From contig JBBHKE010000182.1 of NCBI GenBank assembly GCA_037447655.1, positions 59,145-123,144 on the forward strand: a DNA stretch of 64,000 nt. Reading direction: 5' to 3'. The notes under the pieces were generated by a model. The model had not been told where the DNA came from and did not search any database. It saw nothing but the letters and a program-made list of their open reading frames with translations. Below, in pieces: positions 1 through 64,000 of this stretch. The DNA is from Zygnema cylindricum. Its lineage: Eukaryota > Streptophyta > Zygnematophyceae > Zygnematales > Zygnemataceae. Position numbers and translations under genes: made by a program. The first letter of the stretch is position 1. Each line of letters begins with the position of its first letter.

Positions 1-1
1 C

Positions 2-997
2 TCGGAAGCGGATGAGCCGGAACGGGAACCGACACCCCCAGAGATAGAGGAGCGTGCTTTAGATCAGGAGGTGATGGGGGATCCTAATAGAGAGAGCACC
101 GCAAACGAGCAGTCCTCAAAGAGTTCAGAAAAGAGGGCTGAGGCAGAGTATTCCAGCGGGGATGACGTATTTGTACTACGACGGGAAGGAAAGGAGACAG
201 ACGAGGAAAGTGAAAAAAGGGAAGAAATTCCCGACTACCTCTTCCCACTGCCTATCGACCCCCAACATCCAGCCCTCGCCTTTAGTTTTGCCAAATACTT
301 CTATTGGGATCCTTCGGATTGGCGAGCAGCGTGGCGCACAGGAAAACCTGGGGATCTTATTAATATCCGTGCCAGCGTGCCGTCCCACCCGGCCTGGAAT
401 TTCATGAGGACAAAGGACTTAGGGAATAACCCTAAGGGTTATGTGCAATTAAACCCTCATGCCCTATCATTTGTGGAAGTGGTAGAGGACCATTATCGAT
501 ACCGGGTGGATGTTCCGGGACTACTTCGCGAATATCACCCATGGGATGTCCGTCTTCACGACATCATTTCTCGGGCGGAGGTCACACCCGAAGTACGGGC
601 ACTCAAGCTAGCACATGAGAACGCTCTACAGCCGGCCCGAGCTGTCTCGAAACATCTATCCTTCAAACTAAGGAAGGCACCTTGGTGGGAACAGGCCGAC
701 GAGGAGGCGGAAGGAGCACAACGGATTGAAGAACCTAGAACTCCCCAAGCCCCGATAACTGAGGAACCTGCACCGGCGGCTGTTCCGCTACCCCCCGCAG
801 CAGCAGCACCGGAGGAAGGGGAGGACCGAGTTCAGGAGCGAATCACTCAGAGACAATTGGCGGCGACAGATCATGATATCGCGCTGTTGGAGACTCATTG
901 TGAGCATCTCCAAAATCAACTTGACTTTCTACGACAGGAATTCGAGGAGTACCGTGAGGAGACATACGACATACTTCGTCAACTTCAATTTCCCTGA
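2..997 (+). CDS. Acidic coiled-coil protein of element F, 5'-partial
   Basis: The frame is open from the left edge of the window to a TGA at 995-997, about 331 residues, so the protein starts upstream; the GTG at 71 and ATG at 74 are only internal candidates. The first 80 or so residues are rich in Glu, Asp, Ser and Pro. A central globular part has many aromatic residues (YFYWDP, WRAAW, HPAWNF). A Pro/Ala/Glu linker follows, and the last 50 residues alternate Leu, Gln and Glu in a probable coiled coil (LLETHCEHLQNQLDFLRQEF). I see no zinc knuckle, protease, reverse transcriptase or integrase motif. The position just before the purine tract and LTR fits a late ORF of a retroelement, such as a gag-like or accessory protein. 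I do not recognise the family, and a host gene is not excluded. Confidence 0.5.
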   Translation, partial: SEADEPEREPTPPEIEERALDQEVMGDPNRESTANEQSSKSSEKRAEAEYSSGDDVFVLRREGKETDEESEKREEIPDYLFPLPIDPQHPALAFSFAKYFYWDPSDWRAAWRTGKPGDLINIRASVPSHPAWNFMRTKDLGNNPKGYVQLNPHALSFVEVVEDHYRYRVDVPGLLREYHPWDVRLHDIISRAEVTPEVRALKLAHENALQPARAVSKHLSFKLRKAPWWEQADEEAEGAQRIEEPRTPQAPITEEPAPAAVPLPPAAAAPEEGEDRVQERITQRQLAATDHDIALLETHCEHLQNQLDFLRQEFEEYREETYDILRQLQFP

Positions 998-1041
998 GTG
1001 AGTTAAGTTCAGCGGGACGCTGAATCATTAGTGGGAGGCAC

Positions 1042-1537
1042 TGTAATAAGGTTACAGAGTTGGGTACTTAAGGGCTAGAGACCAAACTTCTATAGTTGCG
1101 GTTGCAGAGCAGCGTAGCTAAGATTCCAGACCAGCGCAACATAGTAGCAAAGCAACTTAGTAGAATAGCGTAGCGCAGCATAGCACCGCAGCGTGGCACT
1201 ATAACAACGCCACAGAACGTAGATTTAACTGTATAGTCCTAGAAAGATATTTTGGAAAGATCTCGGTTGACTGTGAAGGTCCACGTGTACACTTGTACAG
1301 TATTAGGTTGACTGGCAGCTAGTTAGTTTAAATAGTGGAGCCGACGTAGTAAAAATATAGACTCTTTGAGTAGACCTTTGCAGTGAGTTATCAACTTGTA
1401 ATCTTCCTCCCGATTAATAAAGCTTGACCTTTATCTGTGAGTGTTATGTGCTCTTGCTGTTGCTACGGGGAGATCCTTCGGGTCTTTCCGCTGTATATTA
1501 TAGTGTGTTGTTGGTTACTATTTTGCCCTTTTACACA
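1042..1537 (+). repeat. Probable LTR of element F (3' copy)
   Basis: The block starts tgtaataagg and ends ttacaca, the TG...CA form of an LTR. It holds a TATA-like TTTAAATA (1327-1334) and a polyadenylation signal AATAAA (1416-1421) in plausible order. The stretch 1105-1200 repeats short agcgtagc-like words. The right border is supported because O coding sequence resumes there. The left copy is outside the window, so LTR identity is inferred. Confidence 0.5.
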
Positions 1538-2840
1538 AAGTCTCATCAAAATCAATTCTATTTTTCTTATAATAACCCTTTGCCAAAAGTCTAGCCTTAT
1601 ACCTTTCTATTGTGCCATCCGGGTTTAAATTTACCTTGAACACCTACTTACTCCCGAGTCTTTTTGGTTCGGAGGGAGCTCCACCAACTCCCACGTTTAA
1701 GTTTTCATAATGGATTTCATCTCGACATTATCGGCCTTCATCCAGTAAGTTTTTTCCGGTGATGAGAAGGCCACTTGAATGGCCAGAGATTCCTCCGAGG
1801 CGGTAGAGAATGCAAAGTGCGATGGAGATTGTAGACGGTTGCTAGATCTCCTTCCCCCTGGAAATTCTGAGGCTGAGATCAATGGATGCCTTGCGTTCTG
1901 TGTCTGTCGTGGAGCGGGATGTGTGTCCTCCAAGAGTGGTGCAGTTGGCTCTGAGGGAGGCGTAAGAGGGACTTGAGGGTCCGTGGACACAGTCTCTATA
2001 GGTTGTTGCTGAAGAACCTGAAAGTAAATAGTCTTCTTTGTGTCAAAGATGACATAATCCTGCAATTTTTTTTCCGCCGGTTTATCTGTCATAGTGAAAA
2101 AATCAGCCGATTCTCCTTCATTTTTTATAATGATATTCCTTGACACAACTACTTTTTTTTAATCAAATACATACACCTTATACCCTTTAGAGTTATCATC
2201 ATATCCCATTAGAATACCTGGTAAGCCTTTCAGTTCCATTTTCGAAGTGTTTTGTGATGTGTTATGAAGCACCTACTGCCAAAAACTTTAAAATGACTGA
2301 CCTGAGGTTTCCTACCTTTCTATAGCTCAAATGGTGTATTGCTTACTGATCTTGATGCAATCCTATTCTTTATATAAACTCTGCCCAGAATTTCAAATCT
2401 ACATTTTTGTTTGCAAGCGTGGATCTAGCACTATCTGTAACTGTTCTATTTAACCTTTATGAAACACCATTCTGTTGAGGCATATATGGAACCACCTATC
2501 TGAAACACCATTCTGTTGAGGCGTATATGGAACCGTCAGCTGCCGATCAATACCTTTATCTAAAAGAAACTTTTTAAATTCATTGAATATATACTCCCCT
2601 CCGTTGTCCAATCTCAATTCCAGAATCGGAACTCCATGGAATTTCTCCGCCCAAGATTTAGAGTGATTGAAGTGTTCGAACACTTCACTCTTCTCCTTCA
2701 TAAAATAAAATTTTGTAAATTCGGAAAAATCGTCAGTAAAAATGTGACCATGAAGCGAACTCCCGCTACAGAAGGCACCTGAGCCGGGCCTAAAACATCA
2801 AAATGTGTGAGCATGAATACTTTTTCCGAACGATGTCCTG
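1538..2840 (-). pseudogene. O integrase C-terminal part and reverse transcriptase start, decayed
   Basis: The minus strand at 2701-2450 encodes the integrase stretch with LDNGGEY and TPQQNGVSDRW, carrying the second Asp and the region of the catalytic Glu (the usual VAERLN is altered). The piece at 2146-1697 has the ASEFPGGRRSSNRLQ linker that precedes copia reverse transcriptase, then MKSIMKT. Beyond a stop the similarity continues in broken frames to 1538 (ERYKARLLAKGY-like residues), where element F begins. A short direct duplication near 2460-2525 repeats an aacaccattctgttgaggc motif. No intact enzyme is possible. Confidence 0.75.
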
Positions 2841-2856
2841 ATTCCCGAGGAAACGG

Positions 2857-3513
2857 TTACGTATGAATTTTACCTAATGAGCATCCATCACAAGTCTTAA
2901 ATGGCAGATCTGTAAGAGAAACACCTTTTACTTTGCCAGTATTTACAATTTTCCTTAAACTATCATAGTTAAGATGTCCTAGTCTTTTATGCCATAACTC
3001 ATTTTTAGACAAAACATTGGAATAAAGAACATCATTTTCAATAGTGTTAGACTTATCCATGCAGTACATTTTGCTTTTATCTCTAGTTTTTGTGACCGCT
3101 ACCTTTTTTAGTTTGCTAACAACTTGTCTACCACGTTTAAGGGTGACCTCAAATCCTTTGCTTTCAATAAGTGATGTAGAAAAAAGGTTCTTTTTGAAGT
3201 CAGAGACATACAAAACATTGTAAAGTGTTCTTTCAACTATCTTCCCTCTTACATCAACCAGTAGAGAGACATCACCCTGAGCATTAGTTTGAACACTCAT
3301 GCCACATGCATAGTAAATATTCTTTGCAGGTGTAGCCTTGAGATTAGTGAAGATCGACTTGTTCCAGCACATGTGGGTCAATGCTCCCGTGTCCATGATC
3401 CATCCGGCGTCCTTTGAGCCCTCCATTGCTGCAGCCATTGAAAATAGTTCCGATTCATGCTGTTTGTTGAAGCTCAACGAGTGATCCTCCTCAGTAGCAG
3501 ATGAAGAAAACAT
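2857..3513 (-). pseudogene. O protease and GAG-pre-integrase domain
   Basis: The 218-residue minus-strand frame contains WIMDTGALTHMC, the aspartic protease active-site region with DTGA in place of the commoner DSGA. It then has LWHKRLGHLNYDSLRKI and CDGCSLGKIHT, the His and Cys residues of the zinc-binding N-terminal integrase domain. This stretch has stayed open although both neighbours are broken. It is the central part of the O polyprotein. Confidence 0.8.
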
Positions 3514-3539
3514 AGAATTGGTTTGAACTTACTTTTCAG

Positions 3540-4055
3540 AGAAGCCTTGATTAAATGGACTTTGCTGCCAACCTGACCTATATAGACCTGTTTCATTTGC
3601 CTTTTTTCAGTTTAGGACAATATCTATAGCCATGACCACGTTCCGAACAATTAAAACAAGCCGTCAAAGACTGTATATTTTGTCCTTGATTAAACTATTT
3701 AAACTGACCCTGATTCTAGTTAAGATGATTCCATGGTTGATTAAACTGATTTTTTGACTGGTTAAACTGACCTTTCCTCTCAAAAACTGTGTTAAAAGCC
3801 TCGACTTGCTTTTCTCCATTAAGAACCTTTGACGTAGGCTCTTCTTCAAAAATAATATTGATAGCTAACTGAAGTGTCCAGCTAGCTTTATCATGCTTTT
3901 TAAGTGCAACAGATGCATCTTTCATACTACTAAGAAGACCTCTAATGACCAAAGCAGCTTGCTGAAATTCAGGAAAGGTACCACCAACAGAAGCATGAAC
4001 ATCAATAAGAGCTCGAAAGTTATTGGTATACTCGGCTATCGTTCCCCCCGAGTAT
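3540..4055 (-). pseudogene. O gag C-terminal part with zinc knuckle
   Basis: Minus-strand frames between 4055 and 3716 encode the gag core (LVIRGLLSSMKD, LAINIIFEEEP), followed by an Asn/Gln-rich linker. At about 3662-3618 a zinc knuckle CFNCSERGHGYRYC fits CX2CX4HX4C. Frames shift at least once. The coding sequence is interrupted at 4055 by element A and continues at 10205. Confidence 0.75.
4051..4055. repeat. Target site duplication agtat (left copy) of the A/TRIM unit
   Basis: agtat precedes the TG of the 5' LTR of A. An identical agtat at 10205-10209 follows the CA that ends the TRIM. Confidence 0.9.
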
Positions 4056-5095
4056 TGTAGAAATTAATGGTTTTAAGTATTTTCTAGGTCTGAATAGAAA
4101 GAAAGAAGCCGAGGCAGTCTTCCTCTAACTTCTCTCTCCAACTCTCAAACTTGTCGCAGTCACTAAGAAATTGGAGAGGAAGCTAGAGCCATGGCTACCT
4201 AGGCTATTCTGAGGTTTACGGGAAATTTATATTAGTTCGGGTTTAAAAGGTATGTGCCGGCGGCAGGAATTGATCGTTGGACCTACCGGCCGGCAGACAG
4301 GAAATAGTCGGTAGCCTTAGCCGTTAAGTCTAGGAGTCATGATACGTAGTATATAGTTTGATAGTTATTTAAATATGTATATGTACGATTATTCATTTAA
4401 CTATAATAGATTACGCAATATATAGATCCGGTAATATATAAAGTACGGATGACGGTACGGACTATAAATCAATACCGCGCATTTGTTTCGTAAATGAAAC
4501 AAATACCGCACATGTATTTATTATGGCTACGATTAAATTAGATTCTAATCGGACAGCCGCAATTAGCGCCGAGATCGCGGAGGAAGTTTTCGGCGGTTTG
4601 TGGCCATCGCCACATCGGATGACGCGTGGCGAAATTTCGTTGGATCGTGGAATCCCCGGAGATTATGGCATCGAATCCGGATATGACATGTGTCGACATT
4701 TAGGCCTTGTCGTACAATGTCCGTACCTAAAGTACACCGGCAGTTGTACTTTTGCGTACGGAACTCAATTCTGATTGGTTCCGTACATCAGTAGATAGAG
4801 TCTGTGAGAGAGATAGGACTTCGAAAAATTAGGAGATAAGACCCTCTCTCCCAGTGAGCTTCTATACAAAAGGTCAACTTTGACCCTCCATAACTTACTG
4901 CTCAGGAGAGCAAATTCAGAGATTCTTTTTGCTATCGACTCAGGGGAGTCTTGTCTTCACAAGGGTGAAGTTGGTCAGAGTTTTTGTCTGTCAGGGTGGC
5001 AGTTATTTTTGCCGAAACACAAAGGGGTCAGGGTTATCTTAGAGGCTTCTTGGAAGCTGTCCACTCTGAGGACTTATGGAGGTCTCAGAGTTTCA
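4056..5095 (+). repeat. 5' LTR of element A
   Basis: This 1040-bp LTR starts tgtagaaatt and ends gagtttca. Its right end is fixed by comparison with the 3' LTR of D, which ends at the same bases directly before its target repeat. The gag ATG (5076-5078) lies inside. The segment 4257-4345 is tRNA-like on the minus strand. Confidence 0.9.
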
Positions 5096-7058
5096 GGTTA
5101 TGGGCCCACCCTCTAGGGTGCCAATCTTTAATGGAACTGGCTTCATATACTGGGAAAGTATGTTGATAGGAGCTCTATGCGAAAAAAGGTTTTGGGGGAT
5201 AGTGAGTGGACGATTGGGGCGTCCATCAAGTCTTAGAATTCCTCCAGGGTTTAAAGGAAGCAGATTCACCAAGAAAGAGGATTCACCTTCAACAGAGGAA
5301 ACAAAGGAAGGAGAGGTGATGGACAAAGGAAAGTAGAAAGAGGCGACCACACCAATACCAACTGGTTTAGCATTCATGTCACCTATTCCGAGGAACGAGG
5401 AGAATGATACTAAAACCTGGGACTTCAAAAATATGGCGGCAAAGCACTTCATCCTACGCCATCTCACTAAAGGACTTGCATGTCCTCATTTGCAGGTAGA
5501 GAGGGCATCCGATCTTTGGATGGCTCTCATAGAGATGTACCGAAGTGGTACGATTCAACAACAACAGTTGGCTGATCAGAAAGTTAAGGAGTATGTATAC
5601 AAAGGGGGAAATATGTTGGATTTTTGCAATGAGCTTGCTACACTCTTCATGGAGCTAGAGAGTGCGGGAAAAGTTTTTAGTGAAAAAGAAAAGGTTAACT
5701 GTTTACTAATGAAGTTACCTGATGAGTTTGAGAATATAGTCAACCGTGTGCAGGACTTGACGGACTCAAGGTGGATATGGAACTCAGTGGTAGGGATGAT
5801 TCTCGTTCGAGAGAATACGATTGAGATCCGAAGGGGAGGAAAGAGTGGCCAAGCCTTGGCAACAGCGAGCGATTGGAGGAACAAGGATTCCCGGAAACCA
5901 GTCGGAAACTATGGGGGCAGGGAGCAGAAAAAACAAGTTGACGAGTTCGAACCAAGGGCTCCCAAAGGTTTATGTCATTTTTGTAAGAAACCGGGGCACT
6001 ATATGGCAGAGTGCACTAAGCTAACCGAGCTTCGGTTAAAGGAGGGGCAGACTGGTGGTACCCCGAGAGGAAAGAAAAAGGCCCTTGTCACACAGGTACT
6101 TGAGGCGGAATCCGAGGACGAGGACGATGAGCTCCTTTTGGATGAGGAGTTGGAGGCGAAAACTGAGGTTGAAATTCCACGAAAGCAGAAATGTGCTTAC
6201 GGTGGATTGAAAGGTGAAGCACGCTGGATTATAGATTCAGGTGCCTCAATGCACATGTGTAAGGATAGGCACTTGTTCACTAAGATAAGAAAGATTCCCA
6301 CCGTAGAGATAGAGTACGGGGATGGGAGGATAGTCACCACTACTCTTGTAGGATCGGTAGATCTGAAAGTGTTAGTAGAAGGAAAAACATCCATATTAAC
6401 ATTCTCCGATGTATTGTTTATCCCGGAACTGAACAAAAACCTTATCTCTACATCTGTATTAGATGATAAGGGTTTTTTTACTAGCACTAGGGAAGGAGTC
6501 TTTACTGCTAGTTTTGAGGAGGATGTCTATTTCATTGCTGAGAAAGGTAGCCATGGGATGTTTAGGCTGATCTTAAGTAATGAAACGAAGAAACTTTATT
6601 ATGCTGGTGTTCATGATATTATGATGTGGCATAAGAGGCTTGGGCATGTGAATCTAGATAAGTTAAGAGAGATGAAAAAGATGGGAGTGGTGGAAGGGAT
6701 TCAGTTCAGTGAGAGTGATGATATAAGTGATTGTAGTGGGTGTGCTCAAGGTAAAGCACACAGATTACCCTTTCCTAAAACAGCCACCTACAAGGGAGAA
6801 AAATTTCTAGATCTAGTACACACAGATATTTGGGGACCGGCTAGAGTGCCCTCACCGGGGGGGAAGAGATTTATGATGACTATAACTGATGATTGGTCGC
6901 GGTATTCCCGGGTGTATTTTTTGAAAAACAAGTCAGAAGCTGAGGACTATTTTAGACAATATAACGCATGGAGCGAAAAACTCCATGAAACTCCAATCAA
7001 GAGAGTAAGGAGTGACAATGGTGGAGAGTATACTTCTAACCAGTTTGAGGATTTTTGA
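5076..7058 (+). pseudogene. Element A gag, protease and integrase N-terminal part
   Basis: The frame starts at ATG 5076 inside the LTR. A TAG near 5334 (GAG in D) stops it after 86 residues, and the same frame runs on from 5376 to a TGA at 7058. In order it encodes the gag capsid region (NMAAKHFILRHLT, YVYKGGNMLDFCNEL), the zinc knuckle CHFCKKPGHYMAEC, the protease site WIIDSGASMHMC, the GAG-pre-integrase residues WHKRLGHVNLDKL and CSGCAQGKAHRLP, and the integrase core with HTDIWGP and SDNGGEY, which carry the first two catalytic Asp residues. One base is missing at about 7056 compared with D, so the frame is lost before the integrase Glu. With one nonsense codon and one frameshift it cannot make the full polyprotein, though the copy is otherwise little decayed. 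Confidence 0.9.
5096..5109 (+). promoter_or_regulatory. Primer-binding site of element A (initiator tRNA-Met anticodon arm)
   Basis: ggttatgggcccac directly follows the LTR. It is the complement of GUGGGCCCAUAACC, which from memory is the anticodon stem-loop of eukaryotic initiator tRNA-Met. Priming would then use a cleaved 5' tRNA half, as described for Drosophila copia. The site is also coding (Gln-Val-Met-Gly-Pro-Pro of gag). Confidence 0.75.
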
Positions 7059-9433
7059 GGGAAGATGGGGTTCAACACCAAAAGACAGTTCCAGAAAATC
7101 CGGAACAGAATGGGGTAGCTGAAAGGTTAAATAGAACACTAAGTGATAGTGCTAGAAGTATGTTGTCGGATAAGAAGATAGGAAAAAGGTTTTGGGCAGA
7201 AGCAATGAACTGTGCTAATTACCTCAAAAATAGAGTTCTTACTTCAGCTATAAAAGATCAAACACCTTATGAGAGATGGACAGGCCGGAAACCAGAATTA
7301 TCTCATTTAAAGGTTTTCGGCAGTCAAGTGTTCAGTCTAGATACTGATCGGTCCAATTGGAAACTAGATCCTAAAGGAAAACCGAGATACTTATTAGGAT
7401 ATGATGAAGATGTTAAAGGATATAGAGTTTATGATCTAAAAAGGGAAGATATAATCTTAGTAAAGCATCTAGTAGTTATGGATGAAGGAAAGTCTGTGGA
7501 TCCCTTCAAATATACGAAGTCAGTAAAAATCAGATTTGAGTCAGAAAATTCGGATGACTTTGAGCTTTCTAACTATCCAGGTTTTAGAGAAGATGACACT
7601 CTTGCAGGAACAAATCAGACCGAAAAGGACTCGGCTGTGGAAACTCCAGTGACAACTCTACCCGAAGCGGAAGACGTGGTGGAAATTGATTCGGAATCAA
7701 GGGATAGGGGAGAAACCGAGTTTGTTCGAAAGAATCCACGAGAACCATCTATTCCGGCCTCAGATTTTGAAGGGGGAAGGAGAAGTAGTAAAAGACTGCA
7801 AGAAAAACAGGTTAATAACAAGGTAACAAAACTATCTCATCAAGATGAACCTCAAACTTATGGAGAGGCAATGACTTGTCCAGAAAGAAATCGGTGGAAG
7901 TCAGCCATCAATGAAGAGATGGCCTCAATTATGGCAGCCGATACTTGGGAGCTGGTGGATTGTCCACCTAACCGAAAAACAATCGGTTGTAAGTGGGTTT
8001 TCAAATTAAAACTGAACCAAGATAACACAATCGAGCGCTACAAGGCCCGAATAGTGGCAAAGGGATTTACACAAAAGAAGGGAATTGACTACGAGGAAAC
8101 CTTTGCCCCGGTGGTCAGATTTCCCTCCGTCCGCATACTTCTCAGCCTGGCAGCAGCGGAAGACATGGAAGTGCACCAGATGGACATCAAAACAACCTTT
8201 TTGCATGGAGAATTGGAAGAGGAAATCTTCATGCGACAACCCGAAGGGTTTGTGGAAGAAAGAGAGGAGAGTAAGGTATGCCGGCTGATTAAATCTCTTT
8301 ATGGTTTGAAACAGGCGCCTCGACAGTGGAATAAGAAGCTTGATGAGTTTCTTACCGGTCTAGGATATATTCGGATCAGCTCAGATCACTCAATCTATGT
8401 TTTCGAAGATGATGAAGGTTTTATATTTATTGCAATTTATGTTGATGATTTGCTTGTTTTAAGTAAATCGATGGAAAAAATTAATAAACTGAAAACCGAT
8501 CTTAAGGGGAGATTTGAAATAAAGGATATGGGGGAAGAAAAATATATTTTGGGAATTCAAGTAGAGAGAGACCGAAAAAGAAAAATTATAAGATTGACTC
8601 AAAAGGAAGCAATAGGGAACATGCTTGAAAAATTTCAAATGGATAAAGCTAATAGTTGTACAACTCCAATGGAGTTGAAGAAGGGAAGTGAGGGGAGTGA
8701 GGGAGGAGGAGTCATAGTCTTAGACGAGGAATTATCTCCTGAAGAACAGAAGTTCATGCAGACTATTCCTTACAGGCAAGTAGTGAGAAGTCTAATCTAT
8801 TTTATGAATTGTACCCGGCCGGATTTAGCTGCAGCTGTAGGAGTGCTGAGTAGAAGTCTAAATGCTCCCACTAAGAAGGATTGGGAGGCAGCTAAGAGAG
8901 TTCTTAGATACTTGATAGGAACTAATGATCTATGGTTGCATTTGGGTGGGGAGAATACTGACATCACTACTTGGAGTGATGCTAGTTATGATGATGCTCC
9001 GATGAGGAGATGCACTTCTCGATATGTATTATATGTGGGTGATGGGGCTTGCTGTTGGAGTAGCAAACAGCAAAAGGTCATTGCTCAGTCCACCATGGAT
9101 GTTGAGTATATGGCCTCTTGCTCTGTTGTAAAAGAATTGATGTGGGTCAAGTCTTTACTTGGTGAACTTGGTCATCTTAAGAGTGGTGTGCATAAAATAT
9201 TTTGTGATAATCAAGCAGCAATCGCTATTTCTGCCAATCCTAAACATCATTTCAAAGCTAAACGCATGGACATTAGACTCAGCTTTGTTAGAGAGAAAGT
9301 AGAAAATAAAATAATCAGTTTAGAGTACCGACCAGATAGTGAGATGGTAGCAGATATGATGACCAAACCTGTGCCTTCCCCTAAGCTAATTTTCTGCAGG
9401 GAGAAGTGTGGTCTGAAATTAAAGATTGACTAG
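7055..9433 (+). pseudogene. Element A integrase C-terminal part, reverse transcriptase and RNase H
   Basis: This 792-codon frame continues the polyprotein after the frameshift. It begins near the integrase Glu (PEQNGVAERLNRT) and passes through the linker with [12 protein letters not shown]. The reverse transcriptase has [20 protein letters not shown], the first catalytic Asp in MDIKTTFLHGELEEE, and IYVDDLLVLS. The RNase H part has TWSDASYDDAP, a CCWSSKQQKVIAQST stretch and IFCDNQAAIAIS. It ends with TAG just before the purine tract. Compared with D and E, several RNase H residues differ (SRYVLYVG for SGYVLYVG, MDVEYMA for MEAEYMA), so activity may be lost. The frame itself is intact. Confidence 0.9.
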
Positions 9434-9446
9434 AAAATAAGGGGAG
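9434..9446 (+). promoter_or_regulatory. Polypurine tract of element A
   Basis: aaaataaggggag lies between the pol stop and the TG of the 3' LTR. The same tract precedes the 3' LTRs of B, C and E, and with one change that of D. Confidence 0.8.
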
Positions 9447-9662
9447 TGTAGAAATTAATGGTTTTAAGTATTTTCTAGGTCTGAATAGAAAGAAAGAAGC
9501 CGAGGCAGTCTACCTCTAACTTCTCTCTCCAACTCTCAAACTTGTCGTAGTCACTGAGAAATTGGAGAGGAAGCTAGAGCCATGGCTACCTAGGCTATTC
9601 TGAGGTTTACGGGAAATTTATATTAGTTCGGGTTTAAAAGGTATGTGCCGGCGGCAGGAATT
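9447..9662 (+). repeat. Truncated 3' LTR of element A
   Basis: The sequence matches the 5' LTR of A from tgtagaaatt to gcaggaattg with only a few differences, then diverges at about 9662. The remaining ~825 bp of LTR is absent. A 28-bp stretch (about 9663-9691) of unknown origin joins it to the TRIM. Confidence 0.85.
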
Positions 9663-9691
9663 GTTCTGGGGGCCGTTCCGAGAACCTCCAG

Positions 9692-9919
9692 TGTTGGATT
9701 GGCACGTGAAGCCAGTCCAATACGGGGTAGAATATGGAATATCCATACTCGAGCCGCCCGTAAGAAAATGGTACGGACCCGCCAGTCTCTACATCGAGCT
9801 GGTGGCACAGTGGTAGTGCATTCACAGCTGAAGTGAAAGGTCCCAGGTTCGAACCCTGGCCGGCTCAATTTTCCCAAGTGTGGGACATGCCGAATCCCGG
9901 ATTTCTAGGAAATCTAACA
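9692..9919 (+). repeat. TRIM 5' LTR
   Basis: 228 bp, TG...CA. It includes the tRNA-like segment at 9796-9866, with about 53 bp between that segment and the LTR end. Confidence 0.9.
9796..9866 (+). ncRNA. tRNA-like cloverleaf in TRIM 5' LTR
   Basis: The 71 nt fold by hand into a full cloverleaf. The acceptor stem is GAGCTGG with CCGGCTC, with one G-T pair. The D stem is GCAC with GTGC around AGTGGTA. The anticodon stem is TTCAC with GTGAA around AGCTGAA. The T stem is CCAGG with CCTGG around TTCGAAC. The A box (TGGCACAGTGG) and B box (GGTTCGAACCC) are close to the Pol III consensus. Position 33 is G instead of U and no CCA is encoded, so it is probably not a working tRNA. The D and T arms resemble initiator tRNA-Met. 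Confidence 0.75.
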
Positions 9920-9932
9920 TGGTATCGGAGCC
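9920..9932 (+). promoter_or_regulatory. TRIM primer-binding site
   Basis: tggtatcggagcc directly follows the TRIM 5' LTR. It differs by one base from TGGTATCAGAGCC, the common plant site complementary to the 3' end of initiator tRNA-Met. Confidence 0.85.
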
Positions 9933-9976
9933 AACGGGATTGCGGATGGTTTGACCGGCTTTCCCGTGAGGGGGGG

Positions 9977-10204
9977 TGTTGGATTGGCACGTGAAGCCGG
10001 TCCAATACGGGGTAGAATATGGAATATAAATACTCGAGCCGCCCGTAAGAAAAGGGTACGGACCCGCCAGTCTCTACATCGAGCTGGTGGCACAGTGGTA
10101 GTGCATTCACAGCTGAAGTGAAAGGTCCCAGGTTTGAACCCTGGCCGGCTCAATTTTCCCAAGTGTGGGACATGCCGAATCCCGGATTTCTAGGAAATCT
10201 AACA
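9977..10204 (+). repeat. TRIM 3' LTR
   Basis: 228 bp, the second copy of the TRIM LTR. Its end is the right end of the whole A/TRIM unit, directly before agtat. Confidence 0.9.
10081..10151 (+). ncRNA. tRNA-like cloverleaf in TRIM 3' LTR
   Basis: Same 71-nt structure as at 9796-9866. The only difference seen is one C-to-T change in the T loop (TTTGAAC), which weakens the B box slightly. Confidence 0.75.
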
Positions 10205-10586
10205 AGTATTTATAGTCCCAGATCTTTCGTGCAAACATAAGTTATTCTTGAACGTTCGCTTTATCATAAGACGCCTTAAGAGAAATCCAAATATCAATCG
10301 CCTTCTTCATTTTGATTTGTGACATAACTAGGTTCTCGGAGAGACACAGTTTTAGAGTATTTCGACCCTTTGAATTATTTTTCGCCCACGTTGGATCAGA
10401 CTCATCATCTGATCCATCCAAAATCTCCTTCAAACGTTCAATTTCAAAGTACGACTTAACCATATCCACCGAGTAAGCATATTTATGCCTATTAAAGAGA
10501 GGAATTATTGAAGACATGCTCATAACCTGTTGTTCTATGATTAGCGGTATAGGTGGAGCTGCAACAGTAGTTGTAGAAGTAGACAT
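10205..10586 (-). pseudogene. O gag N-terminal part
   Basis: The minus-strand ORF begins with ATG at 10586-10584 and runs 114 residues to a TAA. It has the copia gag layout: a short Thr/Pro-rich start, then IPLFNRHKYAYSVDMVKSYF and later IDIWISLKASYDKA. After the stop the same frame continues (MFARKIWDYKY) to the border with element A at 10205. Joining it to 4055 restores the gag frame. Confidence 0.8.
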
Positions 10587-11035
10587 GTTTTTTCAACAGA
10601 AGATAACACGAATCCTACCAAACAGCAGTTTTCTGAACACTACAAAATCAGACTCACAACTCGAAATACAACCAAAATCAGCATACAATTTAATCACCAT
10701 ACACACTGTCTATTCCAAAAATTGCAGCATAAACGGTTTCGGTAAACCATAAGATATGAGGCTGGAAGTTTCCCAAAAATTGCCTCTAAGTTTCCATATT
10801 GTCAAAACTGGATGATACATTTTTTCTAAGTCCTAAAATTTATACACTAAGAGTATGTCTGATCTAACTAGCTAATCAACAACTAACACCTGGGGCTATC
10901 GTACTGCACAACAAAATGATAAGGTACCGCAATTGTACCTCATTGTACTAACGGGAGTTTCAAAACCTTAATTTCCGCTACCCGTAATTTAAGTGAGAAA
11001 ACACTAAATTTTAATGCGCTAAAAGACAAAACAAT
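10587..11035. other. Unassigned interval between O gag and element B
   Basis: AT-rich sequence upstream of the O gag start on the minus strand. By position it should hold the O leader and perhaps its 5' LTR, but I found no second copy or primer site to prove this. Confidence 0.3.
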
Positions 11036-11040
11036 GTGTT

Positions 11041-12056
11041 TGTTGAAATTCATATATTTCTATAGTATTTTCTAGGTTTAATATGTTAGGAAAAGAAAAG
11101 GACAGATAGCCTACCTCCACCTCCTCTCTCTAGCCCCCATACTTGTTCTAATCACTAAAGGATAGAGAGGGTGGTTGATCCATGGCTGCCTTAGTTCAAC
11201 AGGCAGTTATTTTTAGTAGGTTACTAAAAACAGTACTGGCGGACCCGGGATTTGAACCCGGTACCTTCAGTTCCTCAAGTTGGCCGATAGCGGTCAGCTT
11301 TATCCTACTAGACTAGGACCAATGCTAAATGCTATAGAGTGTGATAGATATATATATATATTTAGAGTGTAAGAAATCCATTTAACTAAAACTAGATACG
11401 GCGTGCATAGATACGGTTTTAGTACAACATCATTTCAGAATGAATACCTCGCATTTGTTCGACAGCAAAACAAATATCTGGCAAGTAATTATAACGGCTA
11501 CGATTACGTCTCATTACGAATCCGCAGCGCACGTCATCGCCGAAATCTCGGAGTGGTCACCTTGGCGTTTTGTGACGTGGCATGACCTGGAGCCACGTGG
11601 AGAGATGACATTCGGTCATAGGAATTCTGAGGAATGTACGGACAAGTAAAAAGCAGACACGCGTCCACTTAATAGCCTTCTCGTACATAGGTCGTACAAA
11701 AGGTACACCGGCAGTAGTACCTTTTGGTACGGTACAGTAATTTGATTGGTCCGTACTTCAGTAGATAGAAGTTATTAGAAGGAATCAGAACTTAGAAAAT
11801 TTTGGTAGGTAGTCACCTCTCCCTTTGAGAGTTTCTACAAATTGGCATTTTTAGTGCCTCGTAACTTATCGAGTGGTTGGCTGTTTTCAGTGATTCTTTT
11901 TGCTTCGGACACATGCGAGTCCAAGCTGCACAGGGGTACAGTCAAATTGTCAGTTTGCCTTCTTGGGCAGAAGTGGTCGTGGCTTAAAGTGGGTTAGTTA
12001 AATACTATCTAGAGGCTTCCTGTATTTTTTAGTCCAATGGAGGACACAAAATTGCA
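11041..12056 (+). repeat. 5' LTR of element B
   Basis: 1016 bp, tgttgaaatt...aaaattgca. The gag ATG (12037-12039) lies 20 nt from its end. The minus strand at 11238-11320 is tRNA-like. Confidence 0.92.
11238..11320 (-). ncRNA. Antisense tRNA-like segment in LTR of element B
   Basis: On the strand opposite to gag-pol, TAGTCTAGTAGG differs from the Pol III A-box consensus at one position. It is followed about 45 nt later by GGTTCAAATCC, a near-perfect B box inside a CCGGG...CCCGG T stem. The acceptor stem no longer pairs. Equivalent segments occur in the LTRs of A, C, D, E and G. Confidence 0.6.
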
Positions 12057-13269
12057 GGTTATGGGCCCACCCTCTTGGGTGCCCACCTTCAATGGATCTG
12101 GGTTCATCTATTGGGAAGCCATGATGATGGGAGCTTTGTGTGAAAAACGATACTGGGGTATGGTCAGTGGACAAGTGAAACGTCCACCAGGATTTGGGGG
12201 ACTAAGGTTTTCTGCAACAACGGCTGCCTCAGCGGAGGAGGCAGATGATGGGGACAGCAGTGTGTCCGAAAAGGAGAAAGGGAAGGAGACACCCCTCACT
12301 CTTATTGCCACAGTATCGGGAGCAGCGACCGTGAAGACCGTGGAGAACGATACTCAAATGTGGGAGGATGTAATCATGGCTGCCAAGAACTTCATTCTGA
12401 GGCACCTCACTCAAGGTTTGGTCACTCCTCATCTTCACATTTACAAGGCCGAAGAGTTGTGGGAGAGTTTGGTGGAGATTTATAGAGCTGGAACTATTCA
12501 CGAGCTCCAGTTGGTTGAGTAAAAGCTATTGAGTTACACTTACAAAGGAGGAAAGATGTTAGATTACTGTAATGATCTTTCTTGTTTGTATATGGAAATG
12601 GAAAGTGCCGGGTGGACAGGTACAATGAAAATGAAAGTTAACACCCTTATCATAAAATTACCAGATGAGTTCGAAAACATAGTGTACCGAGTACAGAAAA
12701 TGCCTGATAGTTCATGGAAATGGAACACTATAGTCAGGATGATACTTGTGCAGGAAAACACAATAGAGATTAGGAGAGGAGGAAAGAGTATTCAAGCTCT
12801 AGCTGTAGGAGGGGACCGATGGGGGAAGGACCCGAAGAAACCTTATAGAGGGGAAAGAGATCATTCTGGGGGACAAAGGCCCTCAAAGGGTCTTTGTCAT
12901 TATTGCAAAAAGCCAGGACACTTTATTGCAGATTGTGTCAAGCTATCAGAGCTGAGGCTCCAAGAGAACCGTGGAGGGGGTTCTTCCGGAGGGAAGAAAA
13001 AGGCACTTGTGGTTACAAAAGTGTCAGGAGAAACCGAGGATGCGACCTCTGAGGAGGATGGGGAGCTTCTTCTTGACGAGAGTCTGGAGGAGAAGGAGAT
13101 CCCTCGCAGGCAGAAGTGTGCCCTTGGAGCAATTCGGGAAGCTCCACAGGAGGGATGGATCATCAACTCAGGTGCATCCATGCATATGTGTCGTGATAAA
13201 GAACTCTTCACTAAGCTAAGAAAGATTACATGCATATGTGTCGTGATAAAGAACTCTTCACTAAGCTAA
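12037..13269 (+). pseudogene. Element B gag and protease start, broken
   Basis: The frame starts at ATG 12037 in the LTR (MEDTKLQVMGPP). It stops after 161 residues at a TAA near 12520 (a Gln codon in E), then continues in frame from 12529. It encodes the gag capsid region, the zinc knuckle CHYCKKPGHFIADC and a protease site altered to WIINSGASMHMC, where the catalytic Asp has become Asn. About 50 bp are then tandemly duplicated at roughly 13187-13286, which shifts the frame. The product is dead on three counts: stop, active-site loss and duplication. Confidence 0.9.
12057..12070 (+). promoter_or_regulatory. Primer-binding site of element B
   Basis: ggttatgggcccac directly follows the 5' LTR, identical to the site in A. 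It is inferred to pair with the anticodon arm of initiator tRNA-Met, and it is translated in gag. Confidence 0.75.
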
Positions 13270-16200
13270 GAAAGATTCCTACTGTAGAGATAGAGTATGG
13301 GGATGGGAGAGTGGTTACTACAGATCTAGTGGGATCATTAGATCTTAAAGTCTTAGTGGAGGGTAAGACTTCTATACTTACATTCTCAGATGTACTTTAC
13401 ATTCCTCAGTTGAGTAAAAATCTTGTCTCTACGTCTGTGTTAGATGACAAAGAGTTTGATACCTTCACCAGAAAGGGAGTCTTTACAGCTAAGTATGTGA
13501 ATGAAGTTTACTTCACAGCACATAAGGGTAGCCAAGGAATGTTTAGGCTTAACTTGAGTAATGAAAAGAAGAATGCTTACTATGTTGGTGTTCCTAAAGT
13601 GATGATTTGGCATAAGCGGTTGGGGCATGTGCATTTTGATAGGTTGAGGGAAATGAAAAAGCTTGGGGTAGTAGATGGCATTCAGTTTGAGGATAATAAA
13701 TGATGGATGATTGTAGTGGTTGTGCTCAAGGTAAGGCTCACAGACTTCCCTTTCCCAAAGCCGCCACATATAGAGGTGAGAAAGTGTTAGATTTGGTCCA
13801 CACAGATATTTGGGGACCCACAAAAGTACCTTCGGTTGGAGGAAAGAGGTTTATGATGACGATAACTGATGACTGGTCTAGATACTCCAGAGTCTACTTT
13901 CTGAAAACAAAGTCTGAAGCATCAACTTACTTCAAAGAATATAAAGCTTGGATTGAGAAGTTGCATGAAACCCACATTAAGAGGATAAGGAGTGATAATG
14001 GGGGGGAATATACCTCTAACGAGTTTGAGGAATATCTGAGAGATGAGGGAGTGCAGCACCAGAAAACTTTATCATATAACCCGAAACAAAATGGGGTAGC
14101 TGAGAGGTTCAATCAAACACTAGGAGATAATGTACGCAGTATGTTGGCAAACAAGAAAATAGGAAAGAGATTTTGGGAAGAAGCAATGAACTGTGCCAAC
14201 TACATTAAGAATAGAGTCCTTACCTCAGCTGTAAAGGGAGTGATTCTTTATGAGAGATGGGTTGGAAGGAAACTAAATATCTCACACCTTAATGTATTTG
14301 GTAGCCGAGTTTACAGTCTTGACACGGATAGGAAAAACTGGAAACTAGATGCTAAGGGAAATCCTGGATACTTTGTGGGATATGATGAGGATGTTAAGGG
14401 ATATATAGTCTATGACTTAGCAAAGAAGATATCATTCTGGTCAAACACTTAGTTGTCATGGATGAAGGGAAGTCATTTGACCCCTTCAAATATACAAATA
14501 AGATAAGGATCAGATTTGAGTCCGAAAGTGATGAGAATTCGGTCGTTCTCGAAAGGGACATGAGTGAAACCGTGATTACAGATTCAGGTGAGATCAAAGA
14601 TATAGGAGACTCACTTGAAACCTCACATACTCCTATGGACTTCGAGGAGATAGAAGAAGCGGGACAAGAACCGGTTTCCATGGACAGGGGAGGCGATGAG
14701 ACAGTGAGAAGAAATCCAAGACTTCCATCCGTTCCAGCTTCGGAATTTGAGGGAGGAAGGAGGAGCAGCAAAAGGATACAGGAAAAACAAGCTGCCCATA
14801 AGGTAACTAAGCTATCTCACCCAGATGAGCCTCAGTCTTACTTAGAGGCAGTGAATAGTCCAGATAAAGAAAGATGGATTAGAGCCATAAATGATGAGAT
14901 GGCTTCTATCATGGTAGCAAATACTTGGGAACTAGCGGATTGCCCTCCAGACAGAAAACTTATTGGATGTAAATGGGTATTTAAACTAAAACTGAACCCA
15001 GATAATACAATTGAGTGGTATAAGGCTCGATTGGTAGCGAAGGGGTTCACCCAAAAAGAGGGGATTGACTATGAGGAGACCTTTGCTCCAGTTGTTCGGT
15101 TCCCATCGGTAAGGATTCTCGGTAAGGATTCTCCTCAGTCTGGCCGCAGCGGAAGACATGGAAATTCACCAGATGGATATTAAGACTGCTTTTCTTAATG
15201 GTGAGTTAGAGGAAGAAATTTTTATGAGGCAACCCGAGGGGTTTGTGGAAGAAGGAGAAGAGAGCAAAGTCTCCAGGCTCATAAAGTCCTTATATGGACT
15301 GAAACAGGCACCCCGACAGTGGAATAACAAACTAGATGAGTTTCTCACCGATCTGGGATACATCCTGATCAGCTCTGACCATTCTATCTATATGTTTGAA
15401 GATGAGAATGGTGTCATTTTTATTGCAATTTATGTGGATGATCTGCTTGTGTTAAGTTAGTCTTTGGAAAATATCAATAGGCTCAAAAAAGATCTTAGGG
15501 GCAGATTTGATATAAAGGATTTAGGGGAGGCAAAAAATATTTCGGGGATCGAAATGGAGAGAGATAGGGGGAAGAAGATTATCAGACTTACTCAAAAAGA
15601 AGCAATAGGTAATATGCTTGAGAAATTCCAGATGGAAAATACTAACAGTTGTACCACTCCCATGGACTTGAAAAAAATAAGTGATGGGAGTGTAGAAGGA
15701 GGAGTGATGATCTTAGATGATCAGATGAGTCCAGAAGAGAGAGATTTTATGAAGTATATTCCTTACAAATAGGTCGTAGGAAGTTTGATCTACTTTATGA
15801 ACTGTACAAGGCCAAACATAGCAGCAGCAGTAGGAGTCCTCAGTATGAGTCTCAACGATCCTTCAAAGAGAGATTAGGAGGCAGCCAAGAGAGTCATGAG
15901 ATATCTGGTTGGAACCAGAGAATTATGGTTGCATTTGGGAAGGGAGCACACTGATATGACCACTTGTAGTGATGCCAGTTATGGGGATGCACCTTTGAGA
16001 AGATGCACTTCTGGATATGTTTTGTATGTGGGGGAAGGAGCTTGTTGTTGGAGCAGTAAGCAACAAAAGGTGGTTGCTCAGTCTACTATGGAGGCTGGGT
16101 ATATGGCGTCTTGTTCTGTTGTAAAAGAACTAATGTGGGTGAAGTCATTGTTGCAACAACCCGGGATATATGAAGGAAGGTGTGCATGAAATCTTTTGCG

Positions 16201-16433
16201 ATAATCAAGCTGCAATCGCAATTGCAGCCAATCCAAAACACCATTTCAAAGCAAAACATATGGACATAAGATTAAGCTTCGTAAGAGAAAAAGTTGAAAA
16301 TAAAATTTTAAATCTTGTGTATAGACCTGATGAAGAAATGGTGGCTGACATGATGACCAAACCTGTGCCCTCTCCTAAATTAAAATATTGTCGGGAGAAA
16401 TGCGGATTGAAAGAAAAAATAAAATTAGACTAG
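13230..16433 (+). pseudogene. Element B integrase, reverse transcriptase and RNase H, broken
   Basis: Copia order is kept: WHKRLGHVHFDRL and CSGCAQGKAHRLP, HTDIWGP, SDNGGEY, the reverse transcriptase stretch [43 protein letters not shown] and the RNase H residues IFCDNQAAIAIA. Compared with E there are frameshifts near 13698, 14430 and 16160, a 13-bp tandem duplication (ggtaaggattctc) at about 15107-15132, and stops near 15458, 15770 and 15875. The final 88 codons to 16433 are open and end before the purine tract at 16434-16446. Confidence 0.9.
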
Positions 16434-16446
16434 AAAATAAGGGGAG

Positions 16447-17463
16447 TGTTGAAATTCATAGATTTCTATAGTATTTTCTAGGTTTAATATATTAGGAAAA
16501 GAAAAGGACAGATAGCCTGCCTCCACCTCCTCTCTCTAGCCCGTATACTTGTTCTAGTCACTGAAGGACAGATAGGGTGGTTGATCCATGGCTGCCTTAG
16601 TTCAACAGGCAGTTATTTTTAGTAGGTTACTAAAAACAGTACAGACGGACCCGGGATTTGAACCCGGTACCTTCAGTTCGTCAAGTTGGCCGATAGCGGC
16701 CAGCTTTATCCTACTAGACTAGGACCAATGCTAAATGCTATAGAGTGTGATAGATATATATATATATTTAGAGTGTAAGAAATCCATTTAAATAAAACTA
16801 GATACGGCGTGCATAGATACAGTTTTAGTACGACATCATTTCAAAATGAATACCTCGCATTTGTTCGACAGCGAAACAAATATCTGGCAAGTAATTATAA
16901 CGGCTACGATTACGTCTCATTACGAATCCGACGGTGCACGTCATCGTCGAAATCCTGGAGTGGTCACCTTGGCGTTTTGTGACGTGGCATGACCTGGAGC
17001 CACGTGGAGAGATGACATTCGGTCATAGGAATTCTGAGGAATGTACGGACAAGTAAAAAGCAGACACGCGTCCACTTAATAGTCTTGTCGTACATAGGTC
17101 GTACAAAAGGTACGCCGGCAATAGTACCTTTTGGTACGGTACAATAATTTGATTGGTCCGTACTTCAGTAGATAGAAGTTATTAGAAGGAAGCAGGACTT
17201 AGAAAATTTTGGTAGGTAGTCACCTCTCCCTTTGAGAGTTTGTACAAATTGGCATTTTTAGTGCCTCATAACTTATCGGCTGGTTGGCCGTTTTCAGTGA
17301 TTCTTTTTGCTACGGACTCAGGGGAGTCCACGCTGCACAAGGGTGCAGTCAAATTGTCAGTTTGCCTTCTTGGGCAGAAGTGGTCGTGGCTTAAAGTGGG
17401 TTAGTTAAATACTATCTAGAGGCTTCCTGTATTCTGTAGTCCAATGGAGGACACAAAATTGTA
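16447..17463 (+). repeat. 3' LTR of element B
   Basis: 1017 bp. It includes the ATG and first codons of gag and ends aaaattgta (CA mutated to TA) directly before the repeat gtgtt. The antisense tRNA-like segment is at 16644-16726. Confidence 0.92.
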
Positions 17464-17468
17464 GTGTT

Positions 17469-18214
17469 TCAAATATTTTCAGTTTCAACGTCATACAACT
17501 AGTGTTGGTTTTGCTTAGTCATCGTCAGTCGCGACAGGCCACTAGATTGATGTTCAAAAGTACGGTCCACTTGGGCGCGTACAGTTGTGCTTAGTCACCT
17601 GTGGTCCTCGCAGAAATCTCGTTCGTCGACTCGATTCGTTACCAACTGTACTCGTTATTCCGTACAGGTAATTGTTCCCAAATCCGCGCTTTTAATTCCG
17701 CCCGTCCGATCTTGTGATTCCGCTCATTTGATAATCAACGTGTGTATGTTGTTGTTGGCGCTCTTCCGGAATATGTGCACAAGCCTTAGATACCGACGCG
17801 TGTCCTGTTAGACGTACAACATACTCTGCTGTTGTATCACTAATAAAGGTAAGTATTACAATTTGACTTAGACAACAAATATTCTACATCCTAAAATCCT
17901 CCTTACACTATTATCTACTGAGATCAAAGCTTTAATTTCAACAAATATCACAAAATTTGTAGGTCTCTTCATTGAAAATGCACGGACATTTTCGAAAAGA
18001 GGAAAATCATAGTATTTTCGTTGGATAAGTTTAAAAATTGTACGGGCGTCTTCTTCAATTTTTTTTGAAAGAAGCCGCCATGAAATATTGAAAACGAAAC
18101 CGCAAGGAAGCCGCCTCCCTATATCCTACCCTCCTCTCTCCCAGGCTTTTTACTATCCTTTCTTCCAGACTTTGACAGAAGCAACCATGCCCAGAAATCG
18201 AGGAGAGGAGTGAG
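17469..18214. other. Unassigned interval
   Basis: No gene recognised. A polyadenylation-like aataaag occurs near 17842, and short minus-strand ORFs here have no recognisable motif. It may include the missing 5' part of the hAT relic. Confidence 0.3.
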
Positions 18215-19350
18215 AGCTGTAGACGGTGGGTTTTTGTAGCCAACCGATTCTGTATTTGTATTTAATGCAACTTCGAATATAACACCCAAGCGACGAGGAT
18301 CATAAATCATCTCATTAGAAACGTCAAGAATGGAAGGATTAGAGCCTACACAATGTGTCCAGATGAGGTGAAGGAGGAGTTTGGTGCGTTGGAACCCATA
18401 AATCTTCAAATTCCTCTAAAAAACGTGTAATGTGCGACTTGGATGATCTCACCAGCAGTTTTCTACCAATTCCGAGTACGAAAGTAAGATTTGTGCAGAC
18501 TAGAATAAAAAATACATTTAATAGGCCTAATAAGAAAGAGGTGGATTTAGCGTGGGCCATGGCATTCTTCGCCAGTAGGTTGTCGTTCTTACTTTAAGAG
18601 GATCCATATTTCAAGGCAGCGTTGCATAAGACCGGTGATCTAGGTGGATCTTACAAGTTAGTGATCCGTAGTGCAATGAGAAATCGTCTCCTATTAGAGA
18701 CCAAGGTGAAGGTGAAGAAAGATTTGGCAAGTTGCGAGGAAACTATTTTTGTCACCGGTGCCACGATCACATCAGACGGGTGAACAGCAACGGACGATAA
18801 ACCTCTCCTAAATGTTCTAGCTGTCACCCCGAATGGTGACATGTTTTGGGTGGACAGCAACGGACGATAAACCTCTCCTAAATGTTCTAGCTGTCACCCC
18901 GAATGGTGAAATGTTTTTGACGGCAGAAGACACGAGTGGGCATATTAAGGACGGCGATTACATATGTCACCTGTTGGAAAAGGGAGTACTTGCTATAGGG
19001 GCATAGAAAGTGGTGCAAATTATTACCTATTCTGCCCTTGTGAACAAGGCTGCAGCCTTGTTGCTCGCAGTAAAGTACCCTTCAATCATGTGGACGCCAT
19101 AAGCCGCACACGTTCTCGACTTGATGTTGGAAGATTGGAGTTGGTTGTCATTTATATCTAAACGTGTCCGAGAGGCAAAAGAAATTTTGAAATTCATCAC
19201 TAATCATAACATGAGTGTAGCGATATTCAAGCAAATTATTGCACTTCGGCTTCTGAAACGTGGAGAGAGTAGGTTTGCCACAAATTCTCACTCTTTTCTA
19301 AATACCCACAAGAATGGATACAAAACAAACAAGATTTCATAGTCACAAAT
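18215..19350 (+). pseudogene. hAT-type transposase relic (BED finger and DUF659)
   Basis: Translated in shifting plus-strand frames, 18266-18380 gives CNFEYNTQATRIINHLI and CPDEVKEE, a BED zinc-finger pattern. From 18430 it reads VDLAWAMAFFASRLSF, then the core ITSDG followed by a stop where Trp is expected, and DDKPLLNVLAVTPNG. These fit DUF659, the catalytic part of many plant hAT transposases. Further on, PSIMWTP, AAHVLDLMLEDW and ESRFATNS complete the usual order. A segment of about 70 bp is repeated in tandem (about 18782-18852 and 18853-18918), and only the second copy keeps the Trp codon. The C-terminal hAT dimerisation domain is missing, cut by the purine tract. The gene is dead. Confidence 0.75.
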
Positions 19351-19458
19351 CAAGGCATAATTGTTCCTTTCAAGATTGCGACAACTTCAACAAATTTCAA
19401 CACCAATTTTAGAACGATTTTAATTGTTGTCATCCACGTTCAATCATGTGTAACAACA

Positions 19459-21255
19459 TGGAAAGATGGGAGGGGTAGTGAGGAGAAAGAAGCAGGAAAC
19501 GAGGAAAAGAGGGAGGGAGGAGGGGAGGGAGGGAGGAGGGACGCAGGAGGGAGCAAGGGACGGAGGGAGGGAGGGAGGGAAGGAGGGAAAGAAGGAGAGG
19601 AACAGAAGGAGAGGGGACAGGAATGAGGCAGGGACGGAAGAGGGGAACGAGCGGGAGAGAGCGTGAGAGGAAGAGAGAGGGGAGAGAGAGGAAAAGAAAG
19701 ATAAAGAGAGGGAGAGGGAGAGGGAGAGGGTTATAAAGAGAGCAAGGGAGAGCAAGGATAGGGAGAGGAAGAAGGAGGGTGAGAAGTATAGGAAGAGGGA
19801 GTAGAAAAGGGAGAGGGAGAGGAGAAAGAGAGGAAAAGGAAGAGGGAGAGGAAGAGGGAGAGGGAGAGGGAGACGGAAGTAGAGAGAGAGAGGAGAAGGA
19901 GAGGGAGAGGGAGAGGGAGAATGAGGGTGAGATGGAGGTTAAGAGAGGGAGAAGAACAGGGCAAGGAGAAGGAGCTAGAGAGGGAGGGGGAGCGCGAGAA
20001 AAAGCAGAGAAAAGGGTAGTAAGAGGGGGAGACGAAGAGGGCGAGGGAGAGGGCGAAAGCGAGCATGACAAAGAGGGGAGGGGAGCAAGAGCAGGAGCGA
20101 GAAAGGGAGAGAGAAAGAGAGAGGGAGAGGCACAGAGAGAGGGAGAGAGAGAAAGACAATAAAAAGGAGAGGGAGAGCGAGAGGTAAAGGTAGAGGGAAA
20201 TGGGAAAAGGTGAGAGTGTGTGAGGGAGAGGGAGAGGGAGAGGTAGCGGAAGAGGCACAAAGAGAGGGAGGGTGGAAAAAGGAGAGAGAGTAAAAAAGAA
20301 AGAAAGCGAAGGAAAGAGTAGAAAATCAGGAGAGGGGGAGGGAGGGAGAGGAAGAGGGATTGAGGGGAGAGGGCAGGAGAGGGAGGAGAGGGGGAGAGTG
20401 GGAGAGAGGTGGAGAGGAAAATTAGGAGAGAGGAAAAAATGGATAGAGGAGAGGGAGAGAGGGAGAGAGAGAAAGAGAGAGAGGGGGGGATGGAGATAGA
20501 GAGGCAGGATAAAAAGGAGAGGGAGAAGGAAAGGGAGAGATGGCGACAGCAAGAGAGGGAGAGGGAAGGAGAGTGGGAGTGGGAGTGGGAGAGGGAGAGG
20601 GAGAGGGGGAGAGGGAGAGGGAGCGAGAGAGGGAGAGAGAGAGGGAGACGAAGAGAGAGAGCAAAAGGGTGAGCGAGAGAGGGAGAGTGGGAGGGGGGGA
20701 CAGTGACAAAAAAAGAGACAGCGGAAACAAAAAAGGGAAAGGGAGGGAGAGAGAGAGCAAGAAATGGAGAGAAAGAGGGAGAGGAAGAGGAAGAGGGAGA
20801 GAAAGAGCGAGGGGAAAAGGCAATGGAAAAAGGAGAGATAGCGGTAGTGGCAGCGAGAGAGAGAGCGGGAGAGGGTGACGGAGAATACATGAGCAAGGGA
20901 GAGGAAGAGGGAGAAGGAAATGAGAGAGAAAGAAGCAGAGGAAAAGGGAGAGGACATGAGCGAGGGGGCGAAGACGAAGAAAGAGAAGAAAAGGGATAAG
21001 GAGAGGGAGAGGAAGTGAGAAAGGGAGTGATAGCAGAAGTAAGAGATGGAGAGGGAGGAGGAAGGGTAGGGAGAGAGAAAAAGAGAGAGCGAGAGAGGGA
21101 GAGCGAGAGGGAGAGGAAATGGGAGAGATAGGGGCAGCGGCAGCGAGATAGGGGGCGAGAGAATGGAGAGGGTGAGGGAAAGAGCAAGGGAGAGGAAGTG
21201 GGAGAGGGAGAGGGTGAGAGAGATGGGGAGGGAAAGCGAGAGGGAAAGGGACATG
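19459..21255 (+). repeat. Long purine-only tract, (GGGAGA)n-like
   Basis: For about 1.8 kb the plus strand is almost purely A and G, built of degenerate gggaga, gagaga and gaggaa words with scattered pyrimidines. The long Ser/Pro/Leu-rich minus-strand ORFs here (up to 640 codons) follow from the composition and are not genes. It lies between the hAT relic and the 3' LTR of G. Confidence 0.95.
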
Positions 21256-21257
21256 GT

Positions 21258-22544
21258 TCAAATTCTATGGGCTCCATTGCCACACAGAAGTTGCACATAA
21301 AAAAAGACTCCAAGTTTATATAAACCCAAATGATTGACCCATTGACAATCAAAACCCCATTTAAGCTTCACCCCTGTGAAACAAAACTTTCTGTGTGCTC
21401 AGTTCCATCACAGAGTGCAAAGTTAGATTATGTGATTTGGATACATTCACCCACTTTGACTTTCCTTTAGAAATGCAGCTACCCAGGCAAGCAAAAACTC
21501 TAACCGACTACACCGTTGTGTAGGTAGGGCTCACGTGAGTCTGTAACAAAAAGAATCACTGAAAATGGCCAAGTAAATTAATAGTTATGGTTGGCCAAAG
21601 TTTGCCTTTTATACAAGATGCTCTCTGGCAGAGGCTACTACCTACCCAAAATATTCTAAGTCATAAACCCCTCTCTAAACCCCCTAGTACCGAGGTATGT
21701 CCACTCACATTACTGTACAGTGTATAAAGGTACATGTACCGGTGTACCTTTTGTACGGCCATCGTACGACATGGCTAAAAAGTCAACACATGTCATATCC
21801 GGACTAGTTGTTATAATCCCCGGAATTCCTACTTCCAAATGAAAACTCTCCACGTGGCGCCAGGTCATGGCACGTCAAAAAAATAGTACAGTACAAGAAA
21901 GTACAGGTGCCGGAGTAATTTCTGTACGGACTTTGTACGACAATGCCATATTGCGACATTTGTCACTTTTGGATTTGTTATCTTCCGTTCCGCAGATTGT
22001 GTAAACCCGTATGATGTTGCCACGTGTCATCCGGAGTGGCGGCGTCCGCTAACCGCCAAATTGTCTTTCCGCGAAGTCGGCGCTAACCACGACCGTCCGG
22101 TTTATTTTGGCATTTAATACGGACCGTCGAAACAAATGTCTGTACTATTTGTTTCGTCCGTACTTTAAAGTACAACTGTTTCTATGCCCTATAAACGGTA
22201 ATCTAGTTAAATGGAAAACCCTACTTGATACTATTTAAATATCTACCAAACCGAATATGACTTAGCACTAGTCCTAGACTAAACGGCTAAGGCTAACGGC
22301 TACGGGTTGCTTGACGGACGGTAGGTACCAGGATCAATTCTTGGGTCGTCAAATACCTTTTTGGTAAGTCTACCAATTCTACACCTTGTCTCTATAGAGA
22401 GCCTAGGCAGCCATGACTCTAGCTCCCTGTCCAACTTTCAGCGACTATAATAAGTGTGGGGGCTTGGAGAAGGGAGTTAGAGGCAGACTGCCTCTGCTCT
22501 TTTTCTATACTAAAACAGACCTAGAAAATACATAAATATCAACA
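21258..22544 (-). repeat. 3' LTR of element G
   Basis: About 1287 bp. Its sequence matches the 5' LTR copy at 30881-31682 over long stretches (for example accgaggtatgtccactcac). The tRNA-like antisense segment is at about 22271-22360 on the plus strand. The end base pair is mutated (tcaaattc for tgaaattc). Confidence 0.8.
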
Positions 22545-22559
22545 CTCCCCTTATTTCTT

Positions 22560-24147
22560 AGTATGTTTTCCTCTAAACTCCCACAAAAAAAATAAGTACC
22601 CCCTCCTTTTTTTCCTTTTTCTTTTTCATTTTTCTGTTTTCTTTCATAAAACTTACTTTCGTATTTAAAACAATACATTAGATGAACCGAAATAATAATT
22701 GCATCACACATTTTATTTAGCATCCCACTATTCATAAATTCGAGCAAAGATTTTATCCACCTCATCTCTTTTCTATCCACACTAAATCCATTTCCCCTCT
22801 TTTAATTCAAACAGCCAGCCCCATCTCCAATCTGCAACACACACCCAGATGATAACCCTTTTACAGGCACACCTTCATAAATGCTATCACTCCCTTTAAT
22901 GATGTTAAACCCATTACCCCCAAAAATTGAACTTTCCTCACTTTCTCTCATGGTTGTCTTTCCACTCTTACTTTCTAAATTTATTCCCTATAAATATTTC
23001 TCATCCCCTAAACTTTTCATTAGATATTCCTCTTCTCTCCTATCATTCAAAACCCTTCTAGTTTCACGTCTCCCCTTTCCTCAGAATCCGTAGAAGTCTC
23101 CCTTTCCAACCAGTTTTCATTTTCCAAAATATCTATAAAATTATCCTCATTATTTTTATTTTTCCCTTTTTCAATAATTTATCCTAGATCCGACTTACTC
23201 ATTTCTAAGTCATACTTTCTACACTCCTTGACATCCATATAAGTTATTACTCCCTCAAGTACCTCCCTTCCCTTTACTTCCCTTATACCTCCAAAAGCAC
23301 ACTGTTGTCTTCGTGGAATTTCTGTGTACTTTTCTCTCTTCTCCATTCTATGTGTACTTTTCTCTCTTCTCCATTGTACTGATGTGAAGAAGCTCCAAGA
23401 TTTCTTCATCCTCTTTCTCCTCTTCCCCTTCTTCCTCCTCATTCACACTCCAACTTCTAAGTTCTTCCAACCAAGGACACTCCTCTATATAGTGATCCGA
23501 TTTTCTACAATAGAAGTAAACCCCTTTTTTCAAAGCTCCATTTTTTTCCCCTCCCTCTCTTTCCACCAAAGTTTCGATAAGGTTTACCTTTGTCTTTCTT
23601 CCTCTTATCACGCTTCCGCTCGTCACAACCGTTCTTCTAATCACGCTTCCGCCAGTCACCGCCAACTGTAAATGCATTCACCCTGTTACTTCCTCTAAGA
23701 AGCTCCAAAGTGCTTTCCCTCACAAGAATCATCGCCATGGTAATGCTCCAAGTCCATGAGGAGCCATCCATTCCCTGCATACGGTAAATGATGTCCTCGT
23801 ACTCATATGGGAGTTTCATGATTAGTGTTTTAATCTTTCTCTCCTCAGATTCTACGTATCCCACACTAGCAAGCTCAACATATAACGCAGCAATATCATT
23901 GCAAAACTCTGTCATGCTACCGCCTTTATAAACATAGGCCTCTATTTCCTGTTTTACTAACTGCTGCCTCTGTATAGTCTCACTCTTATAAATCTGAATT
24001 AGTGTTTCCCAAATTTCCGAAGACTTGGTTAGATTTAAAAGAGTGATAGCTTTGGACTTAGACACATATCTAACTATGAGATGTTTTGCTATAATGTTTT
24101 TCAGTTTTTGGATCAGTTATATCCTCTTCAAGTGGAACAATAGCCGA
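22560..24147 (-). pseudogene. Element G gag-pol remnants
   Basis: The 24065-23637 minus-strand frame is gag (SEIWETLIQIYKSETIQRQQ, YVYKGGSMTEFCNDIAALY, LIMKLPYEYEDIIYR). Next comes a zinc knuckle with altered spacing partners, FYCRKSDHYIEEC, its first Cys lost to Tyr. An acidic linker is followed by IPRRQQCAFGGIRE and a ruined protease site. Integrase and reverse transcriptase are gone. Near 22780-22600 a decayed RNase H end (RWIKSLLEFMNSG) remains. Many stops; no function. Confidence 0.75.
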
Positions 24148-24152
24148 GAGCC
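24148..24152. repeat. Target site duplication gagcc of element C (left copy)
   Basis: gagcc at 24148-24152 is identical to 30589-30593 and flanks element C inside the gag of G. Confidence 0.9.
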
Positions 24153-25188
24153 TGCAATTCTGTGTCCTCCATTGGACTACAGAATATAGGAAGCCTCTAA
24201 ATAGTTGTTAACTAGCCCACTTTAACCCACAGCCACTGCTGGCCAGGCAATCAAGCTGACAATCTGAATGCACCTTTGTGCAGCTTTGACTCACCTAAGT
24301 CCGTAGGAAAAAGAATCTTTGAAAACGCCCAACCAGGCGATAAGTTATGAGGCAGTAAAAATGCCAATTTGTACAAACTCTCAAAGAGAGAGGTGACTAC
24401 CTACCAAAATTTTCTAAGTCCAGATTCCCTCTAATAACTTCTATCTATTGAAGTACGGACTAATCAGATTACTGTACCGTACAAAAAGTATTGCTGCCGG
24501 TGTACCTTTTGTACGACCTATGTACGACAAGGCTATTAAGCGGACGCGTGTCCGTATTTCACTCGTCCGTACGTTCCTCGGAATTCCTATGACCGAATGT
24601 CATCTTTCCACGTGGCTCCAGGTCATGCCACGTCACAAAACGCCAAAGTGACCACTCCGGGATTTCGGCGATGATGTGCGCCGTTGGATTTTATGCGAAA
24701 CGCAATCATAGCCGTAATAAATACTTGCGCGGCATTTGTTTCGCTGTCGAAACAAAATGCGTGGTATCCGTTTTGAATTACTATCGTACGACGTACTTTC
24801 AAAAACTGAATCTATGTACGCCGTAAACAGTTCTAATTAAATGGATTTAGTTCACCCGAATTATATATATATCTATCACATACCATAGCACTTAGCATTG
24901 GTCCTAGTCTATTAGGATAAAGCTGACCGCTACCGGCCAACTTGACGAACTATAGGTACCGGGATCAAATCTGTGGTGCGTCAAGTATATTTTTAGTAAC
25001 CTACTAAAAATAGCTGCTTGTTGAACTGAGGCAGCCATGGATCAACCACCCTCCCTAACCTTCAGTGACTAGAACAATTATGGGGGCTAGAGAGCAGAGG
25101 TGGAGGTAGGCTGTCCGTCCTTTTCTTTTCCTTTTATACAAACATATTTAAACCTAGAAAATACTCTAGAAATCTATAAATTTCAACA
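24153..25188 (-). repeat. 3' LTR of element C
   Basis: 1036 bp. Its minus-strand end holds the gag start codon and ends at tgcaattc (plus strand). The antisense tRNA-like segment is at 24900-24985 on the plus strand. Confidence 0.92.
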
Positions 25189-25210
25189 CTCCCCTTATTT
25201 TCTAGTCTAA

Positions 25211-27769
25211 TTATATTTTTTCTTTCAACCCGCATTTTTGTCGACAATATTTTAATTTAGGAGAGGGCACAGGTTTGGTCATCATGTCAGCCACCATTTC
25301 TTCATCAGGTCTATACACAAGATTTAAAATTTTATTTTCAACCTTTTCTCTTACGAAGCTTAATCTTATGTCCATATGTTTTGCTTTGAAATGGTGTTTT
25401 GGATTGGCTGAAATTACGATTGCAGCTTGATTATCACAAAAGATTTTATGCACTCCCTCCTTCATATATCACAGTTCTTGCAATAATGACTTCACCCACA
25501 TTAGTTCTTTTACAGCAGAACAAGACGCCATATACTCAGCCTCCATAGTAGACTGAGCGACCACCTTTTGTTGCTTACTGCTCCAACAGCAAGCACCTTC
25601 CCCCACATACAAAACATATCCAGAAGTGCATCTTCTCAAAGGTGCATCCCCATAACTGGCATCACTACAAGTGGTGATATCAGTGTGCTCCCCTCCCAAA
25701 TGCAACCATAATTCTCTAGTTCCAACCAGATATCTCATGACTCTTTTGGCTGCCTCCCAATCTCTCTTTCAAGGATCGTTGAGACTCATACTGAGGACTC
25801 CTACTGCTGGTGCTATGTCTGGCCTTGTACAGTTTATAAAGTAGATCAAACTTCCTACGACCTGTTTCTAAGGAATAGACTTCATAAAATCTCTCTCGTC
25901 TAGACTCATATGATCATCTAAGTTTATCACTCCTCCTTCTACACTCCCATCACTTACTTTTTTCAAGTCCATGGGAGTGGTACAACTGTTAGCTTTCTCC
26001 ATTTGAAATTTCTCAAGCATATTTCCTATTGCTTCTTTCTGAGTGAGTCTTGTGATCTTTTTACCCCTATCTCTTTCCATTTGAATCCCCAAAATATATC
26101 TTGCCTCCCCTAAATATTTCATGTCAAATTTGCTTCTAAGATCTTTCTTGAACTTATAGATCTTTTCCAAAGACTTACTTAACACTAGCAGATCATCCAC
26201 ATAAATTGCAATAAAGACTACACCATTCTCATCCTCAAACATATAGATAGAATGGTCAGAGCAGATTCTGATATATCCTAGACCAGTAAGAAACTCATCT
26301 AGTTTCTAATTCCACTGTCGTGGAGCCTGCTTAAGTCCATATAAGGATTTTATGGGCCTGCAGACTTTACTCTCTTCTCCATTCTCCACAAATCCCTCTG
26401 GTTGCCTCATGAAGATTTCTTCCTCTAACACACCATTGAGGAAGGCGGTCTTAATGTCCATCTGATGAATTTCCATGTCTTCCGCTGCTGCTAGACTGAG
26501 GAGAATCTTGACTGATGGGAAACGAACAACTGGGGCAAATGTCTCCTCATAGTCAATCCCCTCTTTTTGGGTGAAACCCTTTGCCACCAAAAGAGCCTTA
26601 TAGATTTTGATGGTATTGTCAGGGTTTAGTTTTAGTTTAAAGACCCATTTACACCCAATAGGTTTTCTATCTGGAGGGCAATCCGCTAGTTCCCAGGTAT
26701 TTGCTTCCATGGTAGAAACCATTTCATCATTTATCGCCTTGATCCATCTGTCCTTTTCAGAACTGTTCACTCCCTCCAAGTATGACTGAGGCTCATCAAG
26801 ATGTGATCGCTTAATAACCTTATGAGCCGCCTGTTTCTCTTGTAGCCTTTTGCAGCTCCTTCTCCCCCCTTGAAGTTCTGAAGCTGGAATAGAGGGAAGT
26901 CTTGGGTTCCTCCTTAGTGTCTCATTAGCTCCCCTATTCATGGAAGATGGTTCCGATTCCTCCTCTTCTATCTCCTCGAAATCCATGGGAATATGTGGGG
27001 TATCTGGTAGCTCGCCTGTATCTTGGATCTCCCCTGAATCTGCAATCACGGTATCACTCATGTCCTTTTCGGGAAAAACAGAGTTCTCCTCACTCTTAGA
27101 CTCAAACCTGATTCTTATCTTCTTAGTATATTTAAAGGGGTCAATTGACTTTGCTTCATCCATGACAACAAGGTGATTTACCAAAATGATGTCTTGCTTT
27201 GCTAAGTCATAAACTCTATATCCTTTAACATCCTCATCATATCCCACAAAATATCCAGGTTTTCCCTTAGCATCAAGTTTCCAGTTTTTCTTATCCGTAT
27301 CTAGACTGTAAACTTGACTACCAAAAACTTTAAGGTGAGAGATTTCTGGTTTTTTTCCAACCCATCTCTCATAAGGTGTCATACCTTTGACAGCTGATGT
27401 GAGGACTCTATTTTTAATGTAATTGGCACAGTTCATGGCTTTTGCCCAAAATCTCTTTCCTATTTTCTTGTCAGCCAACATACTGCATACACTATCTCCT
27501 TGTGTTCGGTTTAGCCTTTCTGCTACACCATTTTGTTCCGGATTATGTGGTACAGTTTTCTGGTGTTGAACTCCCTCATCTCTTAAGTATTCCTCAAATT
27601 GGTTAGAGGTATACTCTCCCCCATTATCACTTCTTATTCTCTTAATGGGGGTTCCATGCAACTTCTCACTCCAGGCTTTGAATTCTTTGAAGTAAGTTGG
27701 TGTTTTTGACTTTGTTTTTAGAAAATAAACTCTAGAGTATCTAGACCAATCATCAGTGATTGTCAACAT
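25211..27769 (-). pseudogene. Element C integrase, reverse transcriptase and RNase H
   Basis: The longest frame (27769-26306, 487 codons) runs from the integrase core (SDNGGEY, PEQNGVAERLNRT) through the linker FEEIEEEESEP into reverse transcriptase ([15 protein letters not shown]). It ends at a TAG where E has Lys (WNKKLDEF). Shorter frames continue: 26242-25868 with IYVDDLLVLS, 25738-25469 with RNase H (SDASYGDAP, CCWSSKQQKVVAQST) and 25465-25211 with IFCDNQAAIVIS. Breaks near 26300, 25867 and 25468 separate them. The order and motifs are complete but the polyprotein cannot be made in one piece. Confidence 0.9.
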
Positions 27770-27980
27770 ATATCTTTTCCCTCCAACTGAGGGTACCCTT
27801 GCTGGTCCCCAGATATATCTGTGTGGATCAAATCTAGTACTTTTTCACCCCTAATGTGGCGGCTTTAGGAAAAGGAAGTCTGTGAGTTTTTCCTTGGGCA
27901 CAACCACTACAATCATCCACCATTTCATTATCACTCAACTGAATGCCTTCTACCACCCCCAGCTTCTTCATCTCCCTCAA

Positions 27981-29549
27981 CTAATCAAAATGCACATGCC
28001 CCAACCGCTTATGCCAAATAATCAATTTTGGGACACCAACATAGTAAGCATTCTTCTTTTCATTACTGAGGTTAAGCCTAAACATTCCTTGGCTAACCTT
28101 ATCTGCGATGAAGTAAACGTCATCCCCATACTTGGCTGTAAAAATTCCCTTTCTAGTGAAAGTATCAAACTCTTTCTCATCTAACACAGATGTAGAAATA
28201 AGATTTCTACTTAGCTGAGGAATATAAAGCACATCTGAGAAAGTGAGAATAGAAGTCTTACCCCCCACTAAAACTTTCAAGTCAACTGATCCCACTAGAT
28301 CTGTAGTAACAACTCCCCATCCCCATACTCTATTTCTACAGTAGGGATTTTCCTTAGCTTAGCGAAGAGGTCCTTGTCACGACACATATGCATGGATGCA
28401 CCTGAGTCGATGATCTAACCTTCCTGTGGAGCTTCCCAAATTGCTCCAAGGGCACACTTTTGTCTCTGAGGGATCTCCTTCTCCTCCAGATTCTCGTCAA
28501 GAAAAAGCTCCCCATCCTCCTCAAAGGACTCGTCCTCGATGTCTCCTGTCACCTTTGTGACCAAAAGTGCCTTTTTCTTCCCTCCGGAAGAACCCTCTCT
28601 TTGGTTCTCTTTGAGCCTCAGCTCCGCCATCTTGGCACAATCCGCAATAAAGTGCCCTGGCTTTTGCAAAAATGACATAGGCCCTTTGGGGGCCTCGGTC
28701 CTCCAGGTTGGACTCTTTCTCCTTTGTATGGTTTTTTCGGTTCCGGTCTCCACCTATCCCCTCCGGCGACTAGAGCTTGAACGCTCTTTCCACCTCCTCA
28801 ATCTCCATGATATTTTCCTGCACAAGTATCATCCTGACCACTGTATTCCACTTCAATGAACTATCAGTCATTTCTTGTACTCAGTACACTAAGTTCTCAT
28901 ACTCATCTGGTAACTTCATGATGAGAGTGTTTACTTTCATTTTCATTGTGCCTGTCCAACCACCACTTTCCATCTCCATATACAAACAAGAAAGATCATT
29001 GCAATAATCTAACATCTTTCCTCCTTTGTACGTGTAACTCACTAGCTTTTGCTCAGCCAACTAGAGCTCCTGAATGGTACCAGCTCTATAGATCTCCACC
29101 AAACTTTCCCACAACTCCTCGGCCTTGTAAATATTAAGGTGAGAGGTGGCCAATGCTTGAGTGAGATGCCTTAGAATGAAGTTCTTGGCAGCCATGTTTA
29201 TGTCTTCCCACATTTGAACATCGTTCTCCACTGTCTTCACGGCCGCCGCTCCTGGTGCCATGGCAATAGGGGTGAGGGGTGTCTCCTTCCCTTTCCCCTT
29301 TTCGGACACACTGTTGTCCCCATCATCTGCCTCCTCCGCGGAAGCAGTCGCTGCTGCAGAAAACCTTACTCCTCCAAATCTTGGCGGAGTTCCCGAAGGT
29401 GGACGTTTCACTAGTCCACTGACGATACCCCTGTATCGTTTTTCACACAAAGCTCCCATCATCATGGCTTCCCAATAGATGAACCCAGATCCATTGAAAG
29501 TGGGCACCCTAGAGGGTGGGCCCATAACCTGCAATTCTGTGTCCTCCAT
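27981..29549 (-). pseudogene. Element C gag, protease and GAG-pre-integrase, broken
   Basis: gag starts at ATG 29549 within the 5' LTR and runs 162 codons (MEDTELQVMGPP to AGTIQEL) to a TAG where E has Gln. Later frames hold a zinc knuckle that has lost its first Cys (FLQKPGHFIADC, 28753-28415), the acidic linker and IPQRQKCALGA. The protease residues span a broken stretch near 28400. The 28295-27981 frame ends in WHKRLGHVHFD. At least four lesions separate the frames. Confidence 0.88.
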
Positions 29550-30235
29550 TGGACTACAGAATACAGGAAGCCTCTAGATAGTTGTTAACTAGCCCACTTT
29601 AACCCACAGCCACTGCTGGCCAGGCAATGAAGCTGACAATCTGAATAACCCTTTGTGCAGCTTTGACTCCCCTAAGTCCGTAGGAAAAAGAATCTTTGAA
29701 AACGCCCAACCAGGCAATAAGTTATGAGGCAGTAAAAATGTCAATTTGTACAAACTCTCAAAGAGAGAGGTGACTAACTACCAAAATTTTCTAAGTCCAG
29801 ATTTCCTCTAATAACTTCTATCTATTGAAGTACGGACTAATCAGATTACTGTACCGTACAAAAAGTATTGCTGCCGATGTACCTTTTGTACAACCTATGT
29901 ACGACAAGGCTATTAAGCGGACGCGTGTCCGTATTTCACTCGTCTGTACGTTCCTCAGAATTCCTATGACCGAATGTCATCTTTCCACGTGGCTCCATGT
30001 CATGCCACGTCACAAAACGCCAAAGTGACCACTCCGAGATTTCGGCGATGATGTGCGCCGTTGGATTTTATGCGAAACGCAATCATAGCCGTAATAAATA
30101 CTTGCGCGGTATTTGTTTCGCTGTCGAAACAAAATGCGTGGTATCCGTTTTGAATTACTATCGTACGACGTACTTTCAAAAACTGAATCTATGTACGTCG
30201 TAAACAGTTGTAGTTAAATGGATTTAATTCATCCG

Positions 30236-30275
<40 letters not shown>

Positions 30276-30588
30276 ATCACATACCATAGCACTTAGCATT
30301 GGTCCTAGTCTATTAGGATAAAGCTGACCGCTACCGACCAACTTGACGAACTATAGGTACCGGGATCAAATCTGTGGTGCGTCAAGTATATTTTAGTAAC
30401 CTACTAAAATTAGCTGCTTGTTGAACTGAGGCAGCCATGGATCAACCACCCTCTATAACCTTCAGTGACTACAACAAGTATGGGGGCTAGAGAGCGGAGG
30501 TGGAGGCAGGCTGTCCGTCCTTTTCTTTTCCTTTTATACAAACATATTTAAACCTAGAAAATACTCTAGAAATCTATAAATTTCAACA
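29530..30588 (-). repeat. 5' LTR of element C
   Basis: 1059 bp. Longer than its 3' LTR mainly because of a (TA)n run at about 30239-30273. Antisense tRNA-like segment at 30301-30386 on the plus strand. The primer site lies next to it at 29516-29529 (gtgggcccataacc on the plus strand). Confidence 0.92.
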
Positions 30589-30593
30589 GAGCC

Positions 30594-30900
30594 TAGCTCC
30601 CCTCACCATGGATGTCCCTTTAACTTTCTCCCATTTTCCCCCTTCCATGGTAATGATTTTCCCTTCACCTTCCGTTGCATCCTTACTGCGGTTGGTTCTC
30701 TAGAAATCCCCAGATAATTCTCCATAGTGAGTTCCTCCAAAGCCCTGTGGCCGACACCTCACTTGTCCCGAAACAATTCCCCATAAGTGCTTTTCGAAAA
30801 ATAATCTCTCCATCTTGAACTTTCAATAAGTGAGGTCTGTTCCATCAAACATAAACACCCTAGATGGTGGGCCTATAACCTGAAATTCTATGGGCTCCAT
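30594..30900 (-). pseudogene. Element G gag N-terminal part
   Basis: The minus strand from ATG 30900 reads MEPIEFQVIGPPSRVFMFDG, homologous to the gag starts of the other families. It begins inside the G LTR and reads through a primer site with one mutation (ggttataggcccac). It decays into stops before the join with element C at 30593. Confidence 0.75.
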
Positions 30901-31682
30901 TGCCACACAAAATTCGCAGATCAAAAGAAGTTAATCTAGATAGTGTCGACTCCAAGTTTATATAATCCCAAATGATTGACCCTTGACAATCAGAACCCCA
31001 TTAAAGCTTCACCCCTGTGAAACAAGACTTTTTGTGTGCTCAGTTCCACTACAAAATGCAAAGTTAGAATATGTGATTTGGATACAATCACCCACTTTGA
31101 CTTTCCCTTAGAAATACAGCCTTCCATGCAGGCAAAAACTCTCACCGACTAAATCTTTGTATAGCCTACACTCCCCTGAGTTTGTAGCAAAAAGAATCAT
31201 TAAAAATGGCCAATTAAATTGATAGTTATGGCTGGCCAAAGTTTGCCTTTAATACAAGATGCTATCTGGGAGAGGCTGCTACCTACCCAAAATATTCTAA
31301 GTCTTAAACCCCTCTCTAAACCCCCTAGTACCGAGGTATGTCCACTCACATTACTGTACAGTGTATAAAGGTACATGTACCGGTGTACCTTTTGTACGGC
31401 CATCGTACGACATGGCTAAAAAGTCAACACATGTCATATCCGGACTAGTTGTTATAATCCCCGGAATTCCTACTTCCAAATGTTATCTCTCCACGTGGCG
31501 CCAGGTCATGCCACGTCAGAAAACGGTACCGTACAAAAAAGTACAGGTGCCGGAGTAATTTCTGTACGGACTTTGTACGACAATGCCATATTGCGACATT
31601 TGTCACTTTTGGATTTGTTATCTTCCGTTCTGAAGATTGTGTAAACCCGTATGATGTTGCCACATGTCATTTGGAGTGGCGA
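30881..31682 (-). repeat. 5' LTR of element G, outer end missing
   Basis: Matches the G 3' LTR until about 31682 (gtggcgatg), then changes to unrelated sequence starting ttaagtgagaaaag. About 480 bp of LTR and the outer target repeat are lost. Confidence 0.75.
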
Positions 31683-32709
31683 TGTTAAGTGAGAAAAGTA
31701 TAAAAAACTAAATCGGGAAGCCATGGTTGAAATTTCTCGAATTAGTGACGTTGATGTTGTCACAAGTGTGCATGACATCACAATGTCACAAAACCATAGG
31801 CATATACAATGTCACAAAAACAAAACGTATACAACCATCGATATTCTGTACACGTGATTTTTTTCGCAAGTTTTGTTTTCGTCTACAAATGTCACAATTT
31901 AAAGTAACAATTTTGTTTCCGAACATAAAAACACACTGAAAAGCAACATAGAGAATCTTCACTAAAAAACAAAGTAACAATACTAAGTTACGTTTACATG
32001 GGAACACACCCTTAATAATTGTACAAATCTTACCATCTTTCAAAACTTATCTTGTCACGTGAATGTGGCGTCTTTTGCTTCAAGTTATCAAATGAAATGA
32101 ATTATTTACACTAATTAGTAACGACTCTTTGTTATTAGGTACAGTTTCCTTCAGTCGAAGGTACTATTTTCATATCGATGTTCTTCCCTTATTCTTCCCT
32201 ACACCTTGAATTGTTTATAACACCAATTTGACGCCCTTAAAAGTTTAACCCTCGCAAATTAAATAGATTTAATAGCTATGTTTGTTTCCTTTACGCTAAT
32301 ACAAGTATAGTTTAATTAGTGTTACTAACACTAATTTGGACAATGATTAAATAGTGCAATGTACGAAATGTGCGAGTCCGTACTAACATTGCTTGCTATT
32401 TTTTACAGACGTACAGAGGAAGTGTCAGATAAAGGTGCCGAGACTGTAAAGTGAGTGGCGTTGACACGAGAAGGTGCCCTAAGACTTGATTCATAGTTAT
32501 AAAGATGGGGGAAAATCACGCGAACCTATTCTCCACATGTTCAAAAGTCGATCATGTGAACACGGGCTATAGCGGCTACGTTATGGGAATGTGCATCCAA
32601 ATTAGTGTTACATGTATAAATTAGCGCGTTAGGCCCATGAATCTAAAATAGAGTTGATGATACCGTTTGTTTTTTTTCCACTAATAATTTCTTCACCCTA
32701 AAAAAACCC
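31683..32709. other. Intergenic repeat-rich interval
   Basis: No gene seen. It begins ttaagtgagaaaagtataa, an inverted match to ttatactttctcacttaa at about 34559-34576. At 32400-32600 there is an inverted copy of the repeat module seen at 60.0-60.5 kb (cacatgttc...catgtgaac hairpin). Confidence 0.4.
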
Positions 32710-32712
32710 TTA

Positions 32713-33977
32713 GGGTGGCGTTCTATCAGGAAATTATGTAATCGTACGAACAACATTACAGAATGCTACACTTTGAACGTTGTTCTCTCGCGCGAGTTTG
32801 TAATCCACGTGCTCAGAAATGAGTAGCGCGAGTCTGTAATCCACAAATGAGTGGTACCACGTAAGATAAGATCGAAAATCGTCAAATATTTTTTACACCG
32901 ACCAACTTCAACTCGAAATCGTCATTTGCATACCATGTACGTGTGGACCAGGGCAACGTATCACACACATTTTGTACTTTTTGGAAACCATAGTTCAAAA
33001 GTAGGTGAAAGTAGGCCCATACAATATGCCTATTGTATGTAAAACATACAATATGACCTTAAGACCCATATTGTACTGGTCTCAAAATGAAAAAAAATAG
33101 TAACAGGGTTGAGTTGCACATCGATCGATAGAGAATTAAACGTCATGTCTAAATTTTGAAAAACATTCGGACAAAAAAAATAAAATCTGTGAGTTTTGAG
33201 GTATTTTTTATTTAAACCGTCAGATTTCGACGATCTGACGGTCGCTGATCAAAGTAGCGATGTAAGAAGATCACATGAAAAGCCCATAACACAACTCATT
33301 CTACGCTATGTCGGTTCGCTGAAATTTCGTCCAGCGGCGGTGCGCTGTACTATGATCATAAGTCAGGTTCGTAAGTTGTGCACAAACGCACACACATACA
33401 TTATGCCTACTCTACGCGAGTTTTGTGCCAAGTTTTGTGCGCCTACCAAAGGCCTACCATAAAAACGTCTACTTTTGAACTATGTTGCAAACGCTTGTCA
33501 GATGCCAGTTCATTATTTTTAGGGTTTCTGCTTTTTCGCGTGACGAATGAGCACTTCCACAAATAGTGTGACGAATGGCCCGGTAACAAAAATAGCGCGA
33601 TGAAAGCTCGTTACGAGATCACTTTCGTGATTTCCGTTGAATTTTTGAATGCATATATCATGTGCGAAATTTTTCGATTTCCGTTGGTTTGCCGTCGTGA
33701 CACGTACATTCATTATCCAACGTGTCGCGACTCAACTTTTTCTGTAAATGGTGATGTACCTCCTCGAGGTTCATCACCATTTACAGAAACTTTCGAAGCG
33801 AATGCATCGCGAAAAAACAACCAACGGTCATTGTTACCTCCCAGAACTTTGGAGAATATTGGCAAGATTCTCTGTAATGTTGTTCGCGTTTAAAACCAAA
33901 ATAAGAGGTACGGCATGGTACGAATAGGTCTGGATTTCTGTAAACAACCTCACTTTTCGTTTGATGGAACGCCACCC
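32713..33977. mobile_element. Non-autonomous DNA transposon, GGGTGGCGTT ends, copy 1
   Basis: 1265 bp with terminal inverted repeats gggtggcgttctatca and tgatggaacgccaccc, flanked by TTA on the left and TAA on the right. The interior matches copy 2 (61557-62582) in opposite orientation. It contains a long near-perfect hairpin at about 33740-33790. No transposase frame. Ends and 3-bp T-A-rich target fit PIF/Harbinger-type elements, by inference. Confidence 0.75.
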
Positions 33978-33998
33978 TAATATCAATTCACGGTATAG

Positions 33999-34216
33999 TA
34001 CACCGTGTATCGCTATTATTGTTAACAATTTTCTCGCCGCTTAAAACATTTTTTCTCCGTACACACTTGTTTCAATTTAAAACCGCCAATCGGAAGCTGA
34101 GAATCTTGCCTCTTAATCGCAACCGTCAGATCCACAATCCGTCAAGTGTGTACGGAGAAAAGATGTTTTTTTATCGGCAAAAAGAACATTTAACACTAAT
34201 AGCGATTCACGGTGTA
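33999..34216. mobile_element. CACCGTG-type inverted-repeat element (218 bp)
   Basis: Bounded by tacaccgtgtatcgctatta and aatagcgattcacggtgta. Inside is a second inverted pair, ttctccgtacacacttg (about 34052-34069) and caagtgtgtacggagaa (about 34143-34159). Non-coding. Confidence 0.65.
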
Positions 34217-34217
34217 G

Positions 34218-34759
34218 TACACCGTGAATCGTTATTCGCGTAAAGGTTTCTTTAGCGTGTAGGAACAATTACCGTTATTTACGCTAATTGAGAATTTGGA
34301 TTTTTTCAAAAAAAACATACATACTGGATATTTACTTATACTAATTTGGATTTAAAAAAAATGAAACACCCGCCCCAAACTTGTTTACACTAATATAGGT
34401 TCTGCTCAAAATCTGACAAATCGTACACAATCGTACGTTCACACCGTCGAAACGCAGTTGCCGGACCAATATGTGAGAACGTGATTTTCGACAACCCGAT
34501 TGCATCCCCTTTTTAGAGCGCAGATTCTCATGCGTCCGTGGTTACTAAAACCCATTAATTATACTTTCTCACTTAAAAAGGTACATTTTTGTACGGTATG
34601 ACACCAACCGTACAACACTCTATTTAGATGATAAAAATTGGAAAAGAACCCTAAATGGCGTAAAAGAAAAAACAGAATAATTTATGCTGTTTAAGAATTT
34701 GGGGAAAAAAAAAGGTACCTTAAATAGCGTCCATTACGCCAATACCGATTCACGGTGTA
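34218..34759. mobile_element. CACCGTG-type inverted-repeat element (542 bp)
   Basis: Starts tacaccgtgaatcgttatt one base after the previous element and ends accgattcacggtgta. Its interior is a diverged relative of the next element (both carry aaggtac...tgtacggtatga). Confidence 0.65.
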
Positions 34760-34768
34760 CAGGTAAAG

Positions 34769-35311
34769 TACACCGCGAATCGTTATTAGTGTCAAAGTTT
34801 AAATAGTGTTGAAGAACATTTACCGTAATTGATGCTAATTAAGAATTTGAAATTTTTCAAAAAAAGGTGTATTCTAATTTCGGCGTTTATGCTAATTTGG
34901 GAACAGCAAAAATGGAATATTATTCGTACGATTATATACACTAATATATGTATCTATACAAAATATTAGAAATCGTACGCCGTCGCGAGTTTAAAATATC
35001 CGTACATGCTATTCTAGTTTACGTGTCAGACTAATCCCGTTTTTTTTAGCGCGCGTTCCTATGCGTGCGCGTCTGATTTAATTCATTTTTTGTAAATTTT
35101 CACTTGCAAAGGTACAGTTATGTACGGTATGATATCGACCGTACACCACACCTTTTATATTTTATGGTACTTTCGGGCTTTTCTTTATTTTGTACGGCAC
35201 CTTAATTAACGTCAAGGAAAAATTAAAATCATGTATCCTATCTGAAAAAAAAAATCAAAATTTTAAGAACCCAAATTAGTGACTTTGACACTAATAACGA
35301 TTCGCGGTGTA
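34769..35311. mobile_element. CACCGTG-type inverted-repeat element (543 bp)
   Basis: Starts tacaccgcgaatcgttatta and ends aataacgattcgcggtgta. Almost the same length as its left neighbour and alignable with it, so the two look like tandem insertions of one family. Confidence 0.65.
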
Positions 35312-35395
35312 CTTGTAGTTTCAACTTCCACGTCAACAGCTTCCAAACTCCTAAAGAGGAGTTTCATTTCATCCCGTGGCCAACACAGTCTCTTC

Positions 35396-35497
35396 CCTTC
35401 TTTCTAACTCTCCCTGTCTCTCTCTTCTCTCTCTCTCTCTCCCCCTCTCTCTCTCTCTCCCCCCTCTCTCTCTCTCTCCCCCTCTCTCTCTCCTTAT
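35396..35497 (+). promoter_or_regulatory. CT-repeat tract upstream of DUF538 gene
   Basis: About 100 bp of ctctct and ccccctct repeats lie 170-270 bp before the DUF538 start codon. Such tracts are common in plant core promoters and 5' UTRs, so a promoter or leader role is plausible but inferred only from position. Confidence 0.45.
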
Positions 35498-35668
35498 CTT
35501 TCCTCGACATGAATAAATGAATAAATAATAAGGATTAAGTCTGAGTTTGTATGTTTTCTCGAATGAACAACACATACTGTTTAATTCTCCTTTGCTCCTA
35601 TCTCTCTTTGTCGTCCTACGCTAGTTTCTTTGCACCAAATTTTTAACCTAGCAACTCATTTTTTTTTT

Positions 35669-37596
35669 ATGGCGGTCAATATCAAAACCGTGTTCGATGT
35701 GCTGGAAGCGAATCGCCTTCCACAAGGATTATTGCCATTATCCGTCACTGGTTTGTCCTATTTAACTTCAAATTCTTAACATTTTTTTTTTAAGGCTGAA
35801 GCCTGACTCATATTTTGTTGATCCATTCATGTCATAAAACAAAATTTTGATATTTTATGCCTATTTTACTTCTTTTGTGCGTATGATACGATGAGAAATA
35901 GCATGCTTTTGTTCTATGATTCATGTTTTTCCAGCTTGTTTGCCACTTTTAAGCCTTTTCCATTTTTGTCTTTTTTTCCTATTGTATCTTGAATAGTTTT
36001 ATTATTCCTCACCTAAGCGTTTCTTGCTTAGTTCAAGAGAATTTTTGAAGGATAAATAGCATAAATAGCATGAATAGCATTTTCTCCTGCCACGTCAGCA
36101 TTACACTGCCACGTCATCATTCCACTCTGCCACGTCAGCATTCCACCCTGCCATGTCATCATGCCAGGCCACTTACATGCAAGCTTTTGCTTTCCATAAA
36201 GTGTTCGCAGAATAGTTGTGTTAATTCAATTTTGTCATCACAAAGTTTGTTTTTCAAGCCCTTTGAATCACAGAAATTGGGAGAAAAATGGACGGTAGTC
36301 AATCTCTGCTAAAAGAAAAGTACACCGTGTATCGCTATTAGCGTCAGGAACTATCACCGTGGGTTTTTATATTTTTGACTATTTCTAATTCAGTTCCAAA
36401 TGACGTGGGTGGTTTTGAACTGTTTAAAGAACTAGGTCTTTTTATGTGTTTTTATGTGTTTTTTTTTTTACAATAATAACGATACACGGCGTACTTACTG
36501 AAGATCGCACTGATGATGAACTAATACCGCATTAAATATATAAGTTCAATTGCTTGTACACCAATGATGTTATAGGAGTTAGAGAAGTATGATGGAGAAA
36601 GGATATGATATTTGCGATTTCGTGACAAGTGTTTGTCATTTATGCATCATCCAATTTTTGTTTATTTGCGAAGTAAAATTTATCGTTTCGGTTCAAAGTG
36701 AAGACTCCCTGTGGGTAGGATAAAGTAACGCTGGGTGAAAATTTCGGAGAATTTGAGTTCGAGGTTAATTAACTTTTGTTTGCCATGAAACCTCTTGACA
36801 TCAGATTATGAAATGGATGAAGATGGTAACTTCACGGTTCACTTAAGTGAGAAAACGTATGTAACTTTTGGAGAAGGGGAACCTGGAGCAAAACTAGTAT
36901 TCTATGACATGGTACTGGGAGGTAAATTGAAGGATCTTCAAATTACTAACTTGACAGGAGTCTCTGCGAAGAAGGTGAGATTTGGCTGATATTCTCCAGT
37001 TTGTTCCCGGAGTTTTCGTTATCTAAGTGTTATCCATCTTTGTAGAAGATGTATGTTTGTAATGAACAATTCATCTGCATGCTAAGATTGTTTAGCAAGT
37101 AAATTTCGGGTGAAGTCCAGTCTCTTTTCTTTGAAAACTTGATAGAACATTTGCTTACCCATCCTTGTTTTTCCTTCCTGAAGAGGATACATTGAAAACG
37201 AGGGAATAGATTCATATTTGATTATGATCTTATCTTGTCATATTTGACCACGAACTTGTCTTATTGCCACATGCACGGAAAAGGACAATAGTCGTGCACA
37301 CTTGCATCAATTTCTTAAAGCTTCCTCTTCCTCCATTTTGTTTTACGTCATACTAATACAAACCATTGAATGCGTTATTTTCTGCAAAACCATCACCCGA
37401 TGTAATATGGATTTGTATATACTGGCCCAACATTCAATGAACTCTGTATCCCGTTTTTTGTTTTTCTTTGTAGGCATTCATTTGGGTTTCTATTGGCTCC
37501 ATCATTCGGGCGACTGGTGACTCAACCACTTTGAAATTTTTCTGGGGCCTTATTGGCTTGGAACTTCCAGTAAGGTGGTTTGAAAGGAAAAGCTGA
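35669..37596 (+). CDS. DUF538 family protein, three exons
   Basis: Three exons splice in frame with GT...AG borders: 35669-35750, 36805-36974 and 37474-37596, giving 124 codons plus TGA. Exon 1 reads TVFDVLEANRLPQGLLPLSV, the DUF538 N-terminal signature. Exon 2 has DYEMDEDGNFTVHLS, then the GKLKDLQITNLTGVSAKK strand-turn region. Exon 3 has FIWVSIGSIIRATG and LELPVRWFERKS, matching the family's WLPV...FPV..FE end. Phases fit: the first intron splits an Asp codon and the second falls between codons. DUF538 proteins are small plant proteins of unsettled function, usually 140-180 residues, so this is a short member without signal peptide or tail. AATAAA follows at 37668-37673. Introns are 1054 and 499 bp; intron 1 holds an ACGT minisatellite and a small transposon. 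Expression is not shown. Confidence 0.85.
36087..36166 (+). repeat. ACGT minisatellite in DUF538 intron 1
   Basis: Four head-to-tail units of about 20 bp (ctgccacgtcagcattcca type). Three keep the CCACGTCA core; the last has CCATGTCA. ACGT cores are binding sites of plant bZIP factors, so an intronic enhancer role is possible. Confidence 0.75.
36321..36493. mobile_element. CACCGTG-type element in DUF538 intron 1 (173 bp)
   Basis: Bounded by tacaccgtgtatcgctatta and aataacgatacacggcgta. It is the smallest clear member of this family here, and it is tolerated inside a host intron. Confidence 0.65.
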
Positions 37597-37667
37597 TAAG
37601 TTAACAACATTGAAGAAATTTGCTCCGATGTTGAGTGGGAATTGTAACAATTTTAGGGTGAACTGTA

Positions 37668-37673
37668 AATAAA
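37668..37673 (+). terminator. Polyadenylation signal of DUF538 gene
   Basis: AATAAA 72 bp after the stop codon, in an AT-rich setting. Plausible plant near-upstream element. Confidence 0.45.
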
Positions 37674-38541
37674 ATTACTCAGAAGACACCATGAATTGTA
37701 CAATTGAACTCCAAAATTTGGGTAAACTTCAATAGTCTAGTTACTTCATGAGCTGGAGGCTATTGAGGGCAACCAAGTGCAACCAAACGGAAAAGTATCA
37801 TTTATTTTCAGGTGTCAAATATTTTGCTTAAATTGATGAGCGTTTGAAGCTGTTGCAGAAGCCAAGAAGTTTGTCATGTTTTGTACCATAGAACAGATTG
37901 TGTACAGGACGTCGGACAGAGGTATTAGGCAATAGAAACTTGCCATTTTTTTTTTTTTTTTCGGAATGGAGCTTATTTTCAGGCCTCTACATTTGTTTTT
38001 TGTCCGGACATTTTGTTGTACACACAGTGTAATCCTTTAGAGTCTATTTAAATTAAAAATATTGTTGGAATGAAGTTATACAAAACTGTCTTGATTTTTT
38101 TTTTAAACAAAGATGAAGTAAACAACAAAGCACTTCTAATCTATAAGATTCTGAAAGGAAATATCTTTCAACTACCAATTATAGAGACAGGTGCAGGATC
38201 TATGACTATTTTTAACTACTGTTGAGGCGGAAATTGAAAGGAATGTTTAACACCGGAGGTTCCCTTATACGTCTTGTTGCTCGTCTTTTATTGTCACTAA
38301 AACTAAGATACTACTGAGATTTGAAACTCAGAAGTATAAGAAACGCTAGGGTGGTGGCAGTATATCCAATTAAATTTTAAATGGAGTGACACTAAATTAA
38401 CAGCTGTTTAGATTTCAATAAGGGAATATACAATAAACGGTTGGGCAAGAACTGCTTTACAACATACGTGGATAAAATTTCTAGTCTCCCATTCATGAAA
38501 TGTGCTCAAATTCCTTACTCCTCTACAACCTGTGTTTGTCT
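37674..38541. other. Intergenic interval between convergent genes
   Basis: AT-rich with homopolymer T runs. Contains only the presumed 3' flanks of the DUF538 and glycosyltransferase genes. No further feature seen. Confidence 0.4.
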
Positions 38542-39410
38542 TCATGCTCTTTCCAACAACCATTGGAACTCAATAGCTAGATTCCGATACATGGGTGTGT
38601 CGAGATACTTCTCTTTCACTCTTGCCTTTCCCATCTGGCTCATACTCAGTTTCTTGTCAGTGTCATTCAGCATTTGCTTCAGATGCTCAATGAGAGGTAC
38701 AATTCCTTTTTTTCCAACGGGATGCAAAAGACCAGTAACTCCTGGAAGGATAATTTCTGCTGTTCCTCCCACATTGGTTCCCAGTACCTGCCACAAGGAA
38801 CACCTTACATTGCTATTAGTGTTGGGGGATCATTAGTGTTAAAGCCGATGTAGGATTAACTACGCTAATTATATTTTGCAACGTGGCTCACCATGGGCCA
38901 CAACAAACCGCATAATTAACTATAATTTATGACTTTGGGCCCAAAAATCATGCACTCGAATTAGTGTTGTTGATGCTAATGGCAATGGGAAGTGTAGCGC
39001 TCCCGACATTGTTAAAACTAAATAGTAAGAATAATAGCATTCTTGAATAAGTCGCAAAAACTTCCTTTGAAACATAAAGAGAAAGATGGTTGAGTTGAGA
39101 AGTCTTTTACGGTGCAACACTAAAAGTAAGACTAATTTAATGCGGTTTTCTTTACCAAAAATCACAAAATAGCGTGAATAACACTATTCAGTATGTGGAC
39201 TACAACCGACCACGCCTCCCAGCACTTCAACAGGGAGTGTAACTGATGGCCAGACTGACCGACCGATCGACCGGCCGGCCCGACTGATGGTCAGTGAAGT
39301 AAAATGAGCGGAATTTCCAGGCATTTATAAGTCAAGGTATAACTGAGACTGACCGGCAATCCGAAGGCCATGGCTTCTACTGTAACACGTCCAAAAGTTT
39401 CGCCAATACC
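38542..39410 (-). CDS. Plant GT4 glycosyltransferase, last two exons (partial)
   Basis: On the minus strand a 57-bp exon (39410-39354) reads GIGETFGRVTVEAMAFGLP, preceded by CAG and followed by GT. The next exon (38790 to the stop at 38544-38542) starts VLGTNVGGTAEIILPGVTGL and continues through LLHPVGKKG to the end. Together they are the C-terminal donor-sugar site of a family-4 (GT-B fold) glycosyltransferase: the EX7E-type region with GETFGR and EAMAFGLP, then the GGT-EI loop. They closely recall plant soluble GT4 proteins such as Arabidopsis At3g15940 and At1g75420 (from memory). The substrate is unknown. Exons for the remaining ~80 percent were not found upstream; they may be distant, since the region to 45 kb is full of small transposons, or lost. 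The intron (38791-39353) also looks repeat-derived. Confidence 0.75.
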
Positions 39411-39909
39411 CTGCTTTATCCCAAGACAACCAACATTCACCAAGATCAGCAAAAAGGGACAAGCCGTAAGCAATTAGTGTTGACTGATTGTTGAATAAAT
39501 GGGTTTTTTCCAGCCAAGACAAAGGATCCCTATAATCTTGGCAAAAGAATATATATTATTTTAAAATGTCCATACACTGAGCCTAATTTTTAATGGTTTT
39601 CTATGACTTTCATCCGCTTTCGAGAGCTTTCTGTCATTTTTCTAAGAACCTTCAAAGCAAAACAAAGCATCAAATTCAAAATAGGTTTTTAAGAGGATCG
39701 AATTTTAAGAGCATCAGATTTTGAACACGTCTTTAGGAGCATAAAATTAAAAATAATTTTTAAGAGCGTCGAAGGCAAGTTAATTGCTTTTGGGATAGGT
39801 GGAAGAATGGGACGATAGTGTTGCATTATGTTGCCCCTGTGCTGACTCATCAATGTATTAACACACTTATCAACTTCAGCATGCCATTCCAAACCTTTGA
39901 CTTTGAAGG

Positions 39910-40415
39910 TACACCGCGAATCGTAATTAGAGTAAATTACTCTAATTCGGTCGCTCGAAATTTCGACTTCTATCACATGAAATAGAGTAAATTATTCTAA
40001 TTTTTTCATTATTCTATTTAAGGTAAAGTTTAATTAGCGTTTTGTCACCCCAAATTTTGACTCTATCACCATAAATAGAGTACATTATTCTGACCGTGCA
40101 AAATTGTAATTTATTAAGTAAAAAAGTACAATAATGATTTAATAGAGGCCGTTATAATGTAACTGCGTTTTCATAAACCGTGTAGTGCAAACGTCATAAT
40201 GAAGTTAAACTGTACGTTTTGTCAGATTCTGTATATTCACCTAATTTACAGTAGATATATTCAGCGCCCAAATTTACGCCCAAATTAGAGTTATTGATAA
40301 ATTAGAGTAATTTTTTTTTTTGAAAAGGGGTTGATTGCCCAAAACAGAGCTAATTATTATTTTTCTTTTTTTTACTCTAATTATTTCTTTACTCTAATTA
40401 CGATTTGCGGTGTAG
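39910..40415. mobile_element. CACCGTG-type inverted-repeat element (506 bp)
   Basis: Terminal inverted repeats tacaccgcgaatcgtaatta and taattacgatttgcggtgta match over about 27 bp with one mismatch, continuing into agagtaaa/tttactct. Non-coding. Confidence 0.75.
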
Positions 40416-41128
40416 TGCCGAACATACTATACCGCCCATCGCATATAAAGCTAAGAGTCGATGATTTGTTTGATATAACTACACTAAATTAAATATTGCA
40501 TCGTGGCTAATTTACGGAACACTAGTTCAGTACGTTTTTTTAACTTATCGTGATATTAGGTCAGAAAATACTCACATGATCAATGTAGTTTTTGATTCAC
40601 GCAATATTATGGTCCAGCCTAATCACGACTTTTGGTCAGCTAGATCGACGGTAAAATCAGAAAATTGGAATAAGACAGACGTGGACAAATTAGCATGGTC
40701 GCGGAAATGCCACGCTACCCTGCTTTCTAAAAAAATAAAGAAAAAAAGGAAAAAAAACATAGTTAATTCGTTTGTTTTTTGTTTTCTATTCTCGTCTCAT
40801 AGATGAAACCCCACGCATTAAAATACATAAATAAAACCAAAAAATGACCAAAAATAACCAAAAATAACAAAAAAAACAAGAAAACAAAAATTGTCTCAAA
40901 AAAAAACTCGAAAAATTATTAACCCTAATAGCGATTCAAGGTGTGTAGCAGAAATGCCACGCTACCCTGCTTTCCTTGCTTTGCTGACGCTTCTGTTGCA
41001 ATCGTCAACCACAAGTTGTCACAACGCCGTACGATTTGCTATTATTTTTCAGAACCGTGTATTTCCTGGAGTATATACGCTGCTCACCATTGGTCATTCC
41101 TGATCCGATGTGCTACAGGACAGAACAG
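40416..41128. other. Intergenic interval
   Basis: No gene seen. AT-rich with A runs at 40730-40920. The words gaaatgccacgctaccctgctttc occur twice (40704 and 40952 areas). A lone CACCGTG-type end (aatagcgattcaaggtgtg) lies near 40928. Confidence 0.4.
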
Positions 41129-42198
41129 TACACCGTCAATCGCTATTAGAGTATATAACGCCAATTCGGTGCCCTTTAAAAAAAAAAAAAAAACCCGAAA
41201 TACAATCCATAATTCTATTTTTTTCATTATTCTAATTAGGGTTTTTTTTTCAATTAGCGTTAATAATGGAAGTACACTCCGATGGAAATAGTGTGGCGTA
41301 CAAAGGATATTTCCGTACGAATTGTACTTTTTGAATTACAAAGGCATAAAAAGACACTTAACATTATTGCGCACACATGTGAATGTGCACTGGAAGAAAG
41401 AGACGCAAACTCGTCGACAAAAATCACGTTCTCGTATGTTCGTCCGTCGACCGTGTGAACAGCGCGACGGTGTACGAATTGTCAGATTTTGTACGAGTAC
41501 ACATATTGCTGTAGACATTGAAAGGGCGGGTATTTATTATTCAAGACAACCCAAATTACAGTTAGGGATTAATTACACCGTGAATCGTTATTAAACTTAT
41601 GTACTTTATATCGGCGCCCCAAAGTTTTGACATTGATACCTAAAATACAGTGACTGATTCTATTTTATCCGTGACGTTAATTACGGTTCTTGTAAATTAA
41701 CGTCAATGGAATTTCCGTACTAGTGTGGTGTACGGAATGTGTTTGCTGGTAGAAAACTGTACTTGATTAACGAAAATCGTACGAAAATTGTTGTTAACTT
41801 ATGTCGGTTGCATACAGAACTGCGCTTAGAATAAACGTGGAGTCGATTTTGCGACAAACGCCTTCGCAAACCCAAATTAGAATTATGGATTAATTACACT
41901 GAAAGGATGTGACGTGGTACGGATTGTCAAATTTTGTACTTTCACCTATTTTAACGTGTATGTAATGACGACGGATTTTGTATACGTAAATCAGCGTTAT
42001 AGAGAAATTACAATTAAACATTTTTTCATAATGGTATTGATACACAAAGTAGCATCAATGACACTAATTTATTATTGATACTAATAATTTATATAGTCTA
42101 ATAACGATTCACGGTGTAGTATATATATTTAAAAAAAATAAAAATAAAATCCGATTAGTGTTAATAACACTAATTTTTCTTTTACGCTATTTATTCCT
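41129..42198. mobile_element. Larger repeat copy 1, interrupted by a CACCGTG-type element
   Basis: Matches 43928-44460 closely (for example gtacactccgatggaa and aagagacgcaaactcgtcga). Its left end tacaccgtcaatcgctatta is CACCGTG-like. It is interrupted at 41574-42118 by a smaller element, after which homology resumes (gtatatatatt, ttacgctatttattcct) until about 42198, where the right end is lost. Confidence 0.7.
41574..42118. mobile_element. CACCGTG-type element nested in repeat copy 1, TA duplication
   Basis: 545 bp from tacaccgtgaatcgttatt to aataacgattcacggtgta. The related copy at 44371-44385 reads ttaattagtatata with no insert, so the insertion duplicated the dinucleotide TA. This places the family with TA-targeting elements (Tc1/mariner-like) by inference. 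Confidence 0.8.
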
Positions 42199-43721
42199 AA
42201 GAATTGATAATGACAGTGACTGTTTTGGTTGCGGACAGTCACTTACGTCATTTTGTCAAAAAACGTACGTTTGAAGTACACACAGGTACAAATAAAGCAC
42301 CGTTGAGTACAAATTTGACGGTCAATCACACACATGAAGTTTGCATGCAAAAAACTGTTTTACTGCATTCACTGACAGGCGTTGGTTTTGTCAGTGACAG
42401 TAATAGTTAAGAATCCTTATTTATCGCATTTTCTTTTTAATCACAATAATTGTGATTAGCCTAAAATAAAAATAAAAAAAATTTATATATATGATGTGGC
42501 ACTTAGCAATAATCTGATATATTTAATAATCATAGTTATTATTTAATCACAGTAACTACGATGAAACACATAGTTATGGTAATACTTTTTTACAAATTAA
42601 CATTAAAGAGATATTGCGACTAAATGCATATGTTTTAGGCAGCAGTAATGTATGTGCAATTTTATCCACTTTCATGTTTTAAANNNNNNNNNNGCGTGTT
42701 AAAATCTCTGCTATCACACGAAAAACTGCCCTGTGAATTAAAGAATTTCATATTTGTACCTGTTGTAGTGTACATTTGTTTGTCGCGTATTGTCTACACC
42801 CTAAAAAACCGAAATTAGAGTTAGGAATTAATTAGAGTGAAAGTATGCGACAGTGTACGAATTGTCAGAATCTGTACTTTTACCTATATTAATGTGGATA
42901 TCCTCTCGACAAATCAGCTGTACCCATATTGGCGTACGTTGAAAAATTAGTGTATAACTTTTTTTTCGAAATTTTTCTAAGTCAAAATTAGTGTACATGA
43001 CACTAAATTATTCTACACACTAATAATTTCTACACGCTAAATACGATCGACGGTGTACCGTATGCTAATTTGATATTGTGCGCAAATTCCGCACGTTACG
43101 TCGGTCTGACATTTTACGGCCGAATCTAAACGTTGAAAACTGAGGATAAGCGGTCAGAGATGTCCGGTGTTGATCTTGGAAATGGCCAAACGATGAAGAT
43201 GATCCAACGGCTAATATGAACCGACAAAGCACTGAAACTTCGTGAGTTTTGTTTTCTGGAAATTCATTGCAAAATCGCAAATTGACAAATTTGTACGATG
43301 GCAGGAAATTAGCGTACGGTATGTCGTAGAGGTTACATCTGCTGATCTGCGGAATCATGTCCACCTCAGCGGTACGGCAAATGACCCCTATCAAGTACAG
43401 TATCGATTATCAAGCCGTCGAGAACTTCGCCGCAAAATGCGGACTGCATTAACGTCTCTCTGTTTCTTGCCAACGTTCGGATTCGGCGGTGCGTCAGATC
43501 GTCCGGGATTGTAGGCTCCGTCAACTGCCAAATTTGAATGCAAAATATAAAAACGAGCAAACGATAAATTAAATAATAAATCACGGTTTACAACTCTCAA
43601 AAATGTACTTTTGATATTTGTACATTTTTGTTGTTTTAGCGTAGATTATTATTGTTTTTTCTATTATATTGAACACTAAATAATGCTCACCTTCTTAATA
43701 GTGTTCTACACTGCTGGACTG
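42199..43721. other. Intergenic interval with assembly gap
   Basis: No gene seen. It contains the ten-N join, a partial copy of the 41-kb repeat at about 42810-42890 (tgtacgaattgtcagaat), and a CACCGTG-type right end near 43040-43058. Confidence 0.4.
42684..42693. other. Assembly gap (10 N)
   Basis: Ten Ns, probably a join of unknown true length. Confidence 0.99.
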
Positions 43722-43924
43722 TACACCCTGAATCGTTATTAGCCTTATGTACGCTATATCAGCATCCTAAAATTTTGAAATTGATACCTTAAATATAATA
43801 AATTACACTATTAAAGGACGTGGACCAAAATCTGCCACGTCTCCTGGCACTAAATTAGAATGAATGACGCTAATTTTTTCTTTACACTAATAATTTCTAT
43901 ACGCTAATAACGATTCAAGGTGTA
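43722..43924. mobile_element. CACCGTG-type element (203 bp)
   Basis: Bounded by tacaccctgaatcgttatta and taataacgattcaaggtgta. Its left 80 bp align with the start of the 41574 element (gaaattgatacct), so it looks like an internally deleted version. Confidence 0.65.
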
Positions 43925-43927
43925 ATA

Positions 43928-44480
43928 TACATCCGCCAATAGCTATTAGAGTAAATAACGCTAATTCGGTGCCCTTTTTTCAAAAAAAAAAACATGAAAT
44001 ACAATCCATAATTCTATTTTTTCCATTATTCTATTTAGGGTTTTTTTTTTCATTAGCCTTAATAATGGAAGTACACTCCGATGGAAGTAGTGTGGCGTAC
44101 GGACAGGGTATATCCGTACTAAATGGTACTTTTTTAATTCCAAAGGCATAAAAAGACACTTAACATTATTTCGCACACATGTGAATGTGCAGTGGAAGAA
44201 AGAGACGCAAACTCGTCGACAAAATTCACGTTCTCATATATTCGTCCGTCGACCGTGTGAACAACGCGACCGCGTACGAATTGTCAGATTTTGTACGGGT
44301 ACACACATTATTGTAGACATCGAAAGGGCTAGTATTTATTATTCAAGACAACCCAAATTACAATTAGGGGTTAATTAGTATATATATTAAAAAAAAACAA
44401 TAATTCCCGATTAGTGTTTATAACACTAAACTTTGTTTTACGCTATTTATTCCTTTACTCTAATAGCGATTGACATTGTA
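43928..44480. mobile_element. Larger repeat copy 2, carries the empty site
   Basis: 553 bp, from tacatccgccaatagctatta to taatagcgattgacattgta. It aligns with copy 1 (41129-42198) but lacks the 545-bp insert; the empty TA is at 44376-44377. Confidence 0.7.
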
Positions 44481-45168
44481 CTGCAGTGTACTATGCGGGC
44501 GACAATGAGATCATATAAGAGGGACGAAAAGAGGACGACGGGGATTTACCGTGAATCGCACTGTAAAGAAACTAATTCAGTGCCTCTAAGATAACGACCC
44601 TTCGGTTTTGTACTTTTGGACAATATAGTCGTACATATAAAGTTTCAGAAAAGGGATCATCGACACGAGAAAGCGAGTGGCGTCCATATGTGAAAGAGTA
44701 CGCAGGTTTGAATCGTTAAGTGTGGGGGAAATCTCGCGAACCTGTCCTCATGCGTTGACTATATGAACACAGACTCTAGAAGCTACACTATGAGAATGTC
44801 CCTGTAAATCAGTTTTGTATATGCTAATTAGTATTGATGCTTGTCTTTATGTCATTTAACCAAAATAGCCTTAATGACACTATTTTTTCACAACGTAAAT
44901 AATGTATTGGCATTGATAGTCATTCAAATTGTGGTATGCAAACCAATAACGTACACAGTCAAAAATAAGTTGGCCAAGAAGGCAAGCTCGATTTCATATT
45001 CATTAACTTTTGAAAGACGTCGCAGTGGGGACCGTCATCCAACAACGTACCATAAAAAATAAATGTTTGAGGAAATGAAGGTCTCGCATAAATGAATTTA
45101 ATGCCTACATGACCCCTAAGATTATGATTAAAAAAGTCTAAAAAAAAGACAAAAACTCAATGGCTTAC
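44481..45168. other. Intergenic interval
   Basis: No gene recognised. 44640-44770 is an inverted copy of the hairpin module found at 60.0-60.5 kb (gggggaaatctcgcgaacctg). Confidence 0.35.
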
Positions 45169-45313
45169 CTTATAGCCACCACGGGGTACATAAATGATTC
45201 TCATGTAGATTCGGAACTTAAAAAGTTGTTCAAAAGATTGTTGAAGAGCGAAAACAACTTCATTTGGCGTGCTACTAATATAGGTTGCATCCACAACACA
45301 CATTAATAAATAA
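45169..45313 (-). other. Possible exon of an unassigned gene
   Basis: The minus strand is open for 48 codons between an AG at the upstream border and AAG|GTAAG at the downstream border, a strong donor. It would read YLLMCVVDATYISSTPNEVV followed by a basic, aromatic stretch ending YVPRGGYK. The amino acid pattern looks protein-like but I do not recognise the family, and no adjoining exon was identified. Confidence 0.25.
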
Positions 45314-45665
45314 CTCGGTGAATTAGTTGGTGATGCCTATCGAGTTTGAAAGGCAACTAGAGGAGCTCTTTAATGGTCAACTTGGAAAGTTTTGGTCGTG
45401 ATATTTTTTAACCAAAACATATGAGTTTCGTAATGTAAGATCTATACGAGTTAGATGGATGCATTTGGATCGCGAATGGGATTCGACCAATGAGCTAATT
45501 TTATTTAATAATTGTGATTAAATCTTCGAGGGCTTCCTCGTTGTTGAAAGTTCCACATATATTTTCCTACTCGAGTTATATACTTGTGATATTTTTTGGC
45601 TTGAGAGTTGAAATAGAATATTCTAAAAAAGTACATGAAATCGATGCGTACATTAGCACATAGTA

Positions 45666-45670
45666 AGTTA
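45666..45670. repeat. Target site duplication agtta of element D (left copy)
   Basis: agtta before the 5' LTR of D is identical to 58518-58522 after its 3' LTR, 12.8 kb away. Confidence 0.9.
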
Positions 45671-46707
45671 TGTAGAAATTAATGGTTTTTAGTATTTTCT
45701 AGGTCTGAATAGAAATAAAGAAGCCGAGGCAGTCTACCTCTAACTTCTCTCTCCAACTCTCAAACTTGTCGCAGTCACTGAGAAATTGGAGAGCCATGGC
45801 TACCTAGGCTATCCTGAGGTTTGCGAGAAATTTATATTGGTTAGGGGATTAATTACTAAAAAGTATGTGCCGGCGACAGGATTTGATCCTGGTACCTGCC
45901 GGCCGACAGAGAGAAGATTGCCGGTAGCCTTAGCCGTTAAGTCTAGAAGTAGTGTTACATAGTATATAGTACGATAATTATTTATACATGTACACGTGGG
46001 ATAAATCATTTAACTATAACAGTTAACGAGATACATAGATATGGTAGTGTAAAAGTACAAATTGCGGTACGGATAAGAAATCAATACCGCGCATTGATTT
46101 CGTAAGCGAAACAAATACCGCGCATGTATTTATTACGGCTACGATCAAATGCGAGTTTAATCGGACGGCCGGAATTAGCGCCGAGATCGCGGAAGCCGAA
46201 TTCGGCGGTTTGTGGGCATCGCCACATCGGATGACACGTGGCGATGCTACATTGGAGCGCGGCATCTCCGAGGATTAAAGGAGCGAATCCGGACATTCCA
46301 CGTGTGGACATTTAGGCCATGTCGTACAATGTCCGTACATAAAGTACACCGGCAGCTGTACTTTTGCGTACGGAACTGTATTCTGATTGGTTCCGTACAT
46401 CAGTAGATAGAGTCTGTGAGAGAGATAGGACTTAGAAAAATTAGAAGATAGGACCCTCTCTCCCATAGAGCTTCTATACAAAAGGTCAACTTTGACCCTC
46501 CATAACTTACTGCTCAGGGGAGCAAATTCAGAGATTCTTTTTGGTATCGACTCAGGGGAGTCTTGCCTTCACAAGGGTGTAGGTGGTCAGAGTATTTGTC
46601 TGCCAGGGTGGCAGCTATTTTTACTTAAACACAAAGGGGTCAGGATTATCTTAGAGGCTTCTTGGAAGCTGTCCACTCTGAGGACTTATGGAGGTCTCAG
46701 AGTTTCA
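45671..46707 (+). repeat. 5' LTR of element D
   Basis: 1037 bp, tgtagaaatt...gagtttca. Contains the gag ATG at 46688-46690 and an antisense tRNA-like segment at about 45869-45955, with the B-box-like GGATCAAATCC on the minus strand. The primer site ggttatgggcccac follows at 46708-46721. Confidence 0.92.
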
Positions 46708-47784
46708 GGTTATGGGCCCACCCTCTAGGGTACCAATCTTTAATGGAACTGGCTTCATATACTGGGAAGTATGATGATAGGAGCTCTATGCAAAAAAAGG
46801 TTTTGGGGGATAGTGAGTGGACGATTGGGGCGTCTATCAAGTCTTGGAATTCCTCCAGGGTTTGGAGGAAGCAGATTCACCAGGAAAGAGGATTCACCTT
46901 CAACGGAGGAAACAAAGGAAGGAGAGGTGGTGGACAAAGGAAAGGAGAAGGAGGCGACCACACCAATAGCAACTTGTTCAGCATTCATGTCACCTATTCC
47001 GAGGAACGAGGAGAATGATACTGAAACCTCGGACTTCAACAATATGGCGGCAAAGCACTTCATCCTACACCATCTCACTCAAGGACTTGCATGTCCTCAT
47101 TTGCAGGTAGAAAGGGCATCCGATCTTTGGATGACTCTCATAGAGATGTACCGAAGTGGTACGATTCAGCAACAACAGTTGGCTGATCAGAAAGTTAAGG
47201 AGTATGTATACAAAGGGGGAAATATGTTGGATTTTTGCAATGAGCTTGCTACACTCTTCATGGAGCTAGAGAGTGCGGGAAAAGATTTTAGTGAAAAAGA
47301 AAAGGTTAACTGTTTACTGATGAAGTTACCTGATGAGTTCAAGAACATAGTCAACCGTGTTCAGGACTTGCCTGACTCAAGGTGGATATGGAACTCAGTG
47401 GTAGGGATAATTCTCGTTCGAGAGAATACGATTGAGATCCGAAAGGGAGGAAAGAGTGGCCAAGCCTTGGCAACAGCGACCGATTGGAGGAACAAGGATT
47501 CCCGGAAACCAGTCGGAAACTATGGGGGTAGGGAGCAGAAAAATCAGACCGACGAGTTCGGACGAAGGGCTCCCAAAGGTTTATGTCATTTTTGTAAGAA
47601 ACCGGGGCACTATATGGCAGAGTGCACTAAGCTAACCGAGCTTCGGTTAAAGGAGGGACAGACCGGTGGTACCCCGAGAGGAAAGAAAAAGGCCCTTGTC
47701 ACACAGGTACTTGAGGCGGAATCCGAGGACGAGGACGATGAGCTATTTTTGGATGAGGAGTTGGAGGCGAAAACTGAAATTTGA
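46688..47784 (+). pseudogene. Element D gag, broken
   Basis: From the ATG in the LTR the frame is lost after about 28 codons, because one base is missing near 46767 relative to A (gggaagtatg for gggaaagtatg). The main gag frame is then open from 46771 to 47784. It encodes the capsid region (NMAAKHFILHHLTQ), YVYKGGNMLDFCNEL, the zinc knuckle CHFCKKPGHYMAEC and the acidic linker. It ends where one extra base near 47780 shifts the frame before the protease. Confidence 0.88.
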
Positions 47785-50735
47785 AATTCCACGAAGGCAG
47801 AAATGTGCTTACGGTGGATTGAAAGGTGACGCAGGCTGGATTATAGATTCAGGTGCCTCAATGCACATGTGTAAGGATAGGCACCTGTTCACTAAGATAA
47901 GAAAGATTCCCACCGTAGAGATAGAGTACGGGGATGGGAGGATAGTCACCACTACTCTTCTAGGATCGGTAGATCTGAAAGTGTTAGTAGAAGGAAAGAC
48001 ATCCATATTAACATTCTCCGATGTATTGTTTATTCCGGAGCTGAACAAAAACCTTATCTCTACATCTGTATTAGATGATAAGGGTTTTTTTACTAGCACT
48101 AGGGAAGGAGTCTTTACTGCTAGTTTTGAGGAGGATATCTATTTCATTGCTGAGAAAGGTAGCCATGGGATGTTTAGGCTAATCTTAAGTAATGAAATAA
48201 AGAAACTTTATTATGCTGGTGTTCATGATATTATGATGTGGCATAAGAGACTTGGGCATGTTAATCTAGATAAGTTAAGAGAGATGAAAAAGATGGGAGT
48301 GGTGGAAGGGATTCAGTTTAGTGAAAGTGATGATATAAGTGATTGTAGTGGGTGTGCTCAAGGTAAAGCACACAGATTACCCTTTCCTAAATCAGCCACC
48401 TATAAGGGAGAAAAACTTCTAGATCTAGTACACACAGATATTTGGGGACCGGCTAGAGTGCCCTCACCGGGGGGGAAGAGATTTATGATGACTATAACTG
48501 ATGATTGGTCTCGGTATTCCCGGGTATATTTTTTGAAAAACAAGTCCGAAGCTGAGGATTGTTTTAGACAATATAAAGCATGGAGCGAAAAACTCCATGA
48601 AACTCCAATCAAGAGAGTAAGGAGTGACAATGGTGGAGAGTATACTTCTAACCAGTTTGAGGATTTTCTGAGGGAAGATGGGGTCCAACACCAAAAGACA
48701 GTTCCAGAAAATCCGGAACAGAATGGGGTAGCTGAAAGGTTAAATAGAACACTAAGTGATAGTGCTAGAAATATGTTGTAAGCAATGAACTGTGCTAATT
48801 ACCTCAAAAATAGAGTTCTTACTTCAGCTATAAAAGATCAAACACCTTATGAGAGATGGACAGGCCGGAAACCAGACATATCTTACATAAAGGTTTTCGG
48901 CAGTCAAGTGTTCAATCTAGATACTGATCGGTCCAATTGGAAGCTAGATCCTAAAGGAAAACCGGGTTACTTATTAGGATATGATGAAGATGTTAAAGGA
49001 TATAGAGTTTATGATCTAAAAAGGGAAGATATAATCTTAGTAAAACATCTAGTAATTATGGATGAAGGAAAGTCTGTGGATCCCTTCAAATATACGAAGT
49101 CAGTAAAAATCAGATTTGAGTCAGAAAATTCTGATGACTTTGAGCTTCCAAACTATCTAGGTTTTAGAGACGATGACATTCTTGCAGGTACAAATCAGAC
49201 CGAAAAGGACTCGGCTGTGGAAACTCTAGTGACAACTCTACCCGAAGCGGAAGACGTGGTGGAAATTGATTCGGAATCAAGGGATAGGGGAGAAACCGAG
49301 TTTGTTCGAAAGAATCCACGAGAACCATCTATTCCGGCCTCAGAATTTGAGGGGGGAAGGAGAAGTAGTAAAAGACTGCAAGAAAAACAGGTTAATAACA
49401 AGGTAACTAAACTATCTCATCAAGATGAACCTCAAACTTATGGAGAGGCGATGACTTGTCCAGAAAGAAATCGGTGGAAGACAGCCATCAATGAAGAGAT
49501 GGCCTCAATTATGGCAGCCGATACTTGGGAGCTGGTGGATTGTCCACCTAACCGAAAACCAATCGGTTGTAAGTGGATTTTCAAATTAAAACTGAACCCA
49601 GATAACACAATCGAGCGCTACAAGGCCCGACTAGTGGCAAAGGGATTTACACAAAAGGAGGGAATTGACTACGAGGAAACCTTTGCCCCAATGGTCAGAT
49701 TTCCCTCCGTCCGCATACTTCTCAGCCTGGCAGCAGCGGAAGACATAGAAGTGCACCAGATGGACATCAAAACAACCTTTTTGCATGGAGAAATGGAAGA
49801 GGAAATCTTCATGAGACAACCCGAAGGGTTTGTGGAAGAAGGAGAGGAGAGTAAGGTATGCCGGCTGATTAAATCTTTTTATGGTTTGAAACAGGCGCCT
49901 CGACAGTGGAATAAGAAGCTTGATGAGTTTCTTACCGGTCTGGGATATATCCGGATCAGCTCAGATCACTCAATCTATGTTTTCGAAGATGAGGAAGGTT
50001 TTATATTTATTGCAATTTATGTTGATGATTTGCTTGTTTTAAGTAAATCAATGGAAAAAATTAATAAACTGAAAACCGATCTTAAGGGGAGATTTGAAAT
50101 GAAGGATATGGGGGAAGCAAAATATATTTCGGGAATTCAAGTAGAGAGAGACCGAAAAAGAAAAATTATAAGATTGACTCAAAAGGAAGGAATAGGGAAC
50201 ATGCTAGAAAATTTTCAAATGGATAAAGCTAATAGTTGTACAACTCCAATGGAATTGAAGAAGGGAAGTGAGGGGAGTGAGGAAGAAGGAGTCATAGTCT
50301 TAGACGAGGAATTATCTCCTGAAGAACAGAAGTTCATGCAGACTATTCCTTACAGGCAAGTAGTGGGAAGTCTAATCTATTTTATGAATTGTACCCGGCC
50401 GGATTTAGCTGCAGTTGTAGGAGTGCTGAGTAAAAGTCTAAATGCTCCCACTAAGAAGGATTGGGAGGCAGCTAAGAGAGTCCTTAGATACTTGATAGGA
50501 ACTAGGGATCTATGGTTGCATTTGGGTGGGGAGAATACTGACATCACTACTTGGAGTGATGCTAGTTATGGTGATGCTACGATGAGGAGATGCACTTCTG
50601 GATATGTATTATATGTGGGTGATGGGGCTTGCTGTTGGAGTAGCAAACAGCAAAAGGTTATTGCTCAGTCCACCATGGAGGCTGAGTATATGGCCTCTTG
50701 CTCTGCTGTAAAAGAATTGATGTGGGTCAAGTCTT
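47785..50735 (+). pseudogene. Element D protease, integrase, reverse transcriptase and RNase H (first part)
   Basis: After the frameshift the frame carries WIIDSGASMHMC, WHKRLGHVNLDKL, CSGCAQGKAHRLP, HTDIWGP, SDNGGEY and PEQNGVAERLNRT, then stops at 48779-48781. That stop is made by a 33-bp in-frame deletion relative to A, which fuses the T of one codon to the AA of a Glu codon and gives TAA. Downstream the frame is open from 48785 with the reverse transcriptase motifs MDIKTTFLHGEMEEE and IYVDDLLVLS and the RNase H residues TWSDASYGDA and STMEAEYMAS. It is cut at 50735 by element E; the last codons continue at 57180. Confidence 0.9.
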
Positions 50736-51782
50736 TGCAATTCTGTGTCCTCCATTGGACCATAGAATACAGGAAGCCTCTAGATAGTATTTAACTAACC
50801 CACTTTAAGCCACAACCACTGCTGCCCAAGAAGGCAAACTGACAATTTGACTGCACCCCTGTGTAGCCTGGACTCCCCTGAGTCCGTAGAAAAAAGAATC
50901 ACTGAAAACGGTCAACCAGGCGATAAGTTATAGGGTGGCAAAGATGCCAATTTATACAAACTCTCTGAGAGAGAGGACTATCTACCTAAATTTTCCTAAG
51001 TCCTAGTTTTTCCTAATTCCCTCTCACAGCTCCTATCTACTGCCTGTACGAACCAATCACAAAACTGTATAGTACTAGAAAGTACTATTGCCGATGTACT
51101 TTCTGTACGGCCTCTGTACGACAAGGCCATAAGTGGACGCGTGTATACTTTCCACTCATCCGTACGTTCCTCGGAATTCCCGCGACCGAATGATGTTTCC
51201 CCACGTGGCGCCAAGTGATGCCACGTCACTAAATGCCAAAGTGACCACTCCGGGATTTCGGCGATGATGTGCGCCGTTGGATTATATGCGAAACGTAATC
51301 TTGGCCGGAATAAATACTTGCGTGATATTTGTTCCGATGTAGAAATAAAATGCGTGGTATCTGTTTTGAATTAGCGTCGTACGACGTACTTTATAAAACT
51401 GTATATATGTACGCCGTAAACAGTTTTAGTTAAATGAACTTTATCCTTTCGAACTAAATATATATCTATCACATACCATAGCACTTAGCATTGGTCCTAG
51501 TCTATTAGGATAAAGCTGACGGCTACCGGTCAACTTGACGAACCGCAGGTACCGGGATCAAATCTCTGGTCCGTCAAGTATATTTTTAGTAACCTACTAA
51601 AAATAGCTGTCTGTTGAACTAAGGCAGCCATGGATCAACCTCTCTCTCTTTCCTTCAGTGACTACAGCAAGTATGGGGGCTAGAGAGCGGAGGTGGAGGC
51701 AGGCTGTCCGTCCTTTCCTTTTTCCTTTTATAAAAACATATTTAAACCTAGAAAATACTCTAGAAATCTATAAATTTCAACA
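50736..51782 (-). repeat. 3' LTR of element E
   Basis: 1047 bp. Antisense tRNA-like segment at 51493-51578 on the plus strand, with a perfect acttgacg/cgtcaagt stem. Confidence 0.93.
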
Positions 51783-51800
51783 CTCCCCTTATTTTCTAGT

Positions 51801-54779
51801 CTAATTTAATTTTTCTTTCAACCCGCATTTTTCCCGACAATATTTTAGTTTAGGAGAGGGCACAGGTTTGGTCATCATGTCAGCCACCATTTCTTCATCA
51901 GGTCTATACACAAGATTTAGAATTTTATTTTCAACTTTTTCTCTTACGAAGCTTAATCTTATGTCCATATGTTTTGCTTTGAAATGGTGTTTTGGATTGG
52001 CTGCAATTGCAATTGCAGCTTGGTTATCGCAAAAGATTTCATGCACTCCCTCCTTCATAAATCCCAGTTCTTGTAACAATGATTTCACCCACATTAGTTC
52101 TTTTACAGCAGAACACGACGCCATATACTCAGCCTCCATAGTAGACTGAGCAACCACCTTTTGTTGCTTACTGCTCCAACAGCAAGCACCTTCCCCCACA
52201 TACAAAACATATCCAGAAGTGCATCTTCTCATAGGTGCATCCCCATAACTGGCGTCACTCCAAGTGGTGATATCAGTATGCTCCCCTCCCAAATGCAACC
52301 ATAACTCTCTAATTCCCACCAAATATCTCATGACTCTCTTGGCTGCCTCCCAATCTCTCTTCCTAGGATCATTAAGACTCCTACTGAGTACTCCAACTGC
52401 TGCCGCTATGTCCGGCCTGGTACAGTTCATAAAATAGATTAAGCTTCCTACGACCAGTCTATAAGGAATAGACTTCATGAATTCTCTCTCCTCTAGACTC
52501 ATCTGATCGTCTAAGATCATCACTCCTCCTTCTACACTCCCATCACTTACTTTTTTCCAGTCCATGGGAGTGGTACAACTGTTAGCATTTTCCATCTGGA
52601 ATTTCTCAAGCATATTACCTATTGCTTCTTTCTGAGTAAGTCTGATAATCTTCTTCCCTCTATCTCTCTCCATTTGGATCCCCAAAATATATTTTGCCTC
52701 CCCTAAATCCTTCATATCAAATCTGCCCCTAAGATCTTTCTTTAGCCTATTGATATTATCTAAAGACTTACTTAACACAAGCAGATCATCCACATAAATT
52801 GCAATAAAAATGACACCATTCTCATCTTCAAACATATAGATAGAATGGTCAGAGCTGATCCGGATGTATCCCTGATCGGTGAGAAACTCATCTAGTTTCT
52901 TATTCCACTGTCGGGGAGCCTGTTTCAGTCCATATAAGGACTTTATGAGCCTGCACACTTTGCTCTCTTCTCCTTCTTCCACAAACCCCTCGGGTTGCCT
53001 CATAAAAATTTCTTCCTCTAACTCACCATTAAGAAAAGAAGTCTTAATATCCATCTGGTGAATTTCCATGTCTTCCGCTGCGGCCAGACTGAGGAGAATC
53101 CTTACCGATGGGAACCGAACAACTGGAGCAAAGGTCTCCTCGTAGTCAATCCCCTCTTTTTGGGTGAACCCCTTTGCTACCAATCGAGCCTTATACCTCT
53201 CAATTGTATTATCTGGGTTCAGTTTTAGTTTAAATACCCATTTACATCCAATAGGTTTTCTGTCTGGAGGGCAATCCGCTAGTTCCCAAGTATTTGCTTC
53301 CATGATAGAAGCCATCTCATCATTTATGGCTCTAATCCATCTTTCTTTCTCTGGACTATTCACTGCCTCTAAGTAAGACTGAGGCTCATCTGGGTGAGAT
53401 AGCTTAGTTACCTTATGGGCAGCTTGTTTTTCCTGTATCCTTTTGCTGCTCCTCCTTCCTCCCTCAAACTCTGAAGCTGGAATGGATGGAAGTCTTGGAT
53501 TTCTTCTCACTGTCTCATCGGCTCCCCTGTCCATAAAAACCGTATCTTGTCCCGCTTCTTCCATCTCTTCGAAGTCCATAGGAGTATGTGAGGTTTCCGG
53601 TGAGTCTCCTGTATCTTCAATCTCCCGTGAATCTGTAATCACAGTTTCACTCATGTCTTTTTCGGGAACGACTGAGTTCTCCTCACTTTCGGACTCAAAT
53701 CTGATCCTTATCTTCTTTGTATATTTGAAGGGGTCAAATGACTTCCCTTCATCCATGACAACTAAGTGTTTGACCAGAATGATATCTTTCTTTGCTAAGT
53801 CATAGACTCTATATCCCTTAACATCCTCATCATATCCCACAAAGTATCCAGGTTTTCCCTTAGCATCTAGTTTCCAGTTTTTCCTATCCGTGTCAAGACT
53901 GTAAACTTGGCTACCAAATACTTTAAGGTGTGAGATATCTGGTTTCCTTCCAACCCATCTCTCATAAGGTGTCACTCCCTTTACAGCTGAGGTAAGGACT
54001 CTATTTTGAATGTAGTTGGCACAGTTCATTGCCTCTGCCCAAAATCTCTTTCCTATTTTCTTGTCTGCCAACATACTACATGCACTATCTCCTAGTGTTC
54101 TATTCAACCTCTCAGCTACCCCATTTTGTTCTGGGTTATATGGTACAGTTTTCTGGTGCTGCACTCCCTCATCTCTCAAATATTCCTCAAACTCGTTAGA
54201 GGTATATTCCCCCCCATTATCACTCCTTATCCTTTTAATGGGGGTTTCATGCAACTTCTCACTCCAAGCTTTATATTCTTTGAAGTAAGTTGATGCTTCA
54301 GACTTTGTTTTCAGAAAGTAGACTCTAGAGTATCTAGACCAGTCATCAGTTATTGTCATCATAAACCTCTTTCCTCCAACCGAAGGTACTTTTGCAGGCC
54401 CCCAAATATCTGTGTGGACTAACTCTAATACTTTCTCACCTGTATATGTGGCGGCTTTGGGAAAGGGAAGTCTGTGAGCCTTACCTTGAGCACAACCACT
54501 ACAATCATCCATCATTTCATTATCCCCAAACTCAATGCCATCTACTACCCCAAGTTTTTTCATTTCCCTTAACCTATCAAAATGTACATGTCCCAACCGC
54601 TTATGCCAAATCATCACCTTAGGAACACCAACATAGTAAGCATTCTTCTTTTCATTACTCAAGTTAAGCCTAAACATTCCTTGGCTACCCTTATCTGCTG
54701 TGAAGTAAACTTCATCCCCATACTTAGCTGTAAAGACTCCCTTTCTGGTGAAGGTATCAAACTCTTTGTCATCTAACAC
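51801..54779 (-). CDS. Element E pol: integrase, reverse transcriptase, RNase H
   Basis: This open frame of 992 codons runs to TAA at its end; its first Met is internal to the polyprotein, whose upstream part is in the frame ending at 54803. The zinc-binding N-terminal integrase domain has His59, His64, Cys93 and Cys96. The integrase triad is Asp124 (HTDIWGP), Asp187 (SDNGGEY) and Glu223 (NGVAERL). An acidic linker (about 360-430) and [13 protein letters not shown] follow. Reverse transcriptase runs from about 498 with Asp577 (MDIKTSFLNG) and YVDD at 662-665. RNase H follows with SDASYGDAP, MEAEYMAS and IFCDNQAAIAIA. All catalytic motifs are present. The protein would copy the element RNA and insert the cDNA. 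A single-base deletion near 54812 separates it from gag-protease, so the copy as sequenced is probably defective unless the ribosome shifts frame. Confidence 0.93.
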   Translation of the reverse strand: MLDDKEFDTFTRKGVFTAKYGDEVYFTADKGSQGMFRLNLSNEKKNAYYVGVPKVMIWHKRLGHVHFDRLREMKKLGVVDGIEFGDNEMMDDCSGCAQGKAHRLPFPKAATYTGEKVLELVHTDIWGPAKVPSVGGKRFMMTITDDWSRYSRVYFLKTKSEASTYFKEYKAWSEKLHETPIKRIRSDNGGEYTSNEFEEYLRDEGVQHQKTVPYNPEQNGVAERLNRTLGDSACSMLADKKIGKRFWAEAMNCANYIQNRVLTSAVKGVTPYERWVGRKPDISHLKVFGSQVYSLDTDRKNWKLDAKGKPGYFVGYDEDVKGYRVYDLAKKDIILVKHLVVMDEGKSFDPFKYTKKIRIRFESESEENSVVPEKDMSETVITDSREIEDTGDSPETSHTPMDFEEMEEAGQDTVFMDRGADETVRRNPRLPSIPASEFEGGRRSSKRIQEKQAAHKVTKLSHPDEPQSYLEAVNSPEKERWIRAINDEMASIMEANTWELADCPPDRKPIGCKWVFKLKLNPDNTIERYKARLVAKGFTQKEGIDYEETFAPVVRFPSVRILLSLAAAEDMEIHQMDIKTSFLNGELEEEIFMRQPEGFVEEGEESKVCRLIKSLYGLKQAPRQWNKKLDEFLTDQGYIRISSDHSIYMFEDENGVIFIAIYVDDLLVLSKSLDNINRLKKDLRGRFDMKDLGEAKYILGIQMERDRGKKIIRLTQKEAIGNMLEKFQMENANSCTTPMDWKKVSDGSVEGGVMILDDQMSLEEREFMKSIPYRLVVGSLIYFMNCTRPDIAAAVGVLSRSLNDPRKRDWEAAKRVMRYLVGIRELWLHLGGEHTDITTWSDASYGDAPMRRCTSGYVLYVGEGACCWSSKQQKVVAQSTMEAEYMASCSAVKELMWVKSLLQELGFMKEGVHEIFCDNQAAIAIAANPKHHFKAKHMDIRLSFVREKVENKILNLVYRPDEEMVADMMTKPVPSPKLKYCREKCGLKEKLN

Positions 54780-54802
54780 AGACGTAGAGACAAGGTTTTT
54801 AC

Positions 54803-56143
54803 TCAGTGAGGAATGTAAAGTACATCTGAGAATGTAAGTATAGAAGTCTTACCCTCCACTAAGACTTTCAGATCTACTGATCCCACTAGATCTGTAGTAA
54901 CCACTCTCCCATCCCCATACTCTATCTCTACAGTAGGAATCTTTCTTAACTTAGTGAAGAGTTCTTTATCACGACACATATGCATGGATGCACCTGAGTC
55001 GATGATCCATCCTTCCTGTGGAGCTTCCCGGATGGCTCCAAGGGCACACTTCTGCCTCCGAGGAATCTCCTTCTCCTCCAAACTCTCGTCAAGAAGAAGC
55101 TCCCCATCCTCCTCAGAGGACTCATCCTCGGTTTCTCCTGACACCTTTGTAACCACAAGTGCCTTTTTCTTCCCTCCGGAAGAACCCCCTCCACGGTTCT
55201 CTTGGAGCCTCAGCTCTGATAGCTTGACACAATCTGCAATAAAGTGCCCCGGCTTTTTGCAATAATGACAAAGACCCTTTGGGGGCCTTTGTCCCCCTGA
55301 ATGATCTCTTTCCCCTCTATAAGGTTTCTTCGGGTCCTTTCCCCATCGGTCCCCTCCTACTGCTAGAGCTTGAATGCTCTTTCCTCCTCTCCTAATCTCC
55401 ATTGTGTTCTCCTGCACAAGTATCATCCTGACTACTGTGTTCCATTTCCATGAACTATCAGGCATTCCCTGTACTCGGTACACTAAGTTTTCGAACTCAT
55501 TTGGTAATTTCATGATAAGGGTGTTAACTTTCATTTTCATTGTACCTATCCACCCGGCACTTTCCATTTCTGTATACAAACAAGAAAGATCATTACAGTA
55601 ATCTAACATCTTTCCTCCTTTGTAAGTGTAACTCAATAGCTTTTGCTCAGCCAACTGGAGATCCTGAATAGTTCCAGCTCTATAAATTTCCACCAAACTC
55701 ACCCACAACTCCTCGGCCTTGTAAATGTGAAGATGAGGAGTGGCCAAACCTTGAGTGAGGTGCCTCAGAATGAAGTTCTTGGCAGCCATGTTTACATCCT
55801 CCCACATTTGAGTATCGTTCTCCACGGTCTTCACGATTGCCGCTCCCGATACTGTGCCAATAGGAGTAAGGGGTGTCTCCTTCCCTTTCCCCTTTTCGGA
55901 CACACTGCTGTCCCCATCATCTGCCTCCTCCGCCGAGGCAGCCGTTGTTGCAGGAAACCTTACTCCTCCAAATCCTGGTGGAGTTCCTGAAGGTGGATGT
56001 TTCACTTGTCCACTGACGATACCCCAGTATCGTTTTTCACACAAAGCTCCCATCATCATGGCTTCCCAATAGATGAACCCAGATCCATTGAAGGTGGGCA
56101 CCCTAGAGGGTGGGCCCATAACCTGCAATTCTGTGTCCTCCAT
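54803..56143 (-). CDS. Element E gag and protease
   Basis: 446 codons from the ATG at 56143-56141, which lies within the 5' LTR. The start reads MEDTELQVMGPPSRVPTFNG, and residues 7-12 are encoded by the primer-binding site. The capsid region spans about 110-250 (MAAKNFILRHLTQ, YTYKGGKMLDYCNDL, LIMKLPNEFENL). The zinc knuckle CHYCKKPGHFIADC is at 292-305. An acidic linker (335-358) precedes IPRRQKCALG, and the protease Asp is in IIDSGASMHMC (about 380-390). The frame ends at a TGA near 54803, one base short of the sequence seen in B (CCTCACTGAG for CCTCAGTTGAG), so the break is a recent frameshift. The product would form the particle shell and process the polyprotein. Confidence 0.93.
   Translation of the reverse strand: MEDTELQVMGPPSRVPTFNGSGFIYWEAMMMGALCEKRYWGIVSGQVKHPPSGTPPGFGGVRFPATTAASAEEADDGDSSVSEKGKGKETPLTPIGTVSGAAIVKTVENDTQMWEDVNMAAKNFILRHLTQGLATPHLHIYKAEELWVSLVEIYRAGTIQDLQLAEQKLLSYTYKGGKMLDYCNDLSCLYTEMESAGWIGTMKMKVNTLIMKLPNEFENLVYRVQGMPDSSWKWNTVVRMILVQENTMEIRRGGKSIQALAVGGDRWGKDPKKPYRGERDHSGGQRPPKGLCHYCKKPGHFIADCVKLSELRLQENRGGGSSGGKKKALVVTKVSGETEDESSEEDGELLLDESLEEKEIPRRQKCALGAIREAPQEGWIIDSGASMHMCRDKELFTKLRKIPTVEIEYGDGRVVTTDLVGSVDLKVLVEGKTSILTFSDVLYIPH
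56110..56123 (-). promoter_or_regulatory. Primer-binding site of element E
   Basis: gtgggcccataacc on the plus strand (ggttatgggcccac on the element strand) directly adjoins the 5' LTR. It is identical to the sites of A, B, C and D. Confidence 0.75.
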
Positions 56144-57174
56144 TGGATCACAGAATACAGGAAGCCTCTAGATAGTATTTAACTAACCCACTTTAAGCCA
56201 CAACCACTGCTGCCCAAGAAGGCAAACTGACAATTTGACTGCACCCCTGTGTAGCCTGGACTCCCCTGAGTCCGTAGAAAAAAGAATCACTGAAAACGGT
56301 CAACCAGGCGATAAGTTATAGGGTGGCAAAGATGCCAATTTATACAAACTCTCTGAGAGAGAGGACTATCTACCTAAATTTTCCTAAGTCCTAGTTTTTC
56401 CTAATTCCCTCTCACAGCTCCTATCTACTGCCTGTACGAACCAATCACAAAACTGTATAGTACTAGAAAGTACTACTGCCGATGTACTTTCTGTACGGCC
56501 TCTGTACGACAAGGCCATAAGTGGACGCGTGTATACTTTCCACTCATCCGTACGTTCCTCGGAATTCCCGCGACCGAATGATGTTTCCCCACGTGGCGCC
56601 AGGTGATGCCACGTCACTAAATGCCAAAGTGACCACTCCGGGATTTCGGCGATGATGTGCGCCGTTGGATTATATGCGAAACGTAATCTTGGCCGGAATA
56701 AATACTTGCGTGATATTTGTTCCGATGTAGAAATAAAATGCGTGGTATCTGTTTTGAATTAGCGTCGTACGACGTACTTTATAAAACTGTATATATGTAC
56801 GCCGTAAACAGTTTTAGTTAAATGAACTTTATCCTTTCGAACTAAATATATATCTATCACATACCATAGCACTTAGCATTGGTCCTAGTCTATTAGGATA
56901 AAGCTGACGGCTACCGGTCAACTTGACGAACCGCAGGTACCGGGATCAAATCTCTGGTCCGTCAAGTATATTTTTAGTAACCTACTAAAAATAGCTGTCT
57001 GTTGAACTAAGGCAGCCATGGATCAACCTCTCTCTCTCTCTTTCCTTCAGTGACTACAGCAAGTATGGGGGCTAGAGAGCGGAGGTGGAGGCAGGCTGTC
57101 CGTCCTTTCCTTTTTCCTTTTATAAAAACATATTTAAACCTAGAAAATACTCTAGAAATCTATAAATTTCAACA
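56124..57174 (-). repeat. 5' LTR of element E
   Basis: 1051 bp. Antisense tRNA-like segment at 56881-56966 on the plus strand. An ACGT-rich block (ccacgtggcgcc and tgccacgtca) lies at about 56588-56616. Confidence 0.93.
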
Positions 57175-57179
57175 GTCTT

Positions 57180-57457
57180 TGCTTGGTGAGCTTGGTCATC
57201 TTAAGAGTGGTGTGCAGAAAATATTTTGTGATAATCAGGCAGCAATTGCTATTTCTGCCAATCCCAAACATCATTTTAAAGCCAAACATATGGACATTAG
57301 ACTCAGCTTTGTTAGAGAGAAAGTAGAAAATAAGATAATCAGTTTAGAGTACCGACCAGATAGTGAGATGGTAGCAGATATGATGACCAAACCTGTGCCT
57401 TCCCCTAAGCTAATTTTCTGCAGGGAGAAGTGTGGTCTGAAATTAAAGATTGACTAG
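57180..57457 (+). pseudogene. Element D RNase H, last part
   Basis: Continues D after E: LLGELGHLKSG, KIFCDNQAAIAIS, ANPKHHFKAKHMDIRLSF and the end KCGLKLKID before TAG. The open frame seen from 57050 upstream of this is LTR sequence of E and not part of the gene. Confidence 0.9.
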
Positions 57458-57470
57458 AAAATAAGGGGTG

Positions 57471-58517
57471 TGTGGAAATTAATGGTTTTTAGTATTTTCT
57501 AGGTCTGAATAGAAATAAAGAAGCCGAGGCAGTCTACCTCTAACTTCTCTCTCCAACTCTCAAACTTCTCGCAGTCACTGAGAAATTGGAGAGGAAGCTA
57601 GAGCCATGGCTACCTAGGTTATCTTGAGGTTTACGGGAAATTTATATTGGTTAGGGGATTAATTACTAAAAGGTATGTGCCGGCGACAGGATTTGATCCT
57701 GGTACCTGCCGGCCGACAGAGAGAAGATTGCCGGTAGCCTTAGCCGTTAAGTCTAGAAGTAGTGTTACATAGTATATAGTACGATAATTATTTATACAAG
57801 TACATGTGGGATAAACCATTTAACTATAACAGTTAACGGGATACATAGATATGGTAGTGTAAAAGTACAAATTGCGGTACGGATAAGAAATTAATACCGC
57901 GCATTGATTTCGTAAGCGAAACAAATACCGCGCATGTATTTATTACGACTACGATCAAATGCGAGTTTTATCGGACGGCCGGAATTAGCGCCGAGATCGT
58001 GGAAGCCGAATTCGGCGGTTTGTGGGCATCGCCACATCGGATGACACGTGGCGATGCTACATTGGAGCGCGGCATCTCCGAGGATTAAATGAGCGAATCC
58101 GGACAATCCACGTGTGGACATTTAGGCCATGTCGTACAATGTTCGTACCTAAAGTACACCGGCAGCTGTACTTTTGCGTACGGAACTCTATTCTGATTGG
58201 TTCCGTACATCAGTAGATAGAGTCTGTGAGAGAGATAGGACTTAGAAAAATTAGAAGATAGGACCCTCTCTCCCAGAGAGCTTCTGTACAAAAGGTCAAC
58301 TTTGACCCTCCATAACTTACTGCTCAGGGGAGCAAATTCAGAGATTCTTTTTGCTATCGACTCAGGGGAGTCTTGCCTTGATAGGGGTGCAGGTGGTCAG
58401 AGTATTTGTCTACCAGGGTGGCAGTTATTTTTGCTTAAACACAAAGGGGTCAGGATTATCCTAGAGGTTTCTTGGAAGCTGTCCACTCTGAGGACTTATG
58501 GAGGTCTCAGAGTTTCA
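57471..58517 (+). repeat. 3' LTR of element D
   Basis: 1047 bp, starting tgtggaaatt (one change) and ending gagtttca before agtta. Antisense tRNA-like segment at about 57679-57765. Confidence 0.92.
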
Positions 58518-58522
58518 AGTTA

Positions 58523-59870
58523 TTGTAACACCTTCATGATATTCAAGATTTTGACATATACTTCATTCATGTACAAAAGGAATTTTTATTCTTTTTAGGA
58601 AATGTTTATTAACCAAACTGTGAGGAAGCCAAATTTGGGTGTTTGGTAGCAATAATCAAGACATTTTTTCTTAAAGTCCGGTGGATGATTACCAAAGATG
58701 AAAGGACCAAAGTACAACCACCAAAAAATTAAATTTAAAGAAAGAAGGGTGGCCAACTCGCGAGTGATGAATCGACAATTCCCCTTGGTATCGATGTTGC
58801 TCTCACTTGGTAGTACACCCTACCGACAACGACACTATCCCACTTTCCCAATGGTAGCGTCATTTTTAACAATGACGTTTCCTTGTCTTCCCCACCCCCT
58901 TGATTTTTTTATTTATTGGCAACGACATTTATAATTTTCTTCATTTCTCCACCATGACGACCACTAAACTTTCACCCCGTGGACCCTTTTGTCAGCATTG
59001 ACTTATTATACTATCCCAAATGGCTCTCTCGAGTATATCATTTTCCTCTCCACCACTTTTACCTTCATGCGGTCACAAACTGGACGCGTGAAAGAAAACT
59101 AATGGAAAAGTACCTAAATTTCCTTCAAAATTTGGGACAACATAACGGAGGCGAAAACAAGAAAACAACGAAACACGTTACTTGATTTTTTTTTATATCC
59201 CTCCTCTCCGCTTATTTTTTCATTTTACACACTCTTTTTACAAAACGTCATCTATTCCACTCACCGTAACATATGTTTTCCCATCCATCCACCCAATCGT
59301 CTCCGAGATTATTGCCTTTGATTGTTTGACCATGTTAGGCAACAAGTTTGTGCGCCTTCTCCCTCTCCCACTTCCTCCGCCAAATATCCAAAGCACAACT
59401 CTTATAATGTCTCTTGTGTGACAATTAGCATTTCAGACGGGGTGGGTAATGCCTGTCGTAAAAATAATGTCACAATTACTTGGGTGTTGGTCATCCTTCT
59501 TTGAGTGTCTTTTCTTTACCACCTTTGTCTTACACTCATCCGACCTTACAAACAAAGACTAGGGTTCTTTCCGTGACCTTGATATATCGTGGGATTATAC
59601 TTTGGGATATGCTCGTCGTACAGTAGACACCCACATCCCTATAGTCACGCAATCTTTGATACAAGACACCCATCACCTTTATTCATCCCACATTTATTTC
59701 GATCCAATAGACATCACTTCTTGACATAGATGTCTCATTCGTATGGATTTTGACATTTTTACGAAATTTGGTTATTTTTTATAGATTTTTAACCTTTCGT
59801 AAAATGCTTAAACTTTTCGTACGGAATAAATGTACTATACTAATGTACGGAAATATTAAAATAAATGGTT
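58523..59870. other. Unassigned interval
   Basis: Pyrimidine-rich, with short plus-strand ORFs lacking any recognisable motif. I see no gene or repeat boundary here. Confidence 0.35.
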
Positions 59871-61553
59871 GAACGTGCACTGTGAATCGCCATTAAAGCT
59901 AAACTCTATTTTGGGTTGAAGGCCTAAGGCCAGCAAAAAGTAAAAAAATAACGCTAATTTATTCACACCTAACACTAATTTGGATGTAGTCGCGATAATC
60001 TATGTTCACATGTTCGACGCTTGAACATGTGAGAACAGGTTCTCGCGATTCTCCCTCGCCTTTTATAATTGAGATTCAAATCCGGGTGCGCTTTTTCGCG
60101 GCGACGCACTCAATTTCATGTGTCGACGCCTTTATTTGACGTTTATTCTGTACGTCTACACAAAATCACGAGCAGTTTTCGTACGAACTGATTCACTTTC
60201 TACACTACACTATTTAAATAAAAAAAAACCGAAATTGGAGCAATTAACGCTAAATATACAAAACCTATAGTAGGTGTTCACATGTTCGACACTTGAACAT
60301 GTGCGAACAGGTTTTTGTGATTTTCCTTCGTTTTTATTACTTGGAATCAAAGCTAAGTAAGCTTTTCCGTGGCGACGCACACAATTTCCCCTGTCGACGC
60401 CGTTACTTGACACTTTTGTTGTACGTTTGTACAAAATAATGAATAGTTTTAGTACAAACTAACACAATTTGTATGTTCCACTTTTTAAAGGCAAAAGAAT
60501 TTAGAGTAGGGGTACTTTCGCATGTAACTGAAACTTAGTCTTGTTACTTTGTTATTGAGCGAAGATTCTCCGTACAACTTTCAGAGCATTCGTATGTAAA
60601 GAAATGAAATCGTAGCTTTAGATTGTGACGGATGTAGACGTGGGTGTAATTTATGACGATTGTAGACAAGTACAGAACTCGCAACAATTGATGTCGTTTA
60701 CAATATAAAGACGGTTGTAGACGTCTAGCTACTTGTGACACTGTAGATGTTTAGGGTTTGTGACATTTTGACGTCACGCGTACTTATGACAGCGTCAACG
60801 TCACAAATTCCAAAACATTCCGCCATGGTTTCCCGATTTTGTTTTTTCGTTCGTTCTCACTCTATTTGCCATCAAAATAAGCTAAAAGACAACCAAAATA
60901 AATATATTTTACAGATCTTTCATTTGGTACCTTTCTTGCCTTTTTTCATTGTAAGAATTGTGAGATAGACGGTTAGTGGGAGAGGGAGAGAGAGAGATAG
61001 AGAGGCGCTTTCACGGACTTCGCTTTTGCGAAATGGCGTCCGTTGGTCGAAACCCCCTCCACGGCCCCTTGTACGGAAAAAATCGCACGAAAAAAAGTCA
61101 CGCACAGGCTGGAAACGTGTGGTGGGTTATTTTTTTGGTACTCCGCGCTCAAAAATTGTAAAAAACTTCCGGCACGTGCGACAGCATCTGCCTATTCGTT
61201 TTCCTCATGGAACTTTATTTTAAATCACCTCGCGAGGAGATTTTATATAAAGTTTGAAGATGAGCTGGAAGGACGCGAAATTGGGTCGAAATGCGCTAAA
61301 CGACAAATTGCTTCCCGCTAGACGACAAATTGCAGTACATTTAAAGTTGTAAGGTAACACAACTTGTACGGTGTCAATTTCAATTTTCTGTTAAGGATGC
61401 GGATTTTCTCGTTTTTTTATAAGTAATGGAGGAAAACGACAGAAAATAACTGTAACTTTAGCACATGCGAAAGTACCCTAGCTAACGCTAATTAAAAAGT
61501 ATGCGTATTAATATAAAACAAAAATAAATTTGATTGAGTTGTAGTAGTATTTT
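59871..61553. repeat. Tandem 272-bp hairpin modules and flanking sequence
   Basis: Two direct copies of a module each start with a perfect hairpin cacatgttc-gac(g/a)ctt-gaacatgtg (60007-60031 and 60279-60303), followed by a conserved ggcgacgcac...gtcgacgcc stretch. Inverted, more diverged copies lie at about 32350-32600 and 44640-44770. A CACCGTG-like end is at about 59876. The remainder to 61553 is unassigned. Confidence 0.5.
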
Positions 61554-61556
61554 TTA

Positions 61557-62582
61557 GGGTGGCGTTCCATCAGACGAAAAGTGAGGTTGTTTACAGAAAT
61601 CCGGACCTCTCCGTACTATGTTGTACCTCTTATTTTGTTTTATTTGCGAACAACATTAAAGGATCTTGCCAATATTCTCAAGGTCCGGAGGTTACAATGA
61701 CCGTTGATTCTTTTTTCGCGTTCGCTCTAGTTTTTGTAAATGGTGATGTACCCGAGGAGGTAATCGCCATTACCTAGAAACTTTGAGCGTGACAAGTTGT
61801 CAATGAATATCGCGTGTCAGGAACCAACGGAATCTGAAATTTCGCATGATAAAGCTCCATTCAAAAATCCAACCAAAATCACAAAAGAAATTTCGTAACG
61901 AACTTTCGTCGCACTATTTATGTTACCAGCCATTCGTCACACTATTTGTGGAAGCGCTCTTTCGTCACGCGAAAAAGCAAAAACCCTAAAATAATGAGCT
62001 GGCATCTGTCAAGCGTTTGCAAAGAGAACACAATATTTGTGGTACGATGCCCTAGTCCGCACGTACATGGTATGCGAATGATGATTTCGAGTTGAAGTTG
62101 TTCGGTGTAAAAAATATTCGACTATTTTCAATATACGATCTTATCTTACGTGGTACCACTCATTCCTGAGCACGTGGATTGCATCATAGTTCAAAAGTAG
62201 GCGTTTTTATGGTAGGCCCTTGGTCGGCGCCTTTATCGTAAGTTGTGTTATGGGCTTTCCATGTGATCTTCTTAGATCGCTACTTTTATCAGCGACTGTC
62301 CGATCGTCCGAATCTGACAGTGAAAATAAAAATTATTGGTCCGAATGTTTTAATTGGTCTAATATTTGGTCTAAATATTTTAATTGGTCCGAATAGGTCG
62401 AATACAATATGGGTCTTAAGGTCATATTGTATGTCTTGCATACAATAGGCATATTGTATGGGTCTACTTTCACCTACATTTGAACTATGGATTACAGACT
62501 ACGGGCAAAAGAACATCGTTTAGAATGTAGCACCCTGTAATGATCGTCGTACAATTTAGGAAATCCTGATGGAACGCCACCC
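61557..62582. mobile_element. Non-autonomous DNA transposon, GGGTGGCGTT ends, copy 2
   Basis: 1026 bp with inverted ends gggtggcgttccatcag and ctgatggaacgccaccc and a perfect TTA duplication (61554-61556 and 62583-62585). It matches copy 1 (32713-33977) in reverse, including the gtaaatggtgatgtac region and the atattgtatg palindromes near 62400-62460. Its central hairpin is decayed. No transposase. Confidence 0.8.
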
Positions 62583-62585
62583 TTA

Positions 62586-64000
62586 TTATATGTTTTTATA
62601 TGTTTTTATTTAATTATAAAGTCAAAGTCGGTCAACACATTCTATAAAGTTTTGAATTTTGTTTCATGCGCATATTCGTTATTTTTTGGGCGTTTCATGC
62701 GCACGAGACATCTATGCTTCTTGACATCTCCTTCTCATGTTTTTTCTTCAAATTAAAGTACTATTGGTGAGAAAGTTCGTGAGACTCGTGATACAATGGC
62801 TTGTTGTAGGCTTTTTTTGTGAGGTAATTTGAATGCCATCCGTGTTGAGCACGTGGATCATGTTTTTGGTGCTTCTTTTACACGCGGTCGTCCATTTTCC
62901 GTCTTCATATGTTTCTTCCTCTTACCGGCTTGTTGTTATTTTGGATAGTGTTGGTGAGCTTTCTTGATCCGTGATGGCCCTCTAACCATTTAGTGTCGCA
63001 CCTCTCTCTTTTCGAACAAGTGAGGTAGTTCGAGCGCTTCATCCGCGGGCTCCCACCCCTTGGTCCCCTACCATCCATACATTTGAGCCTTCATAGTGAT
63101 TTATTATTGGGATGTTTCAATTGAGGACGTTTGGGAAGTTTCTTGATGAATCTCCCCATCTTTCACCGAGGGGTCTTATGTGTTCCTTCGTCCTTAGTCG
63201 GGTGCTCGAGGCTTTGATGTTTTTTACTAAAGACGTACTCTTTATTGCTAGTGGAGATATTCCTCCAATACAAGTGATCACGATGCCTCATGTAGTGGTC
63301 GTTATTACGCCGGATGGGAGGATGCGCCCCGCGGCCACGAGCAAACTATTTTACATTTTTGTGGCTCATGCAAATCTGGGCAAGAACCTAACTCGTGTTT
63401 CACTATTACTGTGAACCGCATCAGGTTGGGGTGGCCACTCGAGGAGGTTGTGAGGTCGTGGTTCGTGGTAGACAAGATTTTTATTTTATTTTTATCCAGA
63501 TTGGTTTGTCCTCTAGGTTTACGTTTCAAATGCCTTTAATACGACAGATCAAAGCGTTATTTTTGTAGGGCTTATGGATGCCCCCTCCCCGATTGTTGAT
63601 ATCGTCTTATGTATGTGAGCACTTTGACTACTAACCTCTCTTTCTCGACCGATGGTGGTTTGGTGCCTCTTTCATCTACAAATGTCACTCGCCAAGGTGA
63701 ATCGCGTGGCAAACCCTTATTTGCCACTTAGTTATTACTGCACCCTCTGAGCTCCTGCCCTTTCTTTTCCCTAGTACCCTTTTTTTGCATTGGCGGTCGA
63801 CACATATGTTATCTGCCCTATGATCCATATGTGTTGGCCATGAATTTTTAAGAGATTGCTAAATAGAACTTAACCTTTCCGCTCAACCATTCTAAGTGTG
63901 TTGTTTGGGCACCTTCTCAAACCCCTCTTTCTTTCACTACCCCATGTGGTGTTTGGAGCCCCCTCGGGCATTTGTGTGTTAGGGTGCTTCCTTGGCTCGA
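62586..64000. other. Unassigned interval to the right edge
   Basis: Contains a 100-codon plus-strand frame (63112-63414) and a 74-codon minus-strand frame, neither with a known motif nor with codon patterns that persuade me. Left unassigned. Confidence 0.35.

Follow-up and report, generated by a model that had tools for sequence, protein, structure and literature searches.

The window, by which we mean the whole 64,000-nucleotide stretch of DNA that was analyzed, contains a TRIM of 513 bp (positions 9692–10204) with a tRNA-like cloverleaf in each of its two LTRs. Judged by its structure, the element very probably represents a new family of Helenus-type TRIMs in which the cloverleaf is a structural part. 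It is mobile, and the host genome contains many copies, some of them young. Compensatory changes in the stems, the similarity of the upstream signals to those of host tRNA genes and the presence of the same cassette in unlike LTRs constitute evidence, at the level of sequence, that the cloverleaf is used and not merely carried.

Structure of the element

The element is composed of a 5′ LTR (9692–9919), a core of 57 bp (9920–9976), which is below protein-coding length, and a 3′ LTR (9977–10204), all read on the forward strand, as are the other features described here. Both LTRs are 228 bp long, are bounded by TG...CA and are identical at 223 of 228 positions; one of the five differences affects the B box of the 3′ LTR. 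The core begins with TGGTATCGGAGC and ends with GAGGGGGGG. Its first 14 nt (9920–9933; the commonest form is 15 nt long) form a primer-binding site (PBS) complementary to the host initiator tRNA-Met (iMet) plus CCA, and its last nine (9968–9976) form a polypurine tract (PPT). Two short LTRs, a short non-coding core, a PBS and a PPT are the features of a TRIM, and the initial annotation, which had described a miniature LTR element with 228-bp LTRs, is borne out in this respect. A SINE would have a Pol III head without LTRs, whereas the head found here lies inside LTRs accompanied by a PBS and a PPT.

Each LTR contains a 72-nt cloverleaf sequence (9796–9867 and 10081–10152). Covariance-model scoring with Rfam RF00005 gave 55.2 and 52.5 bits, respectively, ARAGORN found both cloverleaves and called them tRNA-Gln(CTG), and the minimum-energy fold of the sequence is the cloverleaf. 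The complete tRNA-like cloverleaf initially described for each LTR is therefore real, its length being 72 and not 71 nt. A faster-filter Rfam scan of the whole window reported the first cloverleaf only (E 3.8e-9). The A box TGGCACAGTGG (9803–9813 and 10088–10098) and the B box (GGTTCGAACCC at 9846–9856, GGTTTGAACCC at 10131–10141) are in sense orientation within each LTR, as had been claimed. The anticodon loop of the 5′ LTR copy is AGCTGAA and U33 is missing. The folding energy of the cloverleaf alone is unexceptional (z about −1.2), and what makes it significant is its score under the covariance model and its retention among the copies, not folding energy.

The window copy lacks a target-site duplication (flanks TCCAG/AGTAT) and is directly preceded by part of a Copia LTR (9447–9666, which pairs with 4056–4275) lying outside the element. 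This combination indicates that the locus has probably been rearranged. The best matches of the neighbouring Copia element are only approx. 40% identical, and a search of a plasmid collection gave no match. The 3′ flank (10205–10218) is a 93% inverted match to 10021–10034 inside the 3′ LTR, a stretch that carries private changes; this match is perhaps tied to the missing target duplication.

Copies, LTR families and mosaic LTRs

When the host assembly (2689 contigs, 352.8 Mb) was searched at the DNA level, at least 79 LTR matches were obtained, with scoring of 40 out of 1010 candidates. A search pattern of 38 nt from the 3′ end of the LTR, with up to three mismatches allowed, matched 421 times in the assembly and not at all in the control. 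The window locus was examined together with 39 further fetched loci, from which 70 full LTRs were collected. Perfect 5-bp target duplications were found at 24 of these 40 loci (the window is among the 16 without), and an identical LTR pair at 10 of the 25 loci having two or more full LTRs. An absence of other copies, which the initial annotation had named as an observation that would count against it, is contradicted by the 421 LTR-end matches and the duplicated targets. Four loci (L009, L013, L037 and L041) contain three or four full LTRs within one duplication, and contig C683 carries five LTR ends spaced 285–286 bp apart.

A pattern consisting of the B box, 40–70 nt and the primer site had 157 matches in the host assembly and none in the control. 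The copies fetched from the first of these matches, a subset in which decayed copies are under-sampled because each was picked by an intact B box beside an intact PBS, comprise at least three LTR families: A (that of the window) with its relative A2, B, and C. A2 is 85.8% identical to A over the LTR. The reference LTRs of A (positions 83–176) and B (74–167) are 88.4% identical over 95 nt, which correspond to the cloverleaf and its leader, and no further similarity between them was detected at E 1e-2. The stretch common to the A and C reference LTRs is only 23 nt long, around the B box, and the acceptor and D arms of family C are of another tRNA type; the capture of two different tRNAs may account for some of the variation that separates A from C.

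Two loci contain LTRs assembled from different families. In L126, the order is an LTR with a C-type 5′ part and a B-type 3′ part, a B core, a B LTR, a C core and a C LTR. The junction within the mosaic LTR is located at AGGTCCC of the T arm. The locus is flanked on both sides by GGGAG, a duplication that is weak evidence for a single insertion because the flanks are GGGA-rich. In L040 (the same locus as L106), the 5′ LTR belongs to family A except for its D and anticodon half, which resembles that of C. A pattern search for mosaics of the reverse type (A or B 5′ half with the T arm of C) gave no matches. These mosaics, found at two loci and so few in number, would be explained by template switching at short stretches common to the families.

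The PBS read TGGTATCGGAGC in 49 and TGGTATCAGAGC in 15 of 64 context strings, in which a locus cut twice may count twice and in which the search pattern had left the distinguishing base free. Exact host iMet genes end in GCTCCGATA (two genes) or GCTCTGATA (two genes), and since the two PBS forms fit these two 3′ ends, both host forms are matched. The iMet primer site proposed in the initial annotation is thereby supported.

Conservation of the cloverleaf and its flanking signals

An Rfam-threshold tRNA match was obtained in 36 of the 39 further loci; the three others (L012, L021 and L047) gave no match at the Rfam threshold, perhaps through filter loss, as in the scan of the whole window. For the analysis of pairing, 44 distinct strings were reduced by removing L047, L100, L110 and L136, whose 5′ part is deleted or replaced, and the rows of L043, L123, L134 and L143 were dropped before counting, which left 36 distinct rows. 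In these, 710 of 753 cells (94.3%) are standard pairs, compared with 25–40% when the partners are slid by 1–3 positions. When the two T-stem pairs forced by the search pattern are left out, the values are 638 of 681 cells (93.7%) and 27–36%. Two-sided changes occur at 10 of 21 pairs, in 53 cells; none of 500 shuffles attained 53 cells, and 61 of them attained 10 pairs. The counts are not independent, because both the rows and the leaders are related. Families A, A2 and B alone (29 rows) are 95.6% paired with three pairs showing two-sided change, and family C alone (6 rows) is 90.2% paired with one such pair. Two-sided change is seen, for instance, in the anticodon stem, which is TTCAC/GTGAA in A and CTGAC/GTCAG in A2, and within B in the D stem, which is either GCAC/GTGC or GTAC/GTAC.

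Compared with shuffles, whole LTRs of A and A2 fold strongly (z −2.2 to −4.4) and those of B and C weakly (z −0.15 to −2.1), and in A, A2 and C the antisense LTR strand folds comparably. A 12-bp hairpin occupies the 5′ tip of the window LTR (9692–9722); hairpins of 12–13 bp, also noted at L101 and L107, are found at this place in A, in most of the folded A2 copies and, with a quite different sequence, in one B copy. A second hairpin, TCCCAAGTGTGGGA (9872–9885), lies 3′ of the cloverleaf, and families B and C have other inverted repeats at this position. The whole-LTR structure also reveals an alternative fold, in which the leader GGACCCGCCAG (9775–9785) pairs with CTGGTGG (9799–9805) and GGTCC (9839–9843) of the cloverleaf.

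Upstream of the cloverleaf, at a distance of approx. 30 bp, the window LTR contains the AT-rich box TAAGAAAA (9761–9768). A box of this kind is present at about this distance in the LTRs of all families, its sequence being TAATAAAT in the family-A leader that occurs most often, TATATAAAA in several B copies and TATAAATT in some C copies, and AT runs in the LTRs are 4–11 nt long at −38 to −23 versus 1–4 nt at −22 to −7. In a sample of 35 host tRNA genes, about half of them tRNA-Lys, the AT fraction likewise peaks (0.94) at −30 to −26. The cloverleaf is immediately preceded by the leader ACATC (9791–9795; variants of it stand there in other copies), and 28 of 33 distinct LTR leaders have CATC within their final 6 nt. 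Of the 35 host genes, 12 have CATC within the final 8 nt before the gene, compared with 10 of 525 background windows (binomial P approx. 1e-12). A candidate Pol III terminator, TTTT (9869–9872; second copy 10154–10157), follows the cloverleaf; TTTT within a few bases is usual in A, A2 and C and absent in B, and 12 of the 35 host genes have it within 20 nt. By virtue of the AT-rich box, the ACATC leader and TTTT, the likeness of the LTR to a tRNA gene extends beyond the internal boxes to the gene as a whole.

This upstream anatomy favours transcription by Pol III, which we regard as somewhat more likely than not. For tRNA genes of angiosperms, the signals described are an upstream region rich in A/T, motifs of the TATA and CAA types and poly(T) (PMC11700998). 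The angiosperm-type CAA initiator is not enriched in the host (6 of 35 genes versus 7 of 35 in a control stretch), and a TATA box, TATAAATA, seen in the 3′ LTR of the window was rejected as a common signal, being private to that LTR among the 70 full LTRs. Directly 5′ of many host tRNA genes (L048–L077 and L146–L149) we observed CATC(A) or CACA, possibly a lineage-specific Pol III initiator. A lysine-type tRNA whose anticodon, CTA, resembles that of an amber suppressor was noted (L058, L092) close to a tRNA-Lys gene of contig C498.

Possible roles of the cloverleaf and relation to known elements

The initial annotation had suggested that both the D and T arms resemble iMet and that the element may have captured a relative of its own primer. 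The first of these claims holds for the T arm, which is identical to that of host iMet at 21 of 23 nt and is the only arm close to it. When the window cloverleaf was compared with 37 distinct host tRNA strings, Cys (24) and Arg-CCT (24) scored above iMet (19; maximum of 100 shuffles, 14), and iMet was top-scoring for none of the seven cloverleaves compared, in a host set without some isotypes. Since other host tRNAs score higher, capture of iMet is unsupported, and the different tRNA type of family C also speaks against it; we consider it very unlikely. Still less credible is that the element amplifies a real gene supplying tRNA-Gln to translation, as might be thought from the complete cloverleaf and the ARAGORN call. 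The anticodon differs among the families (CTG, CTC, CTT and CTA), and when the labels are ranked by their score against the window copy, host tRNA-Gln is outside the top ten. Of the 29 distinct A, A2 and B rows, 24 share the anticodon loop AGCTNAA and none has U33. With neither U33 nor an anticodon in agreement with the tRNA body, the cloverleaf is no working tRNA. The loop AGCTNAA includes the self-complementary AGCT, which might permit kissing of two RNAs; retroviral dimer sites offer an analogy.

We propose tentatively that the cloverleaf acts as the R repeat of the element, a model that we consider possible rather than probable. The LTRs of this non-autonomous retrotransposon would contain a tRNA-gene-like promoter cassette, from which Pol III, possibly aided by the TATA-like box, would initiate at the 5′-LTR cloverleaf or immediately upstream of it, read through the weak T tract of the 5′ LTR and terminate 3′ of the cloverleaf of the 3′ LTR, at its T tract. 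The cloverleaf would thereby become the repeat needed for strand transfer, the initiator tRNA-Met would prime reverse transcription and a Copia-type element would supply the enzymes in trans; the 5-bp duplications and the iMet primer fit Copia-type mobilisation. The cassette common to the families would also let co-packaged families recombine. We infer the polymerase, the RNA ends, the co-packaging and the Copia partner from these features. The candidate terminator is short, and family B, which has no TTTT, would need another stop. A more speculative and rather doubtful reading is that the cloverleaf is a portable R-region module, the 95-nt cassette providing start, R and, in three of four LTR types, terminator. 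As this cassette is nearly the sole homology of unlike LTRs, strand transfer between families would take place inside the cloverleaf and would create new LTRs, such as that of L126. If the R-region reading is true, it explains the origin of new Pol III-driven LTR families.

The element could instead be an ordinary TRIM, transcribed by Pol II, that absorbed a SINE head or a tRNA pseudogene, with the cloverleaf as a passenger. The AT-rich box approx. 30 bp before the cloverleaf could serve Pol II equally well, and TTTT would favour premature termination by Pol III. In addition, within the young family-A burst the variability of the cloverleaf is not below that of its flanks (diversity 0.020, versus 0.026 in the LTR before it and 0.017 after it), which counts against constraint. 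Against this explanation, which we regard as unlikely, stand the cassette as the sole part found in common between A and B LTRs, the compensatory changes in the D and anticodon stems and a leader resembling those of host tRNA genes.

The closest known elements are those of Helenus, a named TRIM group with a tRNA-like sequence in the LTR that is defined by structure (Kojima 2024, PMC10886601); in the literature searched, the name was found together with the word retrotransposon in two papers, this one and a meeting report in which it is mentioned. In the available text of PMC10886601, as in the element described here, Helenus has a PBS and a PPT, in each LTR a tRNA-like sequence that includes A and B boxes and, in fungi and plants, 5-bp target duplications, its length of 311–1263 bp includes the 513 bp found here, anticodon and tRNA type disagree in many families, several families occur per genome and tandem arrays are known (in one fish family). 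When tested for, the tRNA-derived A and B boxes inside the LTRs, the 5-bp duplication and a length within this range were all found in our element. A Pol III promoter is likewise proposed for Helenus, where it is unproven for the group in general (PMC10886601). The hosts reported in the same text comprise fungi and animals, with Selaginella moellendorffii, whose element has a 120-bp LTR and an 85-bp core, as the only plant; an apparent streptophyte alga as host, a 228-bp LTR and a 57-bp core differ from the Helenus reported there, and its account, as far as the available text goes, is without upstream tRNA-gene elements, compensatory changes or inter-family mosaic LTRs (PMC10886601).

Cassandra is also a TRIM with a small Pol III gene inside the LTR and forms LTR-core arrays, but its gene is 5S rRNA and not tRNA, and the hosts investigated in PMC7215508 are vascular plants. 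Ajax, also a TRIM whose LTR contains the promoter of a small RNA, differs in having a partial 5S sequence, a tRNA-Leu primer and two nemerteans as hosts (PMC10886601). A Cassandra or 5S identity was rejected for the window element, in whose LTRs no 5S rRNA was found; Rfam gives tRNA only. Retrozymes are small non-autonomous LTR elements that carry a structured RNA, the hammerhead ribozyme, in the LTR. They differ from the window element, since at Rfam thresholds the window shows only tRNA. The parallel with Cassandra drawn in the initial annotation is sound, whereas the suggested novelty of a tRNA counterpart is not, because this class has already been published as Helenus (PMC10886601).

A search for Zygnema and streptophyte TRIM literature gave nothing pertinent among the best 10 of 936 and the best 10 of 300 matches. 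As far as our searches show, in literature other than subscription papers and preprints, the algal host, the upstream elements, the structural pairing test and the mosaics are additions to Helenus, as are the at least three LTR families in one, apparently zygnematophyte, genome. A zygnematophyte host is suggested by the gene for ribosomal protein uL4 that lies next to a host tRNA-Arg gene: among the best 120 matches, the top-scoring one is from Mesotaenium endlicherianum (85% identity), and identity is 79% with Klebsormidium, 76–81% with named ferns, liverworts and mosses and approx. 73–77% with named angiosperms. Our results extend tRNA-bearing TRIMs to the apparent algal sister group of land plants, with several families and recent activity. 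Counts of tRNA genes can be inflated by such elements, because prediction programs (ARAGORN in this case) call them tRNA genes. A first look for tRNAs in the host genome returned 24620 candidates (63 scored), and tRNA-like repeats may be common there.
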